Positions 1 to 64,000 of a stretch of 64,000 nt of DNA are shown here, piece after piece (position 1 is the first letter of the stretch; every line of letters begins with the position of its first letter). A program made the translations under genes and the position numbers. The notes beneath the pieces are model-generated. The model was not told where the DNA came from, made no database searches, and was given only the letters and a program-made list of their open reading frames with translations. Source of the DNA: Hydrogenophilales bacterium 28-61-23 (GTDB lineage: Bacteria; Pseudomonadota; Gammaproteobacteria; Burkholderiales; Thiobacillaceae); the NCBI GenBank assembly GCA_002281555.1, contig NCGJ01000003.1:1-64000 (forward strand), given 5' to 3'.

Positions 1-1263
<1,263 letters not shown>

Positions 1264-1304
1264 GTCCGGCTTACCTGCTCCAGACCGGGTTTCCCTGCCC
1301 GGTT

Positions 1305-1350
1305 GCCGCAAAGCAAAAACCCCGCTTCGGCGGGGTTTTTGCTTTGCGGC
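1305..1350 (+). terminator. Rho-independent terminator after groEL
   Basis: A perfect 21-bp stem (1305-1325 pairing with 1330-1350) closes on a TTCG tetraloop. The stem includes a CCCCGC/GCGGGG core and an internal run of five T. It lies 41 bases after the groEL stop and should end the groESL transcript. A smaller CCGGG hairpin at about 1285-1302 precedes it. Confidence 0.9.
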
Positions 1351-1792
1351 GCCGGTGTCCGGCCGAAAGATTCGATAACGCGATGCGATGCCGTCGCAGC
1401 GCACTGGCAGCGGCTCCGTAGAAACACGAAGAAATGGTGACCGGATACGGCGCCCGACAGGAAACGAACATTCCCAAACAACGCATATTGCCCCAGACGA
1501 CGACGAACAAACTTACCCTTCGTCGTCATGACAGTCCGCAACCTGGAGTGGATCAGTCATTCGTTTGCCATTCATGAATTTCGGCTCATCGGCCTCAAGA
1601 GACAGTCGAGGTGTCGCTGTCAGATCGTGCGAAGGTCGGCTTTGGGGAACATCTGCATCGAGCAGAACCCGGCCAATTGCAGTCATCCCCGATTTTGGCC
1701 ACCCTGCCAGCAGGAGACCTATTGCCGCCCCTCATCTACCCGGCTGCACGGTTATTTGAATGACTGCTCAACTCAGAATCCTGCCCTACCGC
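1351..1792. other. Intergenic stretch without a supportable gene
   Basis: About 440 bases lie between the groEL terminator and the toxin gene. Short open frames exist on the plus strand, but none has a convincing ribosome-binding site, family resemblance or typical composition. The piece around 1660-1700 (GGCCAATTGCAGTCA) resembles degraded intergenic repeat sequence also hinted at near 2650. Confidence 0.5.
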
Positions 1793-2089
1793 CTACCCGT
1801 TACCTTCCGGCGGGTATTTGCGTGCGGTGTGCACCACGCTCAACACCGTAACCGTGTCGTGGCCGACATCGATGACCGCGATATAAGGCAACCGGCTTAT
1901 CACGCATTCGCGCGTGCCTTGTACACGTCCGACCCGGGTGCTTTCCGGAAACGAATCGAGCTGACCGAATTGGTCCCTGATCCGGTTGTAAACCGCTTCC
2001 GCGACGCGCAGGCCGGCCTGTTCAAGGTAATACAGTAGGATGTTTTCGAGGTCTTGCTCGGCCTCTTCTGTCCAGTTGATTTTGAACAT
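1793..2089 (-). CDS. RelE/ParE-family toxin
   Basis: The 98-aa protein begins MFKINWTEEAEQDLENILLYY, with the N-terminal helical pattern of the ParE/RelE plasmid-stabilisation family. It ends with the typical beta-rich section (SRLPYIAVIDVGHDTVTVL followed by VVHTARKYPP). Family members poison gyrase or cleave mRNA on the ribosome; the sequence alone does not decide which. It lies 10 bases downstream of a Phd/YefM-type antitoxin gene, in the order antitoxin then toxin. There is no strong Shine-Dalgarno of its own, which fits translational coupling. Full length for the family; no sign of decay. Confidence 0.9.
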   Translation of the reverse strand: MFKINWTEEAEQDLENILLYYLEQAGLRVAEAVYNRIRDQFGQLDSFPESTRVGRVQGTRECVISRLPYIAVIDVGHDTVTVLSVVHTARKYPPEGNG

Positions 2090-2099
2090 AAGGACGGCG

Positions 2100-2414
2100 T
2101 TATGCCGATACAGGCTTTGTCCGAGACTGGAGCCGCTCCCATACCCGCGCCATCACGTCGTCATGGCGAGAGGCTATGCTGTTTCCACTTTTGAAGGCTT
2201 CAAGTGCGCCGCCTACCTTGGCTTGGAACCACTCGTCATAGCCGGGCTCTTTATCCATGAACATCTCCGGGATGAGCGTATCCGCTGCATCCTCGATGGA
2301 GATCATGATGCCTACCGGACGGTTGTTCTTGGTCACGATCACCGGCTCGCGCTGCATGGTGTCGAGCAACTCACCAAAGTGGGTCTTCGCTTCACGGGCG
2401 GTCACGGTCTTCAT
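2100..2414 (-). CDS. Phd/YefM-family antitoxin
   Basis: The protein opens MKTVTAREAKTHFGELLDTM, the classic Phd/YefM DNA-binding N-terminus, followed by PVIVTKNNRPVGIMISIED. The C-terminal half is helical and charged, as expected for a toxin-neutralising tail. Start chosen at 2414: an AGGA lies 7 bases before this ATG, whereas the in-frame ATG two codons upstream would sit against it. Longer in-frame extensions run into the promoter and palindrome at 2458-2472. The antitoxin should bind its partner toxin and repress the shared promoter. 104 aa, slightly long for the family. Confidence 0.88.
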   Translation of the reverse strand: MKTVTAREAKTHFGELLDTMQREPVIVTKNNRPVGIMISIEDAADTLIPEMFMDKEPGYDEWFQAKVGGALEAFKSGNSIASRHDDVMARVWERLQSRTKPVSA

Positions 2415-2457
2415 GGGCATATCCTGATAGTTGATGGCTGATGTGTTCATTGTAATC

Positions 2458-2472
2458 ATAATGATCATTATA
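2458..2472 (-). promoter_or_regulatory. Toxin-antitoxin promoter -10 and operator palindrome
   Basis: A perfect 14-base palindrome, ATAATGATCATTAT, spans 2458-2471. On the minus strand a consensus -10 TATAAT (2472-2467) overlaps it. It lies 44 bases before the antitoxin start. A palindrome over the -10 is what autorepression by a Phd-type antitoxin needs. No good -35 box is evident. Confidence 0.6.
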
Positions 2473-2901
2473 GAAACCCTGCGTCTACGGGCGACTTGCA
2501 TCGGCAGCTTCCCTGTAGATAGCTGCCCCAGATGATTGCCGCAGTCGTAGGTCAGCTTGAGGTGAAAGCGGTCTGTGCAATGCCCGAGGTCAATGACCAC
2601 AGCGGGTCGGAACCTGCTATAGCCTGAAGGACGGAGCGGTCATTCGGGCCAATTCCCTAGCCAACGGCCGCTGACCAATACGTTGCGGCCGTTGGCGGCA
2701 CAGAACCTCAATGACCGGATTGGTCGATCACTTGCCGATCATCGCCCGACGCCCGGCAGCCTCCTGAACACAAGCGGGCATTCGACAGCTCAGCCGCCTT
2801 CAACGACAGATGTTGAGCATAGAAGAGACCTTCATCCTTGCTTCATGGCGGGCAGCAGTTCGGCTATTTGCCTGCCGCCGGCTTCTGGTACAAGAGCGAC
2901 C
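2473..2901. other. Intergenic region with degenerate repeat
   Basis: About 430 bases separate the toxin-antitoxin promoter from the radical SAM gene. No coding region is convincing; the in-frame extension of the downstream gene to 2683 has no family resemblance. The segment 2684-2723 is 33/40 identical to 4522-4561, and GGCCGTTGG-type words recur, so this looks like remnant repetitive DNA. Confidence 0.5.
2684..2723 (+). repeat. Degenerate direct repeat, copy 1
   Basis: Begins TGCGGCCGTTGG and contains CAATGACCG. By hand alignment it matches 4522-4561 at 33 of 40 positions without gaps. The two copies lie on either side of the radical SAM gene in the same orientation. Confidence 0.55.
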
Positions 2902-4407
2902 ATGTCCGCCATCCTTCTCGCCACGCTCAACGCGCGTTACATCCATGCCTCACTGGGGCTGCGCTATCTCCTCGCCAATCTGGGCGATTTGCGGTCGGAA
3001 ACGACCATCCGCGAATACACCATCAAGCGTCCGGCGCTTGAAATCGTTGAAGATTTGCTGAACAGCAAGCCGCGTGTCGTCGGCTTCGGCGTCTACATCT
3101 GGAATGTGGTCGAGACGACGCGCGTCGTGGCGATGCTGAAAGCGGTTGCACCCGAGGTGACGGTGGTGCTGGGCGGGCCGGAAGTCAGTCACGAGACGGC
3201 GGGGCAGGCGATTGTCGGGCTGGCGGATTACGTCATCAGCGGGCCGGGCGAGGCGAGTTTCGCCCAGCTTTGCCAACAGATCCTGGCGGGAGCTGTACCG
3301 GCTGCAAAGATCATCGCTGGCGAACTCCGCCCGCTCGATCAACTGGTCTTGCCTTACCGCGAATACAGCGACGAGGACATTGCGCATCGTTTCATCTATG
3401 TCGAGGCCTCGCGCGGTTGTCCGTTCAAGTGCGAGTTCTGTCTGTCGGCGCTGGACAAGACCGCCAAGCCGTTCGAACTGGAGCGTTTTCTCGATGAGAT
3501 GGCCGCCTTGTATGCACGCGGCGTTCGGCACTTCAAATTTGTCGACCGCACTTTCAACCTGAATGTGAACACCGGCGTGCGCATTCTGGAATTTTTCCTG
3601 GCGCGACTGGACGACAAACTGTTTCTGCATTTCGAGGTCATTCCCGATCATTTGCCGGCAGCGCTCAAGACCATGATCGTGCGTTTCCCCCCTGGCAGCC
3701 TGCAATTCGAGGTGGGGGTGCAGACGTTCAATCCGGATGTGCAGGCCTTGATTTCACGCAAGCAGGACAACGCCAGCACCGAAGACAACCTGCGCTGGCT
3801 GCGACAGCACAGCCAAGCGCATCTGCATGCCGACCTGATCATCGGCCTGCCCGGCGAAGACATGGCAAGTTTTGGCCAGGGTTTCGACCGGTTGTTTGCA
3901 CTCGGGCCGCACGAGATCCAGGTGGGCATCCTCAAACGCCTGCGCGGCGCGCCCATCGCCCGGCATACGGAACGCCACGGCATGCGCTACAACCCGCTGC
4001 CGCCCTATGAAATCCTCGCCACCGATTGCATCAGCTTCGCGACGATGCGCCGTCTGGCCCGTTTCGCCCGCTATTGGGACATGGTGGCCAATTCCGGACG
4101 ATTTACCCATGCCTTGCCGCTGCTCCTGGGCGACTCTCCCTTCGCGCGCTTCCTGCAATTTTCCGATTGGCTCTATGCCCAGACCGGCATGACCGGCGAC
4201 CTCGCCCTAGATCGACTGTTCCGCTTGCTCCATGAAGGTTTGACGGCGCTGTTCGAGGTGGAGGAAAGCGCATTGCGCGCAGCTCTGGAAACGGATTTCA
4301 ACCGAACCGGCAACCAGGGCATGCCACGCTTCCTGCGCGCCGGCGCAGTGAGAGAACTATCTCTTTCAGGCCGGCCGACAGAGCGGCAAGGACGGCATGG
4401 CGCATAG
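2902..4407 (+). CDS. B12-binding-domain radical SAM protein (DUF4080 type)
   Basis: The 501-aa protein has an N-terminal cobalamin-binding-like region (about 1-140, with VVGFGVYIWN and VVLGGPEVS). A radical SAM domain follows, with the cluster motif C173-x3-C177-x2-C180 inside RGCPFKCEFC. The rest matches the DUF4080 B12-radical SAM family, which includes presumed methyltransferases and related enzymes of unknown substrate. Start placed at the ATG at 2902, where homology begins; the frame is open further upstream but unlike the family. It stands alone between degenerate repeats and is not obviously linked to its neighbours. The last roughly 20 residues (after PRFLRAGAV) look untypical and could be a changed tail. 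Confidence 0.85.
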   Translation: MSAILLATLNARYIHASLGLRYLLANLGDLRSETTIREYTIKRPALEIVEDLLNSKPRVVGFGVYIWNVVETTRVVAMLKAVAPEVTVVLGGPEVSHETAGQAIVGLADYVISGPGEASFAQLCQQILAGAVPAAKIIAGELRPLDQLVLPYREYSDEDIAHRFIYVEASRGCPFKCEFCLSALDKTAKPFELERFLDEMAALYARGVRHFKFVDRTFNLNVNTGVRILEFFLARLDDKLFLHFEVIPDHLPAALKTMIVRFPPGSLQFEVGVQTFNPDVQALISRKQDNASTEDNLRWLRQHSQAHLHADLIIGLPGEDMASFGQGFDRLFALGPHEIQVGILKRLRGAPIARHTERHGMRYNPLPPYEILATDCISFATMRRLARFARYWDMVANSGRFTHALPLLLGDSPFARFLQFSDWLYAQTGMTGDLALDRLFRLLHEGLTALFEVEESALRAALETDFNRTGNQGMPRFLRAGAVRELSLSGRPTERQGRHGA

Positions 4408-4870
4408 GGCCGGGTTGTTTCTCCAGATGTTCTTGAATGCCATGCATGGTTACTGGAGAGCGTCTACTCGTTCACAACGGCCGCAATATGCGGGTCAGCT
4501 GTCGTAGCCCTGAAATTCTGGTGCGGCCGTTGGTGGCGAAGAACGCCAATGACCGCAGTGGCCAATCAACAGAATTACGCACCGATTTCACGACTGGCCA
4601 CCAACTGACTTGCAAAGGCCGCTCGCTAGCGCATTTTCCCGCTCCGCTGGTTCAGGAATGGTGCACACGGCGCAGCCTACGGTTTCATGGATAAATCTGG
4701 CCGGATCATAAGCTGGCAGATGACCAGAGCCTGGTGGGCTGTTTTGACAGCAGCATCGGGCATCAAGCGGCGTGCCGTAGAACTTCGACGGGATTGGGCA
4801 CAGTGGTTTGATGCAGACGCGCTATAGCCGTATGCGCCGTAAAACGGCTGACGAATCTTCTGACGCGGTA
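4408..4870. other. Intergenic region without a supportable gene
   Basis: About 460 bases follow the radical SAM gene. Only short open frames without family resemblance or ribosome-binding sites are present. It contains the second copy of the degenerate repeat (4522-4561) and ends where the broken groEL copy begins. Confidence 0.5.
4522..4561 (+). repeat. Degenerate direct repeat, copy 2
   Basis: Same orientation as 2684-2723; 33 of 40 bases agree, including the opening TGCGGCCGTTGG and the CAATGACCG core. It lies 115 bases after the radical SAM gene. Confidence 0.55.
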
Positions 4871-5079
<209 letters not shown>

Positions 5080-5089
5080 CGAGTCACCC

Positions 5090-5105
5090 CCCGGCAAAAG
5101 CCGGG
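5090..5105 (-). terminator. Possible weak terminator hairpin
   Basis: CCCGGC-AAAA-GCCGGG forms a perfect 6-bp stem 24 bases beyond the stop of the GlcG/HbpS-like gene at 5129. There is no following U tract, so termination is uncertain. It also sits exactly at the edge of the groEL fragment. Confidence 0.35.
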
Positions 5106-5128
5106 AGAATGACTTTATCAACGGTCGA

Positions 5129-5626
5129 TCAAGGCCCGGCCATTTCCAGATCGGTGGCGATGGCTTTCAAGCCTTCGCGCGCGCAAGCCTCGTCCTGCTC
5201 GCCGGTCGCCGCGCCGGATACGCCGACTGCGCCGACGATGTTGCCCGCCGCCTCAATGGGAATGCCGCCGGCGGAGAACACCAGGCCTTCGACCTTGCCG
5301 ACCGCGAATGGCTTGGTGAAACGGTTTTCCATCGTGGATAACGGCGCGTTGAAATTGACGGCGGTGTAGGCCTTCTGCCGGCTTATTTCGATGGTGACGC
5401 GCGGCGCCAGGGTATCGCGCAGGAAAACCATGGCATCGCCGCTGCGGTCAACCACAGTCACGCCGATCTGGATGCCTTCCTTGCGGCAGGCGGTGACAGT
5501 GGCCTGGGCCAGGCGCTCGGAAGCTTCCAGGGTCAGGCGTGGAATCTTGATCAGCATCGGGGCTTCGGCTTGCGCCAGCAACGGTGCGCACAAGACAGGC
5601 AACAAGACAAACAACGCTTTTTTCAT
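5129..5626 (-). CDS. Secreted GlcG/HbpS-family heme-binding-like protein
   Basis: The 165-aa protein starts MKKALFVLLPVLCAPLLAQAEA, a clear Sec signal peptide. It is followed by a GlcG/HbpS (DUF336) domain with ACRKEGIQIGVTVVDRSGDAMVFLRDT and the glycine-rich GGIPIEAAGNIVGAVGVSG. Members of this family form oligomers; some bind heme in the periplasm or outside the cell, and others sit in glycolate gene clusters without a settled role. The start at 5626 is supported by GAGGAGA at a spacing of 4 bases. It is the last gene of the long minus-strand run, 56 bases after V-ATPase subunit D. Confidence 0.82.
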   Translation of the reverse strand: MKKALFVLLPVLCAPLLAQAEAPMLIKIPRLTLEASERLAQATVTACRKEGIQIGVTVVDRSGDAMVFLRDTLAPRVTIEISRQKAYTAVNFNAPLSTMENRFTKPFAVGKVEGLVFSAGGIPIEAAGNIVGAVGVSGAATGEQDEACAREGLKAIATDLEMAGP

Positions 5627-5682
5627 GACATCTCCTCGTATATGGCGGGGGGTGATTCCGCCCTCGCCATCGCGGCGAGGGA

Positions 5683-6309
5683 TCAAGCAGCGGCGGCCGC
5701 TTTCGCCCGCAACACCTTGATCTGAAACAGGGTGTTGCGCTCATCTTCCTCCAAAGCGGCGCGAATGTGATGCACCGTCGCGACGTAGCGGGGAATGATG
5801 TTGTACTTCAACGCGTTGACCCGTTTCTGGGTCTTGCGGCTGGCCGCCAGCAAACGCCAAAGGGCGTTTTCCGCCTCGCCCAGACGCGCCAGCGTCACGG
5901 TAAGTTCCCGCAGCCGCAGGCGCGCTTCGTCGAAGCTGACATCGGTCCACATCAGCCCGACCGGCTGCAGCGGCAGCGGTTCGGCGCTGACGCTGGGATA
6001 TTCGACGCCGACGCTGGAACGCGCCACGACCCGGATCGCCACCGCCTGTTTCAGGCCGACACCGGCCTGGCGCAACATCTGGCCGCCCATGCGCATCTGC
6101 ACGATGCCCAGCCAGTGATAGGCCTCGGCCAGTTCCGCGCTGGTCTGCGCGCGCAATTCCCGGTATTGGGCCAGCCGCTCGTAGACCAGCCGGGTCAGCA
6201 GATCGCGCTTCTTCTCCAGCATCTGCCGGCCCTGTTCGAGGAACTTGACCTGGCGGCCGACCTGCAGCAAAGCGCTCTTGGTGGGCGGAACTGAAAGGCG
6301 TTTTTTCAT
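5683..6309 (-). CDS. atpD: V/A-type ATPase subunit D (central stalk)
   Basis: The 208-aa protein begins with the family pattern PPTKSALLQVGRQVKFLEQGRQMLEKKRDLL and ends NIIPRYVATVHHIRAALEEDERNTLFQIKVLRAK. These are the two long helices of the rotating central shaft that connects the A3B3 head to the membrane ring. Length is typical. It is the final ATPase gene of the operon, 121 bases after subunit B, and a heptamer-repeat spacer fills that gap. The symbol follows V-type nomenclature and should not be confused with F-type AtpD (beta). Confidence 0.95.
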   Translation of the reverse strand: MKKRLSVPPTKSALLQVGRQVKFLEQGRQMLEKKRDLLTRLVYERLAQYRELRAQTSAELAEAYHWLGIVQMRMGGQMLRQAGVGLKQAVAIRVVARSSVGVEYPSVSAEPLPLQPVGLMWTDVSFDEARLRLRELTVTLARLGEAENALWRLLAASRKTQKRVNALKYNIIPRYVATVHHIRAALEEDERNTLFQIKVLRAKAAAAA

Positions 6310-6430
6310 GGCCGTACGGCGGTGAAGGGTGAAGGGTGAAGGGTGAAGGGTCCACTATTTACCTTTGAGCGCCGCAGGCGCGGACCCTTTACCCTTCCCC
6401 CTTGAGCGCGTAGCGCGGACCCTTCACCCA
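6310..6430. repeat. Intra-operon spacer with GGTGAAG heptamers and 27-bp direct repeats
   Basis: Four perfect tandem copies of GGTGAAG lie at 6321-6348. Beyond them are two similar blocks built on TTGAGCGC...GCGCGGACCCTT, at about 6363-6392 and 6402-6428. The same heptamer recurs inverted at 9714-9740, in the spacer between subunits E and A. No gene is present. Confidence 0.75.
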
Positions 6431-7816
6431 TCACGCCGTCACCCCCTTGTGATATTTCGCCAACTCGGCCTCGGAGACGCGGATCAGCGCGTCCCGCGGC
6501 AGCATGGACAACAAGTCCCAGGCCAGGTTGAGGGTTTCGTACACGCTGCGGTCTTCGTCCTCGCCCTGGCCGATGAAGCGGCGCTCGAAGGCGTTGGCGA
6601 ATTCCAGGTAGCGGCGGTCGGCGTCGCCCAATTCCTCGGCGCCGATGATCGCCGCCAGTCCGCGCACTTCCAGCGCCTTGGCGTAGCTGGCGAACAACTG
6701 GCTGGCGACGTGCGGGTGATCCTCGCGCGTGAAGTTCTTGCCGACGCCGTCCTTCATCAGGCGCGACAACGACGGCAGCACGGTGACCGGCGGGTAGACG
6801 TTCTGGTTGGCCAGCTCGCGGCCGAGCACGATCTGGCCTTCGGTGATGTAACCGGTCAGATCGGGAATCGGGTGGGTGATGTCGTCGGACGGCATCGACA
6901 ACACTGGGATCATCGTGATCGAACCGCGCCGGTTCTTGATCCGGCCGGCCCGTTCGTAGATTTCCGCCAGATCGGAATACAGGTAGCCGGGATAGCCCTT
7001 GCGCGCCGGCACGTCGCCGCGCAGCACCGCCACTTCGCGCAGCGCCTCGGCGTAGGCGGTCATGTCGGTCATCACCACCAGCACGTGATAGTCGAGATCG
7101 AAAGCCAGGTATTCGGCGGCGGTGAGCGCGGCGCGCGGGGTCAGCAGACGTTCGATGACCGGCTCGTCGGCCAGATTCAGGAACATCGCCACCTTGTTCA
7201 ACACCCCGCTTTCAGCGAAGCTTTCCTGGAAGAAACGGGCATCGGCGTGCGACGCGCCAAACGCGGCAAAAACGATGACGAACTCGGACGATTCCTCGCC
7301 CAGTAGCTTGGCCTGGCGCACGATCTGCGCCGCGACCCGGTTATGCGGCAGGCCGCCGCCGGAGAAGATCGGCAACTTCTGGCCACGGGTCAGCGAGTTC
7401 ATGCCGTCGATGGCGGAAATGCCGGTCTGGATGAATTCGCGCGGATAGGCGCGCGCAGCCGGGTTGAGCGGCTCGCCGTTGACGTCGCGGCGGTCGCCGG
7501 AAATGATCGGCGGCCGCCCGTCGCGCGGCAGGCCCGCGCCGTTGAAGATGCGGCCGAGAATGTCGCGCGACACCGGCAATTTGAACGGCTCGTCGAGGAA
7601 ACGTACCCAGGTGCGCTCCAGATCGAGCTGGTCGGTGCCTTCGAACACTTCCACCAGCACGGCGTCGTCGGCACAACGGATCACCAGACCGGAACGCAAC
7701 CGACCGGCATGGTCGCGCACCTGCACGCGGGAACCGGCCGCCACGCCGGGCACGCCACCCATGACCAGGAGGCCGCCCTGGGCGGAAGTTGCGGTGCGGA
7801 ATTCGATATTTTTCAT
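6431..7816 (-). CDS. atpB: V/A-type ATPase subunit B (regulatory, non-catalytic)
   Basis: The 461-aa protein is homologous to the nucleotide-binding subunits of rotary ATPases. It has GGGLPHNRVA where the catalytic subunit has a Walker A loop, as expected for the non-catalytic B subunit. Other family blocks are visible: AIDGMNSLTRGQKLPIFS, DMTAYAEALREV, and GSITMIPVLSMPSDDITHPIPDLTGYITEGQ. Three copies alternate with subunit A in the cytoplasmic head. It lies between A (26 bases upstream) and D. Full length, no anomalies. Confidence 0.97.
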   Translation of the reverse strand: MKNIEFRTATSAQGGLLVMGGVPGVAAGSRVQVRDHAGRLRSGLVIRCADDAVLVEVFEGTDQLDLERTWVRFLDEPFKLPVSRDILGRIFNGAGLPRDGRPPIISGDRRDVNGEPLNPAARAYPREFIQTGISAIDGMNSLTRGQKLPIFSGGGLPHNRVAAQIVRQAKLLGEESSEFVIVFAAFGASHADARFFQESFAESGVLNKVAMFLNLADEPVIERLLTPRAALTAAEYLAFDLDYHVLVVMTDMTAYAEALREVAVLRGDVPARKGYPGYLYSDLAEIYERAGRIKNRRGSITMIPVLSMPSDDITHPIPDLTGYITEGQIVLGRELANQNVYPPVTVLPSLSRLMKDGVGKNFTREDHPHVASQLFASYAKALEVRGLAAIIGAEELGDADRRYLEFANAFERRFIGQGEDEDRSVYETLNLAWDLLSMLPRDALIRVSEAELAKYHKGVTA

Positions 7817-7842
7817 GGTGTTGCTCGTGTTTTTTGTCTATT

Positions 7843-9612
7843 TCAGGCGGTCTGCTCGTATTCCAGCATCAGCTTGTCGAACTCGCCCGGAATCGCGGCG
7901 ATCTTGGTTTTCAGCGCGGCAATATCATCGGAAGTGTGCTGGCTCTTCCAGCGTCGCGCCTGCGCCAGCACCGGCATCTGGATCAGCCTGCGCGCCGGGG
8001 CGCCCAGCTTCACCAGCTTCATGCCCTGGCGGAATATCTCCAGCATCGCTGCGAGCAGCGCGTACTGTTTTTCCGGCGAGGCGAAACTGTCTATTTCGTC
8101 GGTGGCCGATTGTTGCAGCAGGCCTTCCTTGATCAGGCTGGCGGCTTCCAGGGTCCAACGTTGTTCGCTCGACAGCGCCTCGACGCCGACCAGGTTGACG
8201 ATGCGTTGCAACTCTTCGGAAGCGGACAGCAAGTCGAGCGCTTCGGCGCGCGCGCTTTCCCAATTCGGATCGACGTTTTCCGCCCACCACTTGGCGGCCG
8301 AGCCGACATAGCCGGAAAAACTTTCCAGCCAATCCACCGAGGGATAGTGGCGCGCGTCGGCCAGTTCTTTCGACAGCGCCCAGAAGGTCTGGATGATTTC
8401 CTTGGTGTGGCTGGTGACCGGTTCCGAGAAATCGCCGCCGGGCGGCGAAACCGCGCCGATCAGCGTGACCGAACCATGTGCGCCAGCCAGCGTTTCCACC
8501 CGCCCGGCCCGCTCGTAGAACGCCGCCAGACGGGAACCGAGATAGGCCGGATAGCCCTCCTCCACTGGCATCTGGCCGAGTCGGCCGGCGACTTCGCGCA
8601 ACGCTTCGGCCCAGCGGCTGGTCGAATCGGCCACCATGACCACGTCCAGACCCTGGTCGCGGAAATATTCGGCCAGGGTGATGCCGACGTAGATCGAGGC
8701 TTCGCGCGCCACCACCGGCATGTTGGAGGTGTTGGCGACCAGCAGCGTGCGCTCCATCAACGGCCGGCCGGTATGCGGATCTTTCAGCTCGGGCATGAAT
8801 TCGAGCACGTCGGTGAGTTCGTTGCCGCGCTCGCCGCAGCCGACGTAAATGACGATTTCCGCGTTGCACCAGCGCGCGATCTGCTGCTGCAACATGGTCT
8901 TGCCGGCGCCGAACGGGCCGGGAATCGCCGCCTTGCCGCCCTTCAGCAGCGGATAAAACGTATCCAGGATGCGTTGTCCGGTGATCAACGGGGCGACGGC
9001 ATGGTCGCGTCGCTTGAACGGACGCGGCGTGCGCACCGGCCAGCGGTGGAACAGACGCAGTTTTTCTATGCTGCCATCGGCCAGACGCACCCGGCCTATC
9101 GCCTCTTCGATCGTGTAATCGCCTTCCGGCGCCAGCTCCAGGAGTTCACCGTGCATCAGCGGCGGCGTCAGGATGCGGTGCAGGATGGATTCGGTCTCCC
9201 GCACCGTGCCCAGCACATCGCCGCCGGCCAGCGCGCCGCCGGCATGACGGTTTGCATCCGGCACGAAGCGCCAGCGCTTGTCGCGCGGCAAGGAAGGCAC
9301 CGCCACGCCACGCGCCATACGGTCGCCGCTTTGCTCCCGCACAGCCTGCAAGGGACGCTGCACGCCGTCGAAAATCGCGCCCAGCAATCCGGGGCCCAAC
9401 TCCACCGACAGCGGCCAGCCCAGGCCCTCGGCCACTTCGCCCGGACGCAGCCCGGCGGTGTCCTCATATAGTTGCGCCAGGGCGGTATTGCCATCGCGGC
9501 CGATCACCTCGCCGATCAGCCCCAGCCGTCCGACCCGCACCTGCTCGCCGAGCACCGTTTCCGGCAACTCCAGCTTCACCAGAGGGCCGTTTATTTCGAG
9601 AATTCTGCCCAT
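7843..9612 (-). CDS. atpA: V/A-type ATPase catalytic subunit A
   Basis: The 589-aa protein is the catalytic head subunit that hydrolyses or makes ATP. The Walker A loop GPFGAGKT lies at 232-239. The insertion typical of V/A-type A subunits (the non-homologous region, residues about 100-190) is present, which separates it from F-type beta. Further conserved blocks are YVGCGERGNELTDVL, ADSTSRWAEALREV and the GSVTLIGAVSPPGGDFSEPVT stretch. Start ATG at 9612. It is preceded by a 132-base repeat-containing spacer and followed by subunit B. Confidence 0.98.
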   Translation of the reverse strand: MGRILEINGPLVKLELPETVLGEQVRVGRLGLIGEVIGRDGNTALAQLYEDTAGLRPGEVAEGLGWPLSVELGPGLLGAIFDGVQRPLQAVREQSGDRMARGVAVPSLPRDKRWRFVPDANRHAGGALAGGDVLGTVRETESILHRILTPPLMHGELLELAPEGDYTIEEAIGRVRLADGSIEKLRLFHRWPVRTPRPFKRRDHAVAPLITGQRILDTFYPLLKGGKAAIPGPFGAGKTMLQQQIARWCNAEIVIYVGCGERGNELTDVLEFMPELKDPHTGRPLMERTLLVANTSNMPVVAREASIYVGITLAEYFRDQGLDVVMVADSTSRWAEALREVAGRLGQMPVEEGYPAYLGSRLAAFYERAGRVETLAGAHGSVTLIGAVSPPGGDFSEPVTSHTKEIIQTFWALSKELADARHYPSVDWLESFSGYVGSAAKWWAENVDPNWESARAEALDLLSASEELQRIVNLVGVEALSSEQRWTLEAASLIKEGLLQQSATDEIDSFASPEKQYALLAAMLEIFRQGMKLVKLGAPARRLIQMPVLAQARRWKSQHTSDDIAALKTKIAAIPGEFDKLMLEYEQTA

Positions 9613-9744
9613 CGCATTTCCTTATTGGAAAATGTGAAAAGTGACTTGCCGCTTCGCGGCTTCGGTGAAAGGTGAAGCAGCCCACATTTCACGTTTCACG
9701 AGCGGCGCAGCCGCTTCACCCTTCACCCTTCACCCTTCACTAAA
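9613..9744. repeat. Intra-operon spacer with inverted GGTGAAG heptamers
   Basis: CTTCACC is repeated in tandem almost four times at 9714-9740. This is the inverse complement of the GGTGAAG array at 6321. Upstream, GGTGAAAGGTGAAG at 9663-9676 forms the opposite arm, so the spacer can fold back on itself. It separates subunits E and A; no gene is present. Confidence 0.7.
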
Positions 9745-10395
9745 TCACCCATGCGCCAAGGTGCCCAAATCAGGCGCGCTGGCGAACAAACGTTCCATCG
9801 CCACCCGCGCCAATTCATCGGCTAGGCGGGATTGGCGGCCTTCGAAAGTCTGGTCCAGTTGCGCGCGGTTATCGGCCAGGCGCACGCGGATGCCACCCTC
9901 GCTCGGTTGACTGTGGCTGTTCAATGTCGCCTGGCGGCCGGGTGCGGCGCGCGCAACAATGTCCGGCCACACCGCAGCCAGTCGATGCGCGTCCTCGGGC
10001 CGCACTTCCGCCACCAGATCGCCCGCCGGCAGCGCTTGCGCCGCCGCCTTCAGCCATTGCTCGAGCACGGCGAGATAGGCGGTTTCATGCTTGACCAAGG
10101 CCTGAAACGCTTGCTTGACGCCGGACAAGGTCGCCTCGGTCAGCGCCCAGCGCAAGCGGTCGAGATCCGAAGCCAGACGGGTTTCCGCCGCCTGCGTGTG
10201 CCGGCGCACCATGCGCTCGGCCTCGGCCTTCGCGGCCAGCACCTCGCGTTCCTCGGCCAGTTTCAATTTGTCGGCCGACTCGGCCAGGATGCGCGCGCGC
10301 AGCACTTCGGTGTTCTGGTGTTGCTCGCGCGCAAGCGTTTCGGCCTGGCGCAGCAGCGCCGTTTCCAATTGGGTGACTTGGCTTTCGTTTTCCAT
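9745..10395 (-). CDS. atpE: V/A-type ATPase subunit E (peripheral stalk)
   Basis: The 216-aa protein starts with a long charged helix (ALLRQAETLAREQHQNTEVL on through EAERMVRRHTQAAETRL). It ends with the globular E-type domain containing GGIRVRLADNRAQLDQTFEGR. This is the stator subunit that pairs with the G/H coiled coil and holds the head still. Start chosen at the ATG at 10395, with AGGTGG just upstream; a GTG three codons earlier at 10404 is the alternative. Nine bases separate it from the stop of subunit F. Confidence 0.92.
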   Translation of the reverse strand: MENESQVTQLETALLRQAETLAREQHQNTEVLRARILAESADKLKLAEEREVLAAKAEAERMVRRHTQAAETRLASDLDRLRWALTEATLSGVKQAFQALVKHETAYLAVLEQWLKAAAQALPAGDLVAEVRPEDAHRLAAVWPDIVARAAPGRQATLNSHSQPSEGGIRVRLADNRAQLDQTFEGRQSRLADELARVAMERLFASAPDLGTLAHG

Positions 10396-10404
10396 TTTTT
10401 CCAC

Positions 10405-10737
10405 CTACCTCAATGCTTCCGGGCCCAGCACGGCGCGCACCACATCATCGACGGCGGGCGCGTAATCGTGCGGCGCGGCCAAGGGCGGCAATTCGGTGAC
10501 CACGATGCGGCCGCCTTCGTTGCGCAAACGGTCGAGCCAATGTCCGCCGGCATGGGCGAGATGGGTTTCCAGCAGCACCAGCGCTTCGTCGCCGCTTTTC
10601 ACCAGTTCGCCCAGCACTTCCTCCACCTTGGCCGGATCGGCATCGGGATGGACCTCGGCGCCGATCAGGCTGAAGCCTTCGGCCAGGCCGGCGCTGCCGA
10701 GGACAACCAGGCGAGCGCTGATGGCGGCGGTTTCCAT
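10405..10737 (-). CDS. atpF: V/A-type ATPase subunit F
   Basis: The 110-aa protein has the small alpha/beta fold pattern of V-type subunit F: RLVVLGSAGLAEGFSLIGAEV, a central EALVLLETHLA strand, and GRIVVTELPPL before the C-terminal helix. The subunit binds the central shaft D and can influence coupling. The length matches the family. It is placed between the membrane ring gene K (28 bases upstream) and E (9 bases downstream), as expected in such operons. Confidence 0.9.
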   Translation of the reverse strand: METAAISARLVVLGSAGLAEGFSLIGAEVHPDADPAKVEEVLGELVKSGDEALVLLETHLAHAGGHWLDRLRNEGGRIVVTELPPLAAPHDYAPAVDDVVRAVLGPEALR

Positions 10738-10765
10738 GTCTCGATACTCCGTGTTGGCGATCCGT

Positions 10766-11215
10766 TTACAACTTGCCGAGCAGCAGGATCGACATGACCA
10801 GGCCGTAAATAGCGATACCTTCGGCCAGACCCATGTAAATCAGCGTGCGGCCGAACATTTCAGGCTTTTCGGCGATCACCGCCAGCGAGGCGGCGCCGAC
10901 CGGGCCCAGCGCAATGCCGGCGCCTATGGCCGCCAGTGCGGTGGGCAAGCCGACACCGATCAAGGCCAACCCCTTGCCCATGGAGATTTCCATCAGCCCG
11001 GCGGCGGCAGGTTCCGCCGCGAGCACCTCCTGCACACCCATCATCAGGGTGCCGGCCATGCCCAATCCGAACAGCAGCACATTGGCCAACAAGCCGCCCT
11101 TGAGCCAGGCCGGAGGCGGCAACCGACCCGGTTTCCGGGGTTTCATTTCCAGCCAGACACCGGCGCCTATGGTCGCCGCCACGGACAACCCCATCAATGC
11201 GATCAACCAGTTCAT
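10766..11215 (-). CDS. atpK: V/A-type ATPase proteolipid subunit K (c ring)
   Basis: The 149-aa protein has four hydrophobic helices. The last hairpin carries IGAGIALGPVGAASLAVI, then EKPEMFGRTLIYMGLAEGIAIYGL. The glutamate in GLAEGI is the ion-carrying carboxylate in the ring. Gap-free alignment of this hairpin to sodium-binding F-type c subunits, from memory, puts Leu where those have the ligand Gln, and Gly after the Glu instead of Ser/Thr. That favours protons over sodium, but it is only an inference. The first helix pair (WLIALMGLSVAATIGAGVWL; LLANVLLFGLGMAGTLMMG) has no membrane carboxylate, giving one site per four helices. Confidence 0.93.
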   Translation of the reverse strand: MNWLIALMGLSVAATIGAGVWLEMKPRKPGRLPPPAWLKGGLLANVLLFGLGMAGTLMMGVQEVLAAEPAAAGLMEISMGKGLALIGVGLPTALAAIGAGIALGPVGAASLAVIAEKPEMFGRTLIYMGLAEGIAIYGLVMSILLLGKL

Positions 11216-11277
11216 TTGCTTCTCCTTAACGTTGAATCACTCAAAGCCGTACCCTAAACCGGCAACCAAAAACGTGA

Positions 11278-13185
11278 TCAATTCTTGCTTGCCCGCGTCT
11301 CCAGCCTGAGCGGCGCGAACTCCACACCGTCGCCGCTGAAAAATCGCGAAAAACCTTCGTAATACATCAGACGCAAAGCCTGGATGGCCACGATGCCGCC
11401 CTCCAGCACGATGATGACGACATTGCCCAGGACTATGGTGAACCCGTGGCCGGCGGCTTCCAGGCCATTGGCCAGGGTAAAAATCGCCAAAGCCAGCGCC
11501 ACATGGTTGAGGCTGAACGCGGCCACCCGCATGAAGGACAGGGTGTTGGCAAACAGGTTGATGCCGGTTTCCAGCGTCTCTATCGCCGTCACCAGCGCGC
11601 GCTCACCCCAGCCGGCGCGGGTTTCGAGCCATTTGAAGGCCGCCACCGTGACGATGCCGATCAGCGCCAGCGCGCCGGCCGGTTGCGCCAGATCGGCCGC
11701 GCCGGTCAGGCTGACCACGCCGCCGACCGCGCCAAGATAAAACACCAGCCCGGCGATTCCGGTCGAGTCGAACAGGGCTTCGCCGACTTTGCCGGCGCTG
11801 ATTTTATTTCCGGTATTGACCAGTAGCGTCAGGGTGATGAAACCAACACCGAAAGCCACCGCCAGGGTCAGGACACGAATCGGATCGTGCAGCGGCGACA
11901 GCCAGACCGGCGCCAGAATGTCTTCGTAGCCAAAGATGCTGCCGTAAAACAGGCCGAACAACATCGACGACGCCCCCGCCGCCATGCCGATCCAGGCCAG
12001 TCCGCCGACACGGCGGTACAAGGCGGCGGCCAGAAGCAGAATGACCGCGCCGTGGCCGATATCGCCGAACATGGCGCCAAACAACAGCAGATAGGTGAAA
12101 GCAAATGGCAACGTGGGGTCGAATTCGCCATAACGCGGCACGCCATAACTCTTGACCAAGGGTACGAAGGGTTGCAACCAGCCCGGGTAATGCACCAGCG
12201 AGGGCACCTTGGCCACCTCATCCGGCGCCGGCTCGCGCGCATCCAGCCAGTAACGGCCATGAAAACGGGCCTGCAGCGCCGCGCGCAACGCATTGAGCTG
12301 GCGGCGCGGAATCCAGCCGGTCATCGCGGCCAGGCCGCCCTTGCCGCGCACGCCGACCAGCGCCGCTTCGGCCAGCGGGCGCGCCAGTTCCACGCGCAGA
12401 CGCGCTTCATTCAGGCGCGGGCCGATGATGCCCCGCATCCCATCCATGACCTTGCATTCCGCGCCAGAGAGTTCTTCCAGCCGTTTGCTTTCCTCATCCA
12501 GCCAGCTGCGAGCTGCCTGCGGGTGCGTGCGCAACACTGCCGGGATCGGCAATTCGCGCCAGCCAGCCTGGGACAGCAGGCCGCGCACTTCATCGTTGCG
12601 CGAACGCGGGCCGGCGATGACGGCGAAGACCTGATCGCCGACAAGATCGAATTGCGAGACCAGCGTGCCGGTCATGGACAGCGCGTCGGACACGCGTTTG
12701 AGTCCGCTCGCCGGCAGGCTGCCGATGTTCACCGCCAACAGACTGTCGCCGCGCAACAGTTGCGCCAGATCGACATTCAAGCGCTCGATCTTGCTCAGTG
12801 TTTCTTCCAGCGCGGCCAGATGCTTGCGCTCTTCCTGGATGCGCTCCTCGCCTTCATGGCAGGCCAGGCAGGCGATCCAGATTTCTTTCAACCAGGCATT
12901 GAGTTCCCGCAAATCGGTCAACGATGGCGCGGCGGCATCGGCCGGAATTGACAGATCCTGGACATCGCCGCATTGCGCCAGCAGCTTGGACATCCGGGTT
13001 TCGGCCTCCATCCAGGCTTCGCGATAACGCTCCGCGGGCGCTTCCGGCAACAGTTCCGGCCCTGCTTCCCGCATGCCGGCGGATGGGTTGAACACGCCCA
13101 TGCGCGCCAATTCCAGCGCGGCATCCGGCGCTTCGGAAGCCAGCATGACCAGTTGGATATTGAGCAGCGGTTCGGCGCGGAACAT
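11278..13185 (-). CDS. atpI: V/A-type ATPase membrane subunit I (a subunit)
   Basis: The 635-aa protein has a long soluble, partly coiled N-terminal half (about 1-320). The membrane half begins near YGEFDPTLPFAFTYLLLFGAMFGDIGHG, a signature of the V-type a/I subunit. Several more membrane helices follow, with the conserved LSFMRVAAFSLNHVALA segment and GLEAAGHGF, which form the ion half-channels and contact the ring. GAGG lies 7 bases before the start at 13185. Length is typical for bacterial I subunits. Confidence 0.95.
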   Translation of the reverse strand: MFRAEPLLNIQLVMLASEAPDAALELARMGVFNPSAGMREAGPELLPEAPAERYREAWMEAETRMSKLLAQCGDVQDLSIPADAAAPSLTDLRELNAWLKEIWIACLACHEGEERIQEERKHLAALEETLSKIERLNVDLAQLLRGDSLLAVNIGSLPASGLKRVSDALSMTGTLVSQFDLVGDQVFAVIAGPRSRNDEVRGLLSQAGWRELPIPAVLRTHPQAARSWLDEESKRLEELSGAECKVMDGMRGIIGPRLNEARLRVELARPLAEAALVGVRGKGGLAAMTGWIPRRQLNALRAALQARFHGRYWLDAREPAPDEVAKVPSLVHYPGWLQPFVPLVKSYGVPRYGEFDPTLPFAFTYLLLFGAMFGDIGHGAVILLLAAALYRRVGGLAWIGMAAGASSMLFGLFYGSIFGYEDILAPVWLSPLHDPIRVLTLAVAFGVGFITLTLLVNTGNKISAGKVGEALFDSTGIAGLVFYLGAVGGVVSLTGAADLAQPAGALALIGIVTVAAFKWLETRAGWGERALVTAIETLETGINLFANTLSFMRVAAFSLNHVALALAIFTLANGLEAAGHGFTIVLGNVVIIVLEGGIVAIQALRLMYYEGFSRFFSGDGVEFAPLRLETRASKN

Positions 13186-13197
13186 TACATGGCCTCG

Positions 13198-14238
13198 TCA
13201 CATGACCGTTAGCGGCGCACGTTGCAGCGCGAAGCGGATATCGACGCCAGGCAAGCCTAGGTGACGACCGCGCAACACGGCGCGCACGTAACGCAAATCC
13301 CGCTCACGCAAGATAAGGTAAGCAAACGCGCGGCTGATCGTCGATGCGCCGGAATGCAGGATTTTCAATGCGCGTTCGGCCGCCACGCTTTCCATGCGGG
13401 CGAAAACACCGGGGATATCGCTTACCGATACCAATTGCTCACGCATCGCTTGCGGCAGTTTGGCCAGCACCGTGTCCAGACTGTCCTGCGCGGCAAGTTC
13501 GCGCAGGCGCGCGCCGGTCAGGGTGTAATGGGCGTCCACCAGCAGAAAATAAACCTGGGCTGGCGGCAGGTTGTAGTTGAACCGGTAGCGCAGCAGCCAG
13601 ACCAGATTGATGCGGTCGATCAAATTGGCCATCAGCGTGCGTAAACCCGGGCCTGAGCCGGTTTCCAAAGGCCGCGCGCGCTGGGCGAGGCCCTCGTAAT
13701 AACCGCGATCCAGCGCCGCATCGAGATTGAAGGGATCCCGGCTTTGCTCGAATGCGCGTCTGGCATGGCGCACGATGCCGGCATACGGCCCGGCCTCGAG
13801 TTTGCGCAGCAATTCACCGACATCTTCGGTATGCGCCAGCGCCTGGTTATCGAGTCGGCCGAACGAGCCCATCGGCGTCAACCGCGCCAGCAATGCGGCC
13901 GGACGTTCGCCGCTCATCTTGCCGCGCAACAGGGTTTTGACGTTGCTGACTTCAAATCGCGCGGTCCAGTAAATCAGGAAACTCCGCTCCGCGCCGGTCA
14001 GCGGGCGTATCAGCACCCGGGTTTCATCCAGGGTCTGGGCAATGATGCGCTGTTCCAGCGAGAGTTGATCGTAGCTGCCATCGCGGTTGCCATACCCCGC
14101 CGCCAATTGCGGCAGGCCTCGTTGCGCGAGCAGGCTAGCCATCTCGGCATCGGGCACGCGCAGCAAGGCGTCGAAGTATTCCGCCTGCCAGAGCCTGCCG
14201 GCGTAGAGACTGACACGTGTATTGAGATAGGCGGACAT
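13198..14238 (-). CDS. atpC: V/A-type ATPase subunit C (d-type, ring cap)
   Basis: The 346-aa helical protein matches the V-type C/AC39 family: AYLNTRVSLYAGRLW at the start, EVSNVKTLLRGKMSG in the middle, and DRINLVWLLRYRFNYNL later. The subunit sits on the rotor ring and links it to the central shaft. Start taken at the ATG at 14238, where the family similarity begins; a TTG at 14259 overlaps the stop of subunit G/H and would add seven residues. It is 12 bases upstream of subunit I. Confidence 0.93.
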   Translation of the reverse strand: MSAYLNTRVSLYAGRLWQAEYFDALLRVPDAEMASLLAQRGLPQLAAGYGNRDGSYDQLSLEQRIIAQTLDETRVLIRPLTGAERSFLIYWTARFEVSNVKTLLRGKMSGERPAALLARLTPMGSFGRLDNQALAHTEDVGELLRKLEAGPYAGIVRHARRAFEQSRDPFNLDAALDRGYYEGLAQRARPLETGSGPGLRTLMANLIDRINLVWLLRYRFNYNLPPAQVYFLLVDAHYTLTGARLRELAAQDSLDTVLAKLPQAMREQLVSVSDIPGVFARMESVAAERALKILHSGASTISRAFAYLILRERDLRYVRAVLRGRHLGLPGVDIRFALQRAPLTVM

Positions 14239-14255
14239 GATCCGAGCGGCGGCAA

Positions 14256-14573
14256 TCAAACAGCCGGGTCGAGCAGCAGGGTCAGCGCGGCGTCCACCGC
14301 CTCCTGTTCGTGGCGTGACGCCAGCTCGCGCAGGTTGCGTTGGCGTTCGTCATATTTTCGGGAAAGTTCGGCCACCGCCTGATCGGCGCGACCGTGCGCC
14401 TCTTTCAGAAATGGCGCGCGCAATTCGGCGCGATTGGCTTCAAAGCGTGCTTCGGCTTCATGCACGCCGGCCAGTGCATCGTCGAGCAAGCGTTGGCGCT
14501 CTAGGCTGGCGGCTTCGATGATGGCTTGCGCGCGGGCTTCCGCTTCCAGCAGTCGTTTGAGTTGGTCTTCCAT
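14256..14573 (-). CDS. V/A-type ATPase subunit G/H (peripheral stalk coiled coil)
   Basis: The 105-aa protein is nearly all charged alpha helix (MEDQLKRLLEAEARAQAIIE, then ERQRLLDDALAGVHEAEARF). This is the pattern of the stator subunit G (eukaryotes) or H (archaea), which winds around subunit E. It is the first ATPase gene of the run, only 26 bases after the small cysteine protein of the hydrogenase operon. The family is fast evolving, so the call rests on composition and position as much as on similarity. Confidence 0.82.
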   Translation of the reverse strand: MEDQLKRLLEAEARAQAIIEAASLERQRLLDDALAGVHEAEARFEANRAELRAPFLKEAHGRADQAVAELSRKYDERQRNLRELASRHEQEAVDAALTLLLDPAV

Positions 14574-14599
14574 TTTTCACTTTCAAACTTCTCTTCCAG

Positions 14600-14851
14600 C
14601 TAGTGGGTTGACATAGCCACGGGTAGGGCTTTATCCGGCGTCACGCCGAATTTGCGCCGCCGCGCCCGGCCCCAGGGGCAGCCGCCGAAGGTCAGGGCCA
14701 ACTCGGCTTTCTGCACGGCAACCGCCCAGGCAACTCCTTTACGTGCTCGCGTGCAGATCGGGCAACCGTATTCGCAATACTCGGGGTCGTTCAGATGCAG
14801 GATCGGCATCTTCCAACCGCCCCAACCGTAAACCCTTCCAGTTGCTTTCAT
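14600..14851 (-). CDS. Small cysteine-containing protein of the hydrogenase operon, unknown function
   Basis: The 83-aa protein is not recognised. It contains the motif C26-x3-C30-x2-C33 (EYCEYGCPICTRARKG) and a later GGCPWGR with a fourth cysteine. Four cysteines could hold zinc or an iron-sulfur site; this is an inference. A near-perfect ribosome-binding site, AAGGAGG, lies 6 bases before the ATG, strong evidence that it is translated. It sits between the hydrogenase large subunit (47 bases upstream) and the first V-ATPase gene (26 bases downstream). It does not match the rubredoxin-like HupI/HoxR pattern. The C-terminus is basic (RARRRKFG). Confidence 0.75.
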   Translation of the reverse strand: MKATGRVYGWGGWKMPILHLNDPEYCEYGCPICTRARKGVAWAVAVQKAELALTFGGCPWGRARRRKFGVTPDKALPVAMSTH

Positions 14852-14898
14852 GATGGGCCTCCTTGCCACGCCACCCTCCCCGGGTGAGGAGGAAAGCG

Positions 14899-16686
14899 TT
14901 ACTTCACTTTCACTTGCACCAGTTCTTCGCCATCCGGGTCGGTGACATGCACGGCGCAGGCGATGCAGGGGTCGAACGAGTGGATGGTGCGGAGGATCTC
15001 GATCGGCTGTTTCGGATCGTGCATGACATGGTTGTGCTGCAACGCCGCCTCGTAGGCGCCAGGTTGCCCCAGCGTATCGCGCGGACCGGCGTTCCAGGTG
15101 GAGGGCACAACGGCCTGATAATTGCTGATCTTGCCGTCGTCGATGTTGATCCAGTGGCTCAAGCCGCCGCGCGGCGCTTCCATCAGGCCAACGCCGTGCA
15201 TGTGGCTCGGCCAGGTGGCGGGGTCCCAATACTGGTCGTTGAAGGTGCGCACGTCGCCGGCCTTGATGTTGGCCATGAGGCTGTCGAACATGCCCTGCAT
15301 GTTGTCGGCCAGCAGCTTCGATTCCAGCGTGCGCGCGGCGGTTCGGCCCAGCGTGGAGAACAGCGCGGTGACCGGCACGTCCAGCGTCTTCAGCGTGTAG
15401 TCGACCAGTTCCTTGGTCTGCTTGTGGCCGCCGCATTCGGTATTGGCATACATCATCAGCACCCGGGCGAGCGGACCGACTTCCATCGATTTGCCCTGCC
15501 AGCGCGGCGACTTGAGCCAGGAATACTTCTTGTCGACATCGAGCAACTCATAGGGCGGTTTCGGGCCGGTGTAGTTGAGCTCGGTTTCGCCCTTGAACGG
15601 GTGCAGGCCTTGCGCGTCGCCCTGGCTGTACTTGTACCAGGAGTGGTTGATGAATTCCTGGATCTCGTTGTCCGCGTCCAGGTCGATGGGGTGGATCTTG
15701 GAAATATCGTGGTTGAGGATGACGCCGCGCGGGATCAGGTAGGAATCGGGCTCCCAGAAGCTCTTCGAGGGCAGATCGCCGAACGACAGGAAGTTGCCGC
15801 CGGCATCGCCGATGCCGCCCCAGTCCTTGTAGAAACCGGCGATGGCGAGCGTGTCCGGCACATAGACCTGATCGACGAATTCGCGCATCTGCTTGATGAC
15901 GTTCTGCACGGTCTGCAGGCCGACCATGTTGACTGCGGTACCCGACTGGCCGCCAACTCGCTTCTCGACTGCGGTATGCACCGAAATGGCGGAAGGCACA
16001 CCGCCGACCACAAAGTTGGGGTGTGGGTTCTTGCCGCCGAAAATGGCATGCAGTTTGACCACATCGCGTTGCCAGGCCAGCGCTTCCAGGTAGTGCGCCA
16101 CCGCCATCAGATTGGCCTCCGGCGGCAGTTTGTAGGCGGGGTGGCCCCAATAGGCGTTGGAGAAAATCCCCAACTGGCCTTGTTCGACGAAGGTTTGCAC
16201 CCGCTTCTGCACGTCGGCGAAGTAGCCGGGCGAAGATTTTGGATAGCTGGAAATGCTCTGCGCCAGCGCCGATGTCGCCTTCGGGTCGGCCTTCAGCGCG
16301 GACACCACATCGACCCAGTCGAGCGCGTGCAGGTGGTAGAAGTGCATGACGTGGTCATGCACATACTGCGCGGCGATCATCAGATTGCGGATCAGTTCCG
16401 CGTTTTTCGGAATGGTGTAAGCCGGAATGGCGCGATGCAGCGCGTCTTCCACCGAACGAACCGAGGCCAAGCCATGCACCAGCGTGCAGACGCCACAGAT
16501 ACGCTGGGCGAAGGCCCAGGCGTCGCGCGGGTCGCGCCCTTTCAGGATGATCTCGATACCGCGCACCATGGTGCCGGCGGAGTAGGCGCTGGTGATTTTT
16601 CCGCTGGCATCGGTTTCCGCTTCGATACGCAGATGACCCTCGATACGGGTGATGGGGTCGACAACGACGCGTTGAGCTGTGGTCAT
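14899..16686 (-). CDS. hynL: [NiFe] hydrogenase large subunit (uptake type)
   Basis: The 595-aa protein carries the catalytic Ni-Fe site. The N-terminal ligand motif RICGVC (C64, C67, with H71 three residues on) and the C-terminal DPCIACAVH (C574, C577, H580) are both intact. Fifteen residues follow H580 and should be removed by the HupD-type protease after nickel insertion. The N-terminus (RVVVDPITRIEGHLRIE) is canonical for group 1 uptake enzymes. In this Isp-type layout the large subunit is split from the small subunit by isp1, isp2 and a 148-aa gene. The protein reaches the outer face of the membrane bound to the Tat-exported small subunit. Confidence 0.97.
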   Translation of the reverse strand: MTTAQRVVVDPITRIEGHLRIEAETDASGKITSAYSAGTMVRGIEIILKGRDPRDAWAFAQRICGVCTLVHGLASVRSVEDALHRAIPAYTIPKNAELIRNLMIAAQYVHDHVMHFYHLHALDWVDVVSALKADPKATSALAQSISSYPKSSPGYFADVQKRVQTFVEQGQLGIFSNAYWGHPAYKLPPEANLMAVAHYLEALAWQRDVVKLHAIFGGKNPHPNFVVGGVPSAISVHTAVEKRVGGQSGTAVNMVGLQTVQNVIKQMREFVDQVYVPDTLAIAGFYKDWGGIGDAGGNFLSFGDLPSKSFWEPDSYLIPRGVILNHDISKIHPIDLDADNEIQEFINHSWYKYSQGDAQGLHPFKGETELNYTGPKPPYELLDVDKKYSWLKSPRWQGKSMEVGPLARVLMMYANTECGGHKQTKELVDYTLKTLDVPVTALFSTLGRTAARTLESKLLADNMQGMFDSLMANIKAGDVRTFNDQYWDPATWPSHMHGVGLMEAPRGGLSHWINIDDGKISNYQAVVPSTWNAGPRDTLGQPGAYEAALQHNHVMHDPKQPIEILRTIHSFDPCIACAVHVTDPDGEELVQVKVK

Positions 16687-16698
16687 GGTCGTGAATCC

Positions 16699-17145
16699 TT
16701 AATTATTCAAAAACGCTTCGAGGATGCGGTATTGCTCCCCGGCCTCTCGGTTCTCGGTACCTTCGCCGGTAGCGATGGTCTCGCAGGTGCGCGCCATGCG
16801 CGCTTGCATGGCGGCATCCCAGGCTAGATTGTTGCCGGCTTCGGCGGGCTTGACGCAGGCCACCGCGGCCTTGGCGACGAAATGGCCGGCCTGGGCGCTC
16901 CACTCGGTTTCCTTGCCGCACTGGGTGAAGCTTTCAACTCGCGCGGAGTTGGCTGCTTGCGATAGCACGGACAGTTCCGCGTCGGTGATGTCGGCGCGCG
17001 CCGCCGCATCCAGCGCGGCCTTGATGCGCACATCGTTGCTGAGCGGGAACACCCGTTGCACAAAGCGGGCGGCGACTTGCCGCTGCTGGATTGCGGAAAG
17101 GCCGGTCAAGACCGCCTTGAAATCCTTGTCGTTGCCGATTGCCAT
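16699..17145 (-). CDS. Unrecognised 148-aa protein within the hydrogenase operon
   Basis: No family is recognised. The protein is mainly helical and soluble with no signal peptide: MAIGNDKDFKAVLTGLSAI, RFVQRVFPLSNDVRIKAALD, and a C-terminus ENREAGEQYRILEAFLNN. Cysteines occur singly (QCGKE, VACVK, RTCET), so no cluster motif is evident. It starts 4 bases after the isp2 stop with its own AAAGGAG, and ends 12 bases before the large subunit, so translation is tightly linked. The position suggests a role in assembly or electron transfer of this hydrogenase type, but nothing in the sequence proves it. Confidence 0.72.
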   Translation of the reverse strand: MAIGNDKDFKAVLTGLSAIQQRQVAARFVQRVFPLSNDVRIKAALDAAARADITDAELSVLSQAANSARVESFTQCGKETEWSAQAGHFVAKAAVACVKPAEAGNNLAWDAAMQARMARTCETIATGEGTENREAGEQYRILEAFLNN

Positions 17146-17149
17146 GGTT

Positions 17150-18427
17150 TCAGGCTCCTTTCTCAGCGCTGGGTTCTGGAATGTGTTCGGCGATCATCTC
17201 GGTCAGGCCAACCACCGGAATATTCATCTGGTAATGCTCCAGGCCTTCTTCCAGAACGATGCGGCAGTTGGCGCATGCGGTGACCAGACGATCCGGCTTG
17301 ACCGCATCGAGCTGCGATTTCTTCTTCTTGAACGCCTCGAGACGCAATGCCTCGCCTTCCTCGATCGCGGAAGCGCCGCCGCCACCGCCGCAACACCAGT
17401 TCATGAAGCCGGCTTCGGGCATTTCGACGAAATTCTGCGCAACCTGGTTCATCAGGTCGCGCTGCTGCTGGATGACGCCGCCGCGCCGCGCCAACTGGCA
17501 CGGGTCGTGGAAGGTCAGGCGGTCGGTCTCGAAGCCCTCGGTCTTGAGCAAGCCCTGTTTCTGGAACTCGCCCAGCACCTCGATGATGTGCTTGACCGCG
17601 AAGGTGAACGGCCGGCCGATCAGGTTGGCGCCTTCCCAGCGCAGCGCGGTATAGGCGTGGCCGCATTCCGGGCTGATCACGGTCTTGACCCTGAGTCTTT
17701 CCGCGCCATCGACAATGCGCTTGACCAGCACGCGGGCCAGGTCGGAGTTGCCGATCTGCATGCCAGCGTTGGTCGCCTCGAACGCGGTCGAACACAAGGT
17801 CCAGCTCTTGCCGGCCTGATGCATGATCTTGGCGATGGCACCCAGATACTCGGGGAAATTGATGATTTCCATCGAGGACAGCATGACCATGTACTCCGCG
17901 CCTTCGGCATCGAGCGGAATCGGCAAGCCGTAATCGGCTTCGACGTGCTTCATCTGCGCCTTCACGGCCGGCAATTTGACCCCCATCGGACTGCCGATGG
18001 TGATGGTGCGATTGACCGCGCCTTTGATGCCTTCCGGCGCATGGCCGGCGGCGGACATGCCTTCACGGAACTTGCGCACCATGTAGACGATGTCGTTGCC
18101 GACCGGGCACACCACCGAGCAACGGCCGCACAGCGTGCAGGAGTTGTAGACCAACTCCTGCCACTCGGCCAATTCCGCGTCGGTCACCGGTTTGGATAGC
18201 CCGAACGTTTTGCCGAGACGGCCAAGCAAGGTGTATTCCTGCTCGTAAATGCGGCGCAGCGGCTCCAGCTTGTGGATCGGGGTGTATTTGGGATCGCCGG
18301 TTTCCGTATAGAACAGGCAGGCTTCGGCGCACAGGCCGCAATGCACGCAGCTATTGAAATAGCTGGCGATGGGGGCGTCGATGACTTCCTTGAGTACACG
18401 GACGCCTTTTTCTAATGACGCGCTCAT
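17150..18427 (-). CDS. isp2: Hydrogenase-associated iron-sulfur protein Isp2 (HdrD/DsrK-like)
   Basis: The 425-aa cytoplasmic protein has two ferredoxin-type [4Fe-4S] motifs: C27/C30/C33/C37 (SCVHCGLCAEAC) and C97/C100/C103/C107 (SCTLCGRCSVVC). The C-terminal cysteine-rich domain resembles heterodisulfide reductase subunit D and DsrK, with FHDPCQLARRGG and NWCCGGGGG. Together with Isp1 it is thought to carry electrons between the hydrogenase and the membrane or cytoplasm, as in Allochromatium- and Thiocapsa-type enzymes. It overlaps isp1 by 4 bases. Confidence 0.93.
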   Translation of the reverse strand: MSASLEKGVRVLKEVIDAPIASYFNSCVHCGLCAEACLFYTETGDPKYTPIHKLEPLRRIYEQEYTLLGRLGKTFGLSKPVTDAELAEWQELVYNSCTLCGRCSVVCPVGNDIVYMVRKFREGMSAAGHAPEGIKGAVNRTITIGSPMGVKLPAVKAQMKHVEADYGLPIPLDAEGAEYMVMLSSMEIINFPEYLGAIAKIMHQAGKSWTLCSTAFEATNAGMQIGNSDLARVLVKRIVDGAERLRVKTVISPECGHAYTALRWEGANLIGRPFTFAVKHIIEVLGEFQKQGLLKTEGFETDRLTFHDPCQLARRGGVIQQQRDLMNQVAQNFVEMPEAGFMNWCCGGGGGASAIEEGEALRLEAFKKKKSQLDAVKPDRLVTACANCRIVLEEGLEHYQMNIPVVGLTEMIAEHIPEPSAEKGA

Positions 18428-19083
18428 ACCGCGACTCCTTTATGACCGTTGACCGCACCGTTGTACCAACGCGAACCGAAAGCGGTGAAAGCGTGGAACA
18501 GCTTGGTGAAAGGCAGGAACACCAGCAATAGCTCAACCGTGAGAATGTGTATTGCCAGCATCGTGGTGTAGGGCAACAGCAGATGCTGCACCGCCATCCA
18601 GCCGGTCAGAACAGGCAGGAAGGTCAGCGTCCAGGTAAACCAGTCGCCGAAGGTGCTGAGGTAGCGCTTCACCGGCTTGTTGATGCGATCGACCAGAACC
18701 ACCACCATGGCCGCCAGGGTCACCACGGCGACCAGATCGACGAACTGCGACGGCAATCCCGGCCAGGACAGGCCGGTAAGGTTCTTGATCAGCAGGATGT
18801 GCGGCGCGAACAGGAACACCACGATGGCCAGTCCGATGTGGAAGGTGTAACCGCCGATGTAGCTGACCGGCGACTTCCCGAGCATGCCCTCAGGCGGCAG
18901 CGAGCGCCGAAAAATTGTGTGCCAACCGGAGGCACCGGAAACGCTGCGTGGGGCGGAAAGATCCTTCTTGCGGCCGAGTGAATAGATCTCGAACAGACGC
19001 CAGAACACGCCCAGCAGGAAGATGCCGACGGCGATATCCAGGCCCGGCCCACGAACCCAAGTCAGAAATTGCATGTCATTCAT
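18424..19083 (-). CDS. isp1: Hydrogenase-associated membrane cytochrome b-like protein Isp1
   Basis: The 219-aa membrane protein has about five hydrophobic helices and resembles NarI/DsrM-type b cytochromes. Histidines suited to heme binding lie in helices (YTFHIGLAIV, FAPHILL, LAIHILTV, KLFHAF). It should receive electrons from the periplasmic hydrogenase and pass them to quinone or to Isp2. Start placed at 19083, where GGAG stands 8 bases upstream. The ATG at 19089, overlapping the small-subunit stop, is the alternative. It is followed directly by isp2 with a 4-base overlap. Confidence 0.92.
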   Translation of the reverse strand: MNDMQFLTWVRGPGLDIAVGIFLLGVFWRLFEIYSLGRKKDLSAPRSVSGASGWHTIFRRSLPPEGMLGKSPVSYIGGYTFHIGLAIVVFLFAPHILLIKNLTGLSWPGLPSQFVDLVAVVTLAAMVVVLVDRINKPVKRYLSTFGDWFTWTLTFLPVLTGWMAVQHLLLPYTTMLAIHILTVELLLVFLPFTKLFHAFTAFGSRWYNGAVNGHKGVAV

Positions 19084-19085
19084 GA

Positions 19086-20177
19086 TCATTTCTCCAGATC
19101 GGCCAAAGTGGTCGTCTCATGAGCCGACTTGGCGGCGCTCTTTTTGCCCCGGTTGGCGAAGCTGATCGCCACCCCCGCTGCCGCGCCCGCCACCGCGGCG
19201 GCGGATGCGATCTTTAGCGGGTCGGCCGGCATCGACAGGGCCTTGTAGAAGCCGCCGGCATCCCAGAAGTCGGGCTCGGAACAGCCCAGGCAGCCGTGCC
19301 CGGACTCCACCGGCCAGGAGGTGCCACCGTTCCATTTCACCGTGGCACAGGCGTTGTAGGTGACCGGGCCCTTGCAGCCCAACTCGAACAGACACCAGCC
19401 GTTGCGCGCGCCTTCGTCGTCGAAAGTCTTGGCGAACTTGCCCTGGTCGTAGAACGGGCGGCGATAGCAACGGTCGTGGATGGTTTCTCCGTAGAAGGCT
19501 TTCGGACGGCCTTTGGCATCCATTTCCGGCAGGCTGCCGAAGGTCAGGAAGTGGGCCAGCACACCGGTCATCACGACAGGGATCGGCGGACAACCGGGAA
19601 TGTTGATGATTGGTTTGTCCTTGATGATGTCGGATACCGAGACCGCGCCGGTGGGATTGGGATTGGCTTTCGGGATGCCGCCGTAAGCCGCGCAGGAGCC
19701 CATCGCAACAATCGCGGCGGCGCCCTTGGCAACTTCCTTCAAGGTTTCGAGATTCGATTTGCCAGCGATGCAGGAATAGGCGCCATCCAGCCCGAGCGGG
19801 ATCGAACCATCGACGATCAGCAGATATTTGCCCTCGTTGGCCTTCATCGCCGCATGCAGTGCTTCTTCGGCCTGGTGGCCGGCGGCGGCCATCAGCGTCT
19901 CCTGATAATCGAGCGAGATCGCATCGAAAATAAGCCCTTCCAGTGTGGGCGAATGCGAGCGGGTGATGGATTCGGTACAACCGGTGCATTCCTGGAACGG
20001 CAACCAGATCACCGAAGGCCGCCGGGTTGCCGCCGGGGCGGCGGCCATCGCTTCCGCCATCGCCCGGCCTGCGGCAGGCGGCAGCGCCATCATCGATGCC
20101 AGTGTGGCGCAATATTTCATGAATGCGCGGCGGGTAATGCCCTGCCGCGCGAGCGTGTCGATCAGTGAACCTTGCAT
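19086..20177 (-). CDS. hynS: [NiFe] hydrogenase small subunit, Tat-exported
   Basis: The 363-aa protein opens with a twin-arginine signal (ITRRAFMKYC, RR at 16-17), so the folded heterodimer is exported by Tat. The electron-relay cluster motif ECTGC (C64, C67) and the C-terminal cluster cysteines (DRCYRRPFYDQGKF, ELGCKGP, GCLGCSEPDFWD) are intact. A hydrophobic stretch near residues 325-343 (IASAAAVAGAAAGVAISF) can anchor it in the membrane. CAGGAGG lies 9 bases before the ATG. It is followed by isp1, the arrangement that marks the group 1e (Isp-type) uptake hydrogenases. Confidence 0.97.
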   Translation of the reverse strand: MQGSLIDTLARQGITRRAFMKYCATLASMMALPPAAGRAMAEAMAAAPAATRRPSVIWLPFQECTGCTESITRSHSPTLEGLIFDAISLDYQETLMAAAGHQAEEALHAAMKANEGKYLLIVDGSIPLGLDGAYSCIAGKSNLETLKEVAKGAAAIVAMGSCAAYGGIPKANPNPTGAVSVSDIIKDKPIINIPGCPPIPVVMTGVLAHFLTFGSLPEMDAKGRPKAFYGETIHDRCYRRPFYDQGKFAKTFDDEGARNGWCLFELGCKGPVTYNACATVKWNGGTSWPVESGHGCLGCSEPDFWDAGGFYKALSMPADPLKIASAAAVAGAAAGVAISFANRGKKSAAKSAHETTTLADLEK

Positions 20178-20244
20178 GATGCTTTGCCTCCTGAGCCGGA
20201 AAACAATCGCTTAAATCACAACCGCCCTACACAACGCCTTTGCT

Positions 20245-20676
20245 TCAGCTTAGATCAGAAATCAGCAAATCAAGATGCTCTAATCCTGTTTGCACGTCAT
20301 CCGGATGCGCTTTCAGCAACTCCGGGAAGTAGGTCACTTCGATGAATTCGGAAACAACCGCCCCCGTTTCATTCCGGTGCGTGACCCACCAGACACCGGG
20401 ACAGACCGTCTCGCTCAGCGTCGACTCGCCTTCCGCCTCCAGCGTCGCGGCAACCTGGCCTTGGCCCAGCGTTTCGCGCAGCCAGTCGAGATCGGCCGGC
20501 GTCAACGGCAGCGCGCGCAAATCGATCGCGGACGACTCGCCCGAAGCGAGCAAACGGCGCGCAAGTTCGGCAATTTCGCGCAGCAGCACCGGCGCATTGC
20601 CGGACAAACCGGCTTCGTCGCCACTTTGTTTGGCGGCGGCATTGATGACGACGATGGGGATGGCATCAAGCGGCAT
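20245..20676 (-). CDS. HupH/HyaF-like hydrogenase expression/formation protein
   Basis: The 143-aa protein matches the C-terminal domain of HupH/HyaF. It has AIDLRALPLTPADLDWLRETLGQGQV, then the acid stretch to CPGVWWVTHRNETG and FIEVTYFPELLKAH. HupH-type proteins act in maturation of the small subunit of uptake hydrogenases. It appears to be a single-domain version, shorter than classic HupH (about 280 aa). Start at 20676, overlapping the hupD stop by 11 bases; an upstream extension to 20739 would lie inside hupD. A 67-base gap follows before hynS. Confidence 0.82.
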   Translation of the reverse strand: MPLDAIPIVVINAAAKQSGDEAGLSGNAPVLLREIAELARRLLASGESSAIDLRALPLTPADLDWLRETLGQGQVAATLEAEGESTLSETVCPGVWWVTHRNETGAVVSEFIEVTYFPELLKAHPDDVQTGLEHLDLLISDLS

Positions 20677-21151
20677 GGTTCCAGTCCTTGAGCAATTCGA
20701 GGATGGCTCTGCATACCGGCGCAATCGCCGCCGCGACAATGGGAGTCGGCTGTTCGCCCCAATCGACGATAGCGGGCTGTATGGCGAACATCGCGCGTTG
20801 TTGCGGCCAGTGGCCAGCCAGAATGGCGATGGCGCGCAAATCGGTGAGGCCGACTTCGTGAACGGTGGATTTGCGATTGCCCATCAGAAAAGCATCCATT
20901 TCCTCGCCCTGAAACAGTTTCCATGCGCCGGGCGCGGCTTGGATATTGGCGGCATCGACCACGATCAGCGCATCGGCTTCCTCGATCGGGCCCGCCAGCG
21001 TGAACGACAACGTACCGCCATCGAGCAGGGTGATATTGGAAAAATCGGCGGGGAAATCGGCAAGGCTGGATTCAAGCGCTTGCAAAACATGGATACCGAC
21101 GCCTTCGTCGGTCAGCAGGGTGTTGCCTATGCCCAGAATCAGGGTTCGCAT
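20666..21151 (-). CDS. hupD: Hydrogenase maturation endopeptidase HupD/HyaD
   Basis: The 161-aa protease clips the C-terminal extension of the large subunit after nickel insertion. The family N-terminus RTLILGIGNTLLTDEGVG is present. The three nickel-sensing residues, by analogy with HybD, fall at E16, D66 (VVDAANI) and H98 (VHEVGL). It is the first gene of the long minus-strand run, and its 3' end overlaps the HupH-like gene. Its likely target, a 15-residue tail after H580 of the large subunit, is encoded in the same operon. Confidence 0.95.
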   Translation of the reverse strand: MRTLILGIGNTLLTDEGVGIHVLQALESSLADFPADFSNITLLDGGTLSFTLAGPIEEADALIVVDAANIQAAPGAWKLFQGEEMDAFLMGNRKSTVHEVGLTDLRAIAILAGHWPQQRAMFAIQPAIVDWGEQPTPIVAAAIAPVCRAILELLKDWNHAA

Positions 21152-21304
21152 GATGGTTTGATGCTAGCCCCCAGCCGCTGCATTAACAACCCGAAAGACG
21201 CTCAAACCGCTGATTTACAATCACTTTCAAGCAACATTCAGAACCATCCCGCCTTCATTCGATCACTTATACTGATCGGCCCAAGCAAGAATTCGACACC
21301 CACC

Positions 21305-21535
21305 ATGTGCCTCGCCATTCCCATGTGCATCACCGCGGTCGATGGTCTCAACGCGCGTTGCGAGGCGCGCGGCATCTATCGCGACATATCGCTGTTCATG
21401 CTGCAGGACGACTTGCCTGTAATCGGGGATTTCGTGATGGTCAGCGTGGGCCAGGCGGTGCGCAAGGTCAGCCCGGAAGATGCCCGCCTGTCTTGGGAAC
21501 TGTACGATCTGATCCTGGCGGAAACACCGAACTAA
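21305..21535 (+). CDS. hypC: HypC/HupF-family hydrogenase maturation chaperone
   Basis: The 76-aa protein begins MCLAIPMCITAVDGLNARCE. The essential Cys2 and the MCLAIP motif of HypC are present, with the OB-like core GDFVMVSVGQAVRKVS. HypC carries the Fe(CN)2CO precursor together with HypD and binds the immature large subunit. It is transcribed away from hupD, with 153 bases between the starts. Other hyp genes (A, B, D, E, F) are absent from this window and must lie elsewhere. A copy near the structural genes could be the HupF-like specialised paralogue. Confidence 0.92.
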   Translation: MCLAIPMCITAVDGLNARCEARGIYRDISLFMLQDDLPVIGDFVMVSVGQAVRKVSPEDARLSWELYDLILAETPN

Positions 21536-21553
21536 CCGCCTTTCGAGCCCGGC

Positions 21554-21841
21554 TTAATTCGCGCGGGACTCACCCTGCTCAGTTTCGGTATCGAATTCGG
21601 CGCGCACCGAATCGAGCGCATCCTTCAACGTTTCTTCGCTCAGTGCATTCAGGTTTTCCGCCAACATTTCGGCGGCATCGATGGTGTCCTGATCATCCGG
21701 CAAGTTGTCGGCGTCCAGATTTGCCACCAGCACGGCGGCGGCGCCTGTCACCTGTAACAACTTCTGGCGTTCGCCCATCAGTAATTCGACTTCTTCGCGC
21801 AGAAGACGGATTTCCTGGTCATTCAAAGCATGCACGGTCAT
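21554..21841 (-). CDS. Unrecognised small acidic protein
   Basis: The 95-aa protein is not assigned to a family. It starts MTVHALNDQEIRLLREEVELL, predicted helical. An alanine-rich middle (VTGAAAVLVANLDADNLP) and a very acidic C-terminal half (DTIDAAEMLAENLNALSEET) follow. No signal peptide, membrane segment or cysteine is present. A GGAG lies upstream of the ATG. It is convergent with hypC and divergent from the HD-GYP gene, with only 29 bases between the two starts, so the promoters must overlap or one gene lacks its own. Confidence 0.65.
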   Translation of the reverse strand: MTVHALNDQEIRLLREEVELLMGERQKLLQVTGAAAVLVANLDADNLPDDQDTIDAAEMLAENLNALSEETLKDALDSVRAEFDTETEQGESRAN

Positions 21842-21870
21842 GTTGGGACTCCCACGGTTGCGTTCGTTGC

Positions 21871-23001
21871 ATGATACTCCGGGCTATCCATGTTGCTTGC
21901 ATCGAACTTGCCTTGCTGCGTCCCATTCAACTTGACCCCGCGCTGATTGGTCGTCCGCTGCCCCGCGATTTGTTCAGCGAATCCGGCGTACTCCTGGCGG
22001 GTGCCGGCATGCTGCTGGCCGATGAAGCGCACTTCCAGAAACTGGCTTCACGTCCGCTCTACCAAATAGCGGAGGTGGAGACGAACTCGGAGTCGGATCG
22101 ACCGCCGCAAAGGCTGCATGAACTCGGAAAATATACGGCGTCTCTGCTGGCGGGCCCGCGGCAGGGACTCTCCGAGGAGGAATTACGCTTGCTGGCGCGC
22201 GCATTCCTGGCATTGTTTCGCGCCGATCCGGATGCCTGCCTCGGCTACCCCCGCCTCGCGCCGATTGCACCGCCCTGTCTCGCTCACAGTCTGAATGTAT
22301 TGTTCATCGCCGTGCTGCTGGCCGATCAACTGGATTTATCCGAGGCGCAGACAGAGAGTCTGGCCGCCGCAGCGCTGACCATGAATAGCGCGGACATCCC
22401 GCTGCATGAACGTCTGCATAAAAACCTGGGCTTCGCTTCCAACGAGGATTGGGTCAGCTTGCGCGCGCATCCAGCGCAAGCGGCAACCCTGCTGGAGCAG
22501 GCTGGCGTGACCGACCAAGACTGGCTCTATAGTGTGCGGCAGCATCACGAAAACATGGATGGCAGCGGCTATCCGGCCAAATTGGCCGGTGCGCAGATCA
22601 GCCTCGCTGCGCGAATTCTGCATGTTGCGGATGTCTATTGCGCAAAGGTCAACGGCCGTTACTATCACCCGCCGAAAGCATCGAATTTCGCCTTCAGAGA
22701 ATTGTTCGGCGAGGAACGCGCCCACCTGGATACCCAGATAGCCACCGTGCTGCTGGGCCGTATCGGACTCTATCCGCCCGGCACGCTGGTGCGTTTGGCG
22801 AATCGGGAAAATGCCTGCATCACCCGGCTGGGCCGACACGGCAAAATCCATTTTGCGACCAGTTTCATGGATGCACGCGGTCGGGCACTCGACGCTCCGA
22901 GAGAGCGCAACCTGGAAACCCGCGCCTATGCCGTACAGAGCCTGATCGATGTCGATCCGGCCTGGCCGAACATCAACTGGCCCCTGCTCTGGGGCTACTA
23001 G
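21871..23001 (+). CDS. HD-GYP-family protein with a degenerate HD motif
   Basis: The 376-aa protein has a C-terminal HD-GYP domain. Recognisable residues are H139, H200, the HHE at 225-227, the GYP of GSGYP at 233-235, and D254 in HVADVY. The defining HD pair is missing: where HDIGK is expected the protein has M171-N172-S-A-D. HD-GYP enzymes hydrolyse cyclic di-GMP with a two- or three-metal site, so activity here is doubtful and a binding role is possible. An N-terminal region of about 130 residues is of the kind often paired with HD-GYP domains. The start at 21871 is where similarity begins; the frame is open upstream through hypC, but in a different phase. Confidence 0.85.
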   Translation: MILRAIHVACIELALLRPIQLDPALIGRPLPRDLFSESGVLLAGAGMLLADEAHFQKLASRPLYQIAEVETNSESDRPPQRLHELGKYTASLLAGPRQGLSEEELRLLARAFLALFRADPDACLGYPRLAPIAPPCLAHSLNVLFIAVLLADQLDLSEAQTESLAAAALTMNSADIPLHERLHKNLGFASNEDWVSLRAHPAQAATLLEQAGVTDQDWLYSVRQHHENMDGSGYPAKLAGAQISLAARILHVADVYCAKVNGRYYHPPKASNFAFRELFGEERAHLDTQIATVLLGRIGLYPPGTLVRLANRENACITRLGRHGKIHFATSFMDARGRALDAPRERNLETRAYAVQSLIDVDPAWPNINWPLLWGY

Positions 23002-23009
23002 GACTAGAC

Positions 23010-23855
23010 ATGTCGCTTACCCCCTACGTCTTCGACGCCACGCGCGAAAATTTCGATTCGCTGATCCTCGGCAACTCCACGCGCGGCCTGGTGCTGGCGC
23101 ATTTCTGGTCGCCCAAGGCCGGGCCCTGCATGGTACTGATGCCCAGACTGGTGAAACTGGCGGCGGAATATGGCGGCCGCTTCCTGCTGGTCATGGTCAA
23201 CACCGAAGAACTCGGCCAACGCGCGCGCGGGCTGGGCATCACCAGCGTGCCAACGGTGAAATTCTTCCTGCGCGGCGAAACTGTCCACACCATCCACGGC
23301 GCCGAAAGCGACGCCACCTTCCACGCCGCGCTAAGCCGGTTTCTGGCCAACGACCAGGACAGGCTGCGCATGGGCGCATTACGCATGCACCAGGACGGCG
23401 ATACCGAAGGGGCGATTGCGTTACTGGCGCGGATCGCGGTGGAAGACCCGGCCGACCTGGCGGTAGCCGCCGATCTGGCGAAACTATTGACCCTGGCCGG
23501 CCGGCCGGATGAAGCGCTGGCGCTACTTGCCGCCTTGCCGGCGCCGGCACGCGCTCAGGCCGGCATCGCCCCGCTGCTGGCTCACCTTGAGTTGATCGAA
23601 GCGGCCAATCAAAACCCGCTGGAAGATGCCACTGGCACCGACACGCCCGCTTCCCGCCTGAGCCATGCGGCGCAAGCCCTGTTTGAAGATCAGCCGGAAC
23701 AGGCGCTGACCGAACTGCTGGAACTCGCGCGGCAAGCGCCCGATTTTCGCGACGATATCGGTCGCCGCGCGATGCTGGCCCTGTTCGGCATGCTGGGTGG
23801 CGAGCATGAACTGACGCGACGGTTTCGCGCCCGCCTGGCCGAACTCTCCGTCTGA
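23010..23855 (+). CDS. cnoX: CnoX/YbbN-like thioredoxin-TPR protein
   Basis: The 281-aa protein has an N-terminal thioredoxin fold (FWSPKAGPCMVLMPRLVKLA through GITSVPTVKFFLRGE). Helical TPR-like repeats follow (EGAIALLARIAVEDPADLAV, PEQALTELLELARQAPDF). This layout is that of YbbN/CnoX, a chaperedoxin that protects clients and hands them to GroEL. The usual CGPC site reads A-G-P-C: the first cysteine is missing, as in E. coli YbbN (SxxC), so disulfide reductase activity is unlikely. It starts 8 bases after the HD-GYP gene and overlaps the next gene by one base. Confidence 0.87.
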   Translation: MSLTPYVFDATRENFDSLILGNSTRGLVLAHFWSPKAGPCMVLMPRLVKLAAEYGGRFLLVMVNTEELGQRARGLGITSVPTVKFFLRGETVHTIHGAESDATFHAALSRFLANDQDRLRMGALRMHQDGDTEGAIALLARIAVEDPADLAVAADLAKLLTLAGRPDEALALLAALPAPARAQAGIAPLLAHLELIEAANQNPLEDATGTDTPASRLSHAAQALFEDQPEQALTELLELARQAPDFRDDIGRRAMLALFGMLGGEHELTRRFRARLAELSV

Positions 23856-24604
23856 TGGATACATGGCGCGCTGACTTCGCGGGTCTGCCCGCCTTCCACC
23901 ATTTGACGCCCTGGATCAACCGTATCAGCGGCGCACACTGGACAGACCTCGCCGCGCTCAACGCACTCGCCGAACACCGGAATCTGCGCAATGCCTTGGA
24001 GCTACCTGTGCGCTTTGCGCCACAAACCAGCCGTTGCGGCCAGCACGAATATGAAATCGGCATTTACCGCAACGGCCAGGTGCCCAGCCGCGAGCGCAAC
24101 TGGCACGATTTGTTCAACGCGCTGACCTGGCTGGCTTTTCCAGCCACGAAAGCGGCGTTGAACGCGGTGCATCACGCGGTCTTGCCGCAAGGGAAAAACC
24201 GCACGCCGGCATCGGATGCGGCCACATTGTTCGACGAAAGTGGCCTGGTGCTGGTTGGCGAAGATGAGTCGCTCGCGGAGTTGCTGGCCGCGCGTCGCTG
24301 GCGGAAGGCATTCGTGCTGCGTCGGAACGATTGGCGACAGGTCAAAGCCTATGTCGTCGGCCATGCCATCCTGGAAAAACTGCTGACGCCCTGGCCTGGA
24401 ATCACGGCCAAATGCCTGTTTGTAAAAATGCCCGCGGATACCGCGCCGGACAAGCTTGACTCGGCTATCGCAGAACGCTGGCGGGCAACGGCCAGCCCGG
24501 TTCCCGCCGAGTTGTTTCCCGTGCCCGTGCTTGGGCTGCCGGGCTGGTGGCCGGCCAATGAAAAGGCCGAGTTCTACGCCGACACAAAGGTGTTTCGGCC
24601 ATAG
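23855..24604 (+). CDS. DUF3025 protein
   Basis: The 249-aa protein shows the DUF3025 block YEIGIYRNGQVPSRERNWHDLFNALTW followed by FPATKAALNAVHHA. The arrangement of His, Asn and Trp is conserved in the family, but no reaction is known. No signal peptide or membrane helix is visible. The start codon overlaps the stop of the preceding CnoX-like gene (TGATGG), so the two are translationally coupled. The family is common in beta- and gammaproteobacteria. Confidence 0.85.
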   Translation: MDTWRADFAGLPAFHHLTPWINRISGAHWTDLAALNALAEHRNLRNALELPVRFAPQTSRCGQHEYEIGIYRNGQVPSRERNWHDLFNALTWLAFPATKAALNAVHHAVLPQGKNRTPASDAATLFDESGLVLVGEDESLAELLAARRWRKAFVLRRNDWRQVKAYVVGHAILEKLLTPWPGITAKCLFVKMPADTAPDKLDSAIAERWRATASPVPAELFPVPVLGLPGWWPANEKAEFYADTKVFRP

Positions 24605-24662
24605 GTGTTTCGCCCATCCGCCGGACCAGCCCGAAGCAGACGCGCCGCGCCAGTCGGCCGAC

Positions 24663-25220
24663 TCAGTTGTGGACCGTGACCGGTGGCGTATTGCAGGCTT
24701 CGCCTGGCTCGGTGGGGACTTCCCGGACTTCGAAGGTCATCGCTGCCAGGTCGATCAGGATGTAGCTGGGCTTCGCGCCGACGCCGCCGACGGTGCCCGG
24801 ATTAAGCAGATGCGTGATGCCGCCGCGCACATTGTCGATACATTGAATGCTGGCTTTGTGGTCATGCCCGCAGCAAACCAGATCGTAGTCGCCGGTGAGC
24901 GCCAAGGCTGCGGCGTAATGCGGGTAATGGACCAGAAAAATAGTGCGTCCGCCCAGATGCAGCACGGCATCCTGGCCGTGGTAGCGCACCACGCTATCCG
25001 GTTCATGCGACAGCTTGGACATCGCATAGAGATCGCCGGTGTTGTTGCCGTGGATGACATGCACCGGTAATTCAAATTTTTTCAGCACGCGCAACGTCGT
25101 CGGCGCGACCACATCACCGCAATGCAGTACGGCTTCGACACCCCGCGCTTGAGCATCCTGAACGGCATGTTCAAGCAGACGACGGTTATCGTGGCTATCG
25201 GAAAGGAGGCAAATTTTCAC
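24663..25220 (-). CDS. Metallophosphoesterase, YfcE/MJ0936 family
   Basis: The 185-aa protein has the calcineurin-like motif series of small phosphodiesterases: D8-S-H (LLSDSHDN), GD at VLHCGDVV, GNN at VIHGNNTGD, H at FLVHYPHY, and GHDHK at CCGHDHKAS, followed by NPGTVGG. Members hydrolyse artificial phosphodiesters with Mn; the natural substrate is unknown. Full length. It lies on the minus strand after ppa, with a hairpin between the two, so the genes may be separate units. Confidence 0.9.
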   Translation of the reverse strand: MKICLLSDSHDNRRLLEHAVQDAQARGVEAVLHCGDVVAPTTLRVLKKFELPVHVIHGNNTGDLYAMSKLSHEPDSVVRYHGQDAVLHLGGRTIFLVHYPHYAAALALTGDYDLVCCGHDHKASIQCIDNVRGGITHLLNPGTVGGVGAKPSYILIDLAAMTFEVREVPTEPGEACNTPPVTVHN

Positions 25221-25258
25221 GGCGCGTTTTCAAGATCAGGTGGCTATGCAAACAAATC

Positions 25259-25287
25259 GGGGCGTGGATCCATCGGACCCACGCCCC
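25259..25287 (-). terminator. Probable terminator hairpin after ppa
   Basis: GGGGCGTGG (25259-25267) pairs perfectly with CCACGCCCC (25279-25287) around an 11-base loop. On the minus strand it follows the ppa stop by 17 bases and is trailed by GATTTGTTT, a weak U-rich tract. Confidence 0.6.
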
Positions 25288-25304
25288 GGCAACATCAGCC
25301 AGTT

Positions 25305-25853
25305 TCAGAACATCGGCTTTTCCGGGGCCGCCTTGTAACGCTCGACGCCGGCGATGATTTCCGCCCGGGCGCCATCGATGCCAACCCAACCTTCCACCTT
25401 GACCCATTTGCCGGGCTCCAGATCCTTGTAGTGCTCGAAGAAGTGGGCAATCTGTTTGAGCAGCAACTGCGGCAAATCGTCGGGCGACTGGATGTGCGAG
25501 TAGAGACTGGTCAGTTTGTCGACCGGCACCGCGATGACTTTGGCATCGATACCGGCTTCATCCGTCATCTTCAACATGCCGACCGGCCTGCAGCGCACCA
25601 CCACACCGGTAATCAATGGAATCGGCGTCACCACCAACACGTCGACCGGATCGCCATCTTCCGACAAGGTATGCGGCACATAGCCGTAATTGCACGGGTA
25701 ATGCATGGCCGTGGACATGAAACGGTCGACGAACATTGCGCCGGTATCCTTATCCAGCTCGTACTTGATCGGCTCGCCGTGAGCCGGGATTTCGATAATG
25801 ACGTTGATGTCATCGGGCACGTTGCGGCCGGTCGGAACGCGGTCGAGAATCAT
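25305..25853 (-). CDS. ppa: Inorganic pyrophosphatase (family I)
   Basis: The 182-aa soluble enzyme hydrolyses pyrophosphate to phosphate and so drives biosynthesis. Family I motifs are present: the [20 protein letters not shown] stretch, NYGYVPHT, the catalytic signature [10 protein letters not shown] (Mg-binding aspartates), and KVEGWVG near the C-terminus. The length matches bacterial hexameric enzymes. The ATG at 25853 is followed directly by the family N-terminus. Confidence 0.97.
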
Positions 25854-25941
25854 GGGTTGTCCTTAAGAAATGGGGCGATGCCGGATTATAGCCAGAGGCC
25901 TCTGTTACACTTTTGGCAACTGTCCACCAACCCCGCATGCC

Positions 25942-26235
25942 ATGTCTGAACGATCTACCGGAGAAGTTGTGATACGAGGCGTAACCCTTCAAGGCCGCCA
26001 ATTCCGCCCAAGCGACTGGGCGGATCGTTTGGCCAGCGTCCTATCGCATGTCGGGCCCGACAACCGCTTGAACTATTCCCCGAACGTCTGCCCGGTTACC
26101 CGCGCCGGCGTGCGCTGTGTCGTGATCAATACCGATCTGGAACTGCAAGACAGCCGGGTATTCAAGTTTCTGATGGACTTTGCCCATGAAAACGATCTGG
26201 AAGTCATTCCAGGCCGCCAAACCGCTCGGACCTAG
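25942..26235 (+). CDS. DUF3579 protein
   Basis: The 97-aa protein matches DUF3579, a small family found mainly in betaproteobacteria: GRQFRPSDWADRLASVLS, YSPNVCPVTRAGVRCVVINTDL and FLMDFAHENDLEV. Function is unknown. No signal peptide or membrane segment is visible. Start at 25942; an upstream in-frame start at 25870 would lie in the ppa promoter region and is unlike the family. A strong bidirectional terminator follows. Confidence 0.88.
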   Translation: MSERSTGEVVIRGVTLQGRQFRPSDWADRLASVLSHVGPDNRLNYSPNVCPVTRAGVRCVVINTDLELQDSRVFKFLMDFAHENDLEVIPGRQTART

Positions 26236-26270
26236 CCATTGGGCCAATGGGCGCAATAATTCGCGCCTGA

Positions 26271-26306
26271 AAACAAAACCGCCCGGCATGCCGGGCGGTT
26301 TTGTTT
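26271..26306. terminator. Bidirectional rho-independent terminator
   Basis: A perfect 36-base palindrome (18 + 18) with an ACCGCCCGGC core and A/T tracts at both ends. It lies between the converging DUF3579 gene and rpsT and can serve both. Confidence 0.9.
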
Positions 26307-26320
26307 AATCTTGCGGAAAA

Positions 26321-26587
26321 TCAGGCGGCCATCGCCTTGATCGCGCCAGACAGACGGCTCTTGTGACGCGCGGCCTTGTTCTTGTGAACAATGTTCTTGT
26401 CAGCCAGGCTGTCGATCACGCTCATGTTTTCATTCAGCAAGGCTTGGGCGGCAACCTTGTCGCCCGCTTCAATCGCCTTGCGGACTTTTTTCACCGCAGT
26501 GCGGTAAGCCGAACGCTGGGCCATGTTATGCAGGCGAAGCACTGCGGACTGACGGGCACGTTTTTTTGCCTGGGCACTATTAGCCAT
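26321..26587 (-). CDS. rpsT: 30S ribosomal protein S20
   Basis: The 88-aa basic helical protein begins [21 protein letters not shown] and ends [16 protein letters not shown], typical of S20, which binds 16S rRNA in the small subunit. AAGGAG lies 7 bases before the ATG at 26587. The open frame extends upstream to 26971, but that part has no similarity. It is divergent from murJ, a common arrangement in proteobacteria. Confidence 0.97.
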
Positions 26588-26756
26588 ACAGGAACTCCTT
26601 GGAAATCTGGACGCTACGAGAAGCCGCGCATCATACCGGCCTGCTTTGCCTGAAGCAAGCGAACAGAGTGGTTTACCCGGGTTTTCTACCGCGACCGCAG
26701 TCCATTCGTTACCATGCCGCGACCTTTTCCCGATTTCTCCTGAAGCGTCCCATTCG

Positions 26757-28292
26757 ATGAACCTGCTCAGAGCCCTTGCCGCGGTCAGCTCGATGACCCT
26801 GCTGTCCCGAATTCTAGGCTTTGCGCGTGACGCGATCATCGCGCGTGTTTTTGGCGCCGGCGCGGCGACGGACGCGTTCTTCGTCGCCTTCAAGCTGCCC
26901 AATCTGCTTCGCCGCCTGTTTGCCGAGGGCGCTTTTTCACAGGCTTTCGTGCCGATTCTGGCGGAATACAAGAATCAGCGCGGCGAAGAGGCCACGCGCA
27001 TTCTGGTCAGTCGGGTCGCAAGCGTCCTGTTTGTCGCGGTCGCCTGCGTCGCCGCGCTCGGGATCATCGGCGCGCCACTGATCGTGCTGATTTCCGCGCC
27101 CGGTTTCAGCGCAAATCCGGAGAAGTTCCAACTGACCGTCGAACTGACCCGCATCGTCTTTCCCTACATCCTGTTCATGTCGCTGGTCGCCTTCGCCGGC
27201 GGCATTCTGAACACCTTCAGCCGCTTCATGGTGCCAGCGTTCACGCCGGTTTTATTGAACGTGGCGATGATACTGGCGGCCGCGGTCGCCGCGCCCTACT
27301 TCGACCCACCGGTACTGGCGCTGGGCTGGGGCGCTTTCATCGGCGGTGTGCTGCAACTTGGCTTGCAGATTCCCGCCCTGAAGCGGCTCGGTTTTCTGCC
27401 TCGTTGGGATTGGGCGCCGCGTGACGAGGGCGTGCGGCGCATTCTTTATCTGATGGGCCCGGCGGCGTTCGGCGTCTCGATCGCGCAAATCTCGTTGCTG
27501 ATCAACACCATATTCGCCTCCTTCCTCGCCACCGGCAGCGTGTCCTGGCTGTATTACGCCGATCGCCTGATGGAATTCCCCACCGGCATGCTCGGCGTCG
27601 CGCTGGGCACCATCCTGCTGCCCTCACTGGCCAAGCATTACGCCGACAACGACCCGACCGAATATTCGCGCCTGCTCGACTGGGGCTTGCGCATGACCCT
27701 GATGCTGGCGGCGCCGGCTGCCGTCGGCCTTGGCATCCTGGCGGTTCCGCTGATCGCCACCCTCTTCCTCTATGGAGAATTCACCCCGCACGACCTGGCA
27801 ATGACCCGCTGGGCGCTGGTGGCATACAGCATCGGCTTGGTCGGACTGATCCTGGTGAAAGTGCTCGCGCCCGGCTTTTACGCCCGCCAGAACATCAAGA
27901 CCCCGGTCAAGATCGCCGTCTTCACCCTGCTCGCCACCCAGGCCATGAACCTGGCCTTCATCGGGCCGCTGCAACACGCCGGCTTGGCGTTGTCTATCGG
28001 CCTGGGCGCCTGCCTCAACGCCGGCATCCTGTTTTACAAGTTGCGCAAACAAGAAATTTTCCAGCCGCAACCCGGCTGGCTCGGTTACAGCCTCAAACTG
28101 TTCGCCGCGCTGGCCGTTATGGGTGTATTACTTTGGTTAGGAGTCGGCCAAGACAGGCTATGGATTCAATATGACTTTTCGCAACGCATCCTGCATCTCG
28201 CCGCGCTGGTCGCGGGTGGAGCTTGTGCGTACTTCGCAACGCTATGGCTGCTGGGTTTTCGGCTGCATCAATTCAAGCGACGGACAGCCTGA
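26757..28292 (+). CDS. murJ: Lipid II flippase MurJ
   Basis: The 511-aa integral membrane protein begins [20 protein letters not shown], then [20 protein letters not shown] and [20 protein letters not shown], the MurJ/MviN signature. About fourteen hydrophobic helices follow. It moves lipid II across the inner membrane for peptidoglycan synthesis. Start at 26757; the upstream in-frame extension to 26646 covers the divergent promoter of rpsT. The GGDEF-EAL gene follows after 24 bases. Confidence 0.96.
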
Positions 28293-28316
28293 GCAGGCTT
28301 GTCGCCAAAATACACG

Positions 28317-31300
28317 ATGAACCGGACGCGCCCGGCTCCGCGCCTTACCCCTTATCTGTGGGTCGCAACTACAGCCTTGATCGGTTTGTTGTTATCGGGC
28401 GGCGCCTACTATTACACCCAGAAACTCGAGGAAGCGCGGCTCCGGGCGCATTTTGCATATCTGGTTCATGATCGAGTCTTGCGCTCGCAGAACCATCTGG
28501 ATCAAGCGCTTCAGGTATTAACCAGCGCGCAAGGGCTGTTCGATGCGACCGAACAGGTCACACGCAAAGAGTTTGAGCTCATGGTTGCACCTGCGCTGGC
28601 GAGGCATCCCGAGATCATGGCGATCAACTGGGCGCCACGCGTGCTCGGCGCGGAACGCGAACAGTTCGAGCATGACCTGCGCACGCAAGGCAAAGGCGGG
28701 CTGGGAATTTGCGATGTCACGCCGGATGCCAGTCAGGCGCGCAAGGCGGGTGAACGCCCCGAATACTTCCCGGTACTTTTCAGCGAGCCCTCGGCGAGAA
28801 ACCATGCGGCCATCGGCATGGACCCCTATGCCGATCCCGAGAATCGGGCCGCCATGAATACGGCGATGCGCAAGGGAATTCAGTGGAGCACGCCCCCCTT
28901 CGCTATCGTTCAAGCCCCACACGGCCCCTTGGCCGTTGCCATTTATCAGCCGGTTTATCGGCGCAATATGCCCGTCTCCACGCCAGACGCACGGCAAGCC
29001 GCCCTGCGCGGGTTCCTGATTTTGTTGCTGCGGCCGGGTCCATCGCTTGAGGCGGCGGTTTTTCGCCCGACCCCGATCGATTTGCATGCCCGCCTGCTCG
29101 ACCCCAATCATCGCCAGCCGCTGATCCATCAATTTTCCAGCCGCCTGCCAGACGCGACGATTCAGCCGGGTGAGACGCTGCATGGCGATTATTCGCTCGC
29201 CTTGCCCGGGCGAAACTGGATACTGCAAGTTACCGCGACGCGCGGCTTCCGCAATCGGGCGGGTAGCAACGAACCCATGACGGTCCTGCTTGCCGGCCTA
29301 TCGTTGAGCGGCTTGATCTGCCTGTTGGTCTGGATGCGTAGCCGCCAAACTCTGCAACAGAAAAAGATCGAATTCGCCCTGTTTGAAAGCGAAAGCCGCT
29401 TCCGGCAACTGGCCGACAACCTCGATACCGTGTTCTGGATCAACACGCCGGACTGGCAACACGTGCTCTACATCAGCCCCGCCTACGAGCGGATCTGGGG
29501 GCGCAGCGCCGAAAGCCTTTACCAGCGCGGCATGGACTGGTTCGACGCGGTGCTGGAAGAAGATCGGCCGGCCATACTGGAAAGACTGCCCGACACGGCC
29601 GGCGCGGATTGGCAGACCATCGAATTCCCGCCCTACCGCATCCGCCGCCCGGACGGCGGCATTCGCTGGATATCGGCGCGCGCCTTCCCTATCCGTGACG
29701 AACAGGGCCGGGTGAACCGTGTCGCGGGCATCGCCGAAGACATCAGTGAACGCCAATCGCACCAGCAGCATCTGGAAGAGATGGCGCATTACGACCCGCT
29801 GACCCATCTGCCGAACCGTCTCCTGCTCGCCGACCGCATGCATCTGGCACTGGCGCACAGCCGCCGCACCGGCCAGTTGCTGGCTGTCTGCATGCTCGAT
29901 CTGGATGGTTTCAAGCCGGTCAACGACAAATTCGGACACGAAATCGGCGATCAGTTGCTGATCGAAGTCGCCCGGCGTTTGCTGGGCGGTGTACGCGGCG
30001 GCGACACCGTGGCCAGGCTGGGCGGTGACGAATTCGTGATTCTGTTGGGCGCCTTGAACAACGTGAAGGAAATGGAAGAAGCGCTGACTCGCCTGTTACA
30101 GGTCGTCGCCTTGCCCTATGCCCTGGTCGACCAGCCCATCAACATCTCCGCCAGCGTCGGCGTCACGATCTATCCCAGCGACAGCAGCGATGCCGACACG
30201 CTGTTGCGGCACGCCGATCACGCCATGTACCTGGCCAAGCAAGCCGGCAAGAACCGCTATCACCAGTTCAATCCGGTGCTGGAAGAACGCGCACGCGACA
30301 ACCGCGCCGTTCTGGGCCTGATCGGCAACGCGGTCGAGAACAACCAGTTGCGCCTGTTCTACCAGCCCATCGTCGATTGCCGACGCGGATTGGTGATCGG
30401 CATGGAAGCCCTGCTGCGATGGGATCACCCCATTCTCGGCCTGATGGAACCGGCCGAATTCCTGCCCCTGGTCGATGGCGACGACGACCTCGCGCGCAGC
30501 GTCGGCGCCTGGATATTGCGCAATGCGATCCAGCAGGCGGATGACTGGCGCCAGGCCGGGCTCGACGTCCCGGTCAGCGTCAACACCTTCGTCCAGCAAC
30601 TGCGCGATGCGCGCTTTCCGGAACTAGTGCGGGACTTGCTCGCGCAACATCCCGACCTGCCCGCCAGCCGACTGAGCATCGAAATCCTGGAAAACACCGC
30701 GCTGGACGATTTCACCAGCGTGACCCGCCTGATCCGCATTTGCTCCAGCCTGGGTGTGCGCTTCGCCCTGGACGATTTCGGCACCGGCTTCTCCTCCCTC
30801 GCCTATTTGCGCCGGCTGCCCGTCGATACGCTAAAAATCGACCAATCCTTCGTCGGCGACATGTTGCAGAACCCGGACGACCTGGCCATCGTCGAAAGCG
30901 TGATCGGCCTCGGCGCCGCATTCCGCCGCCAGGTCATCGCCGAAGGCGTCGAATCCGCCGACCACGTGCTGATGCTGATGGAAATGGGCTGTTATCGAGT
31001 CCAGGGCTATGGCATCGCCAAGCCGATGCCGGCGGAAGAAGTCCTGGCCTGGACATACAATTTCCAGCCTGATCCACGCTGGCATGAACATGCCAACCTG
31101 CGCCTGTCGCGGGATGATTTTCAGTTGGTGCTAGCCGAGGTCAATCACCGGCACTGGCTGACCAGCCTGCAAAACTGGATGCGTCAGCCCCCCGATCAAC
31201 GAAACCCGCCACCGCCGCTAAATGAGCACGAATGCAATTTCGGCCACTGGTATTACGGCGAAGGTGCAAGCCGCTATGGTCACATGCCAGAATTCCGCAC

Positions 31301-31481
31301 CGCGGAAGCCCTGCATGAACAAGTCCACCGCCTGGAGCAAAAACTGGTGCGGCAGACCGAAGCCGGCGAAGTGGCCTTGAGCCGAGAGACCGCGACCGAA
31401 CTCATGACCCGCTCGGAATCGTTCCGCGACACCCTGATCAAAATACGCAGCGCCGTAAAACACATCGATGCCGGCCAATAG
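28317..31481 (+). CDS. Membrane GGDEF-EAL protein with CHASE, PAS and C-terminal CZB zinc domains
   Basis: The 1054-aa protein is a cyclic di-GMP enzyme of the inner membrane. In order it has a TM helix (about 14-34), a periplasmic CHASE-type sensor (about 45-315), a TM helix (about 322-340), a PAS domain (about 360-480), a GGDEF domain with an intact GGDEF site at 569-573, an EAL domain with the EAL motif at 697-699, and a C-terminal CZB-like domain. Likely zinc ligands are H944, C973, H1000 and H1004 (CNFGHWYYGEG). Both catalytic motifs look intact, so it may make or degrade c-di-GMP under sensor control. Start at 28317; a TTG six codons earlier is possible. A hemerythrin gene follows after 36 bases. 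Confidence 0.92.
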   Translation: MNRTRPAPRLTPYLWVATTALIGLLLSGGAYYYTQKLEEARLRAHFAYLVHDRVLRSQNHLDQALQVLTSAQGLFDATEQVTRKEFELMVAPALARHPEIMAINWAPRVLGAEREQFEHDLRTQGKGGLGICDVTPDASQARKAGERPEYFPVLFSEPSARNHAAIGMDPYADPENRAAMNTAMRKGIQWSTPPFAIVQAPHGPLAVAIYQPVYRRNMPVSTPDARQAALRGFLILLLRPGPSLEAAVFRPTPIDLHARLLDPNHRQPLIHQFSSRLPDATIQPGETLHGDYSLALPGRNWILQVTATRGFRNRAGSNEPMTVLLAGLSLSGLICLLVWMRSRQTLQQKKIEFALFESESRFRQLADNLDTVFWINTPDWQHVLYISPAYERIWGRSAESLYQRGMDWFDAVLEEDRPAILERLPDTAGADWQTIEFPPYRIRRPDGGIRWISARAFPIRDEQGRVNRVAGIAEDISERQSHQQHLEEMAHYDPLTHLPNRLLLADRMHLALAHSRRTGQLLAVCMLDLDGFKPVNDKFGHEIGDQLLIEVARRLLGGVRGGDTVARLGGDEFVILLGALNNVKEMEEALTRLLQVVALPYALVDQPINISASVGVTIYPSDSSDADTLLRHADHAMYLAKQAGKNRYHQFNPVLEERARDNRAVLGLIGNAVENNQLRLFYQPIVDCRRGLVIGMEALLRWDHPILGLMEPAEFLPLVDGDDDLARSVGAWILRNAIQQADDWRQAGLDVPVSVNTFVQQLRDARFPELVRDLLAQHPDLPASRLSIEILENTALDDFTSVTRLIRICSSLGVRFALDDFGTGFSSLAYLRRLPVDTLKIDQSFVGDMLQNPDDLAIVESVIGLGAAFRRQVIAEGVESADHVLMLMEMGCYRVQGYGIAKPMPAEEVLAWTYNFQPDPRWHEHANLRLSRDDFQLVLAEVNHRHWLTSLQNWMRQPPDQRNPPPPLNEHECNFGHWYYGEGASRYGHMPEFRTAEALHEQVHRLEQKLVRQTEAGEVALSRETATELMTRSESFRDTLIKIRSAVKHIDAGQ

Positions 31482-31517
31482 TTTGTTGCCAACAGGCTCT
31501 CATTTCAGGAACCCCTC

Positions 31518-31958
31518 ATGATCGATCACGAACCCATCGTCTGGAACGACAGCTTCATCACCGGCATCGAGCGTATCGACGAACAACACAAGGTACTGGT
31601 CAACACACTTAACGAAGCCAACACCCGCCTCGCGGCCAGGGTCACCCGCGATCTGCTGGAGCAGATCACGCGCGACCTGCTCAGTTACGCCATCTACCAT
31701 TTCGAAACCGAAGAAACCTTGATGAAGGAATACAACTACGCCGGTCTGTCCGCGGCCGACGATGAAAAGCACCATCGGGAACACCGCGCTTTCTCGCAAC
31801 AGGTCGTCGCGCTGCGCGAAAACCTGCGTAACGGCCATCTGGTCACGCGGGAAGAACTGCTATCCTTTCTGAACAACTGGCTGGTCAACCACATCCTGTT
31901 TACCGACAAACGGTTTGGCGAATTCCTGAACAGTCACGGCTATAGCGCCCAAGGCTGA
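31518..31958 (+). CDS. Bacteriohemerythrin
   Basis: The 146-aa protein has the hemerythrin di-iron ligand pattern: H in RIDEQHKVLV, H and E in YHFETEETLMKEY, H-x3-H in KHHREHRAF, and H and D in NHILFTDKRF. Such proteins bind O2 reversibly and serve as carriers or sensors. It is 36 bases after the GGDEF-EAL gene on the same strand, so it may share its transcript and provide an oxygen- or iron-related input. Confidence 0.93.
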   Translation: MIDHEPIVWNDSFITGIERIDEQHKVLVNTLNEANTRLAARVTRDLLEQITRDLLSYAIYHFETEETLMKEYNYAGLSAADDEKHHREHRAFSQQVVALRENLRNGHLVTREELLSFLNNWLVNHILFTDKRFGEFLNSHGYSAQG

Positions 31959-32061
31959 ATGCCGTTGGCCGAAGTCGATTTGGCAGCTGCCTGGCATACA
32001 CATGGACGCTGTATCCCGCGAACCGCTAAAATCCGCGCCTTTTCAAAGAGATACCCGCGCC

Positions 32062-33024
32062 ATGCTGATGACCCACGGCTGGTTTGGTACGCAAACCCGT
32101 ACATCCCGGCCAGCCAACCGCCCCAACGCGGTCACCATCGGCAATTTCGATGGCATCCATCTCGGCCATCAAGCCATGCTGGCGCGGCTGACCGCGCGCG
32201 CGGCATCGGTCGGCGCGGCCCCCGCGGTACTGACTTTCGAACCGCACCCGCGCGAAATCTTCACGCCGGCATCGGCCCCCACCCGCCTCACTTCGCTGCG
32301 CGAAAAGCTGGAAATCCTGCGTAGCCTCGGCGTGGCGCATGTGCATGTCTGCCGCTTCAGCAAACCGTTCGCCGCGCTGTCGGCCGATGAATTCGTGCAA
32401 CAAATCCTGGTGCGGGGCCTGAACGCCCGCTATGTGCTGGTCGGCGACGATTTCCGTTTCGGCGCAAAACGCGCCGGCGATTTCGCCTTGCTGCAACGAC
32501 TCGGCCAGGCGCACGGCTTCGAGGCCGAGGCGCTGCACACGGTCGAAGCCGCCGGCCAGCGCGCCTCCTCGACCGCCGTGCGCGAAGCGCTGGCGGAGGG
32601 CGACATGGCGATGGCGGCGCAACTGCTGGGCCGGCCGTATTCGATTTCCGGCCGCGTCGTCGGCGGCGATCAGCTCGGCCGCAAGATCGGCTACCCCACC
32701 GCGAACATCCAGCTCAAGCACAACAAACCGCCGGTCAAAGGCATATTCGCGGTGCGCGTGCAGGGCCTGGAACAACCCGACTGGCCCGGCGTGGCCAGCC
32801 TGGGCACGCGTCCAACCGTGCATGCCAACGGCCGCCCGACGCTGGAAGTGCATCTGTTCAACTTCGACCGCAGCATCTATCGCCAACACTTGCGCGTGGA
32901 GTTTTTGCACAAGCTGCGCGACGAAGCCAAATTTCCCGATCTCGATACGCTGATCGCGCAGATCGACCTCGACGCGCGGCAAGCGCGGGAATTATTGAAT
33001 GTTGAACTTCGTGGGATGGGTTGA
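32062..33024 (+). CDS. ribF: Riboflavin kinase/FAD synthetase
   Basis: The 320-aa bifunctional enzyme phosphorylates riboflavin to FMN and adenylylates FMN to FAD. The FAD synthetase domain shows AVTIGNFDGIHLGHQAML and FEPHPREIF. The C-terminal kinase domain shows GRPYSISGRVVGGDQLGR followed by IGYPTANI. The start is placed at 32062 (ATG, with another ATG two codons on); the upstream frame to 32002 has no similarity. It heads the ribF-ileS-lspA-fkpB-ispH series. Confidence 0.95.
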   Translation: MLMTHGWFGTQTRTSRPANRPNAVTIGNFDGIHLGHQAMLARLTARAASVGAAPAVLTFEPHPREIFTPASAPTRLTSLREKLEILRSLGVAHVHVCRFSKPFAALSADEFVQQILVRGLNARYVLVGDDFRFGAKRAGDFALLQRLGQAHGFEAEALHTVEAAGQRASSTAVREALAEGDMAMAAQLLGRPYSISGRVVGGDQLGRKIGYPTANIQLKHNKPPVKGIFAVRVQGLEQPDWPGVASLGTRPTVHANGRPTLEVHLFNFDRSIYRQHLRVEFLHKLRDEAKFPDLDTLIAQIDLDARQARELLNVELRGMG

Positions 33025-33094
33025 GCGCATGCGAAACCCATCTCTCCACTCATCCCCGCCCTGCTGATGGGTTTCGCTAACGCTCAACCCATCC
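33014..33094. repeat. Interrupted inverted repeat between ribF and ileS
   Basis: The left arm 33014-33042 pairs with 33066-33094 (14 + 12 perfect base pairs with a 3-base mismatch between). The arm core is GGATGGGTTGAGCG. The left arm overlaps the last codons of ribF. It is a hairpin of the type often scattered between proteobacterial genes. No T tract follows, so it is probably not a simple terminator. Confidence 0.7.
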
Positions 33095-33110
33095 TACCCG
33101 TTGATCGACC

Positions 33111-35888
33111 ATGCCCGACTACAAAGACACCCTAAATCTGCCCGACACCCCGTTCCCGATGCGCGGCGATCTCGCCAAGCGTGAGCCGGGCTGGGTCAAA
33201 CAATGGCAGGAGCAAAAACGCTACGAGCGGATCCGCGCAGCCAGCGCCGGCCGGCCGAAATTCATCCTGCACGACGGCCCACCCTACGCCAACGGCGACA
33301 TCCACATCGGCCACGCGGTGAACAAGATCCTGAAGGACATCATCGTCAAGACCAAGACACTGGACGGCTACGACGCGCCCTACGTGCCAGGCTGGGATTG
33401 CCACGGCCTGCCGATCGAGCTGGTGGTCGAGAAGGCGCATGGCAAGGACATCCCGCCGGCGAAATTCCGCGAACTGTGCCGCGAATACGCCGCCAGCCAG
33501 GTCGAGCGCCAGAAGGCCGATTTCATCCGCCTGGGCGTGCTGGGCGACTGGAATCATCCCTACCTGACCATGGACTTCCAGTTCGAGGCGGACATCATTC
33601 GCCAGCTCGGCATCATCCAGGCCAACGGCCACCTGTATCTGGGCGCCAAGCCGGTGCACTGGTGCGTCGATTGCGGTTCCGCGCTGGCCGAAGCGGAAGT
33701 GGAATACGAGGACAAGAATTCGCCGGCCATCGACGTCGCCTTCCCGGTCGCCGACCTGGTCGATCTGGCCAAGCGCCTGGGCATTGAAGCTATCGAAGGC
33801 CCTGCCTACGCGGTGATCTGGACCACGACGCCGTGGACGCTGCCGGCCAACCGGGCGGTGGCGGTGCATCCCGAGTTCATCTACGACCTGATCCGCACAC
33901 CGAAAGGCCTGCTGATCGTGGCGCGCGACCTGGCCGAATCCGCCATCCAGCGTTACGGTTTCGAGGCGGTGGAAACCGTCGCCCAGGTTGCCGGCGCGGC
34001 ACTGGAAGGCCTGCGCCTGCAGCACCCCTTCTACGACTACGAAGTGCCGCTGATCCTGGCCGATTACGTGACCACCGAAGCCGGCGTCGGCCTGGTTCAC
34101 ATCGCGCCCGGCCACGGCCACGACGACTACATCGCCGGCCTGAAATACGGCCTCGAAGTCGCCAACCCGGTCGGCGACGACGGCAAGTTCTACGCCGACA
34201 CGCCCCTCGTAGGCGGCCTCTCGGTATGGGACGGCAACAAGAAGGTCATGGAAACATTGACCGAGAACGGCCATCTGCTGGCGCAGGCGCGTCTGACACA
34301 CAGCTACCCGCATTGCTGGCGGCACAAGACGCCGATCATCTTCCGCGCCACGCGGCAGTGGTTCATCGGCATGGACAAGATGGGCCTGCGTGAAAAGGCG
34401 ATGCACGCGGTCGAGAACACCGAGTTCTTCCCGGCCTGGGGTCGCGCGCGGCTGGAGGCGATGATGAAGAGCCGGCCGGACTGGTGCGTCTCGCGCCAGC
34501 GCAACTGGGGCGTGCCGATCGCCTTCTTCATGCACAAGACCACCGGCGAACTGCATCCACGCTCGGCCGAACTGCTGGAACAAGTCGCCAAACTGGTCGA
34601 ACAACGCGGCATCGAAGCCTGGTTCAGCCTCGACCCCGTCGAACTGCTGGGCGAGGGTGACCAAGGCGCCGAACACTATGTCAAGAACAAGGACACGCTC
34701 GATGTCTGGTTCGATTCCGGCGTCACCCACGCCTGCCTGCTGAAGGAACGCGAAGGCCTGGCGCACCCGGCCGACCTGTATCTGGAAGGTTCCGACCAGC
34801 ATCGCGGCTGGTTCCAGTCCAGCTTGCTGACCGGCTGCGCCAGCGACGGCCACGCGCCGTACAAGGCCTTGCTGACGCACGGTTTCGTGGTCGACGCCAA
34901 GGGCCACAAGATGTCCAAATCGAAGGGCAACGTGGTCGCGCCGCAGAAGGTGATGGACACCTACGGCGCCGACATCCTGCGCCTGTGGGTGGCGAGCACC
35001 GATTACTCGGGCGAGCTGACCATTTCCGATGAAATTCTGAAACGCTCGGTCGACGGCTACCGGCGCATCCGCAACACGCTGCGCTTCCTGCTCGCCAATA
35101 CCGCCGACTTCGATATTGAACGCAACGCCGTCCCGGTCAGGGACTGGCTGGAAATAGACCGCTACGCGCTGGCGGTAACGCGAGAAATGCAGAGCACGGT
35201 GCTGGCGGAGTTCAACGCCTACAGCTTCCACACCGCAATCCAGCGCCTGCACGGCTTCTGCTCGGAAGACCTGGGCGCGTTCTATCTCGACGTGCTGAAG
35301 GACCGCCTCTACACCAGCGGCGCGAATTCAACCGTTCGCCGCGCCGCGCAGACCACGCTCTGGCACATCCTGCAAACGCTGACCAAGCTGCTGGCGCCGG
35401 TGCTGTCGTTCACCGCCGAGGAAATCTGGCAGTTGGTTGGCAAACAACAGGTCGGCAAGTCGGACAGCGTCTTTCTGGAACAGTGGCACGCCCTGCCCGC
35501 TCAAGAAGGCGAAGCCGATCTGCTCGCGCGCTGGGGCCGTCTGCGCGAACTGCGCGCGCTGACCACCAAGCGCATCGAAGAACTGCGCGTCGCCGGCTCG
35601 GTCGGTTCGTCCTTGCAGGCCGAGGTCACCCTGCAGGCCGCGGGCGACGATTTCGATCTGCTCACCGGTCTGGGTGACGACCTCCGCTTCGTGCTGATCA
35701 CCTCCGCCGCGCGGGTGGAGAAAACCGATGGTGAAACCCGGGTCGAGGCCGCCGCTTCCAGCCATGAGAAATGCGAACGTTGCTGGCATTACCGCGCCGA
35801 TGTGAGCGCGGATAGCGCGCATCCGGGCCTGTGCGGACGTTGCGTCAGCAACCTGCATGGCGATGGCGAGGTGCGTCGGCATGCGTGA
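33111..35888 (+). CDS. ileS: Isoleucyl-tRNA synthetase
   Basis: The 925-aa class I enzyme charges tRNA-Ile in the cytosol. It has the HIGH motif ([12 protein letters not shown]), the KMSKS loop (GHKMSKSKG), and [13 protein letters not shown]. The C-terminal zinc finger has two cysteine pairs, [10 protein letters not shown] and CGRCVSNL. Length is that of the bacterial type. The last bases overlap the lspA start, the usual ileS-lspA arrangement. Confidence 0.98.
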
Positions 35889-36375
35889 AAAACACAACGA
35901 CGCGCGCGCCTGGATCTGGTTGTCCGCGCTGGTTTTACTGGTCGACCAGATCACCAAACTGGCGGTGGTCAACAACCTGCGGGCCTATGTCGACGTCATT
36001 CCGGTCACCGGCTTCTTCAATCTGGTTCACGTGCACAACACCGGCGCGGCATTCAGCCTGTTCGCCGACCAACCGGGCTGGCAGCGCGGTTTTTTCGTCG
36101 CTGTGGCGCTGATCGCCTCCGGCGTCATCCTGTATTTGCTACGCAAGACCGCGGGCCGGCGCATGTTCAGCGCGGCGCTGGCGCTGATCCTCGGCGGCGC
36201 GATCGGCAATGTTTACGACCGGATCGCCTACGGCCATGTCATCGACTTCCTCGATGTTTTCGTCGGCGGCTGGCATTGGCCCGCGTTCAACGTCGCGGAT
36301 TCGGCCATCACGCTCGGCGCGGCCATGCTGATTCTGGATGGTCTGCGCAAACCGCATATCGACGAGCAGGCGTGA
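35881..36375 (+). CDS. lspA: Lipoprotein signal peptidase
   Basis: The 164-aa inner-membrane aspartyl protease removes signal peptides from prolipoproteins. Four membrane helices are visible, with the family motifs LVDQITKL, the [10 protein letters not shown] block, [21 protein letters not shown] and FNVADSAI. The catalytic aspartates lie in the last two. Start at 35881 overlaps the end of ileS by 8 bases; an upstream in-frame ATG at 35857 is inside ileS. Confidence 0.96.
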
Positions 36376-36385
36376 GCGCCAGCGC

Positions 36386-36826
36386 ATGAACGACACGCGC
36401 GCACTGAGGATTGGCGACCGGGTCACCCTGCACTACCGGCTGGCCTGCAACGGCGAGGAAATCGCCAATACGTTCACGACGGAGCCCGCAACCTTCCAGT
36501 TCGGCCAGGGCGATATCGACCCGCGCCTGGAAGCGCTGCTCATGGGACTGCAAGCCGGCGATCACCGCATCTACGAACTCGAACCGGGCGCGGCCTTCGG
36601 CGACCATGATGCCGGCATGGTGCATGAACTGCCACGCGGCGATTTTGGCGCCGACATTGCGTTGATCCCCGGCCACGAGGTGGAATTCAGCCTGCCCAAT
36701 GGACAAACGCTGCATGGCATCATTCGCGGCTTCTCGCCAGATAACGTGGAAGTCGATTTCAATCACCCATTGGCCGGACTGCCGGTGCGGTTCGAAGTCA
36801 AAATACTCGCCATTCAATCGGATTAA
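36386..36826 (+). CDS. fkpB: FKBP-type peptidyl-prolyl isomerase (SlpA/FkpB type)
   Basis: The 146-aa protein has the SlpA-type FKBP layout: [23 protein letters not shown] and [21 protein letters not shown] at the start. An inserted chaperone flap follows ([19 protein letters not shown]), then [18 protein letters not shown]. It should catalyse prolyl isomerisation and act as a folding helper in the cytosol. It sits between lspA and ispH, the standard enterobacterial and betaproteobacterial order. Confidence 0.92.
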
Positions 36827-36830
36827 CGCC

Positions 36831-37760
36831 ATGCAACAAACCATCCTGCTCGCCAATCCGCGCGGCTTCTGTGCCGGCGTCGACCGCGCCATCGCCATCG
36901 TCGAACAGGCCTTGAAGAAGTTCGGTGCGCCGATCTATGTGCGGCATGAAGTCGTGCATAACAAATTCGTGGTCGACAACCTGAAGGCGAAGGGCGCGAT
37001 CTTCATCGAGGATCTGAACGAAGCGCCGGTCGGCGCCACGCTGATCTACAGCGCGCATGGCGTGCCGCTTTCGGTGCGCAAGGAAGCGGAACAACGCGGC
37101 CTGAATGTGTTCGACGCGACCTGCCCGCTGGTCACCAAAGTGCATGTGGAAGTGAAGAAAATGCGCGAGGCCGGCCAGGAAATCGTCATGATCGGCCACA
37201 AAGGCCATCCGGAAGTGGAAGGCACCATGGGCCAGTCGCCGGATGGCATGTATCTGGTCGACGACGCCTCCGAGGTCGCGGGCCTGCAAGTGCGCGACCC
37301 CGACAATCTGGCCTATGTCACCCAGACCACGCTGTCGGTCGACGATGCCGCGCGCGTGGTGGCCGCCCTGAAAGCGCGTTTCCCCAACATTCAAGGCCCG
37401 AAAAAGGACGACATCTGCTACGCCACGCAAAACCGCCAGGACGCGGTGAAGAAGCTGGCCGCCGAATGCGATCTGGTCATCGTGGTCGGCTCGCCGAATT
37501 CCTCGAATTCCAATCGCCTGCGCGAAGTTGCCGCGAATGCCGGCATCGCTTCTTACATGGTGGATAACGCGGAAGAACTGCAGGCAGACTGGCTGCGCGG
37601 CAAACACCGGATCGGCGTCACCGCCGGCGCCTCAGCACCCGATGTGCTGGTGCAAGGCGTCATCGACCGCCTGCAAGCGCTGGGCGCCAGTTCAGTCACG
37701 CCGCTGGAAGGGATCGAAGAAACCGTGAACTTTCCGTTGCCGAAAGCGTTGCTGGACTGA
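36831..37760 (+). CDS. ispH: 4-hydroxy-3-methylbut-2-enyl diphosphate reductase
   Basis: The 309-aa iron-sulfur enzyme performs the last step of the MEP isoprenoid pathway, giving IPP and DMAPP. Conserved cysteines are C14 ([12 protein letters not shown]), one in [12 protein letters not shown], and one in [12 protein letters not shown]. The histidine and glutamate motifs ([23 protein letters not shown]) are intact. It starts 4 bases after the fkpB stop and is the last gene of this plus-strand operon. Confidence 0.97.
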
Positions 37761-37761
37761 A

Positions 37762-40043
<2,282 letters not shown>

Positions 40044-40069
40044 TCACAGAAGGGAGGTAGAAGACCAAA

Positions 40070-40098
40070 ACAAAAAAGCCCTATCCGCGGATAGGGCT
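40070..40098 (-). terminator. Rho-independent terminator after rplU-rpmA
   Basis: A perfect 22-base palindrome at 40077-40098 (AGCCCTATCC arm), followed on the minus strand by TTTTTTG. It lies 20 bases after the rpmA stop and before obgE, so obgE is probably reached by readthrough or its own promoter. Confidence 0.85.
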
Positions 40099-40118
40099 CC
40101 TGACTGATTGAAGCGGTA

Positions 40119-40397
40119 TTACGCGGCAGCCGTAGTGTCCGCAACAGGCACCACGCTGACGGTACGGCGCTGGAGCCGACCTTTGACCGCAAACTGCACC
40201 ACACCATCCTTCAGCGCGAACAGGGTGTAGTCCTTGCCGACACCAACGTTGGGACCGGGGTGGAACTGGGTGCCACGCTGGCGCACCAGGATGTTGCCGG
40301 CGGGAACGAACTCGCCGCCGTAACGCTTGACGCCCAGGCGCTTTGATTCTGAGTCGCGGCCGTTGCGTGAACTACCGCCTGCTTTCTTGTGTGCCAT
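40119..40397 (-). CDS. rpmA: 50S ribosomal protein L27
   Basis: The 92-aa protein begins [20 protein letters not shown] and continues [20 protein letters not shown], the L27 signature near the peptidyl transferase centre. No N-terminal extension of the kind cleaved in Firmicutes is present. It is 15 bases downstream of rplU, the standard pair. Confidence 0.98.
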
Positions 40398-40412
40398 GTT
40401 TATCTGCCCCTA

Positions 40413-40727
40413 TCAAGCAACGGAAATGCCGTCGATGCGGATTTCCGTGTAGTTCTGACGATGACCTTGGGTTTTGCGGTAGTGCTTACGGCGACGCATC
40501 TTGAAGATCATCACTTTCTCGCCACGACCATGCGACAGCACGGTGCAACGCACCGAAGCGCCAGCAAGCATCGGCGCGCCGACCTTGATGTCTGCGCCGT
40601 CCGCCACCATGAGCACATCCTTGATTTCCACCTCGCCGCCAACTTCCACGGGAAGGGTCTCAACTTTCAATTTGCCGCCTGCGGCAACTTTGTACTGCTT
40701 GCCACCGGTCTTGATCACCGCGTACAT
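40413..40727 (-). CDS. rplU: 50S ribosomal protein L21
   Basis: The 104-aa protein begins [20 protein letters not shown] and has the L21 signature [20 protein letters not shown] at its C-terminal half. It binds 23S rRNA. Start at 40727; the upstream in-frame extension to 40859 has no similarity. It is divergent from the ECF sigma operon, with 139 bases between starts. Confidence 0.98.
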
Positions 40728-40866
40728 GCCTGTCTCCAAAACTGGGTCGAACCGGAAAACGCAGCACTCTATCGGAATCTTCTTCTGATTGCAAATCAAT
40801 GGTGTCTCCACTCGCATGCGCCGAAGAAGAAGGTATATTGGCGCGGCTTTTACTTCCACTTTTCAT

Positions 40867-41430
40867 GTGGCTTCTTCTCAAGAGATAGATGAGTTCCTCG
40901 CGGGCGTCGAACGACGTGCTTTCAAGCAGGCCCTGTTCGCCATGCAAGACCACCATTCGGCGCTGGATGTCGTTCAGAACGCCATGTTGAAACTGGTCGA
41001 GCACTACCGCGACAAGCCAGCGGAAGAACTGCCGTTGCTGTTTCAGCGCATCCTGCGAAATACGATCCACGATCACTTTCGGCGCGGCAAAGTGCGCGAT
41101 TTCTGGGTTCGCCTGGTTTCGCCGCTACGCGACAAAGACAATGAAAACGGCGAAACACTGGAGTCGATCGCCGCCGCATCGGAATCGACGCATCAGCCCA
41201 GCCCGGAAAAAGAAGCTTCGTCCAATCAACAGCTTGCCGCAATTGAACTAGCGCTTTCAGAATTGCCGCTGCGTCAACGCGAGGCCTTCCTGTTACGTTA
41301 TTGGGAGGAGCTCGATGTGGCCGAAACCGCCATAGTCATGGGCTGCAGTGAGGGCAGTGTAAAAACCCACTGCTTTCGCGCCAACAACGCACTTGCGGCA
41401 AAACTGAGGAAAAAGGGTATTTCGCTGTGA
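40867..41430 (+). CDS. ECF-type RNA polymerase sigma factor
   Basis: The 187-aa protein has sigma region 2 (ERRAFKQALFAMQDHHSALD, then VVQNAMLKLVEHY and FQRILRNTIHDHFRR). Region 4 follows (LPLRQREAFLLRYWEELDVA, then ETAIVMGCSEGSVKTHCFRA with the helix-turn-helix). The start is uncertain: the GTG at 40867 gives the usual family N-terminus (VASSQEIDEFLAGVE), while an upstream ATG at 40816 is also in frame. It overlaps by 4 bases a DUF3619 gene that is the usual partner of this sigma type and is thought to be its anti-sigma or membrane partner. Confidence 0.9.
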   Translation: MASSQEIDEFLAGVERRAFKQALFAMQDHHSALDVVQNAMLKLVEHYRDKPAEELPLLFQRILRNTIHDHFRRGKVRDFWVRLVSPLRDKDNENGETLESIAAASESTHQPSPEKEASSNQQLAAIELALSELPLRQREAFLLRYWEELDVAETAIVMGCSEGSVKTHCFRANNALAAKLRKKGISL

Positions 41431-41762
41431 CACCCGATGATGATTTCGCACACCGTCTGACTAGCGCCCTTGACCAGGGGCTAAGGGAAATTGACGCACC
41501 GACCGGCCATCGCCTTGCCTCGATGCGGAGCCAAGCCATTAGCGGAGATCGTGCAACACTCGGCGGCATTGGCATCTTGGCGTGGGTGCATCGACACATA
41601 CGACTTGCCTCGTTTGCCACACTGGCGATACTTTTGGCAAGCTGGTGGTTCGTGCAAACCGCGCCTCGCCCCTATTCGGTGGAAACAGACATTCTTTTAT
41701 TGACTGGCGATCTCCCGCCCCAAGCATACGCGGACAAAACTTTCTCGCAATGGCTCAACTAA
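41427..41762 (+). CDS. DUF3619 membrane protein (likely sigma-factor partner)
   Basis: The 111-aa protein has a soluble N-terminus (DDDFAHRLTSALDQGLREID), then one membrane helix at about 57-76 (IRLASFATLAILLASWWFV), then a short outer tail. The DUF3619 family is found next to ECF sigma genes in betaproteobacteria, and an anti-sigma-like role is inferred from that. The ATG overlaps the sigma stop (GTGACA...), giving translational coupling. Confidence 0.85.
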   Translation: MTPDDDFAHRLTSALDQGLREIDAPTGHRLASMRSQAISGDRATLGGIGILAWVHRHIRLASFATLAILLASWWFVQTAPRPYSVETDILLLTGDLPPQAYADKTFSQWLN

Positions 41763-42151
41763 CGCGCAACTTCCTTATATGCCTGTTTTCGTTTGTTTTT
41801 TCGGCATTGGCATTGGCTGAAAATGCGCCATTGTGGGCTGAACTCAGCATTCCAGAACGCACCGCGCTAACGCCCATCGCCTATGACTGGGATCATTTAC
41901 CCGCGCAGCAAAGGCACAAACTGCTCAAGGTCGCCAAGGAATTCGCCAAGCTGACGCCGACCCAGCAGCAGATTTTCTATTCCCGGTTACAACCCTGGAC
42001 GCGCATGAGCCAGGGCCAACGCGATGCGGCGCGAAACAACTTCAAGAAACTCCAGGAACTGCCCAGACCCGAGCAAGCGCAGATCAAACAACTCTGGTTG
42101 CAGACTGTCGGCCCGGAATCCGCGCCAACTGACAAAACGCCTGGCCAATAG
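41750..42151 (+). CDS. DUF3106 secreted protein
   Basis: The 133-aa protein starts with a signal peptide (MAQLTRNFLICLFSFVFSAL, ending near ALAENAP). A DUF3106 domain follows: WAELSIPERTALTPIAYDWDH, RHKLLKVAKEFAKLTPTQQQ, and QGQRDAARNNFKKLQELP. The role is unknown; it probably acts in the periplasm. It overlaps the DUF3619 gene by 13 bases, in the common sigma-DUF3619-DUF3106-RDD order. Confidence 0.87.
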   Translation: MAQLTRNFLICLFSFVFSALALAENAPLWAELSIPERTALTPIAYDWDHLPAQQRHKLLKVAKEFAKLTPTQQQIFYSRLQPWTRMSQGQRDAARNNFKKLQELPRPEQAQIKQLWLQTVGPESAPTDKTPGQ

Positions 42152-42157
42152 CGCCCC

Positions 42158-42559
42158 ATGAGCACGCCCTCCCTGCGTCGGCGCCTGGCCTGCAACCTTT
42201 ACGAAAGCATGCTGTTGATTGCCGTCCTGTTTGTCGCGACATTCCCGCTGGTTGGTGTGGTTCAACGGATGTCGCCGGAATTCGGCACCAACCTGCTGCG
42301 TGTTTATCTGGTTATGGTCAGCGGCATCTATTTCACCCTGTTCTGGCGCAAGGGCCAGACGTTGGCCATGAAAACCTGGCGCATACGTCTGTTGGCCGAG
42401 AATGGGCAACGGCCAAGTACTTTTCAGGTTTGGCTGCGATTTTTTCTGGCCTGCCTGAACCTGGCCTTGCTAGGAACAGGCTGGTGGGCCGCCTTGATAC
42501 GCAAGGACAAACAGTTTCTGCAAGACCATTTCTCCGGGACACGGCTGGATCGGCTGTAA
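42158..42559 (+). CDS. RDD-family membrane protein
   Basis: The 133-aa protein has an RDD-type membrane fold: RRLACNLYESMLLIAVLFVA, a second helix (NLLRVYLVMVSGIYFTLFW), the conserved KGQTLAMKTWRIRLL, and a final helix pair ending in DHFSGTRLDRL. RDD proteins are small inner-membrane proteins, some implicated in ion exchange; the function here is unknown. Last gene of the sigma-factor operon, 6 bases after the DUF3106 gene. Confidence 0.87.
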   Translation: MSTPSLRRRLACNLYESMLLIAVLFVATFPLVGVVQRMSPEFGTNLLRVYLVMVSGIYFTLFWRKGQTLAMKTWRIRLLAENGQRPSTFQVWLRFFLACLNLALLGTGWWAALIRKDKQFLQDHFSGTRLDRL

Positions 42560-42568
42560 GCGCGGAAG

Positions 42569-43639
42569 TCAGCGACGCTCCACCCACCACAAGGCCGCCA
42601 TTGCCGCGCAGCCAAACACAAGCACGGGCATGAACGCGGGTATGGGGGCCGACCAGTTTTGCAAAAATGCCACCTGGCCGGCGAGCCGGCTGCTCAGATG
42701 AAACACCAGCCCAAGCACGATTCCCGCCAATAGCCGCCCGCCTGTGCCGCCGTGGCGCGGCGGATTGAAAGCAAAAACCAGCGCCAGTATCAACATCACC
42801 GGCGCCGCCATCGGATAGGCCAACTTGCTCCAAAGGGCGATGCGGTAACGTTTCGAATCCTGCAGGTTTTCGTCCAGATGCTGGATGTAGGCATAAAGCG
42901 CGGTTATTGCCATTCGCTCGGGTTTGATCATCAGCACGGCCAACAGATCCGGGGTTACTGCGGAAGTCCAAGACTGGTCAGGCTGTTGCCGGGTACGCGT
43001 ACCGCCTCCGGAGATCGATGTCTGCGTCACTTGGCGCAATGTCCACTGGCCGTCATGCCAACTGGCGGATTCCGCCCGGCGCATCAGCTTGAGATTGAAC
43101 CCGGCGTCGAATTCGTATTGACGGACATCGACCAGTTTTGCATCCGGGTGCAATTCACGAATATTGATGAAAGTCCGGCCGTCCTTCGCCCACAACCCGG
43201 TCGGAAATTCCTGCGCGACGATCCCGCTGGTTGAACGCACTTTCAATTGCTGTGCGGCCCGCTCGGCATAGGGCGTGACATATTCGCTGAACAGCAAAGC
43301 GACAGCGCCGATCAGCAAGCCCAATATCAGCATCCAGGACGCCAGGCGAGGCGTCGACAAACCCGCCGTGCGCATTACGCTGAATTCGGAAGCCAGAGAC
43401 AACCTGTTCCAGGCGAGCAGGCCGCCGATCAGCACCGCCAGCGGCATGAGTTCGGTCAAGCGTCCGGGCACATTCATCGCCACGAACAGGGTGGCGACCC
43501 ATGGCGTATAGGTGGCGCTATGCGCATCCGCCAATTCCGAAATGAATTCGAAGAAGGTGAACAGCGCGGTCAAGGCGAACAAAGCCATCGACGAAGCCGT
43601 CAACACCTCGCGCGCGACATAACGGAACAGGATGTTCAT
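42569..43639 (-). CDS. lptG: LPS export ABC transporter permease LptG
   Basis: The 356-aa protein has six membrane helices split by a large periplasmic beta-jellyroll (about 95-260), the YjgP/YjgQ fold. LptG pairs with LptF and the LptB ATPase to pull lipopolysaccharide from the inner membrane towards LptC/A. Start at 43639 overlaps the lptF stop by 4 bases (ATGA); the longer in-frame start at 43669 is inside lptF. Confidence 0.95.
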   Translation of the reverse strand: MNILFRYVAREVLTASSMALFALTALFTFFEFISELADAHSATYTPWVATLFVAMNVPGRLTELMPLAVLIGGLLAWNRLSLASEFSVMRTAGLSTPRLASWMLILGLLIGAVALLFSEYVTPYAERAAQQLKVRSTSGIVAQEFPTGLWAKDGRTFINIRELHPDAKLVDVRQYEFDAGFNLKLMRRAESASWHDGQWTLRQVTQTSISGGGTRTRQQPDQSWTSAVTPDLLAVLMIKPERMAITALYAYIQHLDENLQDSKRYRIALWSKLAYPMAAPVMLILALVFAFNPPRHGGTGGRLLAGIVLGLVFHLSSRLAGQVAFLQNWSAPIPAFMPVLVFGCAAMAALWWVERR

Positions 43640-44706
43640 GCCGACCACGGCCCCCTGAATCTGCGCCAAAACATCGCGATCAGAATCGACAGCATGACGC
43701 CATGCACCAGCAACAGGCTTTCCACCGAGCCCAGCAAGGAACGCTCCACCCAGCCTTTTGAAATACCGACGAAGTTGTTGTAAGCCACAAAAATCAATAC
43801 CGCGAACACCACGTTAAGCGAGCGGCCCGCGCGCGGGTTGGTATAACTCAACGGCACCGCAAGCAAACAAAGCAAAAATGCGGAGATGGGATAACCCAGC
43901 CGCCAAACCCACTCGCCCATATTGGCCGGGCTGGGATTTCGTATCAAATCGGCGGCCTCCATGCTGCGGGAGGTCTCGCCACGTTCCACCAGCGCGGGCG
44001 CTGGGATGCGCACGGAATATCGCTTGAAACGCGCCATTTGATAATCCGCTTCGCCTGGAATGCCTTCGTAGCGCTTGCCGTCTTCCAACACGAGGAATAC
44101 CGCGCCATTGGTCATTTTTTTCACCAGCCCCTGGCTTGCGACAGTGACCCCCATGCGTCCGCGCTCAAACGACTGCACGAAAACATTCTCCACACGACTG
44201 CCGTTCTGGAAAACCTTCTCCACGAACACAACCCGCTTGCCTTGCCTATCCTCCGAAAAGACGCCCGGCGCCAATGCGCTGACCTGATTCTTGGTGGCCA
44301 ATACCTGCTCGAATTCGGTCTGTTTTCGCGCACCCCAAGCCAGACCCTCCAAACTGACGAATGCAATGATTGCGACAACGGGTAATATCAACATGACCAC
44401 CGGGCGCAGCCATCCGAATGGACCCACGCCGGCATTCATCCAGATCACGGCCTCGCTATCGCGCCACAAGCGGGACAGGCTCATAAAGACGCCGATGAAC
44501 AAACCCAATGACAGCAGCACGGGCAACGTCCGCAAGACGCCGAACCCCAGCATCGGCATGATCGCAGAGACATCGATATCGCCGACCACCGCCTTACTCA
44601 GGATGCGTACCAGAATGACCACGCTGAATATCGCGACTAGCGCGGCGAAGCCGAGCGCCGCGCCCGCGGCCATTTCCCGAGTCAATGCGCGTTCAAATCG
44701 ACGCAT
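43636..44706 (-). CDS. lptF: LPS export ABC transporter permease LptF
   Basis: The 356-aa YjgP/YjgQ-family permease begins MRRFERALTREMAAGAALGF. It has SLSRLWRDSEAVIWMNAGVG after the third helix, a periplasmic jellyroll (about 110-265), and three C-terminal helices with PLSYTNPRAGRSLNVVFAVL. Partner of LptG in the same operon. It is divergent from pepA, with 109 bases between starts, as in many proteobacteria. Confidence 0.95.
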   Translation of the reverse strand: MRRFERALTREMAAGAALGFAALVAIFSVVILVRILSKAVVGDIDVSAIMPMLGFGVLRTLPVLLSLGLFIGVFMSLSRLWRDSEAVIWMNAGVGPFGWLRPVVMLILPVVAIIAFVSLEGLAWGARKQTEFEQVLATKNQVSALAPGVFSEDRQGKRVVFVEKVFQNGSRVENVFVQSFERGRMGVTVASQGLVKKMTNGAVFLVLEDGKRYEGIPGEADYQMARFKRYSVRIPAPALVERGETSRSMEAADLIRNPSPANMGEWVWRLGYPISAFLLCLLAVPLSYTNPRAGRSLNVVFAVLIFVAYNNFVGISKGWVERSLLGSVESLLLVHGVMLSILIAMFWRRFRGPWSA

Positions 44707-44815
44707 GTTTTGACTGCGGGCGTGTTAATGAATAACTTCGTGAATAACTTCGATACATGTCTGCAATCACAGGCTTGCTTTGTTCAACCCCAAACATCGT
44801 CTTCAGGAGATTTGC

Positions 44816-46309
44816 ATGGAAATAAGCATTAAAAGTGGCAGCCCGGAAAAACAACGTGGCGCCTGCGTGGTGGTCGGCATATTCGATCATCGCAAACCCA
44901 GCCCGGCGGCCGAGCTGATCGACAAAGCCGCCAATGGCTATCTGGCCGACATTCTCCGGCGCGGCGACATGGACGGCAAGCAAGGATCCAGCCTGCTGCT
45001 GCACAACGTCCCCGGCGTCTCAGCCGAGCGCGTTCTGCTTATCGGCCTGGGCAAGGAACGTGAATTCCGCGACAAAGCATATAAAGAAGCCATACGCACC
45101 GCGATCCGGGTTCTTGGCGACCTCGGCGTCGGCGAGGCCGGCCTCTATCTGACCGAAATCCCGGTCAAGAAACGCGATCTGGGCTGGAACGTCGAACAAG
45201 CTGTGCTACAGGCGAACGACATGCTCTACCGTTTCGACCAGATGAAGAGCAAGCCCGATGAGCACAAGAAGCCGTTGCGCAAGCTGATTCTTGGCGTGCA
45301 GCGTCGCGGCGAGATGGCCCAGGGCGAAGCCGCCGCCGCGCGCGGCCAGGCCATCGCCGCCGGCGTCAAACTGGCTAAAGACCTGGGCAACCTGCCGGGC
45401 AACATCTGCACCCCGACTTACTTGGCCGATCAGGCCAAAGCGCTGGCCAAGGAATTCGGCCTCGGCATCGAGGTCATGGAGCGCGCCGAAATCGAAAAAC
45501 TCGGCATGGGCTCGTTCCTCTCCGTCGCCAAGGGCAGCGACGAACCGCCGCGTTTCATCGTGCTGAATCACAAGGGCGGCGATAAGAAACAAAAACCCGT
45601 CGTGCTGGTCGGCAAAGGCATCACCTTCGATTCCGGCGGCATTTCGCTGAAACCGGCGGCGGAAATGGACGAGATGAAGTACGACATGTGCGGCGCGGCT
45701 TCCGTCCTCGGCGCACTGCGCGCGGCGGCCGAACTGAAGCTCCCGCTGAACATCACCGGCCTGATCGCGACTTGCGAAAACATGCCGAACGGCCGCGCCA
45801 ACAAACCGGGCGACGTGGTCACCTCGATGTCCGGCCAGACCATCGAGATCCTCAACACCGACGCCGAAGGCCGCCTGATTTTGTGCGACGCGCTGACCTA
45901 TGCGGAAAAACTCGACCCGGCCTGCGTGGTCGACATCGCCACGCTGACCGGCGCTTGCGTCATCGCGCTCGGACATGTCGCCAGCGGCCTGCTCGCCAAC
46001 GACGACGGCCTGGCGCGCGAACTGCTGCAGGCCGGAGAAACCGCCGCCGACCGCTGCTGGCAACTGCCGCTATGGGACGAATACCAGGAACAACTGAAGA
46101 GCAATTTTGCCGACATGGCGAATATTGGCGGCCGCCCGGGCGGCACCATCACCGCCGCATGTTTCCTATCGAAATTCGCCGAAAAATACGATTGGGCGCA
46201 CCTGGATATCGCCGGCACGGCCTGGAAGTCCGGCAAGGAAAAAGGCGGCACCGGCCGGCCGGTAGCGCTTTTGGTTCACTTCCTGATGAAACGGGCGGAT
46301 GCCAGTTAA
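44816..46309 (+). CDS. pepA: Leucyl aminopeptidase (cytosol aminopeptidase, M17)
   Basis: The 497-aa enzyme releases N-terminal residues, notably Leu, with two metal ions. The metal-binding core is intact: [33 protein letters not shown], and [14 protein letters not shown]; the catalytic lysine and arginine lie in these blocks. In E. coli PepA also binds DNA. CAGGAGA lies just before the ATG at 44816. The stop overlaps that of the convergent nadB. Confidence 0.96.
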
Positions 46310-47886
46310 ACGTTGGGATTGAGTATCGTGTCGCGCGCCTCGGGCAACAGCCCGGGGTAATCGCGCGATGCATGCAGACCTCGGCTTTCGTGGCGCGCGC
46401 GCGCCGAATTGACGATCAATTCGGACGTCAACACCAGATTGCGCAACTCGACCAGATCGTTGCCAACACGGAAATTGCGGTAGTACTCGTCAATTTCATC
46501 GTTCAACAGTTTGATGCGGTGGCTCGCCCGCTCCAGCCGTTTTGTCGTGCGCACAATGCCGACGTAATCCCACATGAAGCGGCGCAGTTCGTGCCAGTTG
46601 TGGGCGATGACGATTTCCTCATCGGCATCGGTCACCCGGCTCTCATCCCAGGATGGCAATTTCAGTTCACTCGATGGGCTGGCGGCCGCGATATCGGTTG
46701 CCGCCGCGCGGGCATAGACCAGACACTCGAGCAGCGAATTGCTGGCCAGCCGGTTGGCGCCATGCAATCCAGTGCAACTGGTTTCGCCTATGGCATAGAG
46801 ATGGCTCGCGTCGGCGCGTCCAGCCGCATCCACCAGCACGCCGCCGCAACTGTAGTGCGCCGCCGGGGCGACCGGAATCCACTCGCGCGTGATGTCGATG
46901 CCCAGTTCGCGGCAACGCGCGTGGATATTGGGAAAGTGGCTGACGATGAACTTCGCCGGCTTGTGGGTGATGTCCAGGTAAACGCAATCGAGGCCGCGCT
47001 TCTTCATTTCCAGGTCGATGGCGCGCGCCACCACATCGCGCGGCGCCAGTTCCGCGCGTTCGTCGTGTTCAGGCATGAAACGAGCGCCATCCGGCAAACG
47101 CAGCAGCGCCCCCTCGCCGCGCATCGCCTCGGTAATCAGGAAAGATTTGGCGTGCGGGTGATACAGGCAGGTGGGATGAAACTGTACGAACTCCAGATTG
47201 GCGACCCGGCAACCGGCCCGCCAGGCCATCGCGACGCCATCGCCGGTCGCCGTATCCGGATTGGTGGTGTAGAGAAACACCTTGCCGGAACCGCCCGTCG
47301 CCAGCGCGGTAAAGCCGGCGGAAAACGTTTCCACCTTGCCGCTGGCGGTATCCAGCACGTAAGCCCCATGCACGCTGTTGCCGCCGGCATCGACCTCGCG
47401 CCCAAGCTGGCGATCGGTAATCAGATCGATGGCGATGTGCTGGCTGAGCACGGTGACATTGGCGCGGGCCAGAACCTGAGCCAGCAGGATGTCCTGCACG
47501 GCGCGACCGGTCGCATCGGCCGCATGCAGCACGCGCCGACGCGAATGCCCGCCCTCGCGGGTGAGGTGATACTCGCCGCCTTCCAGATCGAACGGCGCGC
47601 CCTGATCGATCAGCCAGTGCAATGCGGCCGGCGCCGCTTCGACCACCCGGCGCACCACGGCTTCGTTGCAAAGGCCCGCGCCGGCGACCAGCGTGTCGCG
47701 GACGTGATCGTCGAAACTGTCATCGCTGCCCATCACCGCGGCGATGCCGCCTTGCGCCCAATAACTGGAACTGTCTTCCGGCGATTTTTTGGTCACGACC
47801 AGCACCTTCATGCTGGCGGGCAGAGTAAGCGCCAGCGTGGCGGCGGCGAGGCCGGAACCGATGATGAGAACGTCGTAGCGATGCAT
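46306..47886 (-). CDS. nadB: L-aspartate oxidase
   Basis: The 526-aa flavoenzyme oxidises aspartate to iminoaspartate, the first step of NAD synthesis. The FAD-binding N-terminus [50 protein letters not shown], and [20 protein letters not shown] are conserved for NadB and the succinate dehydrogenase/fumarate reductase flavoprotein group. The start ATG at 47886 gives the expected [10 protein letters not shown]; the longer start at 47919 adds unlike sequence. It converges on pepA with 4 shared bases at the stops. Confidence 0.95.
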
Positions 47887-48060
47887 GCGGATATGAATGT
47901 GTGGCGGAGTGTGAAACAAAGCCGGCGGCAGACCAGAGCGTGCGGCCTTTGCCCCGGAATCGGACGGTTATACTCGCCCGCTTAACGAATCATAGGGTAT
48001 CCGAGAGCGATTTATGCCAAGACAAACGAGCTCGCCACCGCATTCAGGTTGGGAGCATCC

Positions 48061-48660
48061 ATGAGCGACCGGGAAATCGATCTGCAACTGGTCGAGCGGG
48101 TACGGCAGGGCGACCAGCAGGCGTTCAGGATACTGGTGGAAAAATATCAACGTAAAATTTTGCGCCTGCTATCGCGCATGGTGCGCGACCAGACCGAAAT
48201 CGAAGATATCGCCCAGGAAGCCTTCATCAAGGCGTATCGGGCTCTGCCGCAGTTTCGCGGTGACGCCGCCTTTTACACCTGGCTTTATCGCATCGCCGTC
48301 AACACCGCCAAGAACTACTTGTCTTCGCGTGGCCGCGCGATGCAAACGGTCTCCGACCAGGCCATCAACGAAGATGACGAACCGGATGAACGGCTGGTCG
48401 CGCAAGAGATCGGCAATCCGGAAACGGAACTCTTATCGAAACAAGTAGCCATAGCCATCAACCAAGCGGTCGACGCGTTGCCGCAAGAACTTCGTGAAGC
48501 GATCACATTGCGAGAGATCGAAGGCATGAGTTACGAAGAAATTGCCGACACCATGACGTGCCCCATCGGCACCGTGCGTTCCCGAATATTTCGGGCGCGT
48601 GAAGCAATAGCCGCCAAGCTGCGGCCCATCCTGGGCACTCCGGAAGATAGAAGGTGGTAG
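48061..48660 (+). CDS. rpoE: RNA polymerase sigma factor RpoE (sigma-E/AlgU)
   Basis: The 199-aa ECF sigma factor begins MSDREIDLQLVERVRQGDQQ. Region 2 has DIAQEAFIKAYRALPQFRGD and FYTWLYRIAVNTAKNYL; region 4 has LPQELREAITLREIEGMSYE and PIGTVRSRIFRAREAI. It directs the envelope-stress response. The genes rseA, rseB, rseC and mucD follow in order, a complete and standard operon. Start chosen at 48061, giving the classic N-terminus. Confidence 0.97.
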   Translation: MSDREIDLQLVERVRQGDQQAFRILVEKYQRKILRLLSRMVRDQTEIEDIAQEAFIKAYRALPQFRGDAAFYTWLYRIAVNTAKNYLSSRGRAMQTVSDQAINEDDEPDERLVAQEIGNPETELLSKQVAIAINQAVDALPQELREAITLREIEGMSYEEIADTMTCPIGTVRSRIFRAREAIAAKLRPILGTPEDRRW

Positions 48661-48662
48661 TG

Positions 48663-49208
48663 ATGAAACATATTGAGACGACCAGACAGACGATGCCGAC
48701 AACACAAGCTCAGCCGGCGCATGAAGACATGCTGGCGCTGAATCTCTCCGCGTTGATCGATGGTGAACTGCCCGACAACCTGGCCAACCAGACGCTCAAG
48801 CGGATCGGCAATGACGCCGTCGCTCAAGCACACATCGCCGATTTCCTGACCATCGGAGACGCGATGCGCGGCTTGAGCACGCCGCCCGGCGACTTCACGG
48901 ATCGCGTCATGCTGGCCCTGAAGAACGAGCCGGTGATTCTTGCCCCGATGCACAAAGCCAGTAACCGCCGCCCCGTCCTCTGGCTTGCCGCCGCGGCCAT
49001 GACGGCGATCACCTGGGGTTTATGGCAGAGCAGTCCGAATCACGATGTCAACGTCCCACTTGCCGCCCTGAAACCGGCCGACACCCAGTCGGCTCAACGC
49101 AACACGGACTCTCTTCCTTACCTCGCGGCGCATCAGGACTTTACCCAAGCCGTGGTTTCAGCCCCGGAAATGCACTTCAGCAATGCCTCGTTGGAGATTC
49201 GCCAATGA
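48663..49208 (+). CDS. rseA: Anti-sigma-E factor RseA
   Basis: The 181-aa protein has an RseA-type cytoplasmic domain (LNLSALIDGELPDNLANQTL, then HIADFLTIGDAMRG). A membrane helix follows at about 103-120 (PVLWLAAAAMTAITWGLW), then a periplasmic tail. It should hold RpoE at the membrane until cleaved by DegS/RseP-type proteases. Start at 48663, 2 bases after the rpoE stop. The stop overlaps the rseB start. Confidence 0.92.
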   Translation: MKHIETTRQTMPTTQAQPAHEDMLALNLSALIDGELPDNLANQTLKRIGNDAVAQAHIADFLTIGDAMRGLSTPPGDFTDRVMLALKNEPVILAPMHKASNRRPVLWLAAAAMTAITWGLWQSSPNHDVNVPLAALKPADTQSAQRNTDSLPYLAAHQDFTQAVVSAPEMHFSNASLEIRQ

Positions 49209-50227
49209 TGCTTCGGCGCAAGTTTTTATCCATTGCCGGCGCGATTGCGGGCATCTTTCTGGCGCCACCTTTGACCGCCGCGGAACTTCTGTCTCCCGCC
49301 GATGCCGCGAACTGGCTGCAAAAGATCTCCGACGCTTCCAGGCGCATGGCCTACGAAGGCGTGTTTGTCGTGCAACATGGCTCGGCCATGCAAACGTTAT
49401 CGGTCACCAACCGCCCGACGGGATCAACCAAGGACAGTCACCTCTCGGCATTGGATGGCAATCAGCGCGAAATACGCTGCACGCAAAGCGGCTCCTTGCT
49501 CAGAGTGACCGAAGGCGGGCAGGTCAAAACGGAAAAGCGGCTGAACAACCGCCACTTCCCGGACTTGCTACCGCCCAATGCGGCGGCGCTGGCCAACTGG
49601 TATAGCGTCAAACTGGGCGAATGGGCGCGCATTGCCGGACTCGAATGCAGGCAGGTCGAAATCGTGCCCAAAGACGCCTACCGTTGGGGTTACGTTATTT
49701 GCGCCGACAAGGACAGCAGCTTGCCGCTCAAAGCGGTCATGATCAACGAAGCCGGAACCCCCTTGATGCAATACGCCTTTGCCGAAATCCGGATCGGCGG
49801 CAGCCCCAAGGCCGAGACTCAAACCAGCCTCGACACCTGGCGCATGCCAGCGCAGGCCGCTACCACCCGCCCGATCGGCACTGAAACGATTAGCGTCAGC
49901 CATCTGCCTCCCGGCTTCAGCCGGGTTGCCGCGGTCAGGCGGACCCTGCCGAATCCTTCGGGCGGTCTGCGAAAACCTGGCGAAGTCGAGCACTGGGTAT
50001 TCAGCGACGGCCTCACCTACATTTCCCTGTTTCTTGAACCCGCCACGCACCCGATTTCAAGCGTTCGCGGCCAGAGCAAGCAAGGCATGATCAACATGGT
50101 CACGCGCCAGGTCGGCCCGATGCAGGCGACCATACTGGGTGACGCACCCTGGGCGACCATTGAGGCAGTCGCAACAGGCCTGGAAACACGAAGCGACAGC
50201 CCTGATTTACGAGGCGCTGCCAAGTGA
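49205..50227 (+). CDS. rseB: Sigma-E regulator RseB/MucB
   Basis: The 340-aa periplasmic protein begins with a signal peptide (MMLRRKFLSIAGAIAGIFLA, ending near TAAELL). MucB/RseB domains follow: WLQKISDASRRMAYEGVFVV in the first, lipid-binding-like domain, and STP-type segments such as LPPGFSRVAAVRRTLP and VEHWVFSDGLTYISLFLEP in the second. It shields RseA and senses mislocalised lipoprotein or LPS. ATGA overlap with rseA. Confidence 0.94.
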   Translation: MMLRRKFLSIAGAIAGIFLAPPLTAAELLSPADAANWLQKISDASRRMAYEGVFVVQHGSAMQTLSVTNRPTGSTKDSHLSALDGNQREIRCTQSGSLLRVTEGGQVKTEKRLNNRHFPDLLPPNAAALANWYSVKLGEWARIAGLECRQVEIVPKDAYRWGYVICADKDSSLPLKAVMINEAGTPLMQYAFAEIRIGGSPKAETQTSLDTWRMPAQAATTRPIGTETISVSHLPPGFSRVAAVRRTLPNPSGGLRKPGEVEHWVFSDGLTYISLFLEPATHPISSVRGQSKQGMINMVTRQVGPMQATILGDAPWATIEAVATGLETRSDSPDLRGAAK

Positions 50228-50655
50228 TTGAATCTCCTGCACGCGTCCGGCGCCTGGAAGGCAACACCGCCTGGGTGGTCAGCGAAGCGCCTTCTTCCTG
50301 CGCCGCCTGCGCCGGCAAAGGCTGCGGCTCTTCAGTCTTCGCCCGCTTCTGGCATGCCGATGAGGCGGAATACCCGGTAGCCAATCCTATCGATGCCCAG
50401 CCAGGCGATGCGGTGGTGATCGGGCTGCCCGATGGGGCACTACTTCGCGCGGCTATTGCCAGTTATGGCATACCGTTGTTCATGCTGCTGCTTTGCGCCG
50501 GGCTGGGCAGCCATTTCTTCGGGGAACCCGGCGCGATCGGCGGCGGTCTGTGCGGGCTGGCATTGTCGGCGCTCTGGCTGCGCACAAAAGCGGTTCCGGA
50601 ACAAGCGCCTGTCATACTCAGACACGGCGCGGCCCGCAGTTGCCAGATTGATTAA
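50224..50655 (+). CDS. rseC: RseC/MucC-family protein
   Basis: The 143-aa protein has the RseC family N-terminus with a cysteine cluster (SSCAACAGKGCGSSVFARF) and two membrane helices (SYGIPLFMLLLCAGLGS; GAIGGGLCGLALSALWL). RseC affects sigma-E activity and SoxR reduction in E. coli. The start is GTG at 50224, overlapping the rseB stop (GTGA). Confidence 0.93.
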   Translation: MIESPARVRRLEGNTAWVVSEAPSSCAACAGKGCGSSVFARFWHADEAEYPVANPIDAQPGDAVVIGLPDGALLRAAIASYGIPLFMLLLCAGLGSHFFGEPGAIGGGLCGLALSALWLRTKAVPEQAPVILRHGAARSCQID

Positions 50656-50679
50656 TCCATTCATTTTGCGAGGTATGAC

Positions 50680-52044
50680 ATGAAGAAATGGCTTGCCCTG
50701 TTGGGCATCACTTTGTCTTTCGTTGCCGGCGGCGTCAGCGCGCAGTTGCCTGACTTTACCGACCTGGTGGAAAAACAATCTCCCGCCGTGGTGAACATCG
50801 CCACCATGCAGAATTCCAGGCAGCGCACGCGCAAACCGAGAATGCCGGAACCGGATGAAATGTTCGATCTGTTCCGCCGCATGATGCCACCCGAGGGCCA
50901 GGTCATGCTGCCGCCAAAGCGAGGCCAGGGATCCGGATTCCTGATCTCGCCCGATGGCTACATCCTGACCAATACTCATGTCGTCGACGACGTGGACGAG
51001 GTGGTCGTCAAACTCAACGACAAGCGTGAATTCCGCGCCAAAGTCATCGGCACGGATGCGCGCACCGATGTGGCTCTGATCAAGATCAATGCCGACAAAT
51101 TGCCCGCCGTCAGCATCGGCGACCCCAACAAACTGCGCGTCGGCGAATGGGTGTTGGCCATAGGCGCGCCGTTCGGGTTTGAAAATTCCGCCACCGCCGG
51201 CATCGTCTCCGCCAAGGGGCGCAGCCTGCCACAAGAAAACTATGTGCCTTTCATCCAGACCGACGTCGCGGTCAATCCGGGCAATTCGGGCGGCCCCCTG
51301 TTCAACCTGCGCGGCGAAGTGGTGGGCATGAACTCGCAGATCATCTCCCGCTCCGGTGGCTATATGGGTCTGTCGTTCGCCATCCCGATCGACGTCGCCA
51401 CCGATGTCGCGGAACAACTGAAAACACGCGGCAGCGTGCAACGTGGCCGCTTGGGTGTCACGATCCAGGAAGTTACGTCCGATCTGGCGGAATCGTTTGG
51501 CCTGAAGTCGCCGCATGGCGCCTTGATTGCCGACGTGGAAGCCGGCAGCCCGGCCGAGAAAGCCGGCGTCCAGGTGTCCGATATCGTTCTGAAGTTCGAT
51601 GGCAAGCCGGTCAATTCATCGATCGACCTGCCGCGTCTGGTCGGCGCCACCACGCCCGGAGCGCGTGCAACCTTGACCATCTGGCGCAAGGGTGAAGAAC
51701 GCGAACTCAGCGTCAAGGTCGGTGAAATGACCGATGCAAAGGTTGCCGTCAAAGCGCCCGAGGCGAAAAAGACCAACCGCGCCGGCCTGGCGGTAAGCGA
51801 GCTCACGCGCGAGCAGAAAAGCATCCTGAAAATCACCAACGGCGTTCTGGTCGACGAAGCAACCGGACCTGCGGCCCGCGCCGGCATCCAGTCGGGCGAT
51901 GTCATCGTTGCGGTCAACAACCAGGGCGTGAATACCCCGGATGAAGTTGCGCTTCTGCTGAACGACACCTCGCGCAACACCGCCGCGTTACTGGTGAAAC
52001 GCGGCGAAGATGCGCATTACGTGTCTTTACGTCTGGAAAAGTAA
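50680..52044 (+). CDS. mucD: DegP/MucD-type periplasmic serine protease
   Basis: The 454-aa protein starts with a signal peptide (MKKWLALLGITLSFVAGG, ending near VSAQL). A trypsin-like domain with H100, D130 and S203 (GNSGGP) follows, then two PDZ domains (about 245-340 and 355-445). It degrades or refolds damaged envelope proteins. It closes the rpoE operon, 24 bases after rseC, and is followed by a hairpin terminator. Length is that of DegQ/MucD. Confidence 0.96.
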   Translation: MKKWLALLGITLSFVAGGVSAQLPDFTDLVEKQSPAVVNIATMQNSRQRTRKPRMPEPDEMFDLFRRMMPPEGQVMLPPKRGQGSGFLISPDGYILTNTHVVDDVDEVVVKLNDKREFRAKVIGTDARTDVALIKINADKLPAVSIGDPNKLRVGEWVLAIGAPFGFENSATAGIVSAKGRSLPQENYVPFIQTDVAVNPGNSGGPLFNLRGEVVGMNSQIISRSGGYMGLSFAIPIDVATDVAEQLKTRGSVQRGRLGVTIQEVTSDLAESFGLKSPHGALIADVEAGSPAEKAGVQVSDIVLKFDGKPVNSSIDLPRLVGATTPGARATLTIWRKGEERELSVKVGEMTDAKVAVKAPEAKKTNRAGLAVSELTREQKSILKITNGVLVDEATGPAARAGIQSGDVIVAVNNQGVNTPDEVALLLNDTSRNTAALLVKRGEDAHYVSLRLEK

Positions 52045-52059
52045 CTCCACGGAGCGGAC

Positions 52060-52091
52060 GAAAACAGGCAGACGTATGCCTGCCTGTTTTC
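52060..52091. terminator. Terminator shared by mucD and gpsA
   Basis: GAAAACAGGCAG (52060-52071) pairs perfectly with CTGCCTGTTTTC (52080-52091) around an 8-base loop. T-rich ends on both sides let it work for both converging genes. It overlaps the gpsA stop codon. Confidence 0.8.
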
Positions 52092-53079
52092 AATCGATCT
52101 CGTCTTTAAGGTCGCGCGCCAGCAATGCGGCCACGGCTTCACGCGGCGGTATTTGCTGATTCAGCACCTGCGCCACTGCTTGGGTAATCGGCATATCCAC
52201 GTGCAGTTCGTGCGCCAGCCGGTCCACTTCCAGGGCTGTTGTGGCGCCTTCGGCGACGTGGCCGAGCGCGCGCAAGGCGTCTTCCAGACTTTCGCCACCG
52301 GCCAGGCGCAGGCCAAGTTGCCGATTGCGGGAAAGATCGCCGGTACAAGTCAGGATCAGATCGCCCATGCCCGACAAGCCCATGAAGGTCTCAGGTTTAC
52401 CGCCCAGCTTCAGGCCCAGCCGAGTCATTTCGGCCAGGCCGCGCGTCACCAGGGCGGCTCGGGCATTGAGGCCGAAACCCAGACCATCCGAAATGCCGGC
52501 GGCGATGGCGATGACATTCTTCACCGCGCCGCCCAGCTCGACACCGATGACATCGGTGCTGGCATACAAACGCAATTTTGGATCGTGCAACCGCCACGCC
52601 ACGCGCCGGGCAAATTCGGCATCCGCGCTGGCCACAGTCAATGCGGCGGGCAACCCGCAGACAATTTCGTGCGCAAAGCTGGGGCCTGACAAAACCGCCG
52701 CGGGTGGATGTTGCGGCCATGTTTCCGCAAGCACGGCATGCGGCAATTTCTGGCTGCCCGATTCCATGCCCTTGCACAACCAGACGATGGGAATGGTTAC
52801 GCCAGCTTGGCGCAAAGCCAGGATGAGCGCACGGAAGCCATTGCTGGGTACGGCGGCAATCAGCAATTCCGCTTTGGACAAGGCGCTATCCAGATCGGCG
52901 CTGATCGCCAAACTGTCCGGAAAAACATGCCCGGGCAGGTAGCGTTTGTTCTCCCGCGCTTGCTCCATGCTGTTGGCATGATCGAGCGAACGAGACCACA
53001 ACACGACGTCGACATGCCCCACCAGGCGCAACGCCAACGCCGTACCCCAAGCCCCCGCCCCCAATACGCAAATGCTCAT
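52090..53079 (-). CDS. gpsA: Glycerol-3-phosphate dehydrogenase (NAD(P)+)
   Basis: The 329-aa enzyme makes sn-glycerol-3-phosphate from dihydroxyacetone phosphate for phospholipid synthesis. The Rossmann N-terminus CVLGAGAWGTALAL, WLCKGMESGS, VLSGPSFAHEI, and VELGGAVKNVIAIAAGISDG with catalytic Lys are present; GLSGMGDLILTCTGDLSRNR follows. It lies downstream of secB, 56 bases apart, in a common order. Confidence 0.97.
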   Translation of the reverse strand: MSICVLGAGAWGTALALRLVGHVDVVLWSRSLDHANSMEQARENKRYLPGHVFPDSLAISADLDSALSKAELLIAAVPSNGFRALILALRQAGVTIPIVWLCKGMESGSQKLPHAVLAETWPQHPPAAVLSGPSFAHEIVCGLPAALTVASADAEFARRVAWRLHDPKLRLYASTDVIGVELGGAVKNVIAIAAGISDGLGFGLNARAALVTRGLAEMTRLGLKLGGKPETFMGLSGMGDLILTCTGDLSRNRQLGLRLAGGESLEDALRALGHVAEGATTALEVDRLAHELHVDMPITQAVAQVLNQQIPPREAVAALLARDLKDEID

Positions 53080-53135
53080 GTCAGCAGCCGATGAAGCATC
53101 TTGTCGCGTGCCAGGAACGGTTTGGAGGACCAGGC

Positions 53136-53606
53136 TCAGTTAGGCTTTCCGGCTGCCTGGGCTTGCTGTTGCTGCTGCATATAAAGCACTTCGAAGTTCA
53201 CCGGTTGCAGCATCAATGGGGGGAAACCCGCTTTCAGCACCGCGTCGGACACGGCCTCACGCGCATAGGGGAAAAGAATATTGGGGCAGCCGATGGCAAG
53301 CGCTGGCTCAAGCGCTTCTGGCGGCAGGTTCTGGATACGGAAAATCCCGGCCTGCTGCAGTTCAACCAGAAACGCGACTTTGTCGTTGATTTTCGCGTTG
53401 ATCGTAAGCGTGAGGATGGTCTGATAAATGCCATTTCCAGCATCGGCCGGGCTGCTCTGCGTATCTAGACGCATGTCGATCTGAGGCTGCTCCCTCTCCA
53501 AAAAAATGGCCGGCGCATTGGGCACTTCGACGGAAAGATCCTTGACGTAAATCTTCTCGATGTTGAAAGAGGGCAGGGCTTGTTGCTGAGGTTGCTGATC
53601 GGTCAT
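53136..53606 (-). CDS. secB: Protein-export chaperone SecB
   Basis: The 156-aa chaperone keeps preproteins unfolded and hands them to SecA. Family blocks are seen: FNIEKIYVKDLSVEVPNAP, EVGDG-like beta strands in YQTILTLTINAKINDKVAFL, and the SecA-contact region CPNILFPYAREAVSDAVLKA followed by GFPPLMLQPVNFEVLY. The C-terminal tail is Gln-rich. Usual length for proteobacterial SecB. Confidence 0.97.
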   Translation of the reverse strand: MTDQQPQQQALPSFNIEKIYVKDLSVEVPNAPAIFLEREQPQIDMRLDTQSSPADAGNGIYQTILTLTINAKINDKVAFLVELQQAGIFRIQNLPPEALEPALAIGCPNILFPYAREAVSDAVLKAGFPPLMLQPVNFEVLYMQQQQQAQAAGKPN

Positions 53607-53696
53607 TTCAGAGTCCGGAAAGTTGGGAAGTGGGTGGGAAATTATAGCCGCCCGCTATCGGGGAACTAAAAGCGATATTGGGCTTACGTGATGGGC

Positions 53697-54119
53697 TTAC
53701 GTGAACCGCGCAAGCCAGGCTTCAAGTTGCGGAGCAGGCAGTGCCCCCGCCATCCGGTCGACTTCCTTGCCGTTCCTGAATAATGCTAGCGTCGGAATGC
53801 TACGAATTGAGTGGCGGGCCGCGAGCGCCTGCTCCGCCTCGGTATTCACCTTGGCGAAACGGATGCGGCTGACATGCTTCGCTGCCAGTTGGGCATAAGT
53901 CGGCGCGAATTGCCGGCAAGGGCCGCACCAGGGCGCCCAGAAATCGACCAATACCGGTAGTTCGTTGCGGAGAATGAATTTGTCGAACGAGGCTACGGTC
54001 AGTTCAACCGGATGCGCGGGCAATACGCCCGCACCGCATTTGCCGCATTTCGGACCTTGCGGCAAACGGTCGTCGGGAACGCGATTGACCGCGCCGCAGT
54101 TGGGGCAGACAAGTTCCAT
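53697..54119 (-). CDS. trxC: Thioredoxin 2 (zinc-finger thioredoxin TrxC)
   Basis: The 140-aa protein has an N-terminal zinc finger (C5, C8, C25, C28), then a thioredoxin domain with the active site WCGPC (C65, C68). TrxC is a cytosolic disulfide reductase, often induced by oxidation. It lies 54 bases downstream of grxC on the same strand, so the two thiol genes are probably co-expressed. Confidence 0.96.
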   Translation of the reverse strand: MELVCPNCGAVNRVPDDRLPQGPKCGKCGAGVLPAHPVELTVASFDKFILRNELPVLVDFWAPWCGPCRQFAPTYAQLAAKHVSRIRFAKVNTEAEQALAARHSIRSIPTLALFRNGKEVDRMAGALPAPQLEAWLARFT

Positions 54120-54173
54120 CGTGAAGCTCCAGGTGGTTGAACTGACAACCAGATGGCGGCTATCGCGATGAAA

Positions 54174-54431
54174 TCAAGCCGCCAGCAATGGCTCCAGCTC
54201 GCCGCCCGCGTCCAGCGCGGAGAGATCGTCGAAGCCACCGACGTGGCGATCGCCGATATAAATCTGCGGCACGGTGCGGCGACCGGTGATCCGCATCATT
54301 TCCTGCATCTGCGCCGGATCGAGGTCGACGCGGATTTTCTCGATGTCGACGACACCTTTCTTGATCAACAACCGCTCGGCCATCGTGCAATAGGGGCAAA
54401 CGGCGGTGCAATACATCTTGATGGGAGGCAT
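54174..54431 (-). CDS. grxC: Glutaredoxin 3
   Basis: The 85-aa protein has the active site CPYC (C12, C15), then the glutathione-binding TVPQIYIGDRHVGGFDDL. It reduces disulfides with glutathione. It is 9 bases after the rhodanese gene, closer than to trxC, suggesting a shared transcript for sulfur/thiol handling. Confidence 0.96.
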   Translation of the reverse strand: MPPIKMYCTAVCPYCTMAERLLIKKGVVDIEKIRVDLDPAQMQEMMRITGRRTVPQIYIGDRHVGGFDDLSALDAGGELEPLLAA

Positions 54432-54440
54432 GGCGTTTCC

Positions 54441-54863
54441 TTATCTCTTTTCGCGCGGCAAACCGGCTTGTTCCCAAGCGGTCATGCCACCGGCGAGGTT
54501 GTGCAGATTTTCGTAACCTGCTTTCTTCAAAATGCTGCAAGCGCTGCCTGAACGCTGCCCGCTTCGGCAGACCGCGACGATGGGTTTGTTTTTGAATTTC
54601 TCCAGCTCGGACAGTCGGTTATTCAGTTGGCCGAGCGGGATATGTTTGGCCTTCGTGATATGTCCATCCAACCATTCCGATTGCTCGCGCACGTCCAGCA
54701 CCAGCGCTTCATCATGATTGAACAGCAGTACCGCTTCCTGAGGCCCGATCTCCTTGACGCCGGCGATCCGGCCAAAAAGACCGCCACCGCCGAGCAGCAT
54801 GAAACCGGACATGGCAGCCAGGAGGATGAGCCAGATGTTATGACCTTGCGTGATGAAATCCAT
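54441..54863 (-). CDS. Membrane-anchored rhodanese
   Basis: The 140-aa protein has one N-terminal membrane helix (about 9-30: NIWLILLAAMSGFMLLGGGG). A rhodanese domain follows, with AVLLFNHDEALVLDVREQSE and the active loop CRSGQRS (C99), which carries sulfane sulfur. This loop is the type found in YgaP and GlpE-like enzymes. Start at 54863 gives the helix; the longer frame to 54896 is less likely. It lies between the DUF2892 gene (42 bases) and grxC (9 bases). The rhodanese and DUF2892 parts together equal the two halves of YgaP. Confidence 0.93.
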   Translation of the reverse strand: MDFITQGHNIWLILLAAMSGFMLLGGGGLFGRIAGVKEIGPQEAVLLFNHDEALVLDVREQSEWLDGHITKAKHIPLGQLNNRLSELEKFKNKPIVAVCRSGQRSGSACSILKKAGYENLHNLAGGMTAWEQAGLPREKR

Positions 54864-54905
54864 GAATGACTCGTGCTGATATACGAAGGGCGGCAAGTTT
54901 ACCGT

Positions 54906-55133
54906 TTACTTGCTACAGGCGCTGCCACCGGACTGAAAGCCCATTTTCTTGAGCAGGGACTCCGGCGGGCAAATACCGGTAAACCCGGACTGCAGCAAAT
55001 TGAGACCGATAAAAGCCGTCAACCACAGCCAGGACAGGCTGCTCATGTCGATTTGACCCATGAAGTGAGCCAGGGTGAGAGACAACAGAATCATGACGCC
55101 AGCCATGATGCGGATGATGCGTTCGATGGTCAT
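54906..55133 (-). CDS. DUF2892 (YgaP-transmembrane-like) protein
   Basis: The 75-aa protein begins MTIERIIRIMAGVMILLSLT and has two membrane helices (MAGVMILLSLTLAHFMG; WLWLTAFIGLNLLQSGFTG). It then has the conserved GICPPESLLKKMG with a cysteine and a final GGSAC. This is the DUF2892 domain, which forms the membrane part of YgaP, where it is fused to rhodanese; here the two are separate genes. It lies 49 bases after the RND permease. Confidence 0.9.
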   Translation of the reverse strand: MTIERIIRIMAGVMILLSLTLAHFMGQIDMSSLSWLWLTAFIGLNLLQSGFTGICPPESLLKKMGFQSGGSACSK

Positions 55134-55182
55134 AACAAAATTCCTTTAGTCGAGAGTTGGTGGGGGCGTGGACAGGTCGAGA

Positions 55183-58100
55183 TCAGTTTGGCGTTGCATT
55201 CACGACTTGGCTTAACTTTCGTTGCCACAAGAAATACATCAACGGGATAACCACCAGGGTCAGCGCCGTTGAGGCGAAGGTACCGAAGATCAGCGAGACC
55301 GCCAGGCCGCCGAAGACCGGATCGGTAATCATGATGGCGGAGCCGAGGATGATCGCCAGGGCGGTCAACAGGATCGGGCGGAAACGCACCGCGCCCGCCT
55401 CAATCACGGCTTGATCCAGCGCATAACCTTGTTTGCGGTAATCGAGGATGAAGTCGATCAACAACAAAGAGTTGCGCACGACGATGCCGGCCAGGGCGAT
55501 GACACCAATCATCGAGGTGGCGGTGAAGGCCTGATCTGTCGCCCAATGGCCGGGGAACACGCCGACCAGCGTCAGCGGGATGGCGCCCATGACGATCAGC
55601 GGCAACATGAACGACTTGTAGTAGGCGACCAGCATCAGGTAGATCAGGATCAGGGCGATGATGAAGGCCGAGCCCAGGTCGCGGAACACGTCCAGCGTCA
55701 AACGCATCTCGCCGCCCCAGAGCAGGGTGTTTTCCACCACGTCCTTCGGGCTGGCCTGGGTGAAACCGAGGTTGCCCGTGGTGAAGGTCGCCCCGTTCGG
55801 CAATTTCTTGCCGTCCAGCATTTCATCCAGCGCCAGCACCGCATAGACCGGACTCGATTTCAGCAACTCGCCGCCGACCATGACCATCGGATGCTGGTCG
55901 CGGTCGTAGATCGGTTTGGCTTCCGTGACACGTTCGACGCTGGCAATGGCGGCAAGCGGCACCTGCATGCCGTGCGGGTTGGTAATGCGCAAATTCATCA
56001 AGGTGTCCGGGCTGGCGCGCAGTTCCTGGGGCAGGCGGACTTTGATGTCGATCGGCTCGCGCGCCGTGTCCACATGCAGCGTGCTGATAGCGAACCCGGA
56101 AACGTAATCGCGCAACAGCTTGGCCACCTGGCCGGGCGCAACGCCAGAAAGCAGCGCCTTCTCGCTATCGACATGGATGTGGAAACTATCGGCATTGGCG
56201 GTGACCGAATCGTCGACGTTGACCATGCCGTAGATCTGCTGGAACGCGGCATCGATGGTCGGCGCCGCACTGCGCAGCAGGTCGTAATCCGGGCCATACA
56301 ACTCGGCCAGAATCTGCGCCTGCACCGGCGGCCCGGGCGGTGTCTCATACAACTTGACGCGGGCGTCCGGGAATTGCCGACGCACCGATTTCAGCGCTTC
56401 GTCGAGCTGGATGGCGATGGCGTGGGAAGCGTCTTCTCGATGGTGTTTATCAATCAGATTGACCCGTATCTGGGCCAGATTGGTGCCGCGCTTGATCATG
56501 TCGCCACGCACCAGGGCGGCGAAATCGATAGGCGCGGTCATGCCCAGGAAGGTCTGGTAATCGGTGACATGGGCGTGTTCGCCGACAACTTTTCCCACCG
56601 CGCGCGCCACCTGGTCGGTGGCGGCCAGCGCGGTGCCGGCCGGCATGTCGACCTGCAACAGCATGGTGTTGGTGTTGTCGTTGGGCAGCATCTTCAGTTC
56701 GACGCCGAACATCGACAGCGGCCCGTTCAAACCGGCCGGCCGGATGAATTGCCAGGCCGGCATCAGCATGGCGCCGGCGAGCAGGCCCAGGACGAGCAGG
56801 AACGTGATGTTGCGCTTCGCGCCGGAACGAATCAGCGGCGTGAGCACGGCGACATAAGCGCGATGCAGCGGATCTTGCGACGAAGCGCCCTTCTCTTCCA
56901 GGCTGGGCGTATGTGTCATTTCCTGGCGAGCCGCTTTTTTCGCCAGCCACAGGTTCGAGGCCCATGGCACCACCATGTAGGCAACCAGTATGGAGGCGAT
57001 CATCGCCACCGGCACGTTGAATGGGATCGGCAACATGAACGGGCCCATCATGCCGGTGACAAACGCCATCGGAATGAACGCCAGTATCACCGCGATCGTG
57101 GCGACATTGGTCGGATTGCCGATTTCGTTGGTGGCGATGACCAGCGTTTCCTGGAAGCTCCGCCCGGAGCCATGATGCAAGTGGCGGTGGATGTTTTCGA
57201 TTACGACGATGGCGGCATCGACCAGCAGGCCTAGCGAGAGAATCAGCGCAAACAGCGTGATGCGATTGATGGTCTGTCCGAACGCCAGGCCGATGGCGAG
57301 CACCACAAACAGGATCAGCGGCACGGTCATGGTGACGATGCCGGCCTCGCGCCAGCCGAGGAAGATCACCAGAATCAGCACGACCGAGGCAATGGCGATG
57401 CCCAGGTGCATGACCAGTTCGTTCACCGCCGCGTCGGCCTTGGCGCCATCGTTGCGGGTGACTGCCACGTCGATGCCGGCGGGTATCGCCTGCAGCTTGA
57501 GTTCATTCAATTTGGCCAGCACCGCATCGGCCACCACCACGGCATTGGTGCCGGCTTTCTTGGCGATGGCCAGGCTGACGGCGGGCCGCTCGCCCCGCTG
57601 CGCGGCCGTGCTCGCGCGGCCAAAAGCGAAGCGTGTGGTTTCCTCGATTTCCGAGGCGCCATCTTCAATACGGGCGATGTCCTTCAGATAAACCGGGCCA
57701 CCGGCGCGGGAAACGCCCACGACGATCTTGCCGACTTCTTCGGCGGAGCCGAGGAAACTGGACAGGCGCAGCGGCACGCTCTTGTTGTCCCGCACCAATT
57801 CGCCCAGCGGAGCGGCGACATTCGCGCCACGCAACATCTGGTCGATACGATCCAGGGTCAGGCCCGTCGCCTCCAGTCGCTGCGGATCGATCCAGACGTT
57901 TACCGCCTGGGCACGGCCACCGATGATCTGGGTAAACGACACGCCGGGCACATTGCGCAGTTGTTCCAGCACACGCTGCGCAACCTGGCGCAGACGGAAA
58001 TCGTCATGCGCGCCCGAGGCCAGCGTCAGCGTCATGATCGGCACATCATCGACATTGATCGGCCGGACGACGGGTTGCATCGCTCCGGGCGGGATGCGAT

Positions 58101-58491
58101 CCATGTTCTGCATCAACTGGTTGTAAAGCTTGACCAGACTATCTTCCTGATTTTCGCCAACCCTGAACTGCACCGTGACCAGCCCGAAATCGTTGGTCGC
58201 GTAGCCGAAGGTGTGATCGACGCCGGACTGCGCGTTCATGATCGCCTCGAGCGGCTTGACCACCAGATTCTGGATCTCCGTGGCCGTAGCACCCGGCTTG
58301 GCGACGATGATATTGGCCGCCGGCACCACGATTTGCGGGTTGTATTCGCGCGGCGTCACCACCAGCGCAAGCATGCCGGTCAGCGTCACCGCCAGAATGA
58401 ACAGCGCGGTGAGTTTGGAAGTAAGGAAGCCGCGGGCCAGTTTGCCGGCCAGATTCATCGGCGCTTCCGGATGGGTGTCGTGATTGCTCAT
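55183..58491 (-). CDS. RND efflux permease
   Basis: The 1102-aa inner-membrane pump subunit has the RND layout: a TM helix near 28-47, two large periplasmic loops (about 48-355 and 600-870), and two bundles of five to six helices. Helix 4 reads LLVDAAIVVIENIHR: one proton-relay aspartate (D425) with Ala where multidrug-type pumps have a second Asp; heavy-metal pumps such as CusA have the same VDAA. The substrate is unknown. It is preceded by its adaptor gene (16 bases) and an outer-membrane TolC gene, giving a complete tripartite system. Confidence 0.95.
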   Translation of the reverse strand: MSNHDTHPEAPMNLAGKLARGFLTSKLTALFILAVTLTGMLALVVTPREYNPQIVVPAANIIVAKPGATATEIQNLVVKPLEAIMNAQSGVDHTFGYATNDFGLVTVQFRVGENQEDSLVKLYNQLMQNMDRIPPGAMQPVVRPINVDDVPIMTLTLASGAHDDFRLRQVAQRVLEQLRNVPGVSFTQIIGGRAQAVNVWIDPQRLEATGLTLDRIDQMLRGANVAAPLGELVRDNKSVPLRLSSFLGSAEEVGKIVVGVSRAGGPVYLKDIARIEDGASEIEETTRFAFGRASTAAQRGERPAVSLAIAKKAGTNAVVVADAVLAKLNELKLQAIPAGIDVAVTRNDGAKADAAVNELVMHLGIAIASVVLILVIFLGWREAGIVTMTVPLILFVVLAIGLAFGQTINRITLFALILSLGLLVDAAIVVIENIHRHLHHGSGRSFQETLVIATNEIGNPTNVATIAVILAFIPMAFVTGMMGPFMLPIPFNVPVAMIASILVAYMVVPWASNLWLAKKAARQEMTHTPSLEEKGASSQDPLHRAYVAVLTPLIRSGAKRNITFLLVLGLLAGAMLMPAWQFIRPAGLNGPLSMFGVELKMLPNDNTNTMLLQVDMPAGTALAATDQVARAVGKVVGEHAHVTDYQTFLGMTAPIDFAALVRGDMIKRGTNLAQIRVNLIDKHHREDASHAIAIQLDEALKSVRRQFPDARVKLYETPPGPPVQAQILAELYGPDYDLLRSAAPTIDAAFQQIYGMVNVDDSVTANADSFHIHVDSEKALLSGVAPGQVAKLLRDYVSGFAISTLHVDTAREPIDIKVRLPQELRASPDTLMNLRITNPHGMQVPLAAIASVERVTEAKPIYDRDQHPMVMVGGELLKSSPVYAVLALDEMLDGKKLPNGATFTTGNLGFTQASPKDVVENTLLWGGEMRLTLDVFRDLGSAFIIALILIYLMLVAYYKSFMLPLIVMGAIPLTLVGVFPGHWATDQAFTATSMIGVIALAGIVVRNSLLLIDFILDYRKQGYALDQAVIEAGAVRFRPILLTALAIILGSAIMITDPVFGGLAVSLIFGTFASTALTLVVIPLMYFLWQRKLSQVVNATPN

Positions 58492-58507
58492 GGCTAGCTT
58501 GCGTCCC

Positions 58508-59575
58508 TTAACCGGCGACCTTGTCGCCGTTGTTCACCGCCTGGGCATTGCCGATCACCACCCGCTCGCCCGGGGTGAGACCGGACAGCACTTCGACCAG
58601 CCCGCCATCCGACTTGCCGAGTCGAACCATGCGGTATTGCGCGGCGCCCTGCGCATCGACCACGAACACGCCCGTGATACCGGCGCGATCCAACACCGCC
58701 GCGACCGGCACCGCCAGTACGCTGCGCTTGCCGGTCGGGAACAGCACCCGGGCGAACGCGCCGCTCCTCAGGCCGGGCGCGGCGACATCGAGCTTGACGG
58801 TGTAGGCATGCGTCATCGGATCGGCGGCTGGCGACAGACGCGCCACCTTGGCGCTCAACGCCTGGTCCTGCCCGTCGATCTCGACCATGACGACTTGGCC
58901 CAGCTTGAGGCCACGGTACAAGTCCTCCGATACCGCAGTCTGCACTTGCAGGCGCGCCGGATTCTCGATCAGCAATACCGGGTGGCCCGGCGCGGCGATA
59001 TCGCCTTCGTTCGCCAGTTTTTGCGTCACCACGCCATTGATCGGAGAAGTCACCGTCGCATAGCGCATCTGGCCTTGCGCGGTGCCCAGACCGGCCTTGG
59101 CTTGCGCGGCGCGCGACACCGCGATGTCGTAGTTGAGCTTCATTTTTTCGTAGTTCTGGCGCGAAACGACCTCATCCTTGTAGAGCGCCTCGAAGCGTTC
59201 GTAATCCGCCTTGGCGTCTTTCATCGCCACATCGGCCTGATTCAGCCCCAGGCGGGCCTGTTCGACCGCGCCTTCGATATCGAGCGGATCGATGCTGAAC
59301 AAGCGCTGGCCGGCCTTGACCGATTGCCCCTCCACGACGGCGATGTCACGGATGTAGCCCATCAAACGCGAGGCGACACGAACCGAGTCCAACGCCACGA
59401 CGCTACCGGTGGTCGCGGTGACGGCAAGACCTTCGCTGGCTTGCACCAACTGGGTTTGCGCCTGCACGGAACGTTGAGTCGGTGTGGCGGTTTTTGCTGG
59501 CTCTTCACCGGAACAGCCGGCAAGGGCCAGAACGAGGACAGCTACAAGGGGTTTCATGAGTGCAACGTTGGGCAT
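58508..59575 (-). CDS. RND efflux periplasmic adaptor (membrane fusion protein)
   Basis: The 355-aa protein starts with a lipoprotein-type signal (VAVLVLALAGCSGEEP, lipobox LAGC). It then has the adaptor order: beta-barrel/lipoyl half (RVASRLMGYIRDIAVVEGQS), a coiled hairpin (VEQARLGLNQADVAMKDAKA), the second lipoyl half (VTSPINGVVTQKLANEGDIA), and the C-terminal beta domains. It bridges the permease and the outer-membrane channel. Start at 59575, 13 bases after the TolC gene; a second ATG lies a few codons on (MKPLVAVLVL). Confidence 0.94.
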   Translation of the reverse strand: MPNVALMKPLVAVLVLALAGCSGEEPAKTATPTQRSVQAQTQLVQASEGLAVTATTGSVVALDSVRVASRLMGYIRDIAVVEGQSVKAGQRLFSIDPLDIEGAVEQARLGLNQADVAMKDAKADYERFEALYKDEVVSRQNYEKMKLNYDIAVSRAAQAKAGLGTAQGQMRYATVTSPINGVVTQKLANEGDIAAPGHPVLLIENPARLQVQTAVSEDLYRGLKLGQVVMVEIDGQDQALSAKVARLSPAADPMTHAYTVKLDVAAPGLRSGAFARVLFPTGKRSVLAVPVAAVLDRAGITGVFVVDAQGAAQYRMVRLGKSDGGLVEVLSGLTPGERVVIGNAQAVNNGDKVAG

Positions 59576-59588
59576 GTCGTGCTCCGGC

Positions 59589-60968
59589 TTAAAGTTGTTC
59601 GCTGGTCAACACGCCAACCGCGCGCTTGAGTTCAGCGCGGTTGACGGCGAGTTCATAACGGGCGGCCACCAAGTCCGCGCGCGCCTTGTCGTGTTGGGCC
59701 TGGGCGCCGAGTAACTCGATCAGCGTCGCCATGCCGTTCTCGTACCGTTTTTTGACCAGACGCTGCGCCTCCATGGTCTGTTCCAGGCCCGCTTCGCGCG
59801 CGGCTATTTTTTCCTCGGCTTCAAGCGCCTTGCGCCGCGCCTCGGTGACCTGATAGCCGATGCCGTCCTCGGCCTGGCGCAGCTTGGCGACAAGTTCCGC
59901 GCGTTGCGCCTCGGCACGGCTGATCGCGGCATTGCTGACGCCACCGTCGAACGCCGCCCAAGACAACACGCCGGCCACGGTATATGAGGAAGCATCCAGG
60001 CCCAGCGTCTTGTCATTCCAATCCTGGCGCAACATGACGTTGAATTGCGGTTTTTTACTGGCGCGCTCAACCGCAACCCGAGCACCCGCCCCCTCGAGCT
60101 GGCTGCGCATCGCACGCAAACCGGCATGTTCATTCAGGGCTTGCGCGCGTAAATCGGCCGCACTGCCGGCCAGCAGACCAGGATTGACCGGCTCGCCAAC
60201 CTCGATCGCATCGTCCAGCGACCGACCCATCAATAAAGACAGTTGGTTCAGCGCCGCAGCCTCGGCGTTCTTCGCCTCGACCGTCTTGACCTTGATGTCT
60301 TCCAAGTTGGCCTTGGCCGACAGCACATCGCTCTTCACAACCATGCCTTGGCGATGCAGCTTTTCGCTGATCCGCACATATTCCTCGGCAGCCGCGCGTG
60401 CCTCGGTGGTCAACTTGATATAAGCGCGCGCGGTATGCACGCCCTGGTAGGCCATCAACACCTGTTTGGCAATCTGCTGGCGCGCCGCCTGGTCGCCGGA
60501 CTGGGCCGCGCGGACATAAGCCTTGGCGGTATCGACATAGCCCCGCACCATGCCGCCGTTGTATACGGGGATCAGCAGTTCGATGCGAGAGTTGACGTTG
60601 TTGACGGCGTCAGGGTGATTGAGATCGCGCGGCGCAACACCCAAGGTTGACGGGCCCAGATACTCCCCAGCCCCGAAATCGCCGAACGTCGCATTGCGCT
60701 GCCCCAGCTTCAGGCCGAAAGCATTCAATGCATCGTTGCTGCGTGTCGCCGTCAGCGACAGATTCAGGCGCGGCAGTCTGTTGCCATCCGCCTGGCGTAG
60801 AGCGGCTTCCGCCTGTTCGAGCTGAGCGCGACTGATCGCAAGATCAGGGTTTTGCGCCAATGCGATATCGACACACTGTTTGAATTCAAGCTTTTCCGCG
60901 AGGGCGCTTGCATTGAACAAGACAAGCGCGGTAGCCAGCATTGCACTGAGCGGATTCAATCGATTCAT
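59589..60968 (-). CDS. TolC-family outer-membrane efflux protein
   Basis: The 459-aa protein starts with a signal peptide (MNRLNPLSAMLATALVLFN, ending near ALAEKLEF). Two TolC repeats of long helices follow (ALAQNPDLAISRAQLEQAEA; ALNEHAGLRAMRSQLEGAGA) with LMGRSLDDAI and ENGMATLIELLGAQ. It forms the outer-membrane channel of the tripartite system. AAGGAGC lies 6 bases before the ATG at 60968; the longer frame to 61004 lies in the leader. First gene of the efflux operon. Confidence 0.94.
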   Translation of the reverse strand: MNRLNPLSAMLATALVLFNASALAEKLEFKQCVDIALAQNPDLAISRAQLEQAEAALRQADGNRLPRLNLSLTATRSNDALNAFGLKLGQRNATFGDFGAGEYLGPSTLGVAPRDLNHPDAVNNVNSRIELLIPVYNGGMVRGYVDTAKAYVRAAQSGDQAARQQIAKQVLMAYQGVHTARAYIKLTTEARAAAEEYVRISEKLHRQGMVVKSDVLSAKANLEDIKVKTVEAKNAEAAALNQLSLLMGRSLDDAIEVGEPVNPGLLAGSAADLRAQALNEHAGLRAMRSQLEGAGARVAVERASKKPQFNVMLRQDWNDKTLGLDASSYTVAGVLSWAAFDGGVSNAAISRAEAQRAELVAKLRQAEDGIGYQVTEARRKALEAEEKIAAREAGLEQTMEAQRLVKKRYENGMATLIELLGAQAQHDKARADLVAARYELAVNRAELKRAVGVLTSEQL

Positions 60969-61024
60969 GACAACGCTCCTTGATGAAGCAACGATCTCCC
61001 GCACAACAAGGAATGCGAGGAAAT

Positions 61025-61053
61025 ATTAGAGATCGCTAATGTAGCAGAATCAA
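61025..61053 (-). promoter_or_regulatory. Promoter with operator palindrome of the efflux operon
   Basis: On the minus strand, -35 TTGATT (61053-61048), a 17-base spacer, and -10 TCTAAT (61030-61025). The inverted repeat ATTAG-N6-CTAAT (61025-61040) covers the -10 and half the spacer. It lies 57 bases before the TolC start. A repressor bound there would block RNA polymerase; the adjacent ArsR gene is the natural candidate. Confidence 0.65.
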
Positions 61054-61117
61054 TTATTTTTATGCAAGCATAGATAAGACATATCGGGGTTGCAATCTAC
61101 CGCAATGCAGGCATTGC

Positions 61118-61435
61118 CTACTTGGCGAAGCCGCAGAAAACATCACGCATCATCCCGATCAACTGCAATGTCCGGGTATCGCCCACACGGTAATAAACCC
61201 GGTTGGCATCTTTACGCGTACGCAACACTCCCTTGTCACGAAGGATAGCCAAGTGCTGCGAAATATTGCTTTGCGACGTGCCGACGTTATCGACAATATC
61301 CTGAACACTGACCTCTTTGTCGCCGAGTACACACAGGATTTTCAGCCTTAGCGGATGGGACATCGCCTTGAGTGCGCGAGAGGCTTGCTCAATATGTTCG
61401 TCCTTGTCGATTAGTTCTACGGACTCGGAAATCAT
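61118..61435 (-). CDS. ArsR-family repressor, BigR/SqrR-like
   Basis: The 105-aa winged-helix protein has the family blocks ALKAMSHPLRLKILCVLGDK, VGTSQSNISQHLAILRDKGV (recognition helix) and RVYYRVGDTRTLQLI. Cysteines lie at C35 (LKILCVL) and C101 (DVFCGF), 66 residues apart, the spacing of the redox pair in BigR and SqrR (as recalled), which form a tetrasulfide with reactive sulfur. It lacks the CxC metal site of ArsR/SmtB sensors. Start at 61435; a longer in-frame start at 61480 would cover a palindrome. It lies upstream of the TolC-MFP-RND-DUF2892-rhodanese series, which it probably represses. Confidence 0.9.
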   Translation of the reverse strand: MISESVELIDKDEHIEQASRALKAMSHPLRLKILCVLGDKEVSVQDIVDNVGTSQSNISQHLAILRDKGVLRTRKDANRVYYRVGDTRTLQLIGMMRDVFCGFAK

Positions 61436-61460
61436 TGCGGGCTCCGTACTGCGGATAATG

Positions 61461-61480
61461 TTGTAATAACGATATTGCAA
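61461..61480 (-). promoter_or_regulatory. Palindrome upstream of the ArsR gene
   Basis: TTGTAATA-ACGA-TATTGCAA is an imperfect inverted repeat with 7 of 8 arm positions paired, 25 bases before the repressor start. On the minus strand it begins with TTGCAA, a possible weak -35 with TATCCG 17 bases on. Suited to autoregulation, but not identical to the palindrome before the TolC gene. Confidence 0.45.
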
Positions 61481-61519
61481 AATGATCGATCAGTTGAATG
61501 GCGTAACCGAACAGTCGCA

Positions 61520-61552
61520 CGAGTATATCTCGTATAGTATTCAAATATACTA
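61520..61552. promoter_or_regulatory. Two adjacent palindromes between the ArsR gene and gpmI
   Basis: CGAG-TATAT-CTCG (61520-61532) and TAGTAT-N6-ATACTA (61535-61552), both perfect, sit in the AT-rich divergent region 34-66 bases before gpmI. TATACT at 61546-61551 could be a -10 for gpmI. They may be operators; the binding protein is unknown. Confidence 0.4.
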
Positions 61553-61585
61553 AAATACGGCCGCCAAAGACGACAAACTCAGCCA

Positions 61586-63133
61586 ATGCCACCTGCCTCC
61601 ATCAAACCCATAGTCCTTCTTATCCTCGATGGCTTCGGCTGCAGGGTAGCTGATTCTTACAATGCCATTACCAGTGCCGCCAAACCGAATTTCGACAAAC
61701 TCTGGAAGACCCACCCGCATACGCTGATTCAAGCTTCCGAAGCCGCTGTCGGCCTTCCTGCCGGGCAAATGGGCAACTCTGAAGTTGGGCATCTGAACAT
61801 CGGCGCGGGACGGGTTGTCTATCAGGAATTCACCCGCATCGACCACGCCATTCGAAATGGCCATTTCTCCGGCAACCTGACCCTCATGGGTGTCATTGAA
61901 AAATTGAAAGCCAATGGCGGTGCGTTGCACATTCTCGGCCTGCTCTCCGATGGCGGCGTACACAGCCATGAGAATCACATTCACGCCATGCTGGACATGG
62001 CTTTACATGAAGGCCTCGACAAGGTCTATGTTCATGCCTTCCTCGATGGCCGCGACACGCCGCCGAAAAGTGCGGAGGCTTATATCCGTTGTCTACAGGA
62101 CAAGATGGACGGCCTGCATGGCGGCCGCATCGCCAGCATCGTCGGGCGCTACTTCGCGATGGATCGCGACAAACGCTGGGATCGGGTGAAAGTCGCCTTC
62201 GATCTGCTCACTCTGGGCCGCGCCGACTATCAGGCGCCCAGCGCCGGTCTCGGCCTGGAAATGGCCTACGCGCGCGGAGAAAACGACGAGTTTGTGAAGC
62301 CTACCGCCATTGTCGAAGCGGGCGCCGAGCCGGTGCGCATGCAGGACGGCGATGCCATCGTGTTCATGAACTTCCGTTCCGACCGCGCCCGCGAGATCAC
62401 CAAGGCGTTCATCGAGCCGGAATTCAAGGGATTTGAGCGCGAATATGTGCCGAAATTATCAAGCTACTGCACTCTCACCGGCTACAGCGAGGAATTCGAT
62501 GTGCCCGTCGCCTTTCCCCCCGAGCGGGTACGAAATGGTTTTGGCGAATATATCGCCAATCTCGGCCTGCGCCAGTTACGCATTGCAGAAACCGAGAAAT
62601 ACCCGCATGTGACCTATTTCTTCAACGGCGGCGAAGAAACGGTCTACCCCGGCGAAGACCGCGTCATGGTGCAGTCGCCGAATGTTGCGACCTATGACCT
62701 CCAGCCCGAGATGAATGCGTTCGAACTGACCGACAAGCTGGTCGAAGCCATCGAAAGCCGAAAATACGACGCCATCATCTGCAACTATGCCAACTGCGAC
62801 ATGGTTGGGCACACCGGCATCATGGAAGCCGCCGTGCGCGCGGTGGAGGCGGTCGACACCTGCCTGGCGAAAATTGTCCAGGCCGTCGAGTCCGTAGGCG
62901 GCGAGATGCTGGTTACCGCCGACCATGGCAATGCCGAAACGATGCTCGACACCACGACCAATCAGCCCCACACCGCGCACACCATTAACCTGGTGCCCTT
63001 CCTCTATATCGGCCGACAGGCCCATATGAAACACAGCGGCGCGCTTGAGGACATCGCGCCAACCATGCTTAAGCTGATGGGACTGCCACAGCCGATGGAG
63101 ATGACGGGACATCCCCTTGTCGATTTCGAATAG
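61586..63133 (+). CDS. gpmI: Phosphoglycerate mutase (2,3-bisphosphoglycerate-independent)
   Basis: The 515-aa manganese enzyme interconverts 3- and 2-phosphoglycerate in glycolysis. Family motifs are present: VLLILDGFGCRV (metal Asp), LPAGQMGNSEVGHLNIGAGR with the catalytic Ser, HAFLDGRDTPPKSA, NYANCDMVGHTG, and LVTADHGNAETML. The start ATG at 61586 fits. Its 3' end overlaps the likely start of the EnvC-like gene. Confidence 0.97.
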   Translation: MPPASIKPIVLLILDGFGCRVADSYNAITSAAKPNFDKLWKTHPHTLIQASEAAVGLPAGQMGNSEVGHLNIGAGRVVYQEFTRIDHAIRNGHFSGNLTLMGVIEKLKANGGALHILGLLSDGGVHSHENHIHAMLDMALHEGLDKVYVHAFLDGRDTPPKSAEAYIRCLQDKMDGLHGGRIASIVGRYFAMDRDKRWDRVKVAFDLLTLGRADYQAPSAGLGLEMAYARGENDEFVKPTAIVEAGAEPVRMQDGDAIVFMNFRSDRAREITKAFIEPEFKGFEREYVPKLSSYCTLTGYSEEFDVPVAFPPERVRNGFGEYIANLGLRQLRIAETEKYPHVTYFFNGGEETVYPGEDRVMVQSPNVATYDLQPEMNAFELTDKLVEAIESRKYDAIICNYANCDMVGHTGIMEAAVRAVEAVDTCLAKIVQAVESVGGEMLVTADHGNAETMLDTTTNQPHTAHTINLVPFLYIGRQAHMKHSGALEDIAPTMLKLMGLPQPMEMTGHPLVDFE

Positions 63134-64000
63134 TCGGCTTCGTCTATCTACTGGGCGTTCATTCTCCGTTCTGCTGAGCTTTTGTTTGGCGCTGACCGCG
63201 GAAGCGGCGCCAGACGCGGGAAAACAAGAAGAACTCAAGGAGTTACGCTCCCGCATTCAAGCCTTGCAAGAAGAACTGGAACAAGCCAGTGAAGACAAAT
63301 CCGAAGTTACCGATGCGCTGAAAAATTCCGAACGCAGGATTTCGGATGTCAACCGCGGCCTGCGCGATCTTGAGATCAAACAACGCAAACTATCTCAGAC
63401 ACTGAAGCAATTGATCGGAGATACCCAATCCACCGAGTCCGAGATTGCGGAGCAACAAAAAATGCTCGGCGAACTCCTGCGCGAGCACTACGCTCAGGGC
63501 GGCAATGACGCATTGAAATTGATGCTTAACGGCCAGAATCCAGGCGACGTCGCCCGCAATATCGAATATTACGGCTACATTGGACGCGCACGCGCCGAAC
63601 TCATACGCCAACATCGTGAGTCATTGCGCCAACTCCATTCACTTCAGGAAAAAACACGTGAGCAAAACAGCGACCTGCATCAAGTCAAACAAGAGCGGGT
63701 CAGCCAGAAAAATACGCTAGAAGCCGAAAAAGGCACACGCCAGCAAGTCCTGTACAAACTATCCGAACAAATTCGGCAGCAGCGCAAGGAAATTGACACA
63801 CTGGTGCGCGATGAAAAGCGCCTGAGCCGATTGATTGAAAAGCTGGCCCGGCTTGCCGCCACCCCAAAATCCAGACCCCAAGTCCAACCGACCGCAAAAT
63901 CCGGACAAAGCGTCAAGGCGGTCGCGGATGCCAGCTTGGCCGGTCTGAATTTCCCGCGCCTGAAAGGCAAACTCGCGCTACCTGTCGCGGGCGAGATTCT
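63117..64000 (+). CDS. EnvC-like murein hydrolase activator, 5' part
   Basis: The open frame (phase of 63231) is free of stops from 63105 to the window edge. It encodes a signal-like segment (SFSVLLSFCLALTAEAAP), then long coiled coil (KQEELKELRSRIQALQEELE; NRGLRDLEIKQRKLSQTL), YAQGGNDALKLMLNGQNPGD, and a closing linker that ends before an M23/LytM domain (LPVAGEI). This is the EnvC/NlpD-type activator of amidases in cell division. There is no ATG or GTG near the start; the TTG at 63117, inside gpmI, is the best candidate and the exact start is uncertain. The gene continues outside the window. It follows gpmI as in many proteobacteria. Confidence 0.82.
   Translation, partial: MSISNSRLRLSTGRSFSVLLSFCLALTAEAAPDAGKQEELKELRSRIQALQEELEQASEDKSEVTDALKNSERRISDVNRGLRDLEIKQRKLSQTLKQLIGDTQSTESEIAEQQKMLGELLREHYAQGGNDALKLMLNGQNPGDVARNIEYYGYIGRARAELIRQHRESLRQLHSLQEKTREQNSDLHQVKQERVSQKNTLEAEKGTRQQVLYKLSEQIRQQRKEIDTLVRDEKRLSRLIEKLARLAATPKSRPQVQPTAKSGQSVKAVADASLAGLNFPRLKGKLALPVAGEI

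Follow-up and report, generated by a model that had tools for sequence, protein, structure and literature searches.

Between the gene for the large subunit of an Isp-type [NiFe] hydrogenase and the genes of a V-type ATPase, Hydrogenophilales bacterium 28-61-23 carries a gene for a protein of 83 amino acids with four cysteines (here P83), which raises the question of what this protein is and whether it belongs to either complex. A sequence-only reading of the 64,000-nt stretch analysed here (the window) had proposed an assembly factor, or a small electron-transfer or zinc protein, specific to this system.

Much of that reading was borne out at the level of the gene itself. The open reading frame is complete, lies downstream of HynL and upstream of V-ATPase G, and follows a near-perfect ribosome-binding site at tight spacing; the strand, which had not been stated, is minus, and reads AAGGAGG-cccatc-ATG at the start of the gene. 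The translation, MKATGRVYGWGGWKMPILHLNDPEYCEYGCPICTRARKGVAWAVAVQKAELALTFGGCPWGRARRRKFGVTPDKALPVAMSTH, contains the motifs reported earlier, namely C26-x3-C30-x2-C33 followed by GGC58PWG. Homologues of the junction type likewise have AGGAGG or GGAGG ahead of their start. P83 begins 47 nt past the stop codon of hynL (14899-14901), and the three genes share one strand. In order of transcription, the run reads HyaD, HupH, HynS, Isp1 (TmcC/HmcE-like), Isp2 (DsrK/TmcB-like), a 148-aa unknown, HynL, P83 and V-ATPase G-C-I-K-F-E-A-B-D, with the smaller V-ATPase subunits named from position and synteny. Nothing resembling a terminator or promoter was found between hynL and P83, and the stable hairpin located there has no T tract and is not terminator-like, which agrees with co-transcription; the hairpin is perhaps a processing or stability element.

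Features at the hydrogenase/V-ATPase junction (positions in the window)
Feature	Position	Strand	Evidence
V-ATPase G-like subunit	14256..14573	-	PF03179, E 4e-5, under the family cut-off; syntenic in relatives
P83, 83-aa four-cysteine protein	14600..14851 (stop codon included)	-	Open reading frame and translation, homologues, dN/dS
P83 ribosome-binding site AAGGAGG	14858..14864	-	Sequence; 6 nt ahead of ATG
Hairpin between HynL stop and P83 ribosome-binding site	14868..14899	-	-24.7 kcal/mol (z -1.75); equalled by 11 of 200 shuffled sequences
HynL, [NiFe] hydrogenase large subunit	14899..16686	-	PF00374, 764 bits

The surroundings of the gene have features of their own. The Isp-type hydrogenase adjoins a complete V-type ATPase in the same direction (5683-21151), an order conserved across the taxonomic family; no reason for this adjacency was found in the papers on Isp clusters that were consulted. 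The 148-aa open reading frame between Isp2 and HynL (16699-17145, minus strand) has no Pfam or NCBIfam match and occurs in many, not all, relatives (in L034, L040 and L104; not found in L033, L105 and L108). A conserved 95-aa open reading frame (21554-21841, minus strand) has no Pfam match, is kept in L033, L040, L104 and others, and adjoins a HypC gene (21305-21535, plus strand).

P83 is a real gene under constraint, since the core of the protein shows NG86 dN/dS values of 0.035-0.10 among pairs with measurable dS, indicating purifying selection. The source genome holds one strong copy, and strong matches were obtained in 13 of the 117 genomes of its taxonomic family (the source and 12 of the 116 others). 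A scan of ~85,000 species genomes yielded 42 loci and ~40 homologues, carried by Betaproteobacteria (Thiobacillaceae-like), Desulfobacterota-type MAGs, Planctomycetota including the anammox Scalindua, and Acidobacteriota. Profile searches of samples from the window's order, the Planctomycetota and the Desulfobacterota returned few members, and we therefore regard the family as rare. In 38 aligned sequences, all four cysteines (C26, C30, C33 and C58) are invariant, as are A36, R37, G39, E50, G56, G57, W60, G61, R62, A63, R64, K67 and P72; because the scan was based on a pair of conserved peptides and so favoured members keeping them, the invariance around GGC was selected for in part, whereas C26, C30 and C33 fall outside both peptides. 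The invariant basic segment reads W-G-R-A-R-x-x-K-[YF]-G-V. In a tree that rests on few columns, the junction copies form one clade (support 100/99). Three further copies from Betaproteobacteria fall elsewhere, together with Syntrophaceae and Acidobacteriota (94/82, slightly short of the usual mark). Two species depart at the start of the gene: in L033 (9960-10010), and likewise in L035, it reads ATG ACA AAA AAG TAG, and the conserved frame resumes in -1 past the A AAA AAG run. A frameshift, slippage or an alternative start codon may account for this.

We looked both for a match to a known family and for homologues lacking the cysteines, and found neither. Pfam and NCBIfam searches with the window protein and the 38 members gave nothing above noise, and a sequence-profile search of the PDB gave chance-level matches only. 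Structure prediction of P83 alone had been suggested as a check: AF2 models of the window protein (pLDDT 72, pTM 0.56) and of a planctomycete homologue (pLDDT 77, pTM 0.54) both have four helices at moderate confidence, but Foldseek and VIA-align found no matching fold in the PDB. The parts of the literature on Isp clusters that we drew on do not mention such a gene, and the family appears to be undescribed in the libraries searched. Several familiar classes can be set aside. A radical SAM enzyme is rejected on the size of P83 (only 83 aa) and on the lack of any radical-SAM match above noise in Pfam or NCBIfam; a rubredoxin or zinc ribbon needs two CxxC knuckles, and every one of the 38 sequences has C-[PW]-W-G as its second knuckle. 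Small cysteine-rich metal proteins without an assigned function are a common kind, and the invariance of all four candidate ligand cysteines in the 38 sequences is what is expected of a metal-binding cysteine protein in general.

Such a site could hold a [4Fe-4S] cluster, with a radical-SAM-like C-x3-C-x2-C and C58 as ligands, and P83 could then sense redox state or oxygen, as WhiB-type regulators do. WhiB-like [4Fe-4S] regulators are proteins of ~80 aa with four cysteines, a helical structure and a basic segment after a Gly/Trp-rich turn. P83 resembles them in each of these respects but differs in the order and spacing of its cysteines, and it has no sequence match to them; a WhiB-like protein in the strict sense is rejected, as scans against Pfam, taken as far as E 1, returned no WhiB profile. 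The C-x3-C-P-[IV]-C spacing, the predicted helices and the many carriers in sulfate-reducing, syntrophic or anammox lineages are nonetheless consistent with an iron-sulfur sensor. Against this, none of the 38 members gave a match to WhiB, ferredoxin or radical-SAM families that exceeded noise, and a distant relative of P83 has two CPxC knuckles, which suggest rather a mononuclear site for Zn or Fe. We consider a sensor of this type possible but rather unlikely.

That relative came from weak matches in Desulfobacterota, in open reading frames of ~60-90 aa (alignment A3; e.g., L095:7952-8164). Its pattern is C-x2/3-C-P-x-C ... C-P-x-C-[KR]-[AS]-[YH]-x-x-[VL]-[YH]-G, with all five cysteines kept in nearly all members; C-x2/3-C-P-x-C ... 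C-P-x-C is a usual metal-knuckle pattern. The two families share their length class, a C-x2/3-C-P-x-C-x2-AR start, a central E and a C-P-x-x-[KR]-A-x-x-x-x-[YH]-G end. They differ at the second knuckle, which is CPxC in the relative, whereas the last cysteine is replaced by glycine in P83 (CPWG or CWWG). The P83 segment GGC-PW-G-RARxRKYG aligns with xxC-PF-C-KAYERVYG of the relative, so that the fifth cysteine is absent from P83. Profile-profile alignment of the two families with hhalign gave a probability of 96.7% and an E-value of 4.2e-10 (one comparison). The P83 profile (A2) finds the relative at E 1.3e-5 to 5.8e-4, the A3 profile, searched the other way, picks up P83 members (E 1.9e-5 and 2.1e-4), and a single BLASTP link joins the families at 1.3e-6. 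Judged by this significant profile similarity in both directions, P83 and the five-cysteine family form one superfamily.

The relative is mostly a Desulfobacterota family, present in ~30 of 247 sampled genomes of that group and in none of 299 sampled from the window's phylum. It matches no named family in Pfam or NCBIfam, has no fixed neighbours and was not found on plasmids or in phage records. Its sub-threshold matches are to small treble-clef and zinc-ribbon families (best E 0.007-0.08); families of the zf_Tbcl (PF13451) type have CPxC knuckles, as the relative does. P83, in contrast, has no such match, only one intact knuckle and a predicted helical structure. The tail of the relative, CPFCKAYERVYGRKAH, is also less basic than that of P83, and nucleic-acid binding, if any, would therefore be particular to P83.

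The position of P83 might suggest instead an optional assembly, maturation or electron-transfer factor of the Isp-type (group 1e) hydrogenase, useful for example under oxygen or nickel stress. In its favour, P83 precedes V-ATPase G in 10 genomes of the window's clade; HynL is visible upstream in nine of these, and the contig of the tenth starts just ahead of P83. Furthermore, the slot between hynL and V-ATPase G can carry hydrogenase accessories, as it is filled in three relatives without P83 there by a HupE/UreJ nickel permease (L114:9825-10500, identified by Pfam; L118:8425-9080 and L120:11640-12330, by likeness of translation), an unrelated membrane protein of ~190 aa.

The wider distribution argues otherwise. 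The sequence-only reading had suggested asking whether homologues always sit next to Isp-type hydrogenases; they do not, since beside most of the 30-odd homologues from outside the window's clade there is nothing related to this hydrogenase or this V-ATPase. No shared neighbour emerged across 32 loci, and Pfam searches with 30 of the neighbours gave unrelated families (glutamine amidotransferase, Nudix, FtsJ methyltransferase, thiolase, MarC, SIR2, Thi4 and others). Within the taxonomic family, Isp1 occurs in 81 of the 117 genomes compared to 13 for P83, and 69 of the 81 lack P83. The HynL-V-ATPase junction is intact without P83 in at least 14 of the related genomes fetched. Two of these junctions hold a decayed 3' remnant of the gene: that in L102 has a local score of 34.5, where 1000 shuffles reached 15.5 at most, and the less secure one in L106 scores 20.5, with 16.0 as the highest shuffle score. 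These remnants, which stand beside an intact hydrogenase, indicate that P83 can be lost while both complexes are retained. One genome (G016) carries P83 (L043) on a different contig from an intact junction that lacks it (L111), and another (G035; 540 contigs, 99% completeness, 6% contamination) has P83 with neither Isp1 nor V-ATPase A detected.

P83 is thus dispensable at the junction and is a facultative tenant beside the hydrogenase. Its losses weaken the case for even an optional hydrogenase helper, which we regard as unlikely. An accessory of Isp-type hydrogenases defined by co-occurrence is rejected, given the homologues elsewhere, the many Isp1 clusters without P83 and G035; so is an accessory subunit of the V-ATPase, as V-ATPase A occurs in 69 of the 117 genomes and loci L104-L111 have a V-ATPase without P83. 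Of the earlier proposal, a metal protein remains plausible on the strength of the four conserved cysteines, and the specificity to this system falls.

A looser functional link is left room by the enrichment of [NiFe] hydrogenases in P83-positive Planctomycetota, which also counts in favour of a hydrogenase factor. PF00374 scored over its cut-off in 15 of 17 P83-positive genomes compared to 78 of 224 in the phylum sample (Fisher p 1.8e-5, from raw counts). The species are not independent, P83 carriers are often large-genomed and possibly anaerobic as a group, and L065 (labelled Nealsonbacteria, with a genome of 9.1 Mb) was counted as a planctomycete. The enrichment may reflect larger genomes or anaerobic life rather than function. 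Six of the 31 P83 genomes outside the clade, from incomplete MAGs, have no PF00374 match, which tells against a hydrogenase factor; in the Desulfobacterota-type set, several P83 genomes, again partial MAGs, are without one. P83 may still have some loose connection with hydrogen or anaerobic metabolism.

That P83 is a passenger gene, spread horizontally and without a role for its host at the junction, is unlikely: its patchy distribution, the split of its betaproteobacterial copies into two or more groups in the tree and its lack of fixed neighbours would fit, but it is under strong purifying selection and no homologue was found on plasmids or in viral contigs.

We tentatively favour a small helical metal protein, binding Zn or an iron-sulfur cluster, that would act in trans as a regulator or adaptor and ride in the hydrogenase/ATPase run in one clade. 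Members of the family would be small, soluble and mostly helical, with the four invariant cysteines (C-x3-C-x2-C and the GGC ~24 residues on) forming a single metal site, for which Zn(Cys)4 is the most probable form and an Fe-S cluster the alternative. The site may fix a helical hairpin and expose the basic segment, in which R62, R64 and K67 are invariant across the 38 sequences, for contact with nucleic acid or an acidic protein partner. P83 would then be no obligatory part of the hydrogenase or the V-ATPase; for a stand-alone protein acting in trans, differing contexts between loci are expected, as observed. The gene would have become fixed between the hynL and V-ATPase genes in one betaproteobacterial clade, where co-transcription is probable. 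A broader conjecture, to which we give little credence, is that P83 and its relative belong to an undescribed superfamily whose members, built around a minimal metal site, regulate hydrogen or anaerobic energy metabolism in several phyla, with P83 recruited in that one clade to coordinate the group 1e hydrogenase with the V-type ATPase.

P83 defines a new, well-constrained family of small proteins with diagnostic invariant residues, unnamed in the libraries searched. It also corrects a guess made from association, as a gene within a tidy hydrogenase run is only an optional occupant there. Should the enrichment in Planctomycetota prove causal, P83 and its homologues would offer a handle on the regulation of energy metabolism in anaerobic or hydrogen-using bacteria.
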